Shown here: in pieces, positions 1-42,773 of the stretch
How positions within the stretch are numbered: position 1 is the first letter of the stretch
Layout: the number at the start of each line of letters is the position of its first letter
DNA from: Lachnospiraceae bacterium
GTDB taxonomy: Bacteria > Bacillota > Clostridia > Lachnospirales > Lachnospiraceae
Assembly (NCBI GenBank): GCA_022510585.1
Contig: JAFLTF010000009.1
Location: 1-42,773 of the forward strand
Direction: 5' to 3'
DNA length: 42,773 nucleotides
Notes under the pieces: generated by a model
Database searches by the model: none
What the model was told of the DNA's origin: nothing
Seen by the model: only the letters and a program-made list of their open reading frames with translations
Made by a program: the position numbers and the translations under genes

Positions 1-186
1 TTCATACCTTTCCAAGCATATCAATAACAATCTGCCAAATCAAGGGCGTAAACGCTGCTAAAGCGGTAAACCTTTGATATTGATAAAGGGTAATCAATGT
101 ATGAATGAATAGGTGTGTTGGTTATACAATTTTGCTGTACTTTAGTATAAATATTTGGAATTATCTGTTATTTATTAAAAAAAGAA
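1..186. other. AT-rich intergenic segment with imperfect inverted repeat
   Basis: No convincing gene is seen here. Positions 1-108 are bounded by TTCATAC and GTATGAA, with further inward matches (TATCAAT near 21 and ATTGATA near 77) and small internal GCG-TAAA-CGC type hairpins, so the segment could fold as one large imperfect stem. A short minus-strand frame of about 35 codons also runs to a stop at the very left edge; it has no clear start and could be a remnant peptide. The segment is AT-rich like the TIR-SIR2 gene that follows and may be the edge or scar of an acquired element. No recombinase or direct repeat confirms this. Confidence 0.3.
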
Positions 187-215
187 TTGAGAACCGATAT
201 AAAAAAATATATAAT
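187..215 (+). promoter_or_regulatory. Sigma-A-type promoter for the TIR-SIR2 operon
   Basis: TTGAGA at 187-192 and a perfect TATAAT at 210-215 are separated by 17 bases. Transcription would start near 222 and give a leader of about 130 nt before the ATG at 351. It is one of the best-matching promoters in the window and suggests the operon is transcribed constitutively. Confidence 0.65.
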
Positions 216-224
216 AATGTCAAA

Positions 225-341
225 TGTAGTTAATATAAGGCAGTTAACATATATGAAGCCACTTTTACTAGCTGTTGAGGATAGAAAATCCACCAAAACA
301 CGTAGTCAATAAACTTCCCCGACGCAAGCAGCGGGATATAG
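225..341 (+). other. Untranslated leader with small GC-rich hairpin
   Basis: The leader between the predicted start site and the TIR-SIR2 gene is AT-rich. The exception is a GC-rich patch at 318-335, where CCCG and CGGG can pair around a GC-containing loop just upstream of the ribosome binding site. From memory, similar sequence (a CCCCGACGCAAGCAGCGGG-like motif) recurs next to mobile DNA in gut Clostridia; that recollection is unverified. It could be a scar of integration or a weak translational control element. Confidence 0.3.
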
Positions 342-350
342 GTGATTCAA

Positions 351-1712
351 ATGAAAATATTTATTAGCCACACCGCTAAAGATAAAGATTCTTATATCGA
401 ACTTATTAATAGTTTGCGTGAACAGGGGCATACCGTTTTTAGTATTTATGATATTAAAATGGGAGAGAATTGGATTAATAAAATAAAAAATGCTTTAAAC
501 AAATCTGATATTTTAATTTTAATTATTACCGAGAATTATTTGGATTCATCATGGGCACGAACTGAGATAAGTTCTGCAATATTTGATACAAATATTAGAA
601 TACTTCCTGTTGTTGTCGGAGATTTGTTCCTACCTGACTATTTAAGAGGATTTGTATATAGAAAAGTTAAAACCAAAGAAGAAATTACTGCTACAGTGTT
701 ATGTGACATTGCGCGGTTAGATAATGTTGATGATAACAATACACTTTTTAAAAAAAGAGCGGTCACTCCCGGTGAAGAAGATAATATTGAAGAAAAAATA
801 GAAATATTAAAGGAAGCGTTAATTGACAATCAACTAACTTTAGTATGTGGTGCAGGCGTATCAAGGGATTCAGCTATACCTACCTGGAATGAACTATTAG
901 TAAATATTCTTAATGATGTCTATTTAAGCGATCAAAATTTGAACGCGGACAGTAAAGTAACAGCCGAAACTTTACTTTCACTTATGCCCCAGTCAAATTT
1001 GATTTTAGGAAAGTATTTAAAAATAATATTAAAAGACGATTTTGATAGAATCGTGCAAAAGCATCTTTATTCAAATTATAATCAAGAACGTGAATTTGAA
1101 CAATCAAATATTGTACAAGGTCATGAAGAAATAAACTACGCTTTAGAAACAAGTATGATGAAAGCTATTGTTGAGCTTTCTCGTCCTAAAAGAAGAGGAA
1201 ATCGATTAGAATCAATAATTACTTTTAATTTTGATGATTTAATAGAATGCGCTTTGTTAAAGCATCATATTGAGCATTGTTCAATATGGAAAGAAGGTCA
1301 GATATATGGAATAAATGCTTTGCCCATTTTTCATGTACATGGGTTTTTACCAAATCTAAAAGTTGTGGATACTCCTAATTTGGTATTTAGTGAGGAAGCA
1401 TATCATTCCCAATTTATTGATCCATACAGTTGGGCAAATTTGGTTCAATTAAACACATTCTCTACAAATGTATGCTTATTTGTGGGGCTTAGTTTGTCTG
1501 ACCCTAATTTAAGGAGATTGTTAGATATTTCATGGAGGAGAAATCAGCGATGTAAGCATTATATAATTATGAAAAAAATACCTCAAAAGAATAGAACGAG
1601 TGAAATCGTGACTATGCTTTTTGAGCAGGATGCAAATTCACTAGGACTAAATGTAATATGGTGCAATGATTATTCGGAAATCCCGAATGTTTTATTTAGC
1701 ATAGCCAAATAG
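351..1712 (+). CDS. TIR-SIR2 fusion protein, probable NAD+-targeting defence effector
   Basis: The protein has 453 residues from ATG 351. I chose this start because AGGTG at 340-344 sits 6 nt upstream, and the GTG at 342 lies inside that ribosome binding site. Residues 1 to about 118 form a TIR domain opening with MKIFISH. Its SSWARTE motif carries the glutamate expected for NADase-type TIRs (E72). Residues about 150-440 match the SIR2 fold used in bacterial immunity: CGAGVSRDSAIPTW for nucleotide binding, TFNFDD with the conserved Asn-Asp, FHVHG with the catalytic His (H330), and FVGLSLSDPNLRRLL near the end. Both catalytic sites look intact, so the protein could hydrolyse or cyclise NAD+ through two unrelated folds. 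Domain assignments rest on motifs; the defence role is inferred. It lies 47 nt upstream of a membrane-protein gene and is distinctly AT-rich, which suggests horizontal transfer. It differs from Thoeris, where TIR and SIR2 are separate proteins and ThsA also has a SLOG domain. Confidence 0.85.
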   Translation: MKIFISHTAKDKDSYIELINSLREQGHTVFSIYDIKMGENWINKIKNALNKSDILILIITENYLDSSWARTEISSAIFDTNIRILPVVVGDLFLPDYLRGFVYRKVKTKEEITATVLCDIARLDNVDDNNTLFKKRAVTPGEEDNIEEKIEILKEALIDNQLTLVCGAGVSRDSAIPTWNELLVNILNDVYLSDQNLNADSKVTAETLLSLMPQSNLILGKYLKIILKDDFDRIVQKHLYSNYNQEREFEQSNIVQGHEEINYALETSMMKAIVELSRPKRRGNRLESIITFNFDDLIECALLKHHIEHCSIWKEGQIYGINALPIFHVHGFLPNLKVVDTPNLVFSEEAYHSQFIDPYSWANLVQLNTFSTNVCLFVGLSLSDPNLRRLLDISWRRNQRCKHYIIMKKIPQKNRTSEIVTMLFEQDANSLGLNVIWCNDYSEIPNVLFSIAK

Positions 1713-1759
1713 AGTCTGTTATATTTTATAAATAAAATTTAGAATAAGAGGGAAATAAA

Positions 1760-2359
1760 ATGTCAAACGAAGTATTTAATATATTTGCCGCTGTTGGAAT
1801 TGGACTTACTTTCTTAGCATCAATATCAGCAGTAATTGTTTCTATAATATCAATGCGATATTCAAGTAAAGTAGCAGAAAGATCAGGATATTTGAGTACA
1901 ATTACTGCGAGCCGTGATAAATGGTCAAATTTATTGAGGGAAAGTGCTTCGTTATATTTTACTCAGATTGCAAGAATATGTAGTGAGCAAGAGGATAATC
2001 TGACGGAGATTTATAATGATTTGACACATTATCATTTTGCAATAGAGCTACTGTTATTTAAGCAAGATGTTGAAATTCATAATAATATGAGCATAGTTCG
2101 GAATAAAGCTTTTGAGATTGTTGACCAGAGCAATATAATAAATCAACAATACAAGAAAATGGAAGGGTCTCTCAGTATCACTAAAGCAGATATAGAAAAC
2201 CAAGACATAGTTGTAAAAGCACGACAAAAAATGTATGACTTGAGGTGCTCAATTTTGAATGAATATCAAGGAAAAATTTTTGATGAAATAAGAATTTTAC
2301 TTGAATGTGAATGGAGAAAGCAACAATATGAGGCAACTGATATGTGGAAAGAAAAATAA
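1760..2359 (+). CDS. Membrane-anchored small protein of unknown function, partner of TIR-SIR2
   Basis: I do not recognise a family for this 199-residue protein. Residues about 8-32 form one long hydrophobic helix (IFAAVGIGLTFLASISAVIV is its core). About 165 mostly polar, helical residues follow, rich in Glu, Lys, Gln and Ile, and are probably cytoplasmic. There is no signal-peptidase site, so the helix should anchor the protein. The start is supported by AGAGGG 7 nt upstream. The gene follows the TIR-SIR2 gene by 47 nt on the same strand and shares its AT-rich composition, so the two are probably one transcript. Possible roles are membrane recruitment or sensing for the NADase, or a separate effector. 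All of these are inference from context. Confidence 0.75.
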   Translation: MSNEVFNIFAAVGIGLTFLASISAVIVSIISMRYSSKVAERSGYLSTITASRDKWSNLLRESASLYFTQIARICSEQEDNLTEIYNDLTHYHFAIELLLFKQDVEIHNNMSIVRNKAFEIVDQSNIINQQYKKMEGSLSITKADIENQDIVVKARQKMYDLRCSILNEYQGKIFDEIRILLECEWRKQQYEATDMWKEK

Positions 2360-2540
2360 TTATTTTCAATATTTATACAGCAATTTCAATCATCTTTGCA
2401 TTCCTTATAGGCCATAGTTTTTATACATAACCAAGAAATTTAAGCTTATAAACTAAAGAGGTGATATTAACTACCTCGTTTGACATAATTTTTCATCTCT
2501 TTCTTGCATATAAAATAGACATTCACTCTGGAACGTCCTA
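2360..2540. other. AT-rich spacer after the TIR-SIR2 operon
   Basis: No gene is visible. A small hairpin is possible (GAGGT at 2458-2462 with ACCTC at 2473-2477, loosely extended by flanking AAAC and GTTT), but it has no T-run. TTGACA at 2480-2485 lacks a -10 element at the right distance. The AT-rich composition continues until about 2530, which would put the right edge of the acquired segment just before cotJC. Confidence 0.35.
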
Positions 2541-2579
2541 ACTCTTTTGAAAAAGAGGGTAGTACGCCTACGTTTTTTT
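2537..2579 (+). terminator. Possible terminator after the TIR-SIR2 operon
   Basis: CTCTTT at 2542-2547 pairs with AAAGAG at 2552-2557. A second small stem, GTAG with CTAC (2559-2562 and 2568-2571), is followed by seven T residues at 2573-2579. The T-run supports termination of plus-strand transcripts, but the stem next to it is only 4 bp, so the call is tentative. Confidence 0.4.
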
Positions 2580-2580
2580 G

Positions 2581-3138
2581 TTAGTTACATTTACTACAAT
2601 CTTCCCGTTTTGCCTCACCGAATCTCTGGAAATGCACAATCTCTCTGGCACGCAGGAATTTGATCGGTTCGCATACTTCCTGATCATGCACCAGACGCAA
2701 GATGTTATCATAGGTGGTGCGGGCTTTCTGTTCAGCCGCCATATCCTCCGTCAAATCAGTGATAATATCGCCTGTGGACTGGAACTGAGTTGCAGTAAAC
2801 GGAACGCCGCCGGCTGCTTGTGGCCAGATGCCGACAGTGTGGTCTACATAGTAGTTGGCAAATCCTGATTTTTCGATTTCTTCCATGGACAGATCTTTTG
2901 TCAACTGGTGAACGATCGTTGCCACCATTTCCAGATGGGCGAGTTCTTCGGTTCCGATATCGGTCAAAACAGCGGCAACTTCTCTATAAGGACATGCATA
3001 TCTTTGGGACAGATAACGCATGGATGCACCCATTTCACCGTCGGGGCCGCCATACTGGCTGATGATCGCCTGTGCCAAAGCAGCATTAGGAGCGGTAATG
3101 TTTACAGGAAACTCTAATCTTTTCTCATAATTCCACAT
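2581..3138 (-). CDS. cotJC: Spore coat protein CotJC, manganese-catalase-like
   Basis: A 185-residue protein starting MWNYEKRLEF, the usual start of CotJC. The longer frame in the ORF track adds 16 codons that lie inside cotJB; GGAGG lies 9 nt before this ATG. The fold is a ferritin-like four-helix bundle related to manganese catalases. Conserved pieces include SQYGGPDGEMGASMRYLSQR, TDIGTEELAHLEMVA, where the Glu and His residues are likely metal ligands, and REIVHFQRFGEA near the C-terminus. CotJC is a spore-coat component in Bacillus and may protect the spore from peroxide, though catalase activity is not certain. It is the last gene of cotJABC. Its ATG shares one base with the cotJB stop (TAATG), so translation is coupled. 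Confidence 0.95.
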   Translation of the reverse strand: MWNYEKRLEFPVNITAPNAALAQAIISQYGGPDGEMGASMRYLSQRYACPYREVAAVLTDIGTEELAHLEMVATIVHQLTKDLSMEEIEKSGFANYYVDHTVGIWPQAAGGVPFTATQFQSTGDIITDLTEDMAAEQKARTTYDNILRLVHDQEVCEPIKFLRAREIVHFQRFGEAKREDCSKCN

Positions 3139-3413
3139 TAATAACAGCCTCCTTCCCAGGGCATAGGTGATGTTGCCCAAGTCCACTCATTACAGTCTGA
3201 TGCGTCAGCGGTGCTGACAGTAAGCGGACCATATTTAGACGCATATTCGCGCATTGCCTGATTTTTCATATGCACATAGTGCCTCAGATAATCAATGGCT
3301 TCTGTGTCATCCGGATGGGTATCCAGATAAAGATTCATCTCTACAATAACGAATCCCATTAAATCAATGTTGTGGAGCAGTTTAGCCTGCTCAGACTGAT
3401 AATTTCTGCTCAT
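3138..3413 (-). CDS. cotJB: Spore coat protein CotJB
   Basis: A 91-residue protein starting MSRNYQSEQAKLLHNI, typical of CotJB. The upstream in-frame ATG at 3422 abuts the GGAAGGAG ribosome binding site directly, so the ATG at 3413, 8 nt beyond it, is the better start. Recognisable family features are the helix LLHNIDLMGFVIVEMNLYLD, the HPDD turn, and a C-terminal segment rich in Trp, Pro and Gly (WTWATSPMPWEGGC). It is a spore-coat or coat-assembly protein acting with CotJA and CotJC. Its ATG overlaps the cotJA stop (ATGA) and its stop overlaps the cotJC start, so the three are translated as a coupled set in the mother cell during sporulation. Confidence 0.92.
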   Translation of the reverse strand: MSRNYQSEQAKLLHNIDLMGFVIVEMNLYLDTHPDDTEAIDYLRHYVHMKNQAMREYASKYGPLTVSTADASDCNEWTWATSPMPWEGGCY

Positions 3414-3586
3414 TGACAGCATCTCCTTCCTTCAAACGGTTTATTTAATTCGGGGAAGATGGTCCCGTTTAATAGCGCTTCATCCAAGTCTTCATAAATA
3501 TGGGTCAAACGCTGCCAGGGTACATATGCCATGGCAACCGGGAATCTGTCAAAATCGTCGTTAAAGTGATAGTTTTTCATTTTCAT
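3410..3586 (-). CDS. cotJA: Spore coat-associated protein CotJA (short)
   Basis: This 58-residue gene is too short for the ORF track. Translation gives MKMKNYHFNDDFDRFPVAMA and then the family hallmark YVPWQRLTHIYEDLDEALLN, followed by GTIFPELNKPF and a Cys-containing tail (RRCCQ). The hallmark 'MAYVPWQ' with a predicted helix after it is characteristic of CotJA. The start could be ATG 3586 or 3580; GGGAAAG upstream fits either. The stop overlaps the cotJB ATG as ATGA. In Bacillus subtilis cotJ is expressed by sigma-E. Here CATATTAT upstream fits a sigma-E -10 element, but no convincing -35 is present. Confidence 0.9.
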   Translation of the reverse strand: MKMKNYHFNDDFDRFPVAMAYVPWQRLTHIYEDLDEALLNGTIFPELNKPFEGRRCCQ

Positions 3587-3632
3587 AACTTTCCCTTTTT
3601 CATAATGATTTTATTAGTATAATATGATATAA

Positions 3633-3662
3633 TTGTCTGTGCGTGTTTGAAAATTGTATAAT
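3633..3662 (+). promoter_or_regulatory. Probable promoter for the ABC exporter operon
   Basis: TTGTCT at 3633-3638 and TATAAT at 3657-3662 are separated by 18 bases, in the divergent spacer between cotJA and the ABC ATPase gene. Other TATAAT copies at 3618 and 3628 have weaker -35 partners. The transcript would carry a leader of about 55 nt. Confidence 0.45.
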
Positions 3663-3722
3663 TTTGACGAAGAATTTAAGACACATTTATTTATGAATGC
3701 AGACAGCAGTAGAAGGGAGGAA

Positions 3723-4748
3723 ATGGCTTTGATAAAAGTTGATAATTTGTTTAAAAAATACGGAAATCATGTTGCGGTGGATCATTTATCTTTCGAAGTG
3801 GAAAAAGGGCAGATTTACGGATTTTTAGGACCGAACGGTGCAGGCAAGACAACTACTATGAACATTATGACAGGATATCTGGCGGCTACAGACGGCAGCG
3901 TGAAGATCAACGGTTATGATATTCTGACACAATCTGAAAAAGCCAAAAAATGTATTGGTTATCTACCGGAACTTCCTCCATTATACCCTGATATGAAAGT
4001 TTTGGAATATCTGTGTTTTGCAGCGGAACTAAAGAAGGTACCAAAGAAAGAGCGTAAGGAACAGATTCATGAAATTATGGAAATGACGGGAATTTTAGAT
4101 GTAAAAGAACGTCTCATTCGTAATTTATCCAAAGGATATAAGCAAAGAGTGGGACTGGCGCAGGCGATCCTTGGTTATCCGGAAGTTATTATTTTAGACG
4201 AGCCCATGGTTGGGCTGGATCCGAAACAGATCATTGAAATCAGAGAACTGATCAAAAAGCTTGCAGTAAATCATACGATTATACTCAGTTCCCATATTCT
4301 GTCTGAAGTAAGCACCTTATGTGATCACATTATGATCATTTCTCATGGGAAGCTTATGGCAAGCGATTCTCCGGACGGACTCCGGAAACTTATGGAAAAG
4401 ACTACGGAAATTGAAGTGACGGCATTTGGAGATCGGGAGCAGGCCAAAGAAATCCTTGCGGAAATAGAACACATTCATTCGTTTTTCTTTGAAGATACTG
4501 TGGAAGAAAACAGTGTTAAGTTAAGGATCATAACGGAAGAAAACAGGGATATCCGTAAGGAATTGTCCGTTGCATTCACAAGCAGGGATATGCCTGTTCT
4601 TTCTATGAACAAGGTAGAAAAAAGCTTAGAAGATATTTTCTTACAACTGACAGAGACAGAAGCTTCTGATGATGAGGATGGAATGTCTGATGAAACAGTG
4701 AGTAAAGCAGAGGTAGAGGAGGAAGAAGTCGATGATAGCGATTTATAA
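3723..4748 (+). CDS. ABC transporter ATP-binding protein
   Basis: A 341-residue ATPase of an ABC-2 type exporter. I start it at MALIKV (ATG 3723) because AGGGAGG lies directly upstream; the 23 extra codons in the ORF track have no ribosome binding site and no family match. Motifs in order are Walker A GPNGAGKTT (about residue 38), signature LSKGYKQRV, Walker B VIILDEPMVGLDP and switch His in SSHILSEV. The nucleotide-binding domain ends near residue 215. A C-terminal accessory region follows, then a very acidic tail (EEEEVDDSDL). It resembles the GldA class of ATPases. The stop lies 17 nt inside the next gene, so the two are co-translated. The substrate cannot be deduced. Confidence 0.93.
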   Translation: MALIKVDNLFKKYGNHVAVDHLSFEVEKGQIYGFLGPNGAGKTTTMNIMTGYLAATDGSVKINGYDILTQSEKAKKCIGYLPELPPLYPDMKVLEYLCFAAELKKVPKKERKEQIHEIMEMTGILDVKERLIRNLSKGYKQRVGLAQAILGYPEVIILDEPMVGLDPKQIIEIRELIKKLAVNHTIILSSHILSEVSTLCDHIMIISHGKLMASDSPDGLRKLMEKTTEIEVTAFGDREQAKEILAEIEHIHSFFFEDTVEENSVKLRIITEENRDIRKELSVAFTSRDMPVLSMNKVEKSLEDIFLQLTETEASDDEDGMSDETVSKAEVEEEEVDDSDL

Positions 4749-6858
4749 AAGAGAAGTACGATCATTTTTTTGTTCCTTTATCGGCTGGCTTTATCTGGCG
4801 GCTTCCCTGTTCATTCTAGGGCTGTTTTTTACTGCGATCAACATGCTTTCCGGTTATCCGAATATTGCAGCTACATTGCAAAATGCTATCTTTTTATTTT
4901 TGCTCATCATACCGCTTTTGACCATGGGAAGTTTGGCGGAAGACAGAAAAATAAAGACAGATCAACTACTATTTACAGCGCCTGTATCAATCGGCAGGGT
5001 AGTCTGGGGAAAATATCTGGCACTGCTGACTTTTCTGGCCATTCCGCTTGTTGTAATCGGAATTACACCAATTATCCTGTCTTTTTACGATGCATTTCAG
5101 ATGGGAATATCCTATACCGCATTACTGGGATTTTTTCTGTATGGTGCTCTTGCATTGTCACTTGGATTGTTTGTGTCATCCCTGACAGAAAGTGTTGTCA
5201 TTGCCGCGGTTCTTGGCTTTTTGGTAATTTTTTTGGGTTATATGATGGCAGGGATCTGCAGTTTGATTTCTCAGACGGGCAATATCGTAACGAAAGTATT
5301 AAGCGCCTTGGATATGGTAGGCAGATTTGATGAAATGACCGGTGGCAGTTTTTACGTACCATCTGTGATATACTATGTAACTTTTATCCTGTTTATGTTG
5401 CTCTGTACCATTCAATCCCTTCAAAAGCGGAGATATATCGTGTCCGGAAGGGGATTGAAGATTGGTGCTTATAGCGCGGGAACAGTGATTGTCGGGGCAG
5501 TTTTGACTATTGTAGTCAATATTGTGGTAAATCAGCTTCCGACTGAGTTTTTATCCATTGATGTGACCTCCGATCGATTATATACCTTATCTGATGAAAC
5601 AAAGGAACTTCTTTTTGATCTATCAGAGGATGTTACAATTTATATCCTTGCAAATGAAGATTATAAAGACGCTGCTTTAGATAAGACTGTTAAAATGATA
5701 GAAGACCTTTCCGGGCATATTACAGTGTCTTATGTCGATCCTTCGGCAAATCCATTATTTTATTCCAATTATACCGGTACGGCGCCGGAAGAAAACAGTT
5801 TGATCGTAGTAGGCCCGAAACGGAGCCGCGTGATCAATTATAACGATATTTACGAATATGACTTGGATTATGCCTATTATCAGGAGACAGGAGAAACCAG
5901 TTACCGGGTAACAGGTTTTGACGGAGAAGGGCAGATTACCTCTGCATTGGCATATGTGACCACTGAAGATATGCCTAAGATCTATATGATAACCGGACAT
6001 GGAGAACTTGTGCCCGAAGGTCAGTATACACGGGCTATCCAGAAAGAAAATGTGGAATATGAGGAGTTATCCCTTTTATCAGTTGAGGAAATTCCGGAGG
6101 ATGCACAGGCAGTTATTTTGGATGCGCCTACTTCCGATTATTCCAAGGATGATGTGGATAAGGTAATCGCATTTCTGGAAAAAGGGAAAAACGCAATCCT
6201 GATTCCTACATGGACGAATGAACGGTTGACTAATTTTGAGAAGATTCTGGATTATTACGGTGTATCTGTTGCAGACGGGATCATCGTTGAACAGGACATG
6301 AGCATGTATTATTCCATTCCTTTTTATCTGTTTCCGAAAATAAATTATGATGAAATAACCAAAAGTGTTTTTGATGCCGCTGTTTTTGCACCCGATACGC
6401 AAGGACTGCTCTATGATGAAAAAGCGGAAGGCATTATTTATACGCCGCTTCTGGAAACAAGCGAAGAAGCCTACAGCAAAACAGATTTGGAAACGGCAAC
6501 AAATTATGAAAAATCGGAAGGCGATATCGACGGACCTTTTGTTATTGCTTTAAAAGCTGAAAAGTCCGTTGCGGAAGGTATGGTCTCGAAAGCTGTTATT
6601 GTGGCTACGGAAGGATTGTTCACGGAAAGTGCTGACGAAATAGTTCCCGGCAATAATGTAAAGCTGTTTGGCAGTGTAATAGGCGCACTGGTGGAACATG
6701 AATCGTCAATATCCATACCGATAAAGTATTATGATACCAATATGATCATATTTACAAGACTGACCTGTATGATCGTAGGTCTGATATCCATTATTCTGAT
6801 ACCGGTATGCTGCCTTATTACCGGATTTATTATTTGGTTCAAAAGAAGAAGACAATGA
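4732..6858 (+). CDS. ABC-2 permease fused to GldG-like domain
   Basis: A 708-residue membrane protein joining two parts that are separate genes in many bacteria. Residues 1 to about 230 are a GldF-type permease with roughly six transmembrane helices and the SLAEDRKIKTDQLLFTAPVS cytoplasmic loop typical of these permeases. A seventh helix (about 240-262) leads to a long extracytoplasmic GldG-like region starting around TSDRLYTLSDETKELL and including MITGHGE. A final helix (about 680-703) ends in a basic FKRRRQ tail. It forms an exporter with the preceding ATPase. GldFG was first linked to gliding motility in Bacteroidetes, but Firmicute homologues are uncharacterised and need not be. The gene overlaps the ATPase by 17 nt in a different frame. 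Confidence 0.9.
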   Translation: MIAIYKREVRSFFCSFIGWLYLAASLFILGLFFTAINMLSGYPNIAATLQNAIFLFLLIIPLLTMGSLAEDRKIKTDQLLFTAPVSIGRVVWGKYLALLTFLAIPLVVIGITPIILSFYDAFQMGISYTALLGFFLYGALALSLGLFVSSLTESVVIAAVLGFLVIFLGYMMAGICSLISQTGNIVTKVLSALDMVGRFDEMTGGSFYVPSVIYYVTFILFMLLCTIQSLQKRRYIVSGRGLKIGAYSAGTVIVGAVLTIVVNIVVNQLPTEFLSIDVTSDRLYTLSDETKELLFDLSEDVTIYILANEDYKDAALDKTVKMIEDLSGHITVSYVDPSANPLFYSNYTGTAPEENSLIVVGPKRSRVINYNDIYEYDLDYAYYQETGETSYRVTGFDGEGQITSALAYVTTEDMPKIYMITGHGELVPEGQYTRAIQKENVEYEELSLLSVEEIPEDAQAVILDAPTSDYSKDDVDKVIAFLEKGKNAILIPTWTNERLTNFEKILDYYGVSVADGIIVEQDMSMYYSIPFYLFPKINYDEITKSVFDAAVFAPDTQGLLYDEKAEGIIYTPLLETSEEAYSKTDLETATNYEKSEGDIDGPFVIALKAEKSVAEGMVSKAVIVATEGLFTESADEIVPGNNVKLFGSVIGALVEHESSISIPIKYYDTNMIIFTRLTCMIVGLISIILIPVCCLITGFIIWFKRRRQ

Positions 6859-6960
6859 ATGAAACAGCTACTTGATTTCCCCGTAAGTTTATGCAAAAAT
6901 AGTAATACAAATGTAAAAAATGTATGCATGTGACAACAGTGGGAAAGGTTGTTCTTGATT

Positions 6961-8439
6961 ATGAGAGGAATAGATACACAGGTTCGCAAAAACAGACGCC
7001 GGATTTTTAAAGAAGTTGCAAATCTGGCTTATCATTCTGAAAATTTAAAAGATGATATAGAGGCTCTGCCTTATAAAATAGTGGATTATGATGAATCGGA
7101 GTATGAGAGCATCTATAGAGAACGAGCGATTGTGCGTGAGCGGATCCGTCTGGCTATGGGTCTGTCGCTGCGGCCGGAAAATCAGCCTGTTCATCTGACG
7201 CAAGGGTTGGAAGAAAGCAATATTGCGGAGAAGTATTATGAGCCGCCTTTGATGCAGGTCATCCCTTCCGCCTGTAATGCCTGCCCGGAGAATCGCTATC
7301 AGGTGACGGATAAATGTATGGGTTGTGTGGCGCATCCCTGCAGGGAAGTATGTCCCAGAGAGGCCATTTCCATGAAAAACGGGAAATCCGTTATCGATCA
7401 GGAGAAATGTATCAGATGCGGTAAATGTAAAGCGATCTGTCCTTATGATGCAATATCCCATCAGGTGAGACCATGTGCCGGAGCATGTGGCGTGAATGCA
7501 ATCAAAAACGATCCCAAAAACAGAGCAGTGATCGACAGTGAACTTTGTGTATCCTGCGGGCAGTGCATGGTAAACTGTCCTTTTGGTGCCATAGCGGATA
7601 AATCCCAGATTTTTCAGTTGATCCGTGCTCTTCAGTCGGGACATCAGATCATAGCACAGGTTGCGCCTGCTTTTGTAGGGCAGTTCGGTCCCGATGTGAC
7701 ACCGGATATGCTCAAGACGGCGTTAAAAGAATTAGGCTTTTTTGATGTGTATGAAACAGCAATCGGAGCGGATATGGGCGCCATGGCGGAGGCGGAGCAC
7801 TATGCGAAAGAGGTCGCGACGGGAAATCTGCCGTTCAGCCTGACTTCCTGCTGTCCTTCCTGGTCTGTGCTTGCGAAGAAGTTTTTCCCGGAAACCATAG
7901 ACAAGATATCCAATGCGTTGACGCCAATGGTGGCAACAGCCAGGGTGATCAAGAAAGAACATCCGGATGCCAAGGTTGTTTTTATCGGACCCTGTGCATC
8001 GAAAAAGTTGGAAGCATCCAGACGGACGATTCGTTCGGATGTGGATTTTGTCATTACCTTTGAAGAACTTACCGGTATGTTTGAAGCCAAGGGGATCCTT
8101 TTAAATGAAATTCAGGCCATGGACGAACTGAAAGGTGCAACCGGGGCAGGGCGCGGTTATGGAGTTGCAGGCGGTGTTGCCAGCGCCATAGAAGAGTGTG
8201 TCAGGGAATATTATCCTGATGTGGAGGTCAATATTGAACATGCCGAAAGTCTTTCCGAATGTAAGAAGATGCTGATGCTTGCCAAAGCGGGCAAGAAGAA
8301 CGGCTGTCTGATTGAGGGAATGGCTTGCCCGGGCGGCTGTGTGGCAGGTGCGGGAACCAATATTGCGATACCGCAGGCGGCGAAAGCCGTAGGAAACTTT
8401 AAAGCGGCAGCTGCGCAGAAAATTCCAAATATGGAATAG
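6961..8439 (+). CDS. [FeFe] hydrogenase, group B type
   Basis: A 492-residue iron-sulfur enzyme. The ATG at 6961 is preferred over the TTG at 6949, which abuts GGGAAAGG; a TTG at 6955 is also possible. The N-terminal half has several [4Fe-4S] motifs (for example CIRCGKCKAICPYDAI and CVSCGQCMVNCPFGAI) plus an extra Cys cluster near CNACPENR. The catalytic half carries three H-cluster motifs: TSCCPSW (about residue 294), PCASKKLE (about 343) and EGMACPGGCVAG (about 454). All four cysteines expected to hold the H-cluster are present. The variant motifs match the group B family rather than the classical bifurcating enzymes. It probably couples ferredoxin oxidation to H2 production or sensing. No maturases (HydE/F/G) or electron-transfer subunits are in the window. 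Confidence 0.88.
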   Translation: MRGIDTQVRKNRRRIFKEVANLAYHSENLKDDIEALPYKIVDYDESEYESIYRERAIVRERIRLAMGLSLRPENQPVHLTQGLEESNIAEKYYEPPLMQVIPSACNACPENRYQVTDKCMGCVAHPCREVCPREAISMKNGKSVIDQEKCIRCGKCKAICPYDAISHQVRPCAGACGVNAIKNDPKNRAVIDSELCVSCGQCMVNCPFGAIADKSQIFQLIRALQSGHQIIAQVAPAFVGQFGPDVTPDMLKTALKELGFFDVYETAIGADMGAMAEAEHYAKEVATGNLPFSLTSCCPSWSVLAKKFFPETIDKISNALTPMVATARVIKKEHPDAKVVFIGPCASKKLEASRRTIRSDVDFVITFEELTGMFEAKGILLNEIQAMDELKGATGAGRGYGVAGGVASAIEECVREYYPDVEVNIEHAESLSECKKMLMLAKAGKKNGCLIEGMACPGGCVAGAGTNIAIPQAAKAVGNFKAAAAQKIPNME

Positions 8440-8483
8440 CAAAATCGGAAAATATACTGGAAAGGTAAGGAAACGATAGAGAT

Positions 8484-9938
8484 ATGCAGAAAATAAGAAC
8501 AAGATATGCACCAAGCCCTACAGGGCGCATGCATGTGGGAAATTTAAGGACAGCGTTATATGCGTATTTGATTACCAAGCATGAGGGCGGTGATTTTATC
8601 CTGAGAATTGAGGATACCGATCAGGAACGTTACGTGGAAGGCGCTGTGGATATTATTTATCGTACACTTGATAAAACAGGACTGATTCCCGATGAAAGTC
8701 CGGAACAGGATAAAGGTGTGGGGCCTTATGTGCAGAGCGAGAGGCAGGCACAGGGAATCTATTTGAAATATGCGAAAGAACTGATTGATAAGGGAGAAGC
8801 TTATTATTGTTTCTGCGACAAAGAAAGGCTTGCAACTTTGACAAGGGAAGTAGCGGGAAAAGAAATCAATGTTTATGACAAGCATTGTCTGCATTTGTCC
8901 GAAGATGAGATCAAAGCTAATCTGGAAACCGGAAAACCCTATGTGATCAGACAGAACAATCCGACAGAGGGCACAACGGTCTTTCATGATGATATTTACG
9001 GAGATATTTCCGTAGATAACGGGGAATTGGATGATATGATCCTGATCAAATCCGACGGATTTCCGACTTATAATTTTGCAAATGTTGTGGATGACCATTT
9101 GATGGGAATCACCCATGTAGTCAGAGGAAACGAATATCTATCTTCTTCTCCGAAATATAACCGCCTTTATGAGGCTTTCGGATGGGAAGTGCCTAAATAT
9201 ATCCATTGTCCGTTGATTACTGATGAAGATCACCAGAAACTGTCCAAACGCAGCGGTCACTCTTCTTATGAAGACTTGATCGAGCAGGGGTTCCTGTCAG
9301 AAGCGGTTGTCAATTTTGTGGCGCTTCTGGGATGGAGTCCGGAAGGTACGGAAGAAATCTTTACCTTGGAGCAGTTGGTGGAAAAATTTGACTACCATCA
9401 TATTTCCAAATCACCGGCCGTATTTGACTATACGAAGTTGAAGTGGATGAACGGGGAATATATGAAGGCAATGGATTTTGATAAGTTCTATCAAATGGCA
9501 GAGCCTTATTTAAAAGAAACTCTCACCCGAGATTTGGATTTAAAAAAGATTGCCGAAATGGTAAAGACCAGGATTGAGATTTTTCCTGATATTGCCGGTC
9601 TTGTGGATTTCTTTGAAGAACTTCCGGAATATGATACACAGATGTATGCTCATAAAAAGATGAAGACAAGCGAAGCTTCTTCTTTGGAGGTATTGACGGA
9701 ATTGCTTCCGATCTTAGAAGCACAGGAAGATTACAGCAATGATGCCCTTTATCAGACTTTAACAGACTATGTGGCAAAGAAAGACTGTAAGAACGGCTAT
9801 GTTATGTGGCCGGTCAGAACCGCGGTATCCGGCAAACAGATGACTCCTGCCGGCGCTACCGAGATCATGGAAGTGCTGGGAAAAGAAGAGTCGCTTAAAA
9901 GAATCAGAAAAGGAATCGAGAAATTACAAAATGTCTGA
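8484..9938 (+). CDS. gltX: Glutamyl-tRNA synthetase
   Basis: A 484-residue class I synthetase that charges tRNA-Glu, and possibly tRNA-Gln if the organism uses the amidotransferase route. It opens with [16 protein letters not shown], holding the HIGH-type signature, and has the KMSKS-type loop KLSKRSG near residue 252. The [13 protein letters not shown] segment and a Cys pair in [10 protein letters not shown], with a further Cys in KHCLHLS, fit the family. The length is normal. The helicase gene starts 8 nt before this stop, so the two are translationally coupled. No T-box is visible upstream. Confidence 0.97.
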
Positions 9939-11778
9939 ATTAACCATAAATCCTATACAGAAGCAGGCTATTGAATTTGCTGCCGGTACCATGCAGGTCC
10001 TTGCGGGTCCCGGCAGCGGAAAAACTTTCGTGATCACGCAGCGTATCAGGTATCTGATGGAACATTACGATGTGGATCCTTCTAAAATCCTGGTGATCAC
10101 TTTTACCAAAGCGGCGGCAAATGAGATGAAACAGCGGTTCTACAAGCTAATGGAAGGAAAAAATCCACCTGTAAGTTTCGGTACATTTCACGCAATCTTT
10201 TATCATATCTTGAGACAAACCGGTCAATATCGCAAGTTTACCCTGATTACAGAAACCGAAAAAAGAAAGCTTTTATTACAGCTTTTGCAAATGCCCGCAA
10301 CACAACTGCTTATGGAGAATGAAAAAGTAGATGCACTGATTCAGCTGATCAGTCAAATAAAAAACAACGGTGAAAAACTAGATGATTTAAAACAGGAAAT
10401 GTTTACCGAAGAAGAGCTGCGAGGAATTTATCTGCATTACAATCAGTTTTTGACAGAATTTCAAAAGATGGATTTTGATGATATGGGACTTTTATGTTTG
10501 AAATTATTTCAGGAAAATCCGAAGATCCTTTCAAGTTGGCAGGAAAAATACCGGTATATCCTGGTGGATGAATTTCAGGACATCAATCCGATACAGTATC
10601 AGATCGTCAAATATATAGCGGCATCGGAGGAGAATCTTTTTATTGTAGGTGATGACGATCAGTCAATTTACGGATTTCGGGGTGCAAGACCGGATATTAT
10701 GAAACAGTTTATGAAAGATTATCCGAATGCAAGGCAGTTGCTTCTAGATATCAATTATCGATGCCATGAAGAAATTGTGAAATCTTCTTTACAGGTGATC
10801 GATGTGAATAAGAATCGATTTTTCAAAAAGATTCAGGCGGCACATAGTTCGGGTCATGGAGTGATAGTGCAGTATTTTCCCGATAAAGAGGAAGAGTATG
10901 ACAGCTTAGTCGGCGCATTGAAGTCTGTTTATGAGGGCAGCCAACCGGAATTGCTGTCCGAAACGGCCGTGATATACCGGACTAATTATGAATGCAGCCT
11001 GCTTGCGCAGAAATTACTTTATCAGGGCATTCCCTTTATCATGAAAGAACCTTTTAGAAGTCCGTATGATCATTTTGTGATCAAAGACCTGCTGGCTTAT
11101 CTGGAATTTGCAAGCGGAAACAGAAGTCGGGAGATTTTTCACCTTTTCATGAACAGACCGCTGCGGTATTTAAGAAAAGATAGCGCAAGAGGCAGCACAG
11201 TGACCCTGGAAGAACTTCTGGCATATTATAAAGATAATGTAAATATGCAGGATACAGCGCGAAAACTGTTCGGCGATATCGAAAGGATATCAAAGATGCG
11301 CCCCTATCTTGCCCTGCATTATATCAGACAGGTGATCGGGTATGATACTTATCTGAAAGAAACTTATGATGCGGCATCTTTCGAAAAACTTCTTCAGATT
11401 GCTGAGGATTTCCAAATGACTGCCAAAGAATATAAATCCTTTTCAGAATTGAATGACTATATCGGTCAATGCAGGGAATTGGCAAAAGAAAAACAAAAGG
11501 AAGAAGCCGACGCGCAAGATCAGAAGAAAATCGGTGTTCATCTGATGACGATGCACGCTTCGAAGGGATTAGAATTTCCTACGGTTTATCTTCCGGATGT
11601 CAATGAAGGCAAGATTCCTTCCAGGCAGTCAGTGACTGCAGAAGAGATAGAAGAGGAACGCCGTATGTTTTATGTTGCAATGACACGGGCTAAAAATGAT
11701 CTGTATATACTTTTTTGCAAGAAAGAGGGTGGAAAGGACACCCCTTCAAGGTTCTTAGAGCCTATTCTGAAAACTTAA
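9931..11778 (+). CDS. UvrD/Rep-family DNA helicase, short form
   Basis: A 615-residue superfamily 1A helicase. The motifs are in order: Q-motif region [10 protein letters not shown], Walker A AGPGSGKT, Ia [74 protein letters not shown] and [17 protein letters not shown]. All catalytic motifs look intact, so it should be an active 3'-5' ATP-dependent DNA helicase in repair or replication restart. It is about 100 residues shorter than typical PcrA and ends soon after motif VI, so it lacks the C-terminal extension that PcrA uses for RNA polymerase contact. I therefore leave the symbol blank. It overlaps the gltX stop by 8 nt. Confidence 0.93.
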
Positions 11779-11803
11779 AAGGAAGAACCGCTACAGCGAT
11801 TCT
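11776..11803 (-). terminator. Probable terminator of the DUF1292 gene
   Basis: AGAACCGCT (11784-11792) and AGCGATTCT (11795-11803) form a near-perfect 9-bp hairpin spanning the stop codon of the minus-strand DUF1292 gene. Read on the minus strand it is followed by TTCCTTTT. Read on the plus strand it has no T-run, so it mainly serves the minus-strand gene. Confidence 0.45.
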
Positions 11804-12153
11804 CCCCCTTCTAAATCCATGATCTCGTCAAATTCCGCAGAATCCAGATATTCATCAAAAGCCTCTCCGACAGCCTCATATTCATCGTCATCGTCAATGT
11901 ATTCTAAAACCGGCTCTTTATTCGGATCATTTTCATCCTCAAAATAGCGATAGAACCAGACTTCTCCGTTATCATTCTGCCCGTTTTCGTTTAACGGCAA
12001 AAGCACGATATAATCCTGATCTGCTATGGTTAAGATGGTAATAACGGCGCAAGTCACATGAGAACCGTCGTCCAAGTCCAAATCTACGGTCATTTCTTCG
12101 GATTCTGCTCCCGTCAGGTTCGTATCTTTTGTATTGCGATTGTTCTCTTTCAT
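11791..12153 (-). CDS. DUF1292 family acidic protein
   Basis: A 120-residue, very acidic protein. The core (about residues 20-80) has the DUF1292 pattern: VDLDLDDGSHVTCAVITILT, a hydrophobic strand DYIVLLPLNE, and VWFYRYFEDE. A C-terminal acidic helix carries EYEAVGEAFDEYLDSAEFDE. The family is widespread in Firmicutes and of unknown function; it is often encoded near yrzL/ruvX in other genomes. It is the only minus-strand gene between the helicase and the GH13-like gene. It has its own promoter (12187-12215), a purine-rich GGAAAGGGG ribosome binding site and its own likely terminator. Confidence 0.85.
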   Translation of the reverse strand: MKENNRNTKDTNLTGAESEEMTVDLDLDDGSHVTCAVITILTIADQDYIVLLPLNENGQNDNGEVWFYRYFEDENDPNKEPVLEYIDDDDEYEAVGEAFDEYLDSAEFDEIMDLEGGESL

Positions 12154-12186
12154 GGTAAAACTGCCCCTTTCCTAGTAATTAAGTCT

Positions 12187-12215
12187 ATTTTACAGAATGT
12201 GTACAAGAGAATCAA
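12187..12215 (-). promoter_or_regulatory. Sigma-A-type promoter of the DUF1292 gene
   Basis: On the minus strand, TTGATT (12215-12210) and TAAAAT (12192-12187) are separated by exactly 17 bases. The start site would lie near 12180, giving a leader of about 27 nt that contains the GGAAAGGGG ribosome binding site. Confidence 0.6.
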
Positions 12216-12321
12216 TGCATTTTTTTGTTTTTTTTCGGGATGGTAAAAAGATGTTATTCGTGTTATACTATACAAACAGGAGCTAATAAGATACACATCA
12301 AAGAGAACACCCGGAGGTTTT

Positions 12322-14289
12322 ATGCAGAAATCTTTTCATGTGACGGCTTCATCTATTTATCCATTGGGCGTATGTTTTGTACCGGAAGGGCTACATATCG
12401 CCGCAATCTGCGACAAAGAAACGGATTGCGGTATTCTTTTATTTGATAAAAATCATAAAGACGGTATCAAAATACCTTTTTTACAGGAAAGTAGAAAAGG
12501 AAATATTCATGCTATGCTGCTGCAGGGTTATCATGATAAAGATTGTACCTATCTTTTCTATCAGGGCGAGGAACTTTTTCAGGATAATTACGCATATGCT
12601 CTTGAAAATGAGAGGAAATACGGTGAGGATAAGGAAATACCGTCCCGTTGCAAAGTGCTGGGAGATACTTATGACTGGGAAGAAGATAAGTCTCCGACAA
12701 TTCCTTTTGAAGAAAGTATCATTTATATGCTGCATGTGCGGGGATTTACAAAACATCGTTCCTCCGGTGTTCGTGCCAAAGGAACCTATGCCGGTGTTAT
12801 GGAAAAAATCCCCTATTTGAAAGAACTTGGGATCAATGCTGTTTTACTGATGCCTACCTATGAATTTGATGAAATTTTACGAAAAGAAAAGCAGCCCCAA
12901 AGTATGGAGCAAGCAGCCCTTTTCTATAAAGAAAAAGGTGAACAGGAAGAACCCATCCGTATCAATTACTGGGGATATCAGGAAGGCTTATACTTTCTGC
13001 CCAAATATGCCTATTCCCATAAAAAAGATGCGGTAACGGAATTTAAAGACCTTGTAAAGGCGTTGCATCAAAATGGAATAGAGATCCTGATGCAGTTTTA
13101 TTTTCCGCCTACGGTGGGTTATACGAAAATGTTTCATATTCTTAAATATTGGGTATTGGAATATCATATTGACGGTTTTCAGCTTATGGGAAATGATATT
13201 CCGCTGCATACGCTTCGAAAAGAACCATTATTAGCGGAAACCAAGCTGATCGGAGAAAAAGATGATCATTCCGGTGAGACCGGTAATCCTGCAGATATAA
13301 GTGCAAATGTTTCGTTTTACCGTAATTTTGGTTATATGAACGATAACTTTCTATATGATATGAGAAGGCTGTTAAAAGGCGATGCCAATATGATTGAAAG
13401 TCTGGTCTGTCTTTGCAGGAAAAATCCGACGGATCGAGGAATTGTCAATTATATTGCCAAACAGGACGGCTTTCGTTTATATGATCTGGTTTCCTATAAC
13501 AACAAGCATAATGAACCCAATGGTGAAGATAATCAGGACGGAAATTCGGAGAACTTTAGTTGGAATTGCGGTATTGAAGGAAAAACGCGAAAGAAAGATA
13601 TCACGAACCTGCGGCTGCGGCAGATGAAAAATGCGCTTTCGTTTGTCATGCTTTCACAGGGAACGCCGCTTCTATACAGCGGAGATGAATTTGCCAACTC
13701 ACAGGAAGGGAATAACAATCCCTATTGTCAGGATAATCCAGTCTGTTGGATCAAATGGAATCATCTTAAAATCGGAGAAGAGCTTTTAGCCTATACCAAA
13801 GAACTGATTGCCTTACGAAAAAGGCATTCCATCCTGCATATGCGAACGCCGCTTAGGGGGATGGATCATCTTTCCTGTGGCTATCCGGATATTTCTTTTC
13901 ACGGAAGAGAAGCCTGGATACCAAATACATCGTCAGAAAGCAGGAGTCTTGGAATCATGTATTGCTGCCGCTATGGGAAAGATGAGGACAAGGCAAAAGA
14001 AACTTTGCTTTATCTCGGTATTAATATGCATTGGATGACGCAACAGTTCGGTCTGCCGCAAATACCGAAAGGACTGGAATGGGTACGGATATTATCCACA
14101 GATTCCCGGGAAACGGAGAGAGAAGTACTTCCCAAGGCGGACCAGGAAACGCTTCAATATATACAGATCCCGCCTCGCACCGTCATGATATACAGCGCAC
14201 AAAGAGGACGGACAGAGGAGGAATATGAGGAGAAGGAAAAAACAATTAAGAAAAAGAGAAATATTAAGAGAACGCGGGAATCATCATGA
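12322..14289 (+). CDS. GH13 (GlgX/pullulanase-like) protein lacking catalytic residues
   Basis: A 655-residue protein aligned by eye with glycogen-debranching and isoamylase-type GH13 enzymes. It has an N-terminal CBM48-like part (about 1-130), the barrel entry MLHVRGFTKH, YWGYQEGLYF, LVSYNNKHNEPNGEDNQDG, SWNCGIEG and LSQGTPLLYSGDEFANSQEG. The catalytic regions are degraded. The region I DVVxNH motif reads MQFYFPP. Region II, normally GFRFD with the Asp nucleophile, reads GFQLMG (about residue 285). Region IV HDG reads QDG. The acid-base Glu may survive in LIGEKDD. The loop between regions I and II is much shorter than usual. The best reading is a non-catalytic glucan-binding or regulatory protein. 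GGAGG precedes the ATG by 6 nt. The stop overlaps the next gene as ATGA. Confidence 0.85.
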   Translation: MQKSFHVTASSIYPLGVCFVPEGLHIAAICDKETDCGILLFDKNHKDGIKIPFLQESRKGNIHAMLLQGYHDKDCTYLFYQGEELFQDNYAYALENERKYGEDKEIPSRCKVLGDTYDWEEDKSPTIPFEESIIYMLHVRGFTKHRSSGVRAKGTYAGVMEKIPYLKELGINAVLLMPTYEFDEILRKEKQPQSMEQAALFYKEKGEQEEPIRINYWGYQEGLYFLPKYAYSHKKDAVTEFKDLVKALHQNGIEILMQFYFPPTVGYTKMFHILKYWVLEYHIDGFQLMGNDIPLHTLRKEPLLAETKLIGEKDDHSGETGNPADISANVSFYRNFGYMNDNFLYDMRRLLKGDANMIESLVCLCRKNPTDRGIVNYIAKQDGFRLYDLVSYNNKHNEPNGEDNQDGNSENFSWNCGIEGKTRKKDITNLRLRQMKNALSFVMLSQGTPLLYSGDEFANSQEGNNNPYCQDNPVCWIKWNHLKIGEELLAYTKELIALRKRHSILHMRTPLRGMDHLSCGYPDISFHGREAWIPNTSSESRSLGIMYCCRYGKDEDKAKETLLYLGINMHWMTQQFGLPQIPKGLEWVRILSTDSRETEREVLPKADQETLQYIQIPPRTVMIYSAQRGRTEEEYEEKEKTIKKKRNIKRTRESS

Positions 14290-14831
14290 AAGTATGGAGG
14301 CATTTTAAAACAATCACATATCATAAGTATCTGGTAATGCAGGGTTGCTTTAAGGTTGGTCTGTATAAGCAGGGACTGCTGCATGATCTGTCCAAATACA
14401 GTCCATCCGAATTTATAGTCGGCGCCAAATACTATCAGGGCAACAGAAGTCCTAATAATGCGGAGCGTGAAGACATCGGCTATTCTTCCGCCTGGCTGCA
14501 TCATAAAGGGCGGAACAAACACCATTACGAATACTGGATCGATTATAGTATGAAGGAGATTCCGGGAGGTATGGCTCCGGCTCCGATGCCGGATAAATAT
14601 ATTGTGGAAATGCTGATGGACAGGATTGCGGCATGTAAAGTATATCACGGAAAAACCTATACGGATAAAGATCCGCTTATTTATTATGAATCCGGAAAGG
14701 AACAGGCTCCTTTGCTGCTGCATGAGAAAACAAGAAAAAAACTGGAATTTTTATTGCGCATGCTGGCACAGAAAGGAGAGGACTACACCTTTTCCTATAT
14801 CAAACGGCGAATTTTATATAAAATATCCTAG
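14286..14831 (+). CDS. DUF5662 family protein
   Basis: A 181-residue protein assigned to DUF5662 from memory of the family. Notable features are LLHDLSKYSPSEF, a His-Asp pair reminiscent of HD-domain metal sites, a second His-rich stretch (WLHHKGRNKHHYEYW), a Pro-Met-rich turn (GGMAPAPMPDKY) and a helix with MLMDRIAACKVYHGK. The spacing of His and Asp residues suggests a metal-dependent hydrolase, but no activity is known to me. Its ATG overlaps the stop of the GH13-like gene (ATGA), so the two are co-translated. That pairing with a catalytically dead GH13 protein is the main clue to its role. Confidence 0.8.
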   Translation: MKVWRHFKTITYHKYLVMQGCFKVGLYKQGLLHDLSKYSPSEFIVGAKYYQGNRSPNNAEREDIGYSSAWLHHKGRNKHHYEYWIDYSMKEIPGGMAPAPMPDKYIVEMLMDRIAACKVYHGKTYTDKDPLIYYESGKEQAPLLLHEKTRKKLEFLLRMLAQKGEDYTFSYIKRRILYKIS

Positions 14832-14841
14832 TAGCAGATAA

Positions 14842-14881
14842 CTCTCTTTTGGCATAAGATATCTTATGAAAAAAAAGAGAG
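14842..14881 (+). promoter_or_regulatory. Hairpin sequestering the ribosome binding site of the Cys-rich gene
   Basis: CTCTCTTTT (14842-14850) pairs with AAAAGAGAG (14873-14881) around a perfect 16-base palindrome, CATAAGATATCTTATG (14853-14868). The 3' arm includes the GAGAGG ribosome binding site of the gene starting at 14892. No T-run follows, so it does not look like a plus-strand terminator. It may limit translation until opened, or protect the mRNA 5' end. Confidence 0.6.
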
Positions 14882-14891
14882 GATGCTATCG

Positions 14892-15155
14892 ATGAACTCA
14901 TGTTGTATTTTACTATTACTCTTACTGTGTAATTCAAATTCCGACTGCGGTGGTTCCGGCCGTATAGGCTTTGGCCGCAATGGAAGAAATCGTCATAACG
15001 ATAATCGCAGCAGAAACGACGGCGGTTGTGACAATGATTATGATGATGACTGTGACTGTCAGGATAATGAATCAAGATTTTCATCGAGGTTTGATACAAG
15101 ATCGACGTTTGGCAGCAACGCGGAAACCTGTGGCTGTGAAGAAGATAACGATTAA
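14892..15155 (+). CDS. Small Cys-rich protein, Gly/Asn/Asp/Arg-rich, unknown function
   Basis: An 87-residue protein from ATG 14892. The ORF-track start at 14883 abuts the GAGAGG site, while 14892 is 9 nt beyond it. It opens MNSCCILLLLLLCN, a short hydrophobic run flanked by cysteines. A low-complexity region rich in Gly, Asn, Arg and Asp follows, with nine Cys in total, including CDCQD and CGCEED. It is not a standard signal peptide: there is no positive N-terminus or cleavage motif. Similar short Cys-rich proteins with a CCxLLLLL start occur in spore-forming gut Clostridia as I recall, and a spore or envelope role is possible. I assign no family. The gene stands between two strong RNA-hairpin sequences. 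Confidence 0.65.
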   Translation: MNSCCILLLLLLCNSNSDCGGSGRIGFGRNGRNRHNDNRSRNDGGCDNDYDDDCDCQDNESRFSSRFDTRSTFGSNAETCGCEEDND

Positions 15156-15163
15156 AGCATAAA

Positions 15164-15217
15164 AGATGCTGCATAGCGATAGGAGAACAACATGTTTTCA
15201 TGTCCTGTGCAGCATCT
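15164..15217. repeat. 54-nt inverted repeat between the Cys-rich gene and trpS
   Basis: AGATGCTGCA (15164-15173) and TGCAGCATCT (15208-15217) are perfect 10-bp arms. Inside, AGGA/TCCT and ACATG/CATGT around TTTT can extend the stem, so most of the 54 nt can pair. It ends 2 nt before the trpS -35 box. There is no T-run on the plus strand; on the minus strand it is followed by TTTT. It may be a terminator of the upstream unit lacking a U-tract, an mRNA-stabilising structure, or a protein-binding site. Confidence 0.6.
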
Positions 15218-15218
15218 C

Positions 15219-15247
15219 TTGACGAAAACAGATGCCGATGATAAACT
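15219..15247 (+). promoter_or_regulatory. Sigma-A-type promoter of trpS
   Basis: TTGACG (15219-15224) and TAAACT (15242-15247) are separated by 17 bases. The leader would be about 40 nt, too short for a T-box riboswitch, and no T-box consensus is present. Confidence 0.55.
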
Positions 15248-15293
15248 ATTTTTTGAAATTTGATTGGATTGAAATACATTTGGAGGCAGTATC

Positions 15294-16298
15294 ATGATAG
15301 ACGGAAATAAGGTATTATTCAGTGGAATGCAGGCAACGGGTTCATTGACGCTCGGTAATTATCTTGGTGCTTTGAAGAACTGGATCACACTCAGTGACGA
15401 GTATCAATGCTTCTATTCGGTTGTAGATCTTCATTCCATTACTGTCAGACAGGATCCTGCAGAGCTTAGAAAACGTGCAAGAAGTCTGCTCACTTTGTAT
15501 ATAGCGGCAGGACTTGATCCGGAGAAAAATTGTATTTATTATCAGTCTCATGTATCGGGACATGCTGAACTTGCATGGATCTTAAACTGTTTTACCTATA
15601 TGGGTGAACTGAATCGTATGACGCAATATAAAGATAAGTCTTCCAAACATGCGGATAATATCAATGCCGGATTGTTTACTTATCCCGTTTTGATGGCGGC
15701 TGACATCCTGCTTTATCAGGCGGATGTGGTTCCGGTGGGAAAAGACCAGATGCAGCACCTGGAGCTTACAAGAGACGTGGCACAGCGTTTTAATGCAATT
15801 TACGGTGATGTTTTTACGATACCGGAGCCTTATATCGGGAAAGCCGGAGCAAATATCAAGTCTTTGCAGAATCCCGAGAAAAAGATGTCGAAATCCGATG
15901 AGAATCCAAATGCAAGCATTTATCTGATGGATGATACGGATACTATCATTCGCAAGTTTAAACGTGCCGTAACCGATTCCGAAGCATGTGTCCGTTACTG
16001 CGAAGAACAGCCGGGAATCCGTAATCTGATCGATATCTATTGTTCCTGTACGGACAAGACTCCGCAGGAAGTAGAACGAGAGTTTGAAGGTAAGGGTTAC
16101 GGTGACTTTAAAATGGCGGTCGGAGAGTCTGTTGCGGATATCTTAAAACCCCTTCAGGAACGTTATGCAAAGCTTAGTCAGGATAAAGCCTATTTAGACG
16201 GCATTATTAAGGCAAATGCCGAAAAAGCCGGCTATTATGCAGGGAAAACCTTACGCAAGGTGCAGAAAAAAGTTGGTTTTCCCGAGAAGATTAGATAA
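15294..16298 (+). CDS. trpS: Tryptophanyl-tRNA synthetase
   Basis: A 334-residue class I synthetase that attaches Trp to tRNA-Trp. The N-terminal FSGMQATGSLTLGNYLGALK holds the HIGH-equivalent (TLGN), and PEKKMSKSDENP near residue 198 is the KMSKS loop. Further family signatures are MGELNRMTQYKDKS, NAGLFTYPVLMAADILLYQ and VPVGKDQMQHLELTRD. Length and motifs are normal. TTGGAGG lies 7 nt upstream of the ATG. It is transcribed alone from the promoter at 15219-15247 and faces the histidine phosphatase gene, whose stop is only 9 nt away. Confidence 0.97.
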   Translation: MIDGNKVLFSGMQATGSLTLGNYLGALKNWITLSDEYQCFYSVVDLHSITVRQDPAELRKRARSLLTLYIAAGLDPEKNCIYYQSHVSGHAELAWILNCFTYMGELNRMTQYKDKSSKHADNINAGLFTYPVLMAADILLYQADVVPVGKDQMQHLELTRDVAQRFNAIYGDVFTIPEPYIGKAGANIKSLQNPEKKMSKSDENPNASIYLMDDTDTIIRKFKRAVTDSEACVRYCEEQPGIRNLIDIYCSCTDKTPQEVEREFEGKGYGDFKMAVGESVADILKPLQERYAKLSQDKAYLDGIIKANAEKAGYYAGKTLRKVQKKVGFPEKIR

Positions 16299-16307
16299 TA
16301 TCGGTAA

Positions 16308-17039
16308 TCATTCATGAAAAGTGTCCGTAAAATATCCCGCCGCAGAAACCGGCTCGCTGCCATCGTGCAGATGTCTGGTATCTCCTACGACCTGAGCCCG
16401 AAACATTGCCTTACCGGGTATTCGTTCTTCTGTGGCAAGGATCGTAACGGAAGTAGGCGCAAGATAAAAACTATGTAACAGTACGGCAGGGGATATGCCA
16501 AGCAAATGACTCATCATAACACAAGTGATTCCCAGATGACAAAAAAATAAAATGGTTGCGTCCTGTCTTTCCGGTGTTTTTTCATGATTGGTAACATAGT
16601 AGTTGTGGAATCGTTTGTATCCGTATTTTTCTAATAATGCATCCAGATTGACACAGACATCTTCATAAGCCGGCAAGAGTTCCGGATTTGACTGATAAAT
16701 CTCCGTTTTTTTCCAGTTATGTCTGTCATACATATCCTCTATTTCTGTCCAATACTCTGGCATAAAGTCCCAAGGTACGCCATGTCTTCCGGTGACCGGG
16801 TCATCGATCATATAAGCAAATTCCTTAAGCCAGGGATAAGTGATACCTTCGCGTTTCAAATTCTCCAGAGAATAAGATGCAGTCTGTTTTGCGCGTCCTA
16901 AAGGAGAGCAATAGATATCAGTGATATCTTTCCATTCCGATACTCTCTTAGCCAGCAATTTTGCTTCACGTACTCCCTTTTCTGTCAAAGAATCATTCAT
17001 ATAGTCCGGATCTCCGTGTCTGATAAATATAATTCTCAT
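16308..17039 (-). CDS. Histidine phosphatase (phosphoglycerate-mutase superfamily) protein
   Basis: A 243-residue cytosolic protein of the histidine phosphatase superfamily. It begins MRIIFIRHGDPDY, with the catalytic RHG motif at residues 7-9. It has YCSPLGRAKQTA, the conserved SxxxRAxQTA element, and a second catalytic histidine in FFCHLGIT late in the protein. An acidic middle region (VPWDFMPEYWTEIEDMY) is not typical of glycolytic mutases, so it is probably a small-molecule phosphatase of unknown substrate. It is on the minus strand, convergent with trpS; AAAACCTCC on the plus strand just upstream of the ATG gives a GGAGG ribosome binding site. Confidence 0.9.
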   Translation of the reverse strand: MRIIFIRHGDPDYMNDSLTEKGVREAKLLAKRVSEWKDITDIYCSPLGRAKQTASYSLENLKREGITYPWLKEFAYMIDDPVTGRHGVPWDFMPEYWTEIEDMYDRHNWKKTEIYQSNPELLPAYEDVCVNLDALLEKYGYKRFHNYYVTNHEKTPERQDATILFFCHLGITCVMMSHLLGISPAVLLHSFYLAPTSVTILATEERIPGKAMFRAQVVGDTRHLHDGSEPVSAAGYFTDTFHE

Positions 17040-17161
17040 AAAAACCTCCGTTTTTACTATTTTTTTATAGTGTTCTTTCCTGCTTTGTTATATAATAACA
17101 TAGATACGAGTTATTAGGTAAAAATTTTAAAATAGGGTATTACAGACAGAGGAGGAAAAAC

Positions 17162-18160
17162 ATGTTTGATAAAAAAACGAATGCCGGGCAAAAACCGATT
17201 GGGAATATGCTTGGTAAGACTAGCGGCTTGATAAAACTGATTATTGCGCTTGTCCTTATATTTATCATTATTGGCAATTCTTATTATACAATTCAGGAAG
17301 AGGAACAGGCAGTTGTCTGTACCTTTGGTGCGCCCAAAGCGGTTACTGCGCCGGGATTGCATTTTAGAATTCCCTTTGTACAGACTGTAACAAAGGTAAA
17401 TACGACGATTCAGGGATTTGCAATCGGATATGCATTAGAAGGCGAAAGCGGTGATGTGGTAGATGATGCCATGATGATCACATCTGATTATAATTTTATT
17501 AATGTGGATTTTTATGCGGCTTATCGTGTAACGGATCCGGTCAAGGCTCTGTATGCATCGGAAGATCCGGTAGAAATCCTAAAAAATATTGCACAAAATT
17601 GTATCAGGACAACCATTGGCTCCTATACAGTGGACAGTGTGCTGACTACGGGAAAGAATGAAATCCAGGCAAATATTACTCAGATGATCTTAGAAAAATT
17701 AGAATCCTATGATATCGGTATTCAGCTGATCAGTATTACCATCCAGGATGCGGAGCCGCCTACAGAGGAAGTCAGCAATGCTTTTAAAGAAGTGGAAACC
17801 GCAAAACAAGGTAAGGAAACCGCTTTGAACAATGCCAATAAATATCGTAATGAGCAGATCCCGAACGCGGAAGCTAAGTCCGATGAAATCTTACAGAGTG
17901 CGGAAGCGGCGAAACAGGAGCGGATCAATGAGGCAAACGGTCAGGTTGCCAGATTTAATTCCATGTATCAGGAATATGTCAAATATCCGGAAGTGACCAA
18001 AAAAAGAATGTTTTATGAGGCAATGGAAAATGTATTGCCGGATATTAAGGTGATCATTGAAAGCTCAGACGGGACAACCAGTACCGTTCTGCCGCTTGAC
18101 AGTTTTGTAACAAATGAAAGTGCAGATACAAATGACAATGATACAGACGAAAAAGACTAG
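17162..18160 (+). CDS. hflK: SPFH protein HflK-like (FtsH protease modulator)
   Basis: A 332-residue membrane protein: a short cytoplasmic N-terminus, one transmembrane helix (about 20-42), and an SPFH domain beginning at EEEQAVVCTFGAPKAVTAPG and including GLHFRIPFVQTVTKV. A long alanine-, glutamate- and lysine-rich helical region near 210-270 fits the coiled-coil part of HflK. With HflC it forms a membrane cage that regulates FtsH proteolysis in E. coli; a similar role is presumed here. It is followed by hflC after 38 nt. GAGGAGG lies just upstream of the ATG. FtsH itself is not in the window. Confidence 0.88.
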   Translation: MFDKKTNAGQKPIGNMLGKTSGLIKLIIALVLIFIIIGNSYYTIQEEEQAVVCTFGAPKAVTAPGLHFRIPFVQTVTKVNTTIQGFAIGYALEGESGDVVDDAMMITSDYNFINVDFYAAYRVTDPVKALYASEDPVEILKNIAQNCIRTTIGSYTVDSVLTTGKNEIQANITQMILEKLESYDIGIQLISITIQDAEPPTEEVSNAFKEVETAKQGKETALNNANKYRNEQIPNAEAKSDEILQSAEAAKQERINEANGQVARFNSMYQEYVKYPEVTKKRMFYEAMENVLPDIKVIIESSDGTTSTVLPLDSFVTNESADTNDNDTDEKD

Positions 18161-18198
18161 CTTAGTATAGATTAAGTGAAAGGAATGGATTTATTAAT

Positions 18199-19260
18199 AT
18201 GATGAATCAAAATCAGACAAACGGAACAAATACGGAAAACGTAGAATATGAGAGATTTAATTCCGACGGAACAAAAAAGGGGACATCTAAAGAAAAAAAG
18301 ACCTCCGGAAAAATTCTGTTGTTTTTAATTGTTGCCGCCCTCATCATCGTCGGCGCCAATAGTATCGTCATTACCAAGGAAAATCAGTATAAACTGGTCA
18401 GACAATTCGGAAGGGTGGAGCGGGTCAATGCGCAGGCCGGACTCAGTTTTAAGATTCCTTTTATCGAATCCATAGATATCATCCCGAATCAGCTGTTGTT
18501 GTATGACCTTCCGGCTTCGGACGTCATCACCTCCGACAAGAAATCTATGATCGTGGACAGCTATGTTCTCTGGCAGATCAACGATCCCTTAGTTTTTGCC
18601 CAGACGCTCAGCTGTTCCGTATCCAACGCAGAAAGGCGCATCGATACCATTGTTTATAATGCGACCAAAAATACGATTTCCAATATGAAGCAGGATGAAG
18701 TTATCATGAGCCGCGACGGGAAAATGACCATTACGGTCAACGAAACGGAAAGTGATGTAATCAGCAATGATCTGGAGCTGCCTACAGAGACCAAAGAAGT
18801 CATTGACATCAAATCCTTAACGGAAGAGATCATGGAGCAGATAGGCCATATAGAGAGTCAATACGGAATTGAGATCGTAACGGTTGAAGTAAAAAAACTG
18901 GATCTGCCGGATGACAACAAACAGGCTGTTTACACCCGTATGATTTCCGAGCGGGAGAATATTGCGGCACAGTATACCGCAGAAGGAAAATCACAGGCAA
19001 AGATGATAGAAAATACAACGGATAAAGAAGTTGCAATCATGATCTCCGATGCGCAGGCTCGGGCGGAAGCAACGATTGCGGAAGGGGAAGCGGAATATAT
19101 GAGGATCCTTTCGGCTGCTTATTCCGACCCGGAGAAGACAGATTTTTACTCCTTTGTAAGGGCCATGGATGCCTTGGAGGAGAGTATGAACGGCAAGAAT
19201 AAAACCATTATTCTTTCCGATGATTCACCGATCGCACAGATCTTTAACGGAAAATATTAA
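18199..19260 (+). CDS. hflC: SPFH protein HflC-like (FtsH protease modulator)
   Basis: A 353-residue partner of HflK. A polar N-terminal region of about 45 residues rich in Asn, Lys and Thr precedes one transmembrane helix (ILLFLIVAALIIVGANSIVI). The SPFH domain follows: ENQYKLVRQFGRVERV, AGLSFKIPFIESID and the HflC-like IVDSYVLWQINDP. An insertion around residues 175-200 (MTITVNETESDVISNDLELP) makes it a little longer than E. coli HflC. A helical region (DAQARAEATIAEGEAEYMR) and FYSFVRAMDALEE follow. The start may be ATG 18199 or 18202. It is co-transcribed with hflK and leads into the TPR gene 27 nt later. Confidence 0.88.
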   Translation: MMNQNQTNGTNTENVEYERFNSDGTKKGTSKEKKTSGKILLFLIVAALIIVGANSIVITKENQYKLVRQFGRVERVNAQAGLSFKIPFIESIDIIPNQLLLYDLPASDVITSDKKSMIVDSYVLWQINDPLVFAQTLSCSVSNAERRIDTIVYNATKNTISNMKQDEVIMSRDGKMTITVNETESDVISNDLELPTETKEVIDIKSLTEEIMEQIGHIESQYGIEIVTVEVKKLDLPDDNKQAVYTRMISERENIAAQYTAEGKSQAKMIENTTDKEVAIMISDAQARAEATIAEGEAEYMRILSAAYSDPEKTDFYSFVRAMDALEESMNGKNKTIILSDDSPIAQIFNGKY

Positions 19261-19287
19261 GAATATAATCATGTGTCGGAGGTATCC

Positions 19288-20145
19288 ATGGATATTCAGG
19301 CTTTTTTTACACAACTGGATCAATATTTTGCCGGAAACGAGATCGATAAAGCAGATTCCTTTTTATGTGCCTCTCTGGAGCAGGCAAAAGATGAGAAGGA
19401 TTATGGGGCTTATATTACCATTTGCAATGAAATGATAGGCTTTTACAGAAGTGTATCCGAATTCAGGAAAGCATTTGATGCTGCGGAGGATGTGCTGCTT
19501 TTGATGGAGGAGCTGCAGATGGACCGGTCGGAACATTTTGCCACAACTTTATTAAATACTGCAACGGCTTACCGCGCAGCGGGAAACTATAAGCAGGCAT
19601 ATGTATATTATGAGCAGGCTCTGCAGATCTATGACGGGCTGATTCCTCCGAAAGATTACCGTTATGCGGGACTGTATAATAATATGAGCATTTTGCTGGA
19701 AAAAATGGATCGTAATGCAGAGGCTGTGATTTATGCGGAGAAAGCGCTGGATATCATCGAAAATTTGGAGCATAGTGAAATGGAGACCGCAACGACTCTG
19801 ACCAATCTGGCTCTGCTTTTGTTCAAAACCTCGGAATATCCGAAGGCCCGAAAACTATTGGAGCGGGCTCTTGATTTATTCGAACAAAGCGGTGAAGCTA
19901 CGGATGCTCACTATAGCGGAGCTTTGGCGGGCATCGGTGAGGCATATTATCATATGCAGGAATATGATAAATCACTGGAAGCATATAAGAAAGCTTTGCA
20001 GGAAGTGGAAAAACATTTCGGCAGGAACCTAAGCTACGCCGTTTTGTGCGAGAATTGCGCAGCTGTCTACGGTGCATTGGGAGAGACAAAGATGCAGGAT
20101 GAATATCGGCAGGCTGCGGAAGAGATCAAAGCGAAGCTACAGTAA
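19288..20145 (+). CDS. Tetratricopeptide repeat protein
   Basis: A 285-residue soluble protein starting MDIQAFF. The ATG at 19288 is preferred over the GTG at 19273 because CGGAGG sits 6 nt upstream. It is almost all helix-turn-helix TPR units: LLNTATAYRAAGNYKQAYVY, YNNMSILLEKMDRNAEAVIY, TTLTNLALLLFKTSEYPKAR and GIGEAYYHMQEYDKSLEAYK, so at least five repeats. It resembles kinesin-light-chain-type TPR proteins. It probably acts as a protein-binding scaffold. The DUF4037 gene follows by 32 nt, so the two likely work together; the partner is not known. Confidence 0.88.
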   Translation: MDIQAFFTQLDQYFAGNEIDKADSFLCASLEQAKDEKDYGAYITICNEMIGFYRSVSEFRKAFDAAEDVLLLMEELQMDRSEHFATTLLNTATAYRAAGNYKQAYVYYEQALQIYDGLIPPKDYRYAGLYNNMSILLEKMDRNAEAVIYAEKALDIIENLEHSEMETATTLTNLALLLFKTSEYPKARKLLERALDLFEQSGEATDAHYSGALAGIGEAYYHMQEYDKSLEAYKKALQEVEKHFGRNLSYAVLCENCAAVYGALGETKMQDEYRQAAEEIKAKLQ

Positions 20146-20177
20146 AGACAGATGGAGTGAAAGGCAGGGCTGTTCAT

Positions 20178-21125
20178 ATGAAAGGACTGGAACTGTCAAG
20201 ACGATATTATGAGACCTACGGAAAGAGTATATTTTTGCAGTTTCCACAGTTAGAGGAAGAATATGCCGCCGGACTGGTGGGACGGGGATCGGAATGTTTC
20301 GGATTTGATGATGAAATCTCAAAAGACCATGATTACGGACCTTCTTTCTGTATCTGGCTGAGAAGAGACATTTATGAACGTTACGGGAAAATCCTGCAGG
20401 AAGCTTATGATGCCATGCCCCGCGAATTTATGGGATTTCCCGGACGAAAAACGATGGAGACCGGACAGAACCGGGTAGGCGTTTTGTGTATAGAGGATTT
20501 CTATTATGGCCTGCTTGGAATAGATCATGCTCCGGAAACGAACTTAGAATGGCTTGCCCTTGCAAGCAGCAATCTTGCCACTGCTACAAACGGAGAGGTC
20601 TTTGAAGACCGTCAGGGCACCTTCAGCGAAATCAGAAAGGGACTGCTTGCTTATTATCCGGAAGATGTCAGGCTTAAGAAAATAGTAGCCTGTATGGCAA
20701 GGGCGTCCAGAGCCGGGCAGTATAATTATGCCAGAGCTATGAAACGGGGAGAGCGGGTTGCTGCGGAACTTTTTCTGCATGAGTTTATAAAGGAGATCAT
20801 GTCTTTAGTCTATTTGCTGAATCGGAAATATGCGCCATTCGATAAATGGATTCACAGAGGGATGGAGCAGCTTTCTGTCTGCTTTGAGATCGGTGATATG
20901 ATCAATCTTTTTTATCGGGTAAAAGATGTGGAAACGGCATGGCAGAAGGATGGAATGGATGACAGAGTTTTGATCATCGAGGCAATCTGTAATATCATTG
21001 TACAGGAATTGAATGCACAGGGTTTATCGAATTTAGAGGACAATTTTCTGCAAAGCCATCTTCCTGTGATAACCGCGAAGATACAGGATGAAAAACTAAG
21101 GAATATGCAGTTTTTAGAAGGATGA
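20178..21125 (+). CDS. DUF4037 protein, nucleotidyltransferase-fold
   Basis: A 315-residue protein from ATG 20178; the GTG at 20157 in the ORF track is a weaker start, and AGGCAGG lies about 9 nt before the ATG. The GRGSECFGFDDEISKDHDYG segment near residue 40 resembles the GS-x-(n)-D-x-S-D-x-D active site of nucleotidyltransferases, with Asp residues placed to bind metal. The rest is mostly helical, including a DUF4037-type segment around FMGFPGRKT. Substrate is unknown; antibiotic or protein nucleotidylation are guesses only. It is encoded directly after a TPR protein and overlaps the next gene as ATGA, suggesting one transcript from hflK onwards. Confidence 0.78.
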   Translation: MKGLELSRRYYETYGKSIFLQFPQLEEEYAAGLVGRGSECFGFDDEISKDHDYGPSFCIWLRRDIYERYGKILQEAYDAMPREFMGFPGRKTMETGQNRVGVLCIEDFYYGLLGIDHAPETNLEWLALASSNLATATNGEVFEDRQGTFSEIRKGLLAYYPEDVRLKKIVACMARASRAGQYNYARAMKRGERVAAELFLHEFIKEIMSLVYLLNRKYAPFDKWIHRGMEQLSVCFEIGDMINLFYRVKDVETAWQKDGMDDRVLIIEAICNIIVQELNAQGLSNLEDNFLQSHLPVITAKIQDEKLRNMQFLEG

Positions 21126-21646
21126 TATTGAAACATATGTTCGATTATGATATGATGGGAACAGAGAAAAAGAAGTCTATGACCAAAGCGGACATATGGT
21201 TTTTGTTCGTACTTTTGGCAATCGCTTTGATAATGCTGCTTTTCTTTCATTTGATTCGTGTACAGGGGAGTTATGCACAGATTTCTTATGACGGCAGGGT
21301 TTTATACCGTATTTCTCTTTTGCAAAGCGATGTAAGATATTATCTTCTGTCAGAGCAGTCGCCTGTGCAGGATAGAGAGGATGGGATGTCTATCCGGGAA
21401 CTGTCGGAGGAAGAGTGGGAAAAAACGGCCGGGAGTTTGGCGAATGAGGATAACGATGGCAATTATAATGTTTTAGTGTGCCGGGACGGAGAAATACAAA
21501 TGATACAAAGCAACTGTCCGGATCTGATCTGCGTACACCACGGCGCCGTCTCAAAAACCGGAGAAAACATTATCTGTCTTCCTCATAAAGTGGTTATTGA
21601 AATAGCGGGCGGACAAAAGCAGAAATTGGACGGAGTGGTATATTGA
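21122..21646 (+). CDS. NusG domain II-containing membrane protein
   Basis: A 174-residue protein with one transmembrane helix (about residues 30-50, IWFLFVLLAIALIMLLFFHL) and an extracytoplasmic NusG_II-like domain: SYAQISYDGRVLYRI, then the Cys-containing CPDLICVHHG, with GENIICLPHKVVIEI near the end. The CxxxxCxxHG and ICLPHK elements recur in this family and may bind a metal or cofactor. The start at 21122 follows AGAAGG with no spacer, so TTG 21128 is also possible. It overlaps the DUF4037 stop and the next gene. Paired NusG_II and Gx-type genes occur in flavin-based extracellular electron transfer loci (EetA/EetB) as I recall, so a redox role is possible. Confidence 0.8.
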   Translation: MILKHMFDYDMMGTEKKKSMTKADIWFLFVLLAIALIMLLFFHLIRVQGSYAQISYDGRVLYRISLLQSDVRYYLLSEQSPVQDREDGMSIRELSEEEWEKTAGSLANEDNDGNYNVLVCRDGEIQMIQSNCPDLICVHHGAVSKTGENIICLPHKVVIEIAGGQKQKLDGVVY

Positions 21647-22149
21647 TGAAAAGAAAAACCGTTTTGCTTGGTTTTCTATTGGCATTGTCCATGATCTTAT
21701 CCTACATAGAATCGATTCTTCCATTGAGTATCGGTATTCCGGGTGTGAAGATCGGGCTGCCGAATCTTGTGGTGGTTCTTTTGCTATATTTATATGGCGG
21801 AAAAGATGCGATCCTGGTAAATTCACTGCGCATTCTGCTTACCGGATTTTTATTCGGAAATTTATCTTCGATTTTATATGCGTTTTCAGGCGCTGTTTTC
21901 AGTTTTTGTATCATGCTTTTTTTATATAAAACGAAGCGTTTTTCGGTTGTAGGAGTCAGTGTCGGCGGCGGTGTTTTTCACAATATCGGTCAGATGCTCA
22001 TAGCAGTGTTTGTAGTAGAAACCTATGCACCGGTATTCTATCTGCCATATCTGCTGATTGCCGGCGTGATAGCGGGTTTTTTGATCGGGATCGTGAGTGC
22101 ACGGGTGATGCCTTATGCAGAGAGGCATATCCGAACCGGGAAATCATAA
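21646..22149 (+). CDS. Gx transporter / heptaprenyl diphosphate synthase component I family membrane protein
   Basis: A 167-residue integral membrane protein with about five helices. It starts at ATG 21646, which overlaps the upstream stop as TGATG. Family features are GFLLALSMILSYIESILPL, the PGVKIGLPNLVVV segment, LRILLTGFLFGN and FHNIGQMLIAVFVV. Annotation pipelines call this family a heptaprenyl diphosphate synthase component, but its sequence shape fits an ECF S-component-like small-molecule transporter. With the NusG_II protein it may supply or bind a lipid-soluble redox cofactor. That is inference. Confidence 0.82.
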   Translation: MKRKTVLLGFLLALSMILSYIESILPLSIGIPGVKIGLPNLVVVLLLYLYGGKDAILVNSLRILLTGFLFGNLSSILYAFSGAVFSFCIMLFLYKTKRFSVVGVSVGGGVFHNIGQMLIAVFVVETYAPVFYLPYLLIAGVIAGFLIGIVSARVMPYAERHIRTGKS

Positions 22150-22176
22150 CCATTTAGAAAAATATAGGAGGTAGTT

Positions 22177-22782
22177 ATGTACGCCTATTTAAAAGGAACC
22201 GTAGAGGAAATCACGGAGGACAATCTGGTCCTGGAAGTCAATCAGATCGGTTATAACATCAAAATATCTTCAAGAACTGCCGATTCCATCGGCAAGACAG
22301 GCAGTTTTTTGAAAATATACACTTATACGCTTGTCAGAGAGGATTCTTTCAGCTTATACGGGTTCTTGACCAGGGATGACCTGGAAATATTTAAAAAATT
22401 GATCACTGTCAACGGTATCGGTCCAAAGGGCGGGCTTGCCATTTTATCTGTTATGAGCGCCGACGAGCTGCGTTTTGCCATTCTTGCGGGGGATGCCAAG
22501 GCGATCTCCAAAGCACCCGGAGTAGGAGCTAAGACTGCGGAACGTGTAATTCTGGATTTAAAAGATAAGATTTCTTTAGAGGATGCTTTAGGACCAAAAG
22601 AAAGTATTTCCTTAGGCTCATTGTCCGGCGACGATGCCGTGAATGAAAAAAACGAAGCAGTGGAAGCATTGGTGGCGCTGGGATACTCGGCAGCCGAAGC
22701 ATTGAGAGCAGTCAAACAGGTAGAGATCACAGAAAACACTACGGTAGAAGAGATTCTGAAGGCATCGTTGAAATATATGTAA
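22177..22782 (+). CDS. ruvA: Holliday junction DNA helicase RuvA
   Basis: A 201-residue protein starting MYAYLKGTVEEITEDNLVLE, the OB-fold domain I. Two helix-hairpin-helix motifs follow: FKKLITVNGIGPKGGLAILS and AISKAPGVGAKTAERVILDLK. The C-terminal domain III (DAVNEKNEAVEALVALGYSA and onward) contacts RuvB. It binds four-way DNA junctions as a tetramer and guides RuvB-driven branch migration. AGGAGG lies upstream, and ruvB starts 15 nt after its stop. RuvC is not in the window, which is normal for Firmicutes, which use RecU. Confidence 0.97.
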   Translation: MYAYLKGTVEEITEDNLVLEVNQIGYNIKISSRTADSIGKTGSFLKIYTYTLVREDSFSLYGFLTRDDLEIFKKLITVNGIGPKGGLAILSVMSADELRFAILAGDAKAISKAPGVGAKTAERVILDLKDKISLEDALGPKESISLGSLSGDDAVNEKNEAVEALVALGYSAAEALRAVKQVEITENTTVEEILKASLKYM

Positions 22783-22797
22783 TATAGAGGAGCAGAT

Positions 22798-23796
22798 ATG
22801 ACGAATAGAATTATCGAAACGAATCTGATGGAAGAGGATATCAAAATCGAAGGATCTTTACGCCCTCAAACTCTTGATGACTACATTGGTCAATCAAAGA
22901 TCAAGGAAAATCTGAGAATCTATATCGAAGCGGCGAAACAGCGTCACGATTCTTTGGATCATGTATTGTTTTATGGACCTCCCGGACTTGGAAAAACCAC
23001 ATTGGCAGGCATTATTGCCAATGAGATGGGCGTCAATATGAAAGTGAGCAGCGGTCCTGCAATCGAAAAACCGGGTGAAATGGCTGCTATCTTAAATAAT
23101 TTGCAGGAAGGAGACCTTCTCTTTGTAGATGAGATACACAGATTGAACAGACAGGTGGAGGAAGTGCTGTATCCGGCAATGGAGGATTTCGTTATTGATA
23201 TCATGATCGGAAAAGGCGCTTCGGCACGTTCCATACGCCTGGATCTTCCGCATTTTACTCTGGTTGGCGCTACCACAAGAGCGGGACTTCTTAGTGCGCC
23301 GCTGCGGGATCGGTTCGGGGTGATCCATCATCTTGAATTTTATTCTGTGGAAGAACTGAAATGGATCATTCTTCATTCCGCAAAGATTTTGGGAGTTTCG
23401 ATAGAGGAAAAAGGCGCTTTGGAACTTGCCAGAAGAAGCCGGGGCACACCTCGTCTTGCCAACCGCATCTTAAAGAGGGTTCGTGATTTTGCGCAGGTAA
23501 AATACGACGGCGTGATCACAGAGGAAGTTGCAAATATTGCTTTGGATTTATTGGAAGTTGATAAATTGGGCTTAGATCATATCGATCGAAATATTTTATT
23601 GACGATGATCGATAAATTTAAGGGCGGTCCGGTAGGTTTGGATACATTAGCGGCGGCAATCGGAGAAGATGCTGGTACATTAGAAGATGTATATGAACCT
23701 TATCTACTGAAAAACGGCTTTTTAAACAGGACGCCCAGAGGGCGTATGGTAACAGATATTGCATATCATCATTTAGGACTTGAAATTCCATCGTAA
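22798..23796 (+). CDS. ruvB: Holliday junction DNA helicase RuvB
   Basis: A 332-residue AAA+ motor. It has the RuvB opening [12 protein letters not shown], Walker [10 protein letters not shown] (about residue 60), Walker B-type [13 protein letters not shown] (about 111), sensor [20 protein letters not shown] with the arginine finger region (about 160-175) and a C-terminal winged helix ([20 protein letters not shown]). Length and motifs are complete. It drives branch migration with RuvA, encoded 15 nt upstream. Its last 17 bases contain the -35 box of the zapA promoter. Confidence 0.98.
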
Positions 23797-23808
23797 GCTA
23801 TATATAAT
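23780..23808 (+). promoter_or_regulatory. Sigma-A-type promoter of zapA
   Basis: TTGAAA (23780-23785) lies in the 3' end of ruvB and TATAAT (23803-23808) just beyond it, with 17 bases between. The predicted start is near 23815, about 50 nt before the zapA ATG. zapA can therefore be expressed separately from ruvAB. Confidence 0.65.
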
Positions 23809-23864
23809 AAATATTGTATCAATTATTAAGATGAGGGCATATTTTGTATTCGGAGGATGAGCCA

Positions 23865-24272
23865 ATGTCAATGAAAACGGATACGGAGGTTATTATCGGC
23901 GGTAAAGTCTTTACTTTAAGCGGTTATGAAAGTGAAGAGTACTTACAAAAAGTCGCTTCGTATATTAATAATAAGGTAACTGAATATGGTCAGGTTGACA
24001 GTTTCAGAAGGCAGCCGTTAGATATGCAGAATGTGCTTTTGCAATTGAATATTGCGGATGATTACTTTAAGGCAAAGCAGCAGATCAGTCTTTTAGAAGA
24101 AGAATTAAAAAGCAAAGAGAAAGAAATGTATGATTTGAAGCACGATTTGATCGCTTCCCAGATGAAACTGGAAAATACGGAAAGAGATATGGAAAAACTA
24201 AAAAAAGAGGCAGATGAGAATGCAAAGAATATCATTCGGTTGGAAACGCAATTAAAGGAATTGAAAAAATAG
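23865..24272 (+). CDS. zapA: Cell division protein ZapA
   Basis: A 135-residue protein. I start it at ATG 23865 because CGGAGGA lies 7 nt upstream; the TTG at 23844 precedes that site. Residues 1 to about 70 form the ZapA globular head (TEVIIGGKVFTLSGYESEEY, QKVASYINNKV). Residues 70-135 are a long coiled coil rich in Lys, Glu and Leu. Typical ZapA is nearer 85-110 residues, so the coil is extended. ZapA bundles FtsZ filaments at midcell. The gene has its own promoter and a strong terminator, so it is monocistronic or nearly so. Confidence 0.9.
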   Translation: MSMKTDTEVIIGGKVFTLSGYESEEYLQKVASYINNKVTEYGQVDSFRRQPLDMQNVLLQLNIADDYFKAKQQISLLEEELKSKEKEMYDLKHDLIASQMKLENTERDMEKLKKEADENAKNIIRLETQLKELKK

Positions 24273-24275
24273 TGC

Positions 24276-24302
24276 AAAGCTGTCTTTTTTAGGCAGCTTT
24301 TT
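24276..24302 (+). terminator. Rho-independent terminator after zapA
   Basis: AAAGCTGTC (24276-24284) pairs with GGCAGCTTT (24292-24300), 9 bp including one G-U pair, around a T-rich loop, and the 3' arm runs into TTTTT. It is the clearest intrinsic terminator in the window and separates zapA from the U32 peptidase gene. Confidence 0.8.
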
Positions 24303-24322
24303 CCATAGCTATGTGAGAAAAT

Positions 24323-26506
24323 ATGAAAAAAGTTGAGTTATTGGCGCCTGCCGGAAACTATCAGGCATTTTTAGGTGCGCTTCATGCGGGAGCGGATGCC
24401 ATATATTTAGGCGGAAATCAATTTAGTGCAAGAGCATATGCGGATAATTTTACGAAAGAAGAAATCTGTAAGGCGATCCGTTATGCACATTTATATGGCA
24501 AAAAGATTTATCTTACGGTCAATACCCTGATAAAAGATAGAGAGTTTTCCTCTCTTTATGAGTTTATCAGTCCTTTTTACGAAGCCGGGCTGGATGGAGC
24601 CATCATTCAGGATATGGGAGTCTGGCAGTATTTAAAGGAACACTTTCCGGATATTTCGCTGCATGCCAGTACCCAGATGACGATCACGGGCACATTGGGC
24701 GCTTTATTTTTAAAAGAGCAGGGAGCTGCACGGATCGTGCCTGCCAGAGAATTGTCCTTAGCGGAAATCAAAGCATTAAAAGAAAATACAGATTTAGAAT
24801 TGGAATGTTTCATTCATGGCGCAATGTGTTACTGTTATTCCGGCATGTGTCTTTTTAGCAGTATTTTGGGCGGTAGAAGCGGAAACAGGGGCAGATGTGC
24901 GCAACCCTGCAGACTTCCTTACCGGATATTCGACGAGAACAAGAATACCGTATCCGCCGAATCCTTTCCTCTAAGTTTAAAAGATCTGTGTACCATAGAA
25001 TATCTTCCGAAACTGATTGAAGCGGGAATCGATTCTTTTAAAATAGAAGGCAGAATGAAAAGGCCGGAATATGCTGCGGGAGTTACGGCAATCTATCGTA
25101 AATATATTGATTTGTATTATGAGAATGGAAGCGGACAATACCATGTGGATGAGTCTGATATGGACAAGCTGCGCAGGCTTTATATCAGAAGTGAGATTCA
25201 GACCGGTTATTACGAGAGAACAAACGGCAGGGAAATGATCACCCTGCATAAACCGGGCTATCTGGGCAGCGATGAAACACTGATAAAGGATATTGCAAAG
25301 CGTTACTTACGCGAAGAAGAAAAGTATCCTGTCACTATGAAAGGAACTTTTCGCGTAAACGAACCGGCAGCGCTGCAAATAGAGGGATTTGGCATTACGC
25401 AGACGGTCTATGGGGAGATCGTACAGCCGGCGGTCAACCGTCCGATGAAAAAGGAAGATTTTTTAAAACAGCTGCGTAAGACCGGAAACTATGGAATTCA
25501 AATTGCCAAAGAGGAAATTGAGGTAGAAGAAGGGGCATTTATGCCGGTATCCCGGTTGAATGAGCTGCGCAGGAATGCGTTAGAAGTATTTGAAGACAAA
25601 ATGATCGAAGCGCGGGGATTGACAGTGCGCCGCAAACTGCCAGACAAAACGGCAGAAATGAATACACGAAAGATACGGGAAGAGTCCGATACGATACCAA
25701 AACTTCATGTTATGGTAAGGAATCATGAACAGTTACAAGCCGTATGCGACTATCCGTGTGACAGGATCTATATAGACAGCGATTTTTATATGAACGATAT
25801 TGACCAAATTAGTCAATATATTGAAAACTGCCCAAATGCCGAGATCTATCTCGCATTACCCTATGTTCTCCGGGAAAAAGACGCTTCTTATCTTCGCAGA
25901 TTATTTTCCGCACTGCATGAACGGATAAGAGGATTTCTTGTACGAAATCCGGAAGCATTTTCAGCTGTAATATCCTTAGCAAATGGATCTGCAGGATATG
26001 ATGTAGTGACAGATTATGGCCTGTATTGTTTTAATGAGGAGGCAGCAAAGTTCTGGGATGCTTACTGTAAGGAAAGCTATTTACCGATGGAATTGAACAA
26101 AAAAGAATGCCGATATATGATAGAAAACAGCAGTCATAAATTATCTATGGCCGTCTATGCAACGATCCCGATGATGATCAGTGCGAATTGTCTGAAGAAG
26201 ACCGGCGATATTTGCGACAGGAACGGTAATAACAACAGTCTTTATTTAATTGATAGATATAAAGCGAAATTTCCTGTATTATGCAATTGCGAACATTGCT
26301 ATAATGTTATTTATAATTCCGTACCGTATTCTCTGCATCAAAAGGCCGAAGAAATACAAAAACTTGGACTTTTTGCAATCAGGCTGGACTTTGTATGGGA
26401 AACGGAGCGTATCGTAAAAGAAATCCTGGACTACTACATGGGGAATAAAGATGTATTTCCGATTAATGACTATACCACAGGGCACTATAAAAGAGGGGTA
26501 GAATAG
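24323..26506 (+). CDS. U32 family peptidase, RlhA-like (probable 23S rRNA hydroxylation)
   Basis: A 727-residue protein. The N-terminal U32 domain (about 1-300) opens VELLAPAGNYQAFLGALHAG, followed by IYLGGNQFSARAYADNF. The conserved Cys set lies in HGAMCYCYSGMC and GRCAQPCRLPYR, and KIEGRMKRPEY follows. The middle fits DUF3656, and the C-terminal part ends with more Cys (CNCEHCYN). Despite the peptidase name, several U32 members are tRNA or rRNA hydroxylation factors; RlhA of E. coli, with U32 plus DUF3656, modifies 23S rRNA C2501. The same function is a reasonable inference here. It follows a terminator, so it must have its own promoter, which I could not identify. Confidence 0.9.
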   Translation: MKKVELLAPAGNYQAFLGALHAGADAIYLGGNQFSARAYADNFTKEEICKAIRYAHLYGKKIYLTVNTLIKDREFSSLYEFISPFYEAGLDGAIIQDMGVWQYLKEHFPDISLHASTQMTITGTLGALFLKEQGAARIVPARELSLAEIKALKENTDLELECFIHGAMCYCYSGMCLFSSILGGRSGNRGRCAQPCRLPYRIFDENKNTVSAESFPLSLKDLCTIEYLPKLIEAGIDSFKIEGRMKRPEYAAGVTAIYRKYIDLYYENGSGQYHVDESDMDKLRRLYIRSEIQTGYYERTNGREMITLHKPGYLGSDETLIKDIAKRYLREEEKYPVTMKGTFRVNEPAALQIEGFGITQTVYGEIVQPAVNRPMKKEDFLKQLRKTGNYGIQIAKEEIEVEEGAFMPVSRLNELRRNALEVFEDKMIEARGLTVRRKLPDKTAEMNTRKIREESDTIPKLHVMVRNHEQLQAVCDYPCDRIYIDSDFYMNDIDQISQYIENCPNAEIYLALPYVLREKDASYLRRLFSALHERIRGFLVRNPEAFSAVISLANGSAGYDVVTDYGLYCFNEEAAKFWDAYCKESYLPMELNKKECRYMIENSSHKLSMAVYATIPMMISANCLKKTGDICDRNGNNNSLYLIDRYKAKFPVLCNCEHCYNVIYNSVPYSLHQKAEEIQKLGLFAIRLDFVWETERIVKEILDYYMGNKDVFPINDYTTGHYKRGVE

Positions 26507-26538
26507 TTTTTTTCTGAAATCGAAAAGGGCATGATCAT

Positions 26539-27936
26539 ATGGAACTATATATTACAGAAATTTCCAAGTATTTAATTACATTACTGCTTGCATTTTATAC
26601 ATTGGAATGCTTTCTTTCCTTACGTTCCTCCCATGAAAACGGAACTGGTGGAATCTATATAAGACAGGTTTTGTTGATGTTTTTCGTACATTTTTCCTGT
26701 TTTATGGTAATCTGCTTTGAAACGGGAAAGATCGAATACCTCTTGTTTTATATTTTTCAACAGATTTTACTGTTTGCGACAGTAGTACTGTTCCATATGA
26801 TCTATCCGAAAGGGAACAGATTGATCATCAATAATATGTGCATGCTGCTTTGTGTAGGCTTTGTTATTTTGACCAGGCTTTCTTATGAAAAGGCAGTGAA
26901 ACAGTTTTTTATCGTGGCAGTATCCATTGCGGTGGGAATGATTATTCCGTTCTTTATTCATAAGCTGAAATTCTTAAAGAGTCTGACCTGGATTTATGCG
27001 CTGGTAGGTATCTGTGCTTTGGGCATTGTATTGATGTTGGGTTCCGTGACGCACGGTTCCAAGATTTCCTATTCCATCGGCGGCATTACTTTTCAGCCTT
27101 CTGAGTTTGTAAAGATTATATTTGTCTTTTTTTTGGCAAGTGCATTGTATGAATCCAATGATTTACTGCGTATCATGACAACGGCCATCGTCGCGGGTAT
27201 TCATGTGTTGATCTTGGTTGCCTCTAAGGACTTGGGAAGTGCATTGATCTTTTTTATCGTATATGTTTTTATGGTATATATTGCTACCAGAAAATGGATA
27301 TATCTGCTGCTTGGCTGTGTGGGCGGCAGTGGCGCTGCTGTTTTGGCATTTCGTTTCTTTTCTCATGTACAGGTGCGGGTTCAGGCCTGGAGAGACCCAT
27401 GGAGTTGTATCGATGATGCCGGTTATCAGATTACACAGTCCTTATTTGCAATAAGCAGCGGCGGTTGGTTCGGGCTTGGCCTTTTTGAGGGAAATCCAAC
27501 GGCAATTCCTTTTGTGGAGGCTGATTTTGTTTTTTCCGCCGTGGCGGAGGAACTGGGGATCCTTTTTGCAATGAGTGTGATATTGATCAGTATCAGTTGT
27601 TTTATTATGTTTATGAATATCTCCATGAAATTGCAGGACCGGTTTTATCAACTGCTTGCATTCGGATTGGGTGTTACTTATATATTTCAGGTATTCCTAA
27701 CCATTGGCGGAGGAACAAAATTTATTCCAATGACAGGCATTACACTGCCGTTTATCAGTTATGGAGGAAGTTCCGTCCTCACTACACTGATCATGTTTTT
27801 TATCATAGAAGGATTGGATATGATCAGACTGGATGAAGGAGTCAGACGTGTCAGAAAGAAAAAAGAGAAAGCAAGAAAACGAAGAAGCGATTCAAAAGAA
27901 AAAACAGAAACAGAATATGAGGAAGAAAACGAATAA
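26539..27936 (+). CDS. SEDS peptidoglycan polymerase (FtsW/RodA/SpoVE family)
   Basis: A 465-residue membrane protein with about ten or more helices that polymerises lipid II into glycan strands. Family marks are GGITFQPSEFVKI, ASKDLGSALIFF, FVEADFVFSAVAEELG and FISYGGSSVLTTL. The N-terminus is longer than in RodA. The C-terminal tail is extremely basic then acidic (RRVRKKKEKARKRRSD to EEENE). The next gene, a class B PBP, starts inside that tail, giving an 89-nt overlap. The SEDS/PBP pairing implies a working glycosyltransferase-transpeptidase complex, similar to the RodA-PbpA pair of Actinobacteria. Whether it serves division, elongation or sporulation cannot be decided. Confidence 0.9.
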   Translation: MELYITEISKYLITLLLAFYTLECFLSLRSSHENGTGGIYIRQVLLMFFVHFSCFMVICFETGKIEYLLFYIFQQILLFATVVLFHMIYPKGNRLIINNMCMLLCVGFVILTRLSYEKAVKQFFIVAVSIAVGMIIPFFIHKLKFLKSLTWIYALVGICALGIVLMLGSVTHGSKISYSIGGITFQPSEFVKIIFVFFLASALYESNDLLRIMTTAIVAGIHVLILVASKDLGSALIFFIVYVFMVYIATRKWIYLLLGCVGGSGAAVLAFRFFSHVQVRVQAWRDPWSCIDDAGYQITQSLFAISSGGWFGLGLFEGNPTAIPFVEADFVFSAVAEELGILFAMSVILISISCFIMFMNISMKLQDRFYQLLAFGLGVTYIFQVFLTIGGGTKFIPMTGITLPFISYGGSSVLTTLIMFFIIEGLDMIRLDEGVRRVRKKKEKARKRRSDSKEKTETEYEEENE

Positions 27937-29335
27937 CCAGATTCATTTTGTGATCGATGTTTTCGTCCTCTTGTTCCTCGCTATGATGGGATACACCTGC
28001 TATTATGCGATGACAAACAGACAGGCTATGATCAATAACAGCTATAACAGCAGGCAGGAACTTTTTATTTCCCAGAACACAAGGGGGACAATTTACGCAA
28101 ATGACAGACAGATATTGGCGCATACTATAACCGACGAACAAAATAATGAAAAAAGGGAATATCCCTTTGCCAATATGTTTGCTCATGTAGTCGGTTATGC
28201 ATCCAATGGCAGATTCGGTATAGAAGCGCAGAGCAATTATTACCTGATACAGTCCAATGCAAAATTATCCGATAAGGTAGCAAGCGAAGTGTCCGGTGAA
28301 AAATATCCGGGTGACAATGTTGTGACTACCCTGGATGTGGATCTGCAGGAAATTGCATATCAGTCATTGGGCGTTTATAAGGGTGCAATCATCGTCACGG
28401 AACCGTCTACAGGAAAGATTCTGGCCATGGTCTCCAAACCGGATTTTGACCCAAATCAGATCGAAGACATCTGGGATGAATTGTTGGAAGAGAATGAGAG
28501 TGGTGTATTGTTGAACCGGGCGACACAGGGATTATATCCTCCCGGTTCCACTTTCAAGATCGTTACCGCCCTGGAATATATCAGGGAAAACCCTGACAGC
28601 TATCATAATTATTCCTATCAGTGCAGCGGGAAGTTTTCTTTGGGTACGGATGTGATCAACTGTTATCACGGTTCGGCCCATGGCAGCGAAGATTTTACGA
28701 AATCTTTTGCAAAATCCTGCAATGCCTCTTTTGCCAATATCAGTGTCTCTTTAGATAGGAAACATTATGAAAAAACCTTGTCCGATCTGCTGTTTAATAA
28801 GCCGCTTCCTGTAACCTTTGCTTACAATCAGAGTCGTGTTACCGTAAACGAAGATACCTCGGATTCCGAAGTGATGCAGGCATCCATTGGACAGGGAACA
28901 GACCAGATCACCCCGCTTCATATGAACATGATCACTGCAGCGATTGCAAACAAAGGTGTTTTGATGAAACCATATTTGATCGATCATGTGGAAAATTATA
29001 ACAAAAATATTATCAAACAGTTTTCTCCCGGTTCCTATGGAAGTCTGCTGTCCGAGACTGAGGCGGAAGCTTTGACCAAACTCATGACGCAGGTAGTGGA
29101 AAGCGGTACCGCAACCAGACTAAAAGGCGGCAGTTATACTGCAGCAGGAAAAACCGGGTCGGCAGAATACAACCAGGTGAAAACGGATTCTCATGCCTGG
29201 TTTACAGGTTTTGCCCCGGTAGAGGATCCACAGATCTGTGTGACCATTATCATAGAAGGGGCAGGTTCCGGCGGCGACTATGCGGTTCCGATTGCAAAAC
29301 GAATTTTTAATGCGTATTTTGAACAGGAAGGGTAA
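27848..29335 (+). CDS. Class B penicillin-binding protein (transpeptidase)
   Basis: The best start is GTG 27848, giving 495 residues, because AAGGAG at 27836-27841 sits 6 nt upstream; ATG 27833 overlaps that site. A basic cytoplasmic stretch of about 35 residues precedes one transmembrane helix (FVIDVFVLLFLAMMGYTCYY). The extracytoplasmic part has TRGTIYANDRQILAHT, a linker domain, and the transpeptidase with all three motifs: STFK (about 234), SCN (about 290) and KTGS (about 435). It lacks the large N-terminal domain of PBP2a proteins and matches the compact PbpA-like class. It crosslinks strands made by the SEDS protein upstream, with which it shares 89 nt. Confidence 0.92.
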   Translation: MSERKKRKQENEEAIQKKKQKQNMRKKTNNQIHFVIDVFVLLFLAMMGYTCYYAMTNRQAMINNSYNSRQELFISQNTRGTIYANDRQILAHTITDEQNNEKREYPFANMFAHVVGYASNGRFGIEAQSNYYLIQSNAKLSDKVASEVSGEKYPGDNVVTTLDVDLQEIAYQSLGVYKGAIIVTEPSTGKILAMVSKPDFDPNQIEDIWDELLEENESGVLLNRATQGLYPPGSTFKIVTALEYIRENPDSYHNYSYQCSGKFSLGTDVINCYHGSAHGSEDFTKSFAKSCNASFANISVSLDRKHYEKTLSDLLFNKPLPVTFAYNQSRVTVNEDTSDSEVMQASIGQGTDQITPLHMNMITAAIANKGVLMKPYLIDHVENYNKNIIKQFSPGSYGSLLSETEAEALTKLMTQVVESGTATRLKGGSYTAAGKTGSAEYNQVKTDSHAWFTGFAPVEDPQICVTIIIEGAGSGGDYAVPIAKRIFNAYFEQEG

Positions 29336-29346
29336 GGAATATCATT

Positions 29347-29796
29347 ATGATTGAAGCGACAAGCTGCGGCGGTGTTGTTATCTTTCGCGGGAAGATACTT
29401 CTTTTGTACAAAAATTTTCATAATAAATATGAGGGATGGGTTTTGCCAAAAGGAACTGTCGAGTCCGGGGAAGACCATAAAGACACGGCTATCAGAGAAG
29501 TCCTGGAGGAATCCGGTGCCAGAGCAAGTATAATCAAGTATATCGGTACAAGCGAATATACTTTTACCGTCCCTGAAGATACCGTAGAAAAAGAAGTTCA
29601 TTGGTATCTTATGATGGCTGACAGTTATTACAGCAAGCCACAGAGGGAAGAGTATTTTATGGATTCCGGATATTATAAATACCACGAAGCCTTCCACCTG
29701 CTAAAATTTGCGAATGAACGACAGATTTTGGAAAAGGCGTACAGTGAATATGTGGACTTGAAAAAAAATAATCTTTGGGGTAACAGGAAATACTAA
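29347..29796 (+). CDS. NUDIX hydrolase
   Basis: A 149-residue protein with a full NUDIX box, GTVESGEDHKDTAIREVLEESG, matching GX5EX7REUXEEXGU and so holding the metal-binding glutamates. WVLPKG precedes it, typical of diadenosine-polyphosphate and related NUDIX enzymes. It hydrolyses a nucleoside diphosphate linked to some other moiety; the substrate is not clear. The C-terminal half (YKYHEAFHLLKFANERQILEKAY) is helical. It follows the PBP gene by 11 nt and ends just before a possible terminator. Confidence 0.9.
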   Translation: MIEATSCGGVVIFRGKILLLYKNFHNKYEGWVLPKGTVESGEDHKDTAIREVLEESGARASIIKYIGTSEYTFTVPEDTVEKEVHWYLMMADSYYSKPQREEYFMDSGYYKYHEAFHLLKFANERQILEKAYSEYVDLKKNNLWGNRKY

Positions 29797-29804
29797 AGTT
29801 TTTT
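29773..29804 (+). terminator. Possible terminator after the NUDIX gene
   Basis: CTTTGG (29773-29778) can pair with CTAAAG (29793-29798), 6 bp with one G-U pair, followed by six T residues (29799-29804). The loop is long and the stem weak, and the structure overlaps the stop codon. Confidence 0.35.
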
Positions 29805-29828
29805 GTTTCATTTTTTTCCATATCGGGT

Positions 29829-29834
29829 TATAAT
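29829..29834 (+). promoter_or_regulatory. Likely -10 box of the asp23-fakA promoter
   Basis: A perfect TATAAT lies about 72 nt before the asp23 ATG. The best -35 candidates (TTTCAT at spacing 17, TTGTTT at spacing 20) are poor, so recognition would depend mainly on the -10 or on an activator. Confidence 0.35.
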
Positions 29835-29855
29835 ACGGATATGGTGTTAAAATAC

Positions 29856-29880
29856 AGATGTTTTGTTTTACAAAATATCT
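29856..29880 (+). promoter_or_regulatory. Hairpin in the asp23 leader
   Basis: AGATGTTTTGT (29856-29866) pairs with ACAAAATATCT (29870-29880), 11 bp with one G-U pair and a TTT loop. It lies between the likely -10 box and the AAGGAGG ribosome binding site. No long T-run follows. It could stabilise the leader or act as a weak attenuator. Confidence 0.45.
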
Positions 29881-29906
29881 TTCTGTCAATAATAAGGAGG
29901 TAGTAT

Positions 29907-30266
29907 ATGAAAGCTTCTTCAATGGATACGCACATGGGGAACATATCGATTGCGCATGAAGTTATCGCGCAATATGCAGGTACTGTTGCTATGGAATGTT
30001 TCGGGATAGTAGGAATGGCCGGAATGAATGTCAGAGACGGTCTTGTTAAACTTTTGAAAAAAGAGAGTATGACCCGCGGGATTCAGGTATATCTTAAAAA
30101 TAATAAATTAACGTTGGATTTTCATGTCATTGTCTCGTATGGTGTCAGTATTCTTGCGGTAGCGGATAATCTGATCGACAGTGTAAAATATAAAGTAGAA
30201 GAATTTGCCGGAGTAGAGGTTGAAAAGATTAATATCTATGTCGAAGGTGTTAAAGTAATTGACTAA
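29907..30266 (+). CDS. Asp23/Gls24 family protein
   Basis: A 119-residue protein of the Asp23/Gls24 (DUF322) family. Recognisable elements are GNISIAHEVIAQYAGTVAME, CFGIVGMAG and the alternating VIVSYGVSILAVADNLIDSVKYKV, with VEKINIYVEGVKV near the end. Members are envelope-stress or membrane-associated proteins; the YloU-type member is commonly encoded right before a FakA/DAK2 gene in Firmicutes, as here. GGAGG lies upstream. The fakA ribosome binding site overlaps its end, so the two are coupled. Confidence 0.92.
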   Translation: MKASSMDTHMGNISIAHEVIAQYAGTVAMECFGIVGMAGMNVRDGLVKLLKKESMTRGIQVYLKNNKLTLDFHVIVSYGVSILAVADNLIDSVKYKVEEFAGVEVEKINIYVEGVKVID

Positions 30267-30279
30267 GGGAGGATTTGAG

Positions 30280-31986
30280 GTGGCTTCAAATAAAATAGAT
30301 GCTCCAATGATGGCTAAAATGTTTTTGGCAGGAGCAAAGAATCTTGAAAGTAAAAAAGAATGGATCAATGAATTAAATGTATTTCCTGTACCGGATGGAG
30401 ATACGGGAACAAATATGACTTTAACGATCATGTCTGCCGCAAAAGAAGTGGCAGAGCTGCATGAAGCAGGCAGCATAGATATGCCTTCCCTATGCAAAGC
30501 AGTATCCTCAGGTTCTCTGCGTGGTGCAAGAGGGAACTCGGGCGTCATATTATCTCAGCTTTTCCGCGGCTTTACGAAAGGGGTTAAAACCTGCCAGGAT
30601 ATTACGATCCCGATTTTGGCAGATGCGTTTGAAAAAGCCGTAGAAACCGCATATAAAGCTGTTATGAAACCGAAAGAAGGCACCATATTGACGGTAGCCA
30701 AGGGCGGTGCACAGAAGGCCAGAGAATTGGCAAATGCCGGTATGGAGGATATGTCTGAATTCTTGGACCAGGTTATCCAGCATATGGATGAAGTATTGAG
30801 TAAAACGCCGGAACTGCTTCCTGTTTTAAAGCAGGCAGGCGTTGTTGACTCGGGTGGTCAAGGGTTGCTTCAGGTATTAAAAGGAGCATATGACGCATAC
30901 CTTGGCAAAGATATCGATCTTACTATTTCCGCTGATGCAGCGGCTCATGTGAAAAAATCCTCTTACGGTAATCTTGATGCACAGGCAAATGCGGAGATTA
31001 CTTTTGGTTATTGTACGGAATTTATCATTATGTTAAATAAAGTCTTCAATATCAAAATGGAAATGGATTTCAAAGAATATCTGGAATCTATAGGCGATTC
31101 CATTGTGGTAGTGGCTGATGATGATTTGGTAAAGGTACATGTACATACCAATGATCCCGGGCTCGCTATCCAGAAGGCGTTAAAATACGGTGCACTTTCT
31201 AATATGAAGATAGATAATATGAGACTGGAGCACCAGGAGAAACTTTTTAAGATGTCAAAGGAACAGGACTCTGAAAGTAAGGATGTGGATCAAGCGAAGA
31301 ATACAGATGATACCAATGAACCTAAAAAGACAGCCGGTTTTATTGCTGTATCTGTAGGTAACGGCATTGATGAGATTTTTAAAACTCTCGGTGTGGACTA
31401 TTTGATTGAGGGCGGGCAAACGATGAATCCGAGTACGGAGGATATGCTCAGTGCGATTGAAAAGGTCAATGCAGATCATATTTTTATTCTGCCAAACAAC
31501 AAAAACATCATTCTTGCCGCAAATCAGGCACAGGCAATGACAAATGATAAAGATATCGTTGTAATTCCCACAAAGACCGTGCCACAGGGGATTACTGCAG
31601 TGATCAATTATGTTCCGGATATGTCTGTTGAGGAAAACACCAAAGCAATGATGGAAGAGATTGAGCATGTGCATACCGGCCAGGTCACTTATGCCGTAAG
31701 AGATACGACCATAGATGATAAAGAGATCAAACAGGGCGATTTCATGGGAATCGGTGATAAGGGCATCCTTTCCGTAGGAACCGATATGAAAGATGTCGCA
31801 TTAAAAATGGTTGATGAAATGATGTCGGAAGAAATTGAACTGATCAGTATCTATTACGGTGCAGATGTGAAAGAAGAGGATGCAGAGATACTTCGCAGTG
31901 AGATAGAAAAGAAATACGGCAGCTGTGATATTGAACTGCAATTTGGCGGCCAGCCTATTTATTATTATATAATTTCAGTTGAATAG
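30280..31986 (+). CDS. fakA: DAK2-domain fatty acid kinase, FakA-like
   Basis: A 568-residue protein from GTG 30280, chosen because GGGAGG lies 7 nt upstream; the TTG at 30259 precedes that site. The N-terminal DAK2/DhaL kinase domain (about 1-210) has NVFPVPDGDTGTNM, whose Asp residues bind Mg-ATP, then GSLRGARGNSGVILSQ and VVDSGGQGLLQV. A middle domain (EITFGYCTEFII, VHVHTNDPGLAI) and a C-terminal DegV-like domain (TAGFIAVSVGNGIDEIF) follow. In Staphylococcus, FakA phosphorylates fatty acids held by FakB, a DegV protein. A DegV-family gene lies 2.2 kb downstream. Linker residues DSESKDVDQAKNTDD are unusually polar. Confidence 0.9.
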   Translation: MASNKIDAPMMAKMFLAGAKNLESKKEWINELNVFPVPDGDTGTNMTLTIMSAAKEVAELHEAGSIDMPSLCKAVSSGSLRGARGNSGVILSQLFRGFTKGVKTCQDITIPILADAFEKAVETAYKAVMKPKEGTILTVAKGGAQKARELANAGMEDMSEFLDQVIQHMDEVLSKTPELLPVLKQAGVVDSGGQGLLQVLKGAYDAYLGKDIDLTISADAAAHVKKSSYGNLDAQANAEITFGYCTEFIIMLNKVFNIKMEMDFKEYLESIGDSIVVVADDDLVKVHVHTNDPGLAIQKALKYGALSNMKIDNMRLEHQEKLFKMSKEQDSESKDVDQAKNTDDTNEPKKTAGFIAVSVGNGIDEIFKTLGVDYLIEGGQTMNPSTEDMLSAIEKVNADHIFILPNNKNIILAANQAQAMTNDKDIVVIPTKTVPQGITAVINYVPDMSVEENTKAMMEEIEHVHTGQVTYAVRDTTIDDKEIKQGDFMGIGDKGILSVGTDMKDVALKMVDEMMSEEIELISIYYGADVKEEDAEILRSEIEKKYGSCDIELQFGGQPIYYYIISVE

Positions 31987-32012
31987 GCTGAAAAATCACA
32001 GATTTTTCAGCC
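31986..32012 (+). repeat. Perfect 12-bp hairpin after fakA
   Basis: GGCTGAAAAATC (31986-31997) pairs perfectly with GATTTTTCAGCC (32001-32012) around a 3-nt ACA loop. It starts at the last base of the fakA stop. No T-run follows on either strand, so it is not a canonical terminator. It forms the first of three hairpins in this spacer. Confidence 0.7.
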
Positions 32013-32044
32013 GCAAGAATTGTGCTTTGCGCAATTCCCGCAAG
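32011..32044 (+). repeat. Hairpin flanked by CCGCAAG direct repeats
   Basis: GAATTGTGC (32017-32025) and GCGCAATTC (32029-32037) form a 9-bp stem with one G-U pair. CCGCAAG occurs on both sides (32011-32017 and 32038-32044). The modular pattern looks like an interspersed repeat, and I recall similar CCGCAAG-hairpin elements in Lachnospiraceae intergenic DNA, without verification. Confidence 0.5.
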
Positions 32045-32068
32045 TTGTGAAATGGTATGATTATATAT

Positions 32069-32094
32069 TCCCCCGTATGGGGGATTTTGGATTT
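32069..32094 (+). terminator. Possible terminator upstream of recG
   Basis: TCCCCC (32069-32074) pairs with GGGGGA (32079-32084) around GTAT, followed by the T-rich TTTTGGATTTT. The short, very GC-rich stem and interrupted T-run fit a moderate terminator of the asp23-fakA unit. Confidence 0.45.
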
Positions 32095-32105
32095 TGAGGA
32101 ATTCT

Positions 32106-34151
32106 ATGAATATTACCGCGTTAAAAGGGATTGGGGAAAAAACAGCTAAGCTTTTTGCAAAGCTGAATATTACTGATATTGAGGATTTGCTTCGCTATTA
32201 TCCGAGAGATTATGAACGGTTTTCGCCGCCCCTTTCTATAGCAGAGATTTCTACCGGAGAGCGGAATGCTATTTGCGCTATGATCACCGGAAATATAGCG
32301 GTAAAACATGTCAGGAATCTGAGTATTTTGAATTTTACCGTGCAGGATGCTACCGGTATGATACAGATGACTTATTTTAATATGCCCTATCTCAAAAATA
32401 CGCTAAAAAAGGGGACATTTTACATTTTCTACGGATTGCCTCAAAAGAAGGGAAACCACCTTGTTATGGAGCAGGCAAGGATTTTTCAGCCGGAAGAATA
32501 TGAAAAACTTACCAGGCAGTTAGTACCCAAATACGTTTTGACAAAAGGACTAAGTAATCATACGGTCACCAAAGCAGTGAAACAGGCTTTTGAACTACAT
32601 ACTGCAAGGGAGGACTTTCTGCCGGAAGAAATCATACAAAAATATCAATATCTGCCGAGAATAAAGGCCATGTATCAGATGCATTTTCCGACAGATGAAA
32701 AAGAACTGATAGAAGCTCGTAAAAGACTTGTTTTTGATGAATTTTTCCTTTTTATTTTGATGTTACGCAGATGTCAATCGGAAAATAATGTGTTGCCAAA
32801 CCATTATAAAATGATGGAAACTGCCGATACAGTGCGATTAATAGAGGCACTTCCCTATAAACTGACGAATGCACAGGTCAAAGTCTGGACACAGATCAAA
32901 GAAGATTTAGACAGTGATGCAGTCATGAACAGGCTGATTCAGGGAGATGTAGGCTCAGGAAAGACAATTTTAGCCTTTCTGTCGCTTATAATGTGTTCGG
33001 CTAACGGCTGTCAGGGTGCGATGATGGCGCCCACAGAAGTTCTGGCAAAGCAGCATTTTGAATCTCTTTTGCAATTAAAAGAAAAATATAAACTTCACAT
33101 CAATCCCGTCCTGCTGACAGGTTCCACCACGGCAAAGGACAGAAAATATATCTATGAACAGATTGCAAACGGTGAAGCGGACATCTGTATAGGTACACAT
33201 GCCCTGATTCAGGAAAAAGTAATTTATCATAAGCTGGCCTTAGTCATTACAGATGAGCAACATCGTTTCGGCGTCAGGCAGCGGGAAACATTGGCAGAAA
33301 AAGGGGCTGTTCCGCATGTTCTTGTTATGAGTGCAACTCCGATTCCCAGGACGCTTGCCATTATTTTATATGGGGATCTCCATATTTCCGTGCTGGATGA
33401 ACTTCCCGCAAACAGATTGAAAATAAAAAATTGTGTTGTGGGAACTTCTTATCGGCATACGGCCTACCGCTTCATAGAGAAAGAAGTAAATGCCGGGAGA
33501 CAGGTTTATGTCATCTGTCCCATGGTGGATGCCGGAGAGATGGATGAATTGGAGGATGTTATCTCTTATACCGAAAAGCTCAGGGCAGAATTACCCCCCT
33601 CTATTCAAATAGCCTCTCTGCACGGCAGAATGAAATCTGCGCAAAAGAACCGGATCATGGAAGAGTTCAAGGAACATCACATTGATGTTCTGGTATCTAC
33701 CACAGTTATTGAAGTGGGTATCAATGTGCCCAATGCAACCGTTATGATGGTGGAAAATGCGGAACGATTCGGACTTGCCCAGCTACATCAGCTGCGCGGG
33801 CGTGTGGGTCGCGGTGAACATCAGTCCTATTGTATTTTTATCAGCACATCCGAAAAAGAGTCCACTATAAAAAGATTGAAAATTTTAAATGAATCGAATG
33901 ACGGTTTTTATATATCCAGTCAGGATTTAAAATTGCGTGGACCCGGAGATTTGTTCGGTATCAGGCAGAGCGGAGATTTGCAATTTGAATTGGGCGATGT
34001 TTTTCAGGATGCCTCCATATTACAACTTGCCAGTGAGGAAGTGGAGACAATACTTTCGGAGGATCCGGATCTATCGGAAAATAAATACGGACCGATCCGT
34101 ATGATTTTGAATGATATCGGCACAAATGCTGTTGACTTTAGAACCATCTAA
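32106..34151 (+). CDS. recG: ATP-dependent DNA helicase RecG
   Basis: A 681-residue superfamily 2 helicase from ATG 32106; GAGGA lies about 6 nt upstream and the TTG at 32094 precedes that site. The N-terminal wedge/OB domain starts LKGIGEKTAKLFAKLNI. Motifs are Walker A GDVGSGKT (about residue 280), II TDEQHRFGVRQR (about 381), III MSATPIPRTLA and the late pair VSTTVIEVGINVPNATVMMV and LHQLRGRVGRGEHQSYC. LKLRGPGDLFGIRQSG marks the C-terminus. It remodels stalled replication forks. Its final codons carry the -35 box for the degV promoter. Confidence 0.97.
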   Translation: MNITALKGIGEKTAKLFAKLNITDIEDLLRYYPRDYERFSPPLSIAEISTGERNAICAMITGNIAVKHVRNLSILNFTVQDATGMIQMTYFNMPYLKNTLKKGTFYIFYGLPQKKGNHLVMEQARIFQPEEYEKLTRQLVPKYVLTKGLSNHTVTKAVKQAFELHTAREDFLPEEIIQKYQYLPRIKAMYQMHFPTDEKELIEARKRLVFDEFFLFILMLRRCQSENNVLPNHYKMMETADTVRLIEALPYKLTNAQVKVWTQIKEDLDSDAVMNRLIQGDVGSGKTILAFLSLIMCSANGCQGAMMAPTEVLAKQHFESLLQLKEKYKLHINPVLLTGSTTAKDRKYIYEQIANGEADICIGTHALIQEKVIYHKLALVITDEQHRFGVRQRETLAEKGAVPHVLVMSATPIPRTLAIILYGDLHISVLDELPANRLKIKNCVVGTSYRHTAYRFIEKEVNAGRQVYVICPMVDAGEMDELEDVISYTEKLRAELPPSIQIASLHGRMKSAQKNRIMEEFKEHHIDVLVSTTVIEVGINVPNATVMMVENAERFGLAQLHQLRGRVGRGEHQSYCIFISTSEKESTIKRLKILNESNDGFYISSQDLKLRGPGDLFGIRQSGDLQFELGDVFQDASILQLASEEVETILSEDPDLSENKYGPIRMILNDIGTNAVDFRTI

Positions 34152-34160
34152 ACGTAAACT
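34132..34160 (+). promoter_or_regulatory. Sigma-A-type promoter of the degV gene
   Basis: TTGACT (34132-34137), inside the end of recG, and TAAACT (34155-34160) are separated by 17 bases. The -10 hexamer is identical to that proposed for trpS. Transcription would start about 40 nt before the degV ATG. Confidence 0.6.
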
Positions 34161-34203
34161 GAGAATATGGCATAAATATTAGATGTATTAATGGAGGCAG
34201 AAT

Positions 34204-35064
34204 ATGTCAAAGATTGCAATCGTTACAGACAGCAATAGCGGAATTACACAATCACAGGCAAAAGAAATGGGAATTTCGGTCCTTCCTATGCCGTTTATGA
34301 TCAATGAAACGACTTATTATGAAGATATCACGTTGGGACAACCGGAATTTTATGAAAAATTAGAACAGGGAGCTGATGTCATTACAAGTCAGCCAACGCC
34401 GGAATCCATTTTGGATCTTTGGAACGAACTGCTGAAAGAGTACGATGAGATTGTGCATATTCCCATGTCCAGCGGCTTAAGCGGTTCCTGTCAAAGCGCG
34501 CTCATGCTTGCGGAAGATTATGACGGCAGGGTACAGGTTGTCAACAACCAGCGGATATCCGTTACGCAAAGGCAGTCTGTGCTGGACACGATAGCGCTTA
34601 CAGAACGCGGCATGAATGCTGCCCAGATCAAAGATTTCTTGGAAAAGGACAAGTATAATTCCAGTATTTATATCATGCTGGATACTTTATATTATCTGAA
34701 AAAAGGCGGCAGGATCACTCCGGCGGCGGCAGCGCTCGGAACACTTCTGAAATTGAAGCCCGTACTGCAGATCCAGGGGGAGAAGCTGGATGCTTTTGCC
34801 AAAGCACGTACAACCTCACAGGGGAAATCCATCATGATCAATGCCATCCGCAATGATATGAATAATCGTTTTGGCGGTGCAACCCCGGATAATATCTGGC
34901 TGTCAATAGCATATACCTATGATTTGGATGCTGCCAATCAGTTTAAAAAGGAAGCAGAAGAAGCATTTCCCGGATTCGAAATCCATATGGATCCTCTGTC
35001 TTTGAGTGTATCCTGTCATATCGGCCCCGGCTCCTTAGCGTTAGCATGTTGTAAGAAAATTTGA
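34204..35064 (+). CDS. DegV family fatty-acid-binding protein (FakB-like)
   Basis: A 286-residue DegV-fold protein. The N-terminal SKIAIVTDSNSGITQSQAKE begins the typical lipid-binding domain; VITSQPTPESI and IPMSSGLSGSCQSA supply the conserved Ser/Thr residues that hold the fatty acid head group. LYYLKKGGRITPAAAALG and GPGSLALAC are further family marks. Such proteins present fatty acids to FakA for phosphorylation, and a FakA-like gene is present upstream in the window, separated by recG. GGAGG lies 7 nt from the start. Confidence 0.92.
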   Translation: MSKIAIVTDSNSGITQSQAKEMGISVLPMPFMINETTYYEDITLGQPEFYEKLEQGADVITSQPTPESILDLWNELLKEYDEIVHIPMSSGLSGSCQSALMLAEDYDGRVQVVNNQRISVTQRQSVLDTIALTERGMNAAQIKDFLEKDKYNSSIYIMLDTLYYLKKGGRITPAAAALGTLLKLKPVLQIQGEKLDAFAKARTTSQGKSIMINAIRNDMNNRFGGATPDNIWLSIAYTYDLDAANQFKKEAEEAFPGFEIHMDPLSLSVSCHIGPGSLALACCKKI

Positions 35065-35083
35065 AAGGCAGAATCAAATATCG

Positions 35084-36547
35084 ATGTATGAGAAGGTAGA
35101 TTTTGATCAGATTGATATCTCAGGTGCAGTGCCGGAAGAAGAACCTGCAAAACAATATTATTACATAGCCAAATCCAGAAGATATATCAAGGAAATGAGT
35201 GAAAAACTGGGACGGCCCATGCGCTGTGCCGTTGTGACATTCGGTTGTCAGATGAATGCCAGGGATTCGGAAAAACTGGCGGGCATTCTTGGAAAGGTCG
35301 GCTATGAAATGACCGAATCGGAAGAAGAAGCGGACTTTGTTATTTATAATACCTGTACGGTCAGGGATAATGCAAATCAACGGGTCTATGGCAGACTGGG
35401 TTATGTCGGCAGCTTGAAGAAGAAAAACCCGCATTTAAAGATTGCTTTATGCGGCTGCATGATGCAGGAACAGTCTGTTATCGATAAAATCAAGAAAAGT
35501 TACCGGTTTGTGGATTTGATTTTTGGCACGCACAACATTTATAAATTTGCACAGCTCTTTCATACCATGCTTGAAAATCCGGATGAAACAATCATTGATA
35601 TCTGGAAGGAAACAGATCGCATTGTGGAGGAACTGCCCGTCAGCCGGAAATATTTTTATAAATCCGGCATCAATATCATGTTTGGCTGTAATAATTTCTG
35701 CAGTTATTGTATCGTTCCTTATGTCAGAGGCAGAGAACGCAGCAGAAAGCCGGATGAGATCATTGAAGAGATCAAACAGTTGGCAGATGACGGTGTTGTA
35801 GAGATCATGCTGCTTGGACAGAATGTCAATTCTTATGGCAGGAATCTTGAACCCTCCGTTACCTTTGCCGAGCTTTTACAGGAAATAGAAAAGATCGACG
35901 GCATTAAAAGAATCCGTTTTATGACATCTCATCCGAAAGATCTCTCCGAAGAATTGATCCATGTGATTAGAGATTCCAAGAAAATATGCCGCCATTTGCA
36001 CCTTCCCCTGCAATCCGGTTCTGATAGGATATTACGGGCAATGAACAGGAAATATACCAAAGAGCAATATCTTTCGTTAGTTGAAAAAATCAAGAGGGAA
36101 ATCCCTGATATAGCGATTACAACTGACATTATCGTAGGTTTCCCCGGAGAGAGTGCAGCCGATGTGGATGAAACCATCGATGTCGTAAAAAAAGTCGGTT
36201 ATGATAATGCTTTTACTTTTCAATATTCTAAGCGGACAGGAACAAAGGCGGCGGAAATGGAAAATCAAGTGCCGCAAGAAGTCGTGAAAGCTAATTTTGA
36301 CCGTTTATTAAAAGTGGTACAAGACACGGCGAAGGAAAGAGCGCTTTTATTACAGGGGAAAATAATGGAAGCATTGGTAGAGGATATCAATGAACAAGAT
36401 TCTTCTCTGGTGACAGGAAGACTTTCCAACAATATGCTGGTTCATTTCCCGGGCACTGCATCCTATATAGGTAAACTGATGAAGGTTTCTTTGGATGAAT
36501 GCCACGGTTTCTATTATACCGGGCATGTTACGGAAATTTTATCCTGA
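35084..36547 (+). CDS. miaB: tRNA-2-methylthio-N6-dimethylallyladenosine synthase MiaB
   Basis: A 487-residue radical SAM methylthiotransferase. It has a polar N-terminal extension of about 45 residues (EKVDFDQIDISGAVPEEEP and onward) before the MTTase domain VTFGCQMNARDSEK. Two further conserved Cys follow in YNTCTVRDNA and ALCGCMMQEQS, together binding the auxiliary cluster. The radical SAM triad is GCNNFCSYCIVPYVRGRERS (about residue 202). A C-terminal TRAM domain ends the protein. It thiomethylates i6A37 of tRNAs after MiaA, which is encoded 4.5 kb downstream in the same run of genes. The start lacks a strong ribosome binding site. Confidence 0.96.
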   Translation: MYEKVDFDQIDISGAVPEEEPAKQYYYIAKSRRYIKEMSEKLGRPMRCAVVTFGCQMNARDSEKLAGILGKVGYEMTESEEEADFVIYNTCTVRDNANQRVYGRLGYVGSLKKKNPHLKIALCGCMMQEQSVIDKIKKSYRFVDLIFGTHNIYKFAQLFHTMLENPDETIIDIWKETDRIVEELPVSRKYFYKSGINIMFGCNNFCSYCIVPYVRGRERSRKPDEIIEEIKQLADDGVVEIMLLGQNVNSYGRNLEPSVTFAELLQEIEKIDGIKRIRFMTSHPKDLSEELIHVIRDSKKICRHLHLPLQSGSDRILRAMNRKYTKEQYLSLVEKIKREIPDIAITTDIIVGFPGESAADVDETIDVVKKVGYDNAFTFQYSKRTGTKAAEMENQVPQEVVKANFDRLLKVVQDTAKERALLLQGKIMEALVEDINEQDSSLVTGRLSNNMLVHFPGTASYIGKLMKVSLDECHGFYYTGHVTEILS

Positions 36548-36573
36548 TAAAAATAAGAAAGACGGTAAGAGAC

Positions 36574-39225
36574 ATGGCAGAGTTCACGCCCATGATGCAG
36601 CAATATATGGAAACCAAAAAAGAATACCCTGATTGTATTCTTTTTTATCGTCTCGGCGATTTCTATGAAATGTTCTTTGAAGATGCACAGGTGGTATCCA
36701 AAGAGTTGGAACTTACGTTGACCGGTAAAAGCTGCGGGCAGGAAGAACGTGCGCCCATGTGCGGCGTTCCCTATCATGCCGTAGACGGATATCTCAACAA
36801 ACTGGTATCGAAAGGCTATAAGGTTGCCATCTGTGAACAGGTTGAGGATCCAAAGGAAGCAAAGGGAATCGTAAAACGTGAGGTGGTTCGGATCGTGACA
36901 CCCGGTACGAACCTGAACATTCAGGCAATGGATGCCTCCAGAAATAATTATATCCTTTGCATTTCTTATTTTGCCGGAAAAACCGGCATTTCAATTGCGG
37001 ATGTAACTACCGGTGATTATTATCTGACAGAAGTGGAAGATCTTCGTAAACTACAGGATGAGATCAATAAATATACCCCTTCTGAGATCATCTGCAACGA
37101 AGCTTTTTTAGTCAGCGGATTTGATACGGAAAGTCTGAAAAGCCGCTTTGATGTTGCAATTTATTCTCTGGCAAACCATTACTTTGATGAAGAATCCTGT
37201 AAAAAATGTCTGCTGAAACACTTTCATGTCACCTCCTTAACCGGTCTGGGAATCGAAGATTTTCCGATTGGTCTGATTGCCGCAGGAGCCTTGCTGCAAT
37301 ATCTCTATGAAACGCAGATGACATCTTTGGATCATTTTACGCATCTGTATCCCTATCTGACCAGTAAATACATGCTGCTTGACAGCGCTACCACAAGAAA
37401 TCTGGAACTTTTGGAAACTTTGCGTGAGAAGCAGAAGAAAGGGTCTCTTCTGGGCGTTCTTGACAGAACAAAGACGGCCATGGGCGGAAGACTATTGAGA
37501 AAATATATCGAGCAGCCCTTAATCGATAAAATAACCATTGAAAAACGACTGGATGCGGTAGAAGAACTCTGTAATAACAGTATGCTTCGGGATGAACTGA
37601 GAGAATATTTGAATCCGATTTATGATTTGGAAAGACTGCTTGGAAAAGTCAGCTATCGTACGGCAAATCCAAGAGACTTAATTGCTTTTCGCGGTTCTTT
37701 GGAAATGCTTCCTTCCATCAAAACGATCTTGCAGGATGCAAATTCTGATTTATTACGGGAAATCCAGTGCGAACTGGATGATTTGTCGGATTTGTTTCAT
37801 TTGATAGATGATGCCATTATTGAGGAGCCGCCGCTTGCCATCAAAGAAGGCGGTATCATCAAAGATGGCTTTCATAAAACGGTGGATGAGCTTAGAATCG
37901 CCAAAACAGAGGGTAAGAATTGGTTGGCGGCTCTGGAGAATGAAGATAAGGAACGAAGCGGCATCAAAAATTTAAGGATAAAATATAATAAGGTCTTCGG
38001 ATATTATTTTGAGGTGACTAATTCCTATAAGGATCTGGTCCCGGCAGATTATATCCGCAAACAGACGCTTGCCAATGCAGAGCGGTATACAACGCCCCGG
38101 CTCAAAGAGTTGGAAGATACCATTTTGAACGCAGAGGACAAGCTGCATTCTCTGGAATACGATATTTTCTGTGAGGTAAGGGAAAAGATTGCCTCACAGA
38201 TTGAAAGGATCCAACAAACGGCACGGGCAATTGCCAGATTGGATGTCTTTGCTTCTTTTTCTTATGTGGCCGAGCGAAATCATTACATCAGACCGACGCT
38301 CAATGAAAAAGGTATCATTCATATAAAGGATGGCAGACATCCGGTCGTAGAGCAAATGATACAAAATGATATGTTTATTTCCAATGATACGTATCTGGAC
38401 AATAATAAACATTGCATAGCTGTTATTACCGGCCCCAATATGGCCGGGAAATCAACTTATATGAGACAGAGTGCTTTGATCGTTCTGTTAGCGCAGATAG
38501 GGGCATTTGTCCCTGCCAAAAAAGCGGATATCGGTATTGTGGACAGGATCTTCACAAGGGTTGGCGCCTCCGATGATCTCGCAAGCGGCCAATCCACTTT
38601 TATGGTGGAAATGAATGAGGTGGCAAACATCCTTCGAAATGCCACGTCTGACAGCCTCCTGATCTTAGATGAGATTGGAAGAGGAACCTCTACTTTTGAC
38701 GGACTCAGCATAGCCTGGGCAGTCATAGAGCATATCAGTAATCGAAAGCTTCTGGGTGCCAAAACCCTTTTTGCAACACATTATCACGAATTGACCGAGC
38801 TGGAAGGCAAAATAGGGAATGTTAATAATTACTGTATTGCCGTGAAAGAAAAGGGAGATGACATTGTATTTCTTCGCAAGATCATCAAAGGCGGGGCTGA
38901 CAAGAGTTACGGCATTCAGGTGGCCAAACTGGCCGGTGTGCCCGATATGGTAATTGACAGAGCCAAAGAAATCGTAGAACAGCTGAGTGATAATGATATT
39001 ACGGAAAAAGTGCAGCAGATAGAAATCAATATCAAAAATGAAAAAAAGAAAGTCGTCAAATATGATGAGATCGATCTGGAGCAGATATCATTATTTGATA
39101 CCGTAAAAGATGAAGATGTGTTACAAGAACTAAAGGATATCGATATCCAGAATCTGACGCCGGTGGATGCGCTTAATACATTGTATCGGCTGCAAAACAA
39201 GCTGAAAAACCGATGGCAGGTTTGA
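36574..39225 (+). CDS. mutS: DNA mismatch repair protein MutS
   Basis: An 883-residue protein. I use ATG 36574 (MAEFTPMMQQYMETK), the family start; the 25 extra codons in the ORF track overlap miaB and match nothing. The mismatch-binding domain carries LGDFYEMFFEDA, with the Phe-x-Glu pair that wedges into mismatches. The ATPase has GPNMAGKSTYMRQ (about residue 619), LDEIGRGTSTFDG and FATHYHEL. Near the C-terminus EQISLFD matches the beta-clamp-binding consensus. It recognises mismatches and recruits MutL, encoded 15 nt downstream. The ribosome binding site is weak. Confidence 0.97.
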   Translation: MAEFTPMMQQYMETKKEYPDCILFYRLGDFYEMFFEDAQVVSKELELTLTGKSCGQEERAPMCGVPYHAVDGYLNKLVSKGYKVAICEQVEDPKEAKGIVKREVVRIVTPGTNLNIQAMDASRNNYILCISYFAGKTGISIADVTTGDYYLTEVEDLRKLQDEINKYTPSEIICNEAFLVSGFDTESLKSRFDVAIYSLANHYFDEESCKKCLLKHFHVTSLTGLGIEDFPIGLIAAGALLQYLYETQMTSLDHFTHLYPYLTSKYMLLDSATTRNLELLETLREKQKKGSLLGVLDRTKTAMGGRLLRKYIEQPLIDKITIEKRLDAVEELCNNSMLRDELREYLNPIYDLERLLGKVSYRTANPRDLIAFRGSLEMLPSIKTILQDANSDLLREIQCELDDLSDLFHLIDDAIIEEPPLAIKEGGIIKDGFHKTVDELRIAKTEGKNWLAALENEDKERSGIKNLRIKYNKVFGYYFEVTNSYKDLVPADYIRKQTLANAERYTTPRLKELEDTILNAEDKLHSLEYDIFCEVREKIASQIERIQQTARAIARLDVFASFSYVAERNHYIRPTLNEKGIIHIKDGRHPVVEQMIQNDMFISNDTYLDNNKHCIAVITGPNMAGKSTYMRQSALIVLLAQIGAFVPAKKADIGIVDRIFTRVGASDDLASGQSTFMVEMNEVANILRNATSDSLLILDEIGRGTSTFDGLSIAWAVIEHISNRKLLGAKTLFATHYHELTELEGKIGNVNNYCIAVKEKGDDIVFLRKIIKGGADKSYGIQVAKLAGVPDMVIDRAKEIVEQLSDNDITEKVQQIEINIKNEKKKVVKYDEIDLEQISLFDTVKDEDVLQELKDIDIQNLTPVDALNTLYRLQNKLKNRWQV

Positions 39226-39240
39226 ATATGAGGATGGAAA

Positions 39241-41001
39241 ATGAAGATCAATATCTTAGACAATCAGACAATTGATAAGATTGCTGCCGGAGAAGTAGTA
39301 GAACGTCCCGCAAGCGTAGTAAAAGAACTGGTAGAAAACGCAATTGATTCCGGAGCGGATGCCGTTACGGTTGAAATCAAGGACGGAGGGACTACACTGA
39401 TCCGTGTGACCGATAATGGATGCGGCATTGAAAAATCCCAAATAAGGAATGCCTTTTTACGCCATGCTACCAGTAAAATTACTTCAGCCGAAGATTTGAC
39501 TGACTTGGTCAGTCTAGGATTTCGAGGAGAAGCCCTTGCCAGTATTGCCGCTGTTTCTATGGTAGAAGTTATTTCCAAAGTAAAAGAAGATCTGACCGGC
39601 ATCCGCTATGTAATAGAAGGCGGCATCGAAAAGGATTTGGAAGAGATCGGTGCGCCGGAGGGAACAACGATCCTTGTCAGAAATCTTTTTTACAATACGC
39701 CGCCCCGCAGGAAATTTCTGAAACAGCCTCAAACGGAAGGTTCCTATGTAGCGGATCTGATGGAACATCTGGCTTTGTCCCATCCTCAGATTTCATTTCA
39801 TTTCATTGCAAATAATCAAAATAAATTCCATACCCCCGGTAATGGGGATCTGAAAGAAATTATTTATCGTATTTACGGGAAAGATATTGTGAGGGAACTT
39901 CAGGAAATCCATGTACAGAGAGACGGTTTTTCTATAGACGGTTTTCTTGGCAAGCCGATCATTAACCGTTCCAATCGGAATTACGAGCTTTTTTATATTA
40001 ACGGCAGATATATCAAAAACAATTTGATCAGCAAAGCGGTGGAAGACGGATACAGGGAATATTTGATGCAGCATAAATTCCCTTTCTGTATTCTACATTT
40101 TAATATTGATACAAAACTGATCGATGTCAATGTACACCCTACCAAAATGGAAGTAAGAATTGCCGACGGCCAGAAGTTTTATGAAATGATACAGGAGATC
40201 ATCTATGAATCTCTGCATCAGCGGGAAATGATACCGGAAGTAACTTTTGCACCAGAAAAAACGTCACCGGTCTCCAAAATGCCTGCCGCGCCGGAACCGT
40301 TTGAAACAAGGAGAATTGCTGCTGCTTTGCCCGTTGAGACTGTAAAGGAGCCTGTGCATTATCAGTCCAAACCTGAGCAGCTTGATCTATTTGACAATGT
40401 GCTGCTTTCCCCAAAAGCAAGGGAACATTTTGAGATCATCGGGCAGTTATTTGAGACTTACTGGCTGATATCCTATCAGGATAAACTGCTGATCATTGAT
40501 CAGCATGCTGCTCATGAAAAGGTAAAATATGAACGGTTTATCAAACATTTTCAAACACACGATATTGTGTCACAAAACCTGAATCCTCCTGTGATCATTA
40601 CGTTAAATGGACGGGAAAAGGAATGCTTATTACAAAATAAGGATCATTTTGAATCTCTTGGGTTTGTATTGGAAGAATTTGGCGGCAGTGATTATGCCTT
40701 ATCCGGTGTGCCGTTAGATTTATACGGTTATCGGGAAACGGAATTTTTTTATGATATATTGGATGAATTGATTCAGGAGACAGTTTCCGGAACACCGGAA
40801 AACATCCGTATGAAAATAGCTTCCCTCGCCTGTAAGGCCGCCGTAAAAGGGAACAGCCGCATGTCCGTGCAAGAGGCGGAAGTATTGATCGATGAACTGC
40901 TTACTTTGGATAATCCTTACAATTGTCCGCACGGAAGACCGACTATTATTTCTATGAGTAAAACAGAACTGGAAAAAAAATTTAAAAGGATCGTTACATG
41001 A
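39241..41001 (+). CDS. mutL: DNA mismatch repair protein MutL (endonuclease type)
   Basis: A 586-residue GHKL ATPase. The N-terminal domain has IAAGEVVERPASVVKELVEN, DNGCGI, and GFRGEALASI for ATP binding. The C-terminal domain carries DQHAAHEKVKYE (about residue 419), the DQHAxxExxxxE nuclease motif, with the metal-binding CKAAVKG and CPHGRPT motifs. It therefore nicks DNA itself, as expected in a species without MutH. A linker motif QLDLFD (about 379) resembles a beta-clamp-binding site. It lies between mutS (15 nt) and miaA, whose start overlaps its stop (ATGA). Confidence 0.97.
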   Translation: MKINILDNQTIDKIAAGEVVERPASVVKELVENAIDSGADAVTVEIKDGGTTLIRVTDNGCGIEKSQIRNAFLRHATSKITSAEDLTDLVSLGFRGEALASIAAVSMVEVISKVKEDLTGIRYVIEGGIEKDLEEIGAPEGTTILVRNLFYNTPPRRKFLKQPQTEGSYVADLMEHLALSHPQISFHFIANNQNKFHTPGNGDLKEIIYRIYGKDIVRELQEIHVQRDGFSIDGFLGKPIINRSNRNYELFYINGRYIKNNLISKAVEDGYREYLMQHKFPFCILHFNIDTKLIDVNVHPTKMEVRIADGQKFYEMIQEIIYESLHQREMIPEVTFAPEKTSPVSKMPAAPEPFETRRIAAALPVETVKEPVHYQSKPEQLDLFDNVLLSPKAREHFEIIGQLFETYWLISYQDKLLIIDQHAAHEKVKYERFIKHFQTHDIVSQNLNPPVIITLNGREKECLLQNKDHFESLGFVLEEFGGSDYALSGVPLDLYGYRETEFFYDILDELIQETVSGTPENIRMKIASLACKAAVKGNSRMSVQEAEVLIDELLTLDNPYNCPHGRPTIISMSKTELEKKFKRIVT

Positions 41002-42020
41002 TGTGCATAAAAAAACCTTTGGTCATCTTAACGGGACCGACTGCTGTAGGAAAAACCGCACTGTCCGTTTTACTGGCGAACGCCATTGGCGGAGAGATCA
41101 TTTCTGCAGATTCCATGCAGGTGTACCGACATATGGATATCGGTTCTGCCAAGGTCACTTCCGCGGAAATGGCAGGAATACCGCATTATATGATTGATAT
41201 TTTGGAACCTACGGAAGAATTTCATGTGGTAAGTTTTCAGACAATGGCGAAAGATGCCTTACGCCGGATCTATGAAGCTGAAAAAATTCCCATTTTGGTT
41301 GGCGGAACCGGATTTTATATTCAGTCGGTTCTTTATGACATAGATTTTACGGAAACCACGGAAGATGAAGCCCTCAGGGAACGTTTGGAAGAGATTGCAG
41401 AAAAACAGGGCCGGGAAGTTTTATTTGAAATGCTGCGTTTAGTCGATCCGAAGTCCTGTGAGATCATACATGCCAATAACGTGAAACGCGTCATTCGGGC
41501 AATTGAATTTTATGAGAAAACGGGAAAGCCGATTTCGGAACATAATGAACAACAGCATCAAAAAGAATCACCCTATCAATTTGTCTATTTTGTATTAACC
41601 GATGAAAGAAGCCGGTTATATGAACGAATTAATAAAAGAGTGGACAATATGATGCAAAACGGTCTTCTTGAAGAAGTTCAGCATTTGAAGAATATGGGGT
41701 GTACCAAAGACATGGTATCGATGCAGGGCCTTGGATACAAAGAACTGCTGGAATATCTGGATCAGAATTGCACATTGGAGGATGCCGTCTACCGTATCAA
41801 ACGGGATACCAGACATTTTGCCAAGAGGCAGCTGACATGGTTTCGCAAAGAAGAGGATGTCACATGGATCTCCAGACAGGACTTCAGGCATCCTGCTTCC
41901 GAGATGGCACAGTCTTTGACTGTCGCAGAAGAAGACAAACAAATTTTAGCACATATGCTGCAAATTTTAACAGAAAAAGGAATCATATCCAATGGAACAA
42001 CAAGCAAACCTAATGAGTAA
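40998..42020 (+). CDS. miaA: tRNA dimethylallyltransferase MiaA
   Basis: A 340-residue enzyme that adds a dimethylallyl group to A37 of tRNAs reading UNN codons. It has the P-loop GPTAVGKTALSV (about residue 13), ISADSMQVYRHMDIGSAKV, PHYMIDILEP and LVGGTGFYIQSVLYDI. Later VKRVIRAIEFYEKTGKP and RDTRHFAKRQLTWFRKE complete the family. The start may be ATG 40998 or 41001; the first overlaps the mutL stop. Its product is the substrate of MiaB, encoded in the same gene run. The downstream gene starts 29 nt before its stop. Confidence 0.97.
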   Translation: MMCIKKPLVILTGPTAVGKTALSVLLANAIGGEIISADSMQVYRHMDIGSAKVTSAEMAGIPHYMIDILEPTEEFHVVSFQTMAKDALRRIYEAEKIPILVGGTGFYIQSVLYDIDFTETTEDEALRERLEEIAEKQGREVLFEMLRLVDPKSCEIIHANNVKRVIRAIEFYEKTGKPISEHNEQQHQKESPYQFVYFVLTDERSRLYERINKRVDNMMQNGLLEEVQHLKNMGCTKDMVSMQGLGYKELLEYLDQNCTLEDAVYRIKRDTRHFAKRQLTWFRKEEDVTWISRQDFRHPASEMAQSLTVAEEDKQILAHMLQILTEKGIISNGTTSKPNE

Positions 42021-42773
42021 TAACCTCAAAGAACAATATGAACTCTTTGGCATATCCAAACGGGTCCTTGACTTTGGCAATGAAATCCTTACATCATTAG
42101 AAGACCGATTCCGTCTCATAGACGAGACGGCGGAGTATAACCAGTTAAAAGTCATCCGTGCCATGCAGGAATGCAGAGTCAGCGAGGCATGTCTTTTGGG
42201 TACCACCGGCTATGGCTATAATGACTTGGGGCGGGATACGCTGGAAGAGGTCTATGCAAAAGTATTCCATGCACAGGATGCACTGGTCCGCCCGCAGATC
42301 ACTTGCGGTACGCATGCTCTTTCACTTGCGCTGATGAGCAATCTGCGCCCCGGGGACGAACTTTTTTCACCTGTGGGAAAACCTTATGATACCTTGGAAG
42401 AGGTCATAGGCATCCGACCGTCCAAAGGATCTCTGAAAGAATATGGCATTTCCTACAGACAAGTGGACTTAAAGCCGGATGGCAGCTTTGACTATGATGC
42501 GATCCGCAGCGCCATTCACGAAAAGACCAAAGTTGCAACCATTCAGCGATCCAAAGGTTATCAGACAAGACCTACTTTGTCGGTAGCCGGAATCGGAGAA
42601 CTGATCCGTTTTATCAAAAGCATAAAACCGGATGTCATCTGTATGGTAGACAACTGTTACGGAGAATTTGTGGAAACGATAGAACCCGGCGATGTGGGAG
42701 CGGATATGGTTGTAGGATCCCTGATCAAGAATCCGGGGGGCGGACTTGCACCGATTGGTGGCTATATTGCAGG
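41992..42773 (+). CDS. Methionine gamma-lyase family protein (aluminium-resistance type), truncated by window
   Basis: The first 260 codons of a PLP enzyme; the frame is open at the right edge. It is absent from the ORF track because it has no stop in the window. It opens MEQQANLMSNNLKEQYELFG; a second ATG at 42013 lacks a ribosome binding site, while AAAGG lies 11-12 nt before 41992. Family elements are GTTGYGYNDLGRDTLEEVYA, GTHALSLALMSNLRPGDEL, DNCYGEFVE and the likely PLP-lysine segment GSLIKNPGGGLAP. It belongs to the cystathionine gamma-synthase-like fold often labelled aluminium resistance protein; the real substrate is not established. It overlaps the miaA end by 29 nt. Confidence 0.9.
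   Translation, partial: MEQQANLMSNNLKEQYELFGISKRVLDFGNEILTSLEDRFRLIDETAEYNQLKVIRAMQECRVSEACLLGTTGYGYNDLGRDTLEEVYAKVFHAQDALVRPQITCGTHALSLALMSNLRPGDELFSPVGKPYDTLEEVIGIRPSKGSLKEYGISYRQVDLKPDGSFDYDAIRSAIHEKTKVATIQRSKGYQTRPTLSVAGIGELIRFIKSIKPDVICMVDNCYGEFVETIEPGDVGADMVVGSLIKNPGGGLAPIGGYIA

Follow-up and report, generated by a model that had tools for sequence, protein, structure and literature searches.

We describe a clade of catalytically dead GH13_11-type proteins in Lachnospiraceae, relatives of the debranching enzyme GlgX and of isoamylases, in which debranching seems to have been lost once and early, and which may have been kept for a non-catalytic role as an alpha-glucan-binding scaffold or regulator, a reading on which we are evenly divided. 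Comparative sequence analysis established that neither the nucleophile context nor the substrate loop survives in any member examined, that the members form a single clade under purifying selection with a conserved gene order, and that a region termed the border lobe is selectively conserved. The representative considered here was found in a 42,773 bp stretch of Lachnospiraceae DNA (hereafter the window), taken from a draft metagenome assembly of 191 contigs.

The gene, identified as that of a dead GlgX/isoamylase homologue by its reading frame, homology, alignment and predicted fold, occupies positions 12322..14289 on the + strand and encodes 655 aa from an ATG start with no internal stop, exactly the fully open frame reported in the preliminary description. 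Four bases 5' of the ATG lies a GGAGG motif (12313..12317, +), which reads as a strong ribosome-binding site. Direct reading of the upstream sequence also revealed a possible extended -10 promoter element of the form TG-T-TATACT (12264..12269, +, with the TG at 12261-12262); we rate it as weak because a consensus promoter scan did not include it among its sites, which were themselves not in excess over shuffles.

The encoded protein matched TIGR02100, the GlgX equivalog model, with 318.6 bits (E 6.8e-95), half of the curated cut-off of 640.9 bits, just below which several genuine family GlgX also score. It passed the Pfam Alpha-amylase model PF00128 (35.3 bits, gathering score 22), and this score, together with a predicted fold matching isoamylases, places it in the alpha-amylase superfamily at the fold level. 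The best relatives of known structure were solved isoamylases and GlgX/TreX (E 1e-57 to 4e-65), and a profile-profile comparison of the pseudoenzymes with true GlgX gave an E value of 8e-171. Judged from these alignments, homology to GlgX/isoamylase (GH13_11-type) proteins is far above chance, and the TIGR02100, solved-structure and profile-profile matches bear out the initial assignment as a GH13 debranching-enzyme-like protein; the strings cited at that time as fold signatures (LVSYNNKHNEPNGEDNQDG, SWNCG and GDEFANSQEG) are all present. An AlphaFold2 model (pLDDT 90.1, pTM 0.91) confidently predicts an intact fold, for which the best Foldseek match was rice ISA1 (9j60, E 1.3e-53), followed by other ISA1 and GlgX entries.

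As the active-site reference we used 30 true GlgX from the same bacterial family (Lachnospiraceae), aligned with the pseudoenzymes; all 30 keep the GH13 motifs DVVFNH or DVVYNH, GFRFD, EAWD and HDG. In the window protein, region I (residues 258-263, 13093..13110, +) is degenerate and reads QFYFPP instead of DVVFNH, within the string LMQFYFPP (residues 256-263). Region II (residues 285-289, 13174..13188, +) reads GFQLM instead of GFRFD, within HIDGFQLMG (282-290), where Met289 occupies the place of the nucleophile Asp and Q287 that of the region II Arg. Region III (residues 308-315, 13243..13266, +) reads KLIGEKDD instead of KLIAEAWD and contains Glu312, while region IV (residues 381-384, 13462..13473, +) reads QDGF instead of HDGF, within AKQDGF (379-384), and has lost the His and kept Asp382. 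The replacement of GFRFD by GFQLM, the breakdown of region I and the change of HDG to QDG had all been proposed from the letters alone, along with an alignment to GlgX as a check on the missing Asp; that alignment confirmed each of them, and the Asp is indeed missing, with no intact triad in the aligned sequence. The accompanying statement that catalytic residues were lost is correct for the nucleophile and can be refined for the triad: Glu312 (acid/base position) and Asp382 (transition-state position) survive in the window copy, and the nucleophile alone is gone. Among 100 clade members, the acid/base Glu and the transition-state Asp were each found in 28, and the residues at the nucleophile position included M, N, L, V, K and S; no more than a single member, L150 with the motif GFVLD, has Asp there. 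None of the 100 pairs the nucleophile with another triad residue, and an intact triad elsewhere in the protein could be ruled out.

A further feature, absent from the preliminary description, is the shortening of the stretch between regions I and II (13111..13170, +), which lacks some 44 residues that belong to the substrate loop in GlgX. The span between the two regions measures 28 aa in 97 and 27 aa in 3 of the 100 clade members, as opposed to 72 aa in 30/30 true GlgX, from which we concluded that the substrate loop was deleted from the pseudoenzymes. Judged by these residues and this loop, the protein is almost certainly catalytically inactive. Activity that was retained or regained with different residues would fit the survival of Glu312 and Asp382 in many members within the genus, but we consider it very unlikely, given that both residues vary across the clade, that the protein has neither the nucleophile nor the substrate loop, and that retaining GH13 chemistry requires the nucleophile.

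The clade set of 100 proteins comprised the window protein, 60 + 20 proteins from the family and 19 from the genus, and the pseudoenzymes formed a single clade in trees with support of 100/100. A tree with few outgroups placed them beside GlgX of the L112 type and a broader tree did not; since the two disagree on branching order, we limit our claim to one clade. A shorter subgroup (L142-L151 and L161; n = 11, about 560-595 aa) has region III mostly deleted and a region II that mostly reads GF(I/V)(L/V/I)NP. As for L112 itself, this protein, L113 and L268 represent a second, catalytic GlgX type present in a few family genomes; in the broad tree this type is separate from the GlgX common in the family and groups with an Atopobiaceae sequence, and it was possibly acquired horizontally.

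A protein search of 397 Lachnospiraceae genomes returned matches in 342, the best being full length, with true GlgX and further GH13 proteins counted among them. When 120 family genomes were searched with TIGR02100, about 96 carried the pseudoenzyme and 34 a true GlgX (31 both, 65 the pseudoenzyme alone, 3 GlgX alone and 21 neither); profile span and frame decided the class of each hit, residues being considered only for retrieved sequences, and absences are approximate as some genomes are incomplete. At the genus level, the pseudoenzyme was present in 56/60 genomes. Spread beyond Lachnospiraceae was considered and rejected: across 245 genomes of the class Clostridia, we recognized no pseudoenzyme outside the family, where only 3 matches were found, all with intact GlgX motifs. 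Of the best 80 relatives from an alignment-based scan of a named collection, 77 could be read and 48 of these are of the dead type; any family given by NCBI for the named-collection relatives was Lachnospiraceae, the exceptions being two Eubacterium records and one Clostridium record. The first reading of the protein as a pseudoenzyme was correct, but it had been treated as a single oddity, whereas the protein is family-wide. On the available sequences, debranching activity appears to have been lost by this clade in one early event within the family.

Purifying selection on the gene is strong, with dN/dS values of 0.086, 0.138, 0.101, 0.106, 0.117 and 0.140 in unsaturated genus pairs, the comparison among homologues that had been suggested as a check. 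Gene decay or misassembly, in favor of which one could cite only that the metagenome assembly is a draft, is hardly credible and was rejected, as the frame is open in dozens of independent genomes, dN/dS is around 0.1 and gene order is conserved. The proposal of a maintained pseudoenzyme is thus upheld by the single inactive clade, the low dN/dS, the predicted intact fold, the strong ribosome-binding site and the conserved gene order.

Conservation was distributed unevenly along the protein. We took alignment columns conserved in at least 95% of true GlgX, in the numbering of GlgX L115, and scored them as kept when conserved in at least 90% of pseudoenzymes. In the active-site segment (residues 251-400), 4/76 such columns were kept and 56 lost; in the border lobe (residues 449-540), 31/38 were kept and none lost. 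The lobe corresponds by alignment to residues 391-479, approximately, of the window protein (13492..13758, +). In plant isoamylase it carries a surface glucan-binding site, and in maize ISA1 it contains N561, W578 and N628; there, W578 is in direct contact with glucan at secondary binding site 2, and N628 touches N561 (PMC12510319). The counterparts of these three residues, N397, W414 and N464, were found in 100/100, 99/100 and 100/100 pseudoenzymes, respectively, a mapping based on an Arabidopsis ISA1 alignment and matching spacings of 17 and 50 residues rather than on superposition on a glucan complex, with the glucan contacts taken from PMC12510319 and two reviews.

This selective retention fits the earlier suggestion that a glucan-binding or regulatory role is plausible. 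The border lobe and the neighboring surface would bind alpha-glucan chains (glycogen or maltodextrin) without cutting them, and the bound protein may anchor or modulate other glycogen enzymes such as the synthase, the branching enzyme and the phosphorylase, a role that need not be limited to serving as a GlgX subunit. Border-lobe conservation could also be structural rather than ligand-driven. Alternatively, the fold may now serve a ligand or partner that has nothing to do with alpha-glucan: the old cleft has been rebuilt, with the loop deleted and regions I-III replaced by clade-specific sequence. We regard such reuse as unlikely because the best-conserved region is the one common to catalytic GlgX and tied to glucan binding in plants.

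The source genome also harbors a separate GlgX on another contig (G000:C117:2203-4409, L046), with every motif intact, although this gene is broken by an assembly gap of N across which the reading frame differs. Its presence raises the alternative of a regulatory subunit dependent on a catalytic GlgX, following the precedent of the plant isoamylase ISA2, which is non-catalytic and binds ISA1 (PMC3787081, PMC12510319). The pseudoenzyme is present in 31/34 family genomes that have GlgX, but the two are only weakly associated (Fisher p 0.075) and 65/96 pseudoenzyme carriers have no recognized GlgX. Moreover, ISA2 lacks the site-2 sequence (PMC12510319) that the pseudoenzyme clade keeps. As two thirds of the carriers have no recognized GlgX, we find a pure ISA2-like GlgX subunit improbable. 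A more specific form of the scaffold reading, in which a family-wide non-catalytic isoamylase, with an origin independent of ISA2 and acting for the most part with no debranching partner, would hold chains at the border lobe, recruit other enzymes and in this way shape glycogen, is offered only tentatively. Co-occurrence with glgA was discarded as evidence for a glycogen role, since glgA is nearly universal (116/120 family genomes) and its co-occurrence carries no information.

The surrounding gene order is conserved and consists of gltX, a UvrD-type helicase gene, a DUF1292 gene on the opposite strand, the pseudoenzyme gene, a DUF5662 gene and trpS. The pseudoenzyme gene is thus placed between the helicase gene and trpS and not within a glg operon, which counts against a glycogen role. 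The DUF1292 gene (11791-12153, -) faces the pseudoenzyme gene and was found at the same place in 34/79 loci. The DUF5662 gene (14286..14831, +) overlaps the pseudoenzyme stop by ATGA and is likely carried on the same transcript. In 52/79 relatives' loci it follows the pseudoenzyme gene in the same orientation, mostly overlapping or within 90 bp, and it was present in 99/120 family genomes. Its product has invariant His and Asp residues (H33 D34, H72 H73, H79 H80 and D112) resembling those of metal enzymes; its predicted fold is mainly helical, and it has a relative in a phage family, phrog_20637. The overlap, the recurrent arrangement and the metal-enzyme-like residues would suit a DUF5662 protein that is the main partner, with the pseudoenzyme as its scaffold, sensor or regulator. 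We judge this rather unlikely, as 16/99 DUF5662 carriers lack the pseudoenzyme and 13/96 pseudoenzyme carriers lack DUF5662, the two may be neighbors by descent, and Foldseek returned no significant solved match for the predicted DUF5662 fold (best hit a putative phosphohydrolase, E 0.54).

Our survey of the open-access literature (5.39 million papers) returned nothing on pseudoenzymes in connection with isoamylase and glycogen, on inactive GH13 proteins in Lachnospiraceae or on DUF5662; on pseudoenzyme GH13 proteins in bacteria it returned one unrelated paper and none describing the Lachnospiraceae protein. Two glgX homologues were counted in Blautia obeum in a review (PMC10395257). Homology-based counts of debranching enzymes in gut genomes should be treated with caution, as the dead form is about three times commoner than the true enzyme in the sampled genomes (96 vs 34 of 120). 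Why selection continues to keep a non-catalytic isoamylase such as plant ISA2 "is not understood" (PMC12510319), and the Lachnospiraceae pseudoenzyme provides a bacterial, partly culturable counterpart to that question.

Among known systems, GlgX (TIGR02100, GH13_11) shares with the pseudoenzyme a CBM48-like N-terminus, a barrel and a C-terminal beta domain in the same order, 35% identity over 598 columns of a profile alignment and the same border lobe; unlike GlgX, the pseudoenzyme is without the nucleophile, DVVFNH and the EAWD/HD pairing, and its loop of about 44 aa is deleted. Plant ISA1 is the closest solved fold (rice, 9j60) and has the border-lobe residues in common with the pseudoenzyme but is catalytic. 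ISA2 is likewise an inactive isoamylase homologue, long maintained with its catalytic residues lost: each ISA2 examined departs from the conserved catalytic residues at no fewer than 4/5 positions, and the protein keeps site 1, lacks site 2 and has an extra N-terminal domain (PMC12510319). In contrast, the pseudoenzyme keeps the site-2 lobe, whose site-2 residues are invariant or nearly so in the clade, and begins at the CBM48-like part (first strand at residue 6, ISA1 alignment from residue 5) rather than with the extra N-terminal beta-sandwich of ISA2. While ISA2 has ISA1 as its partner, the pseudoenzyme mostly occurs without GlgX, the source genome being among those that have one. Finally, the pseudoenzyme profile matches ISA1 at 413 bits, far above the 226 bits for ISA2, which suggests that the pseudoenzyme and ISA2 represent independent losses.
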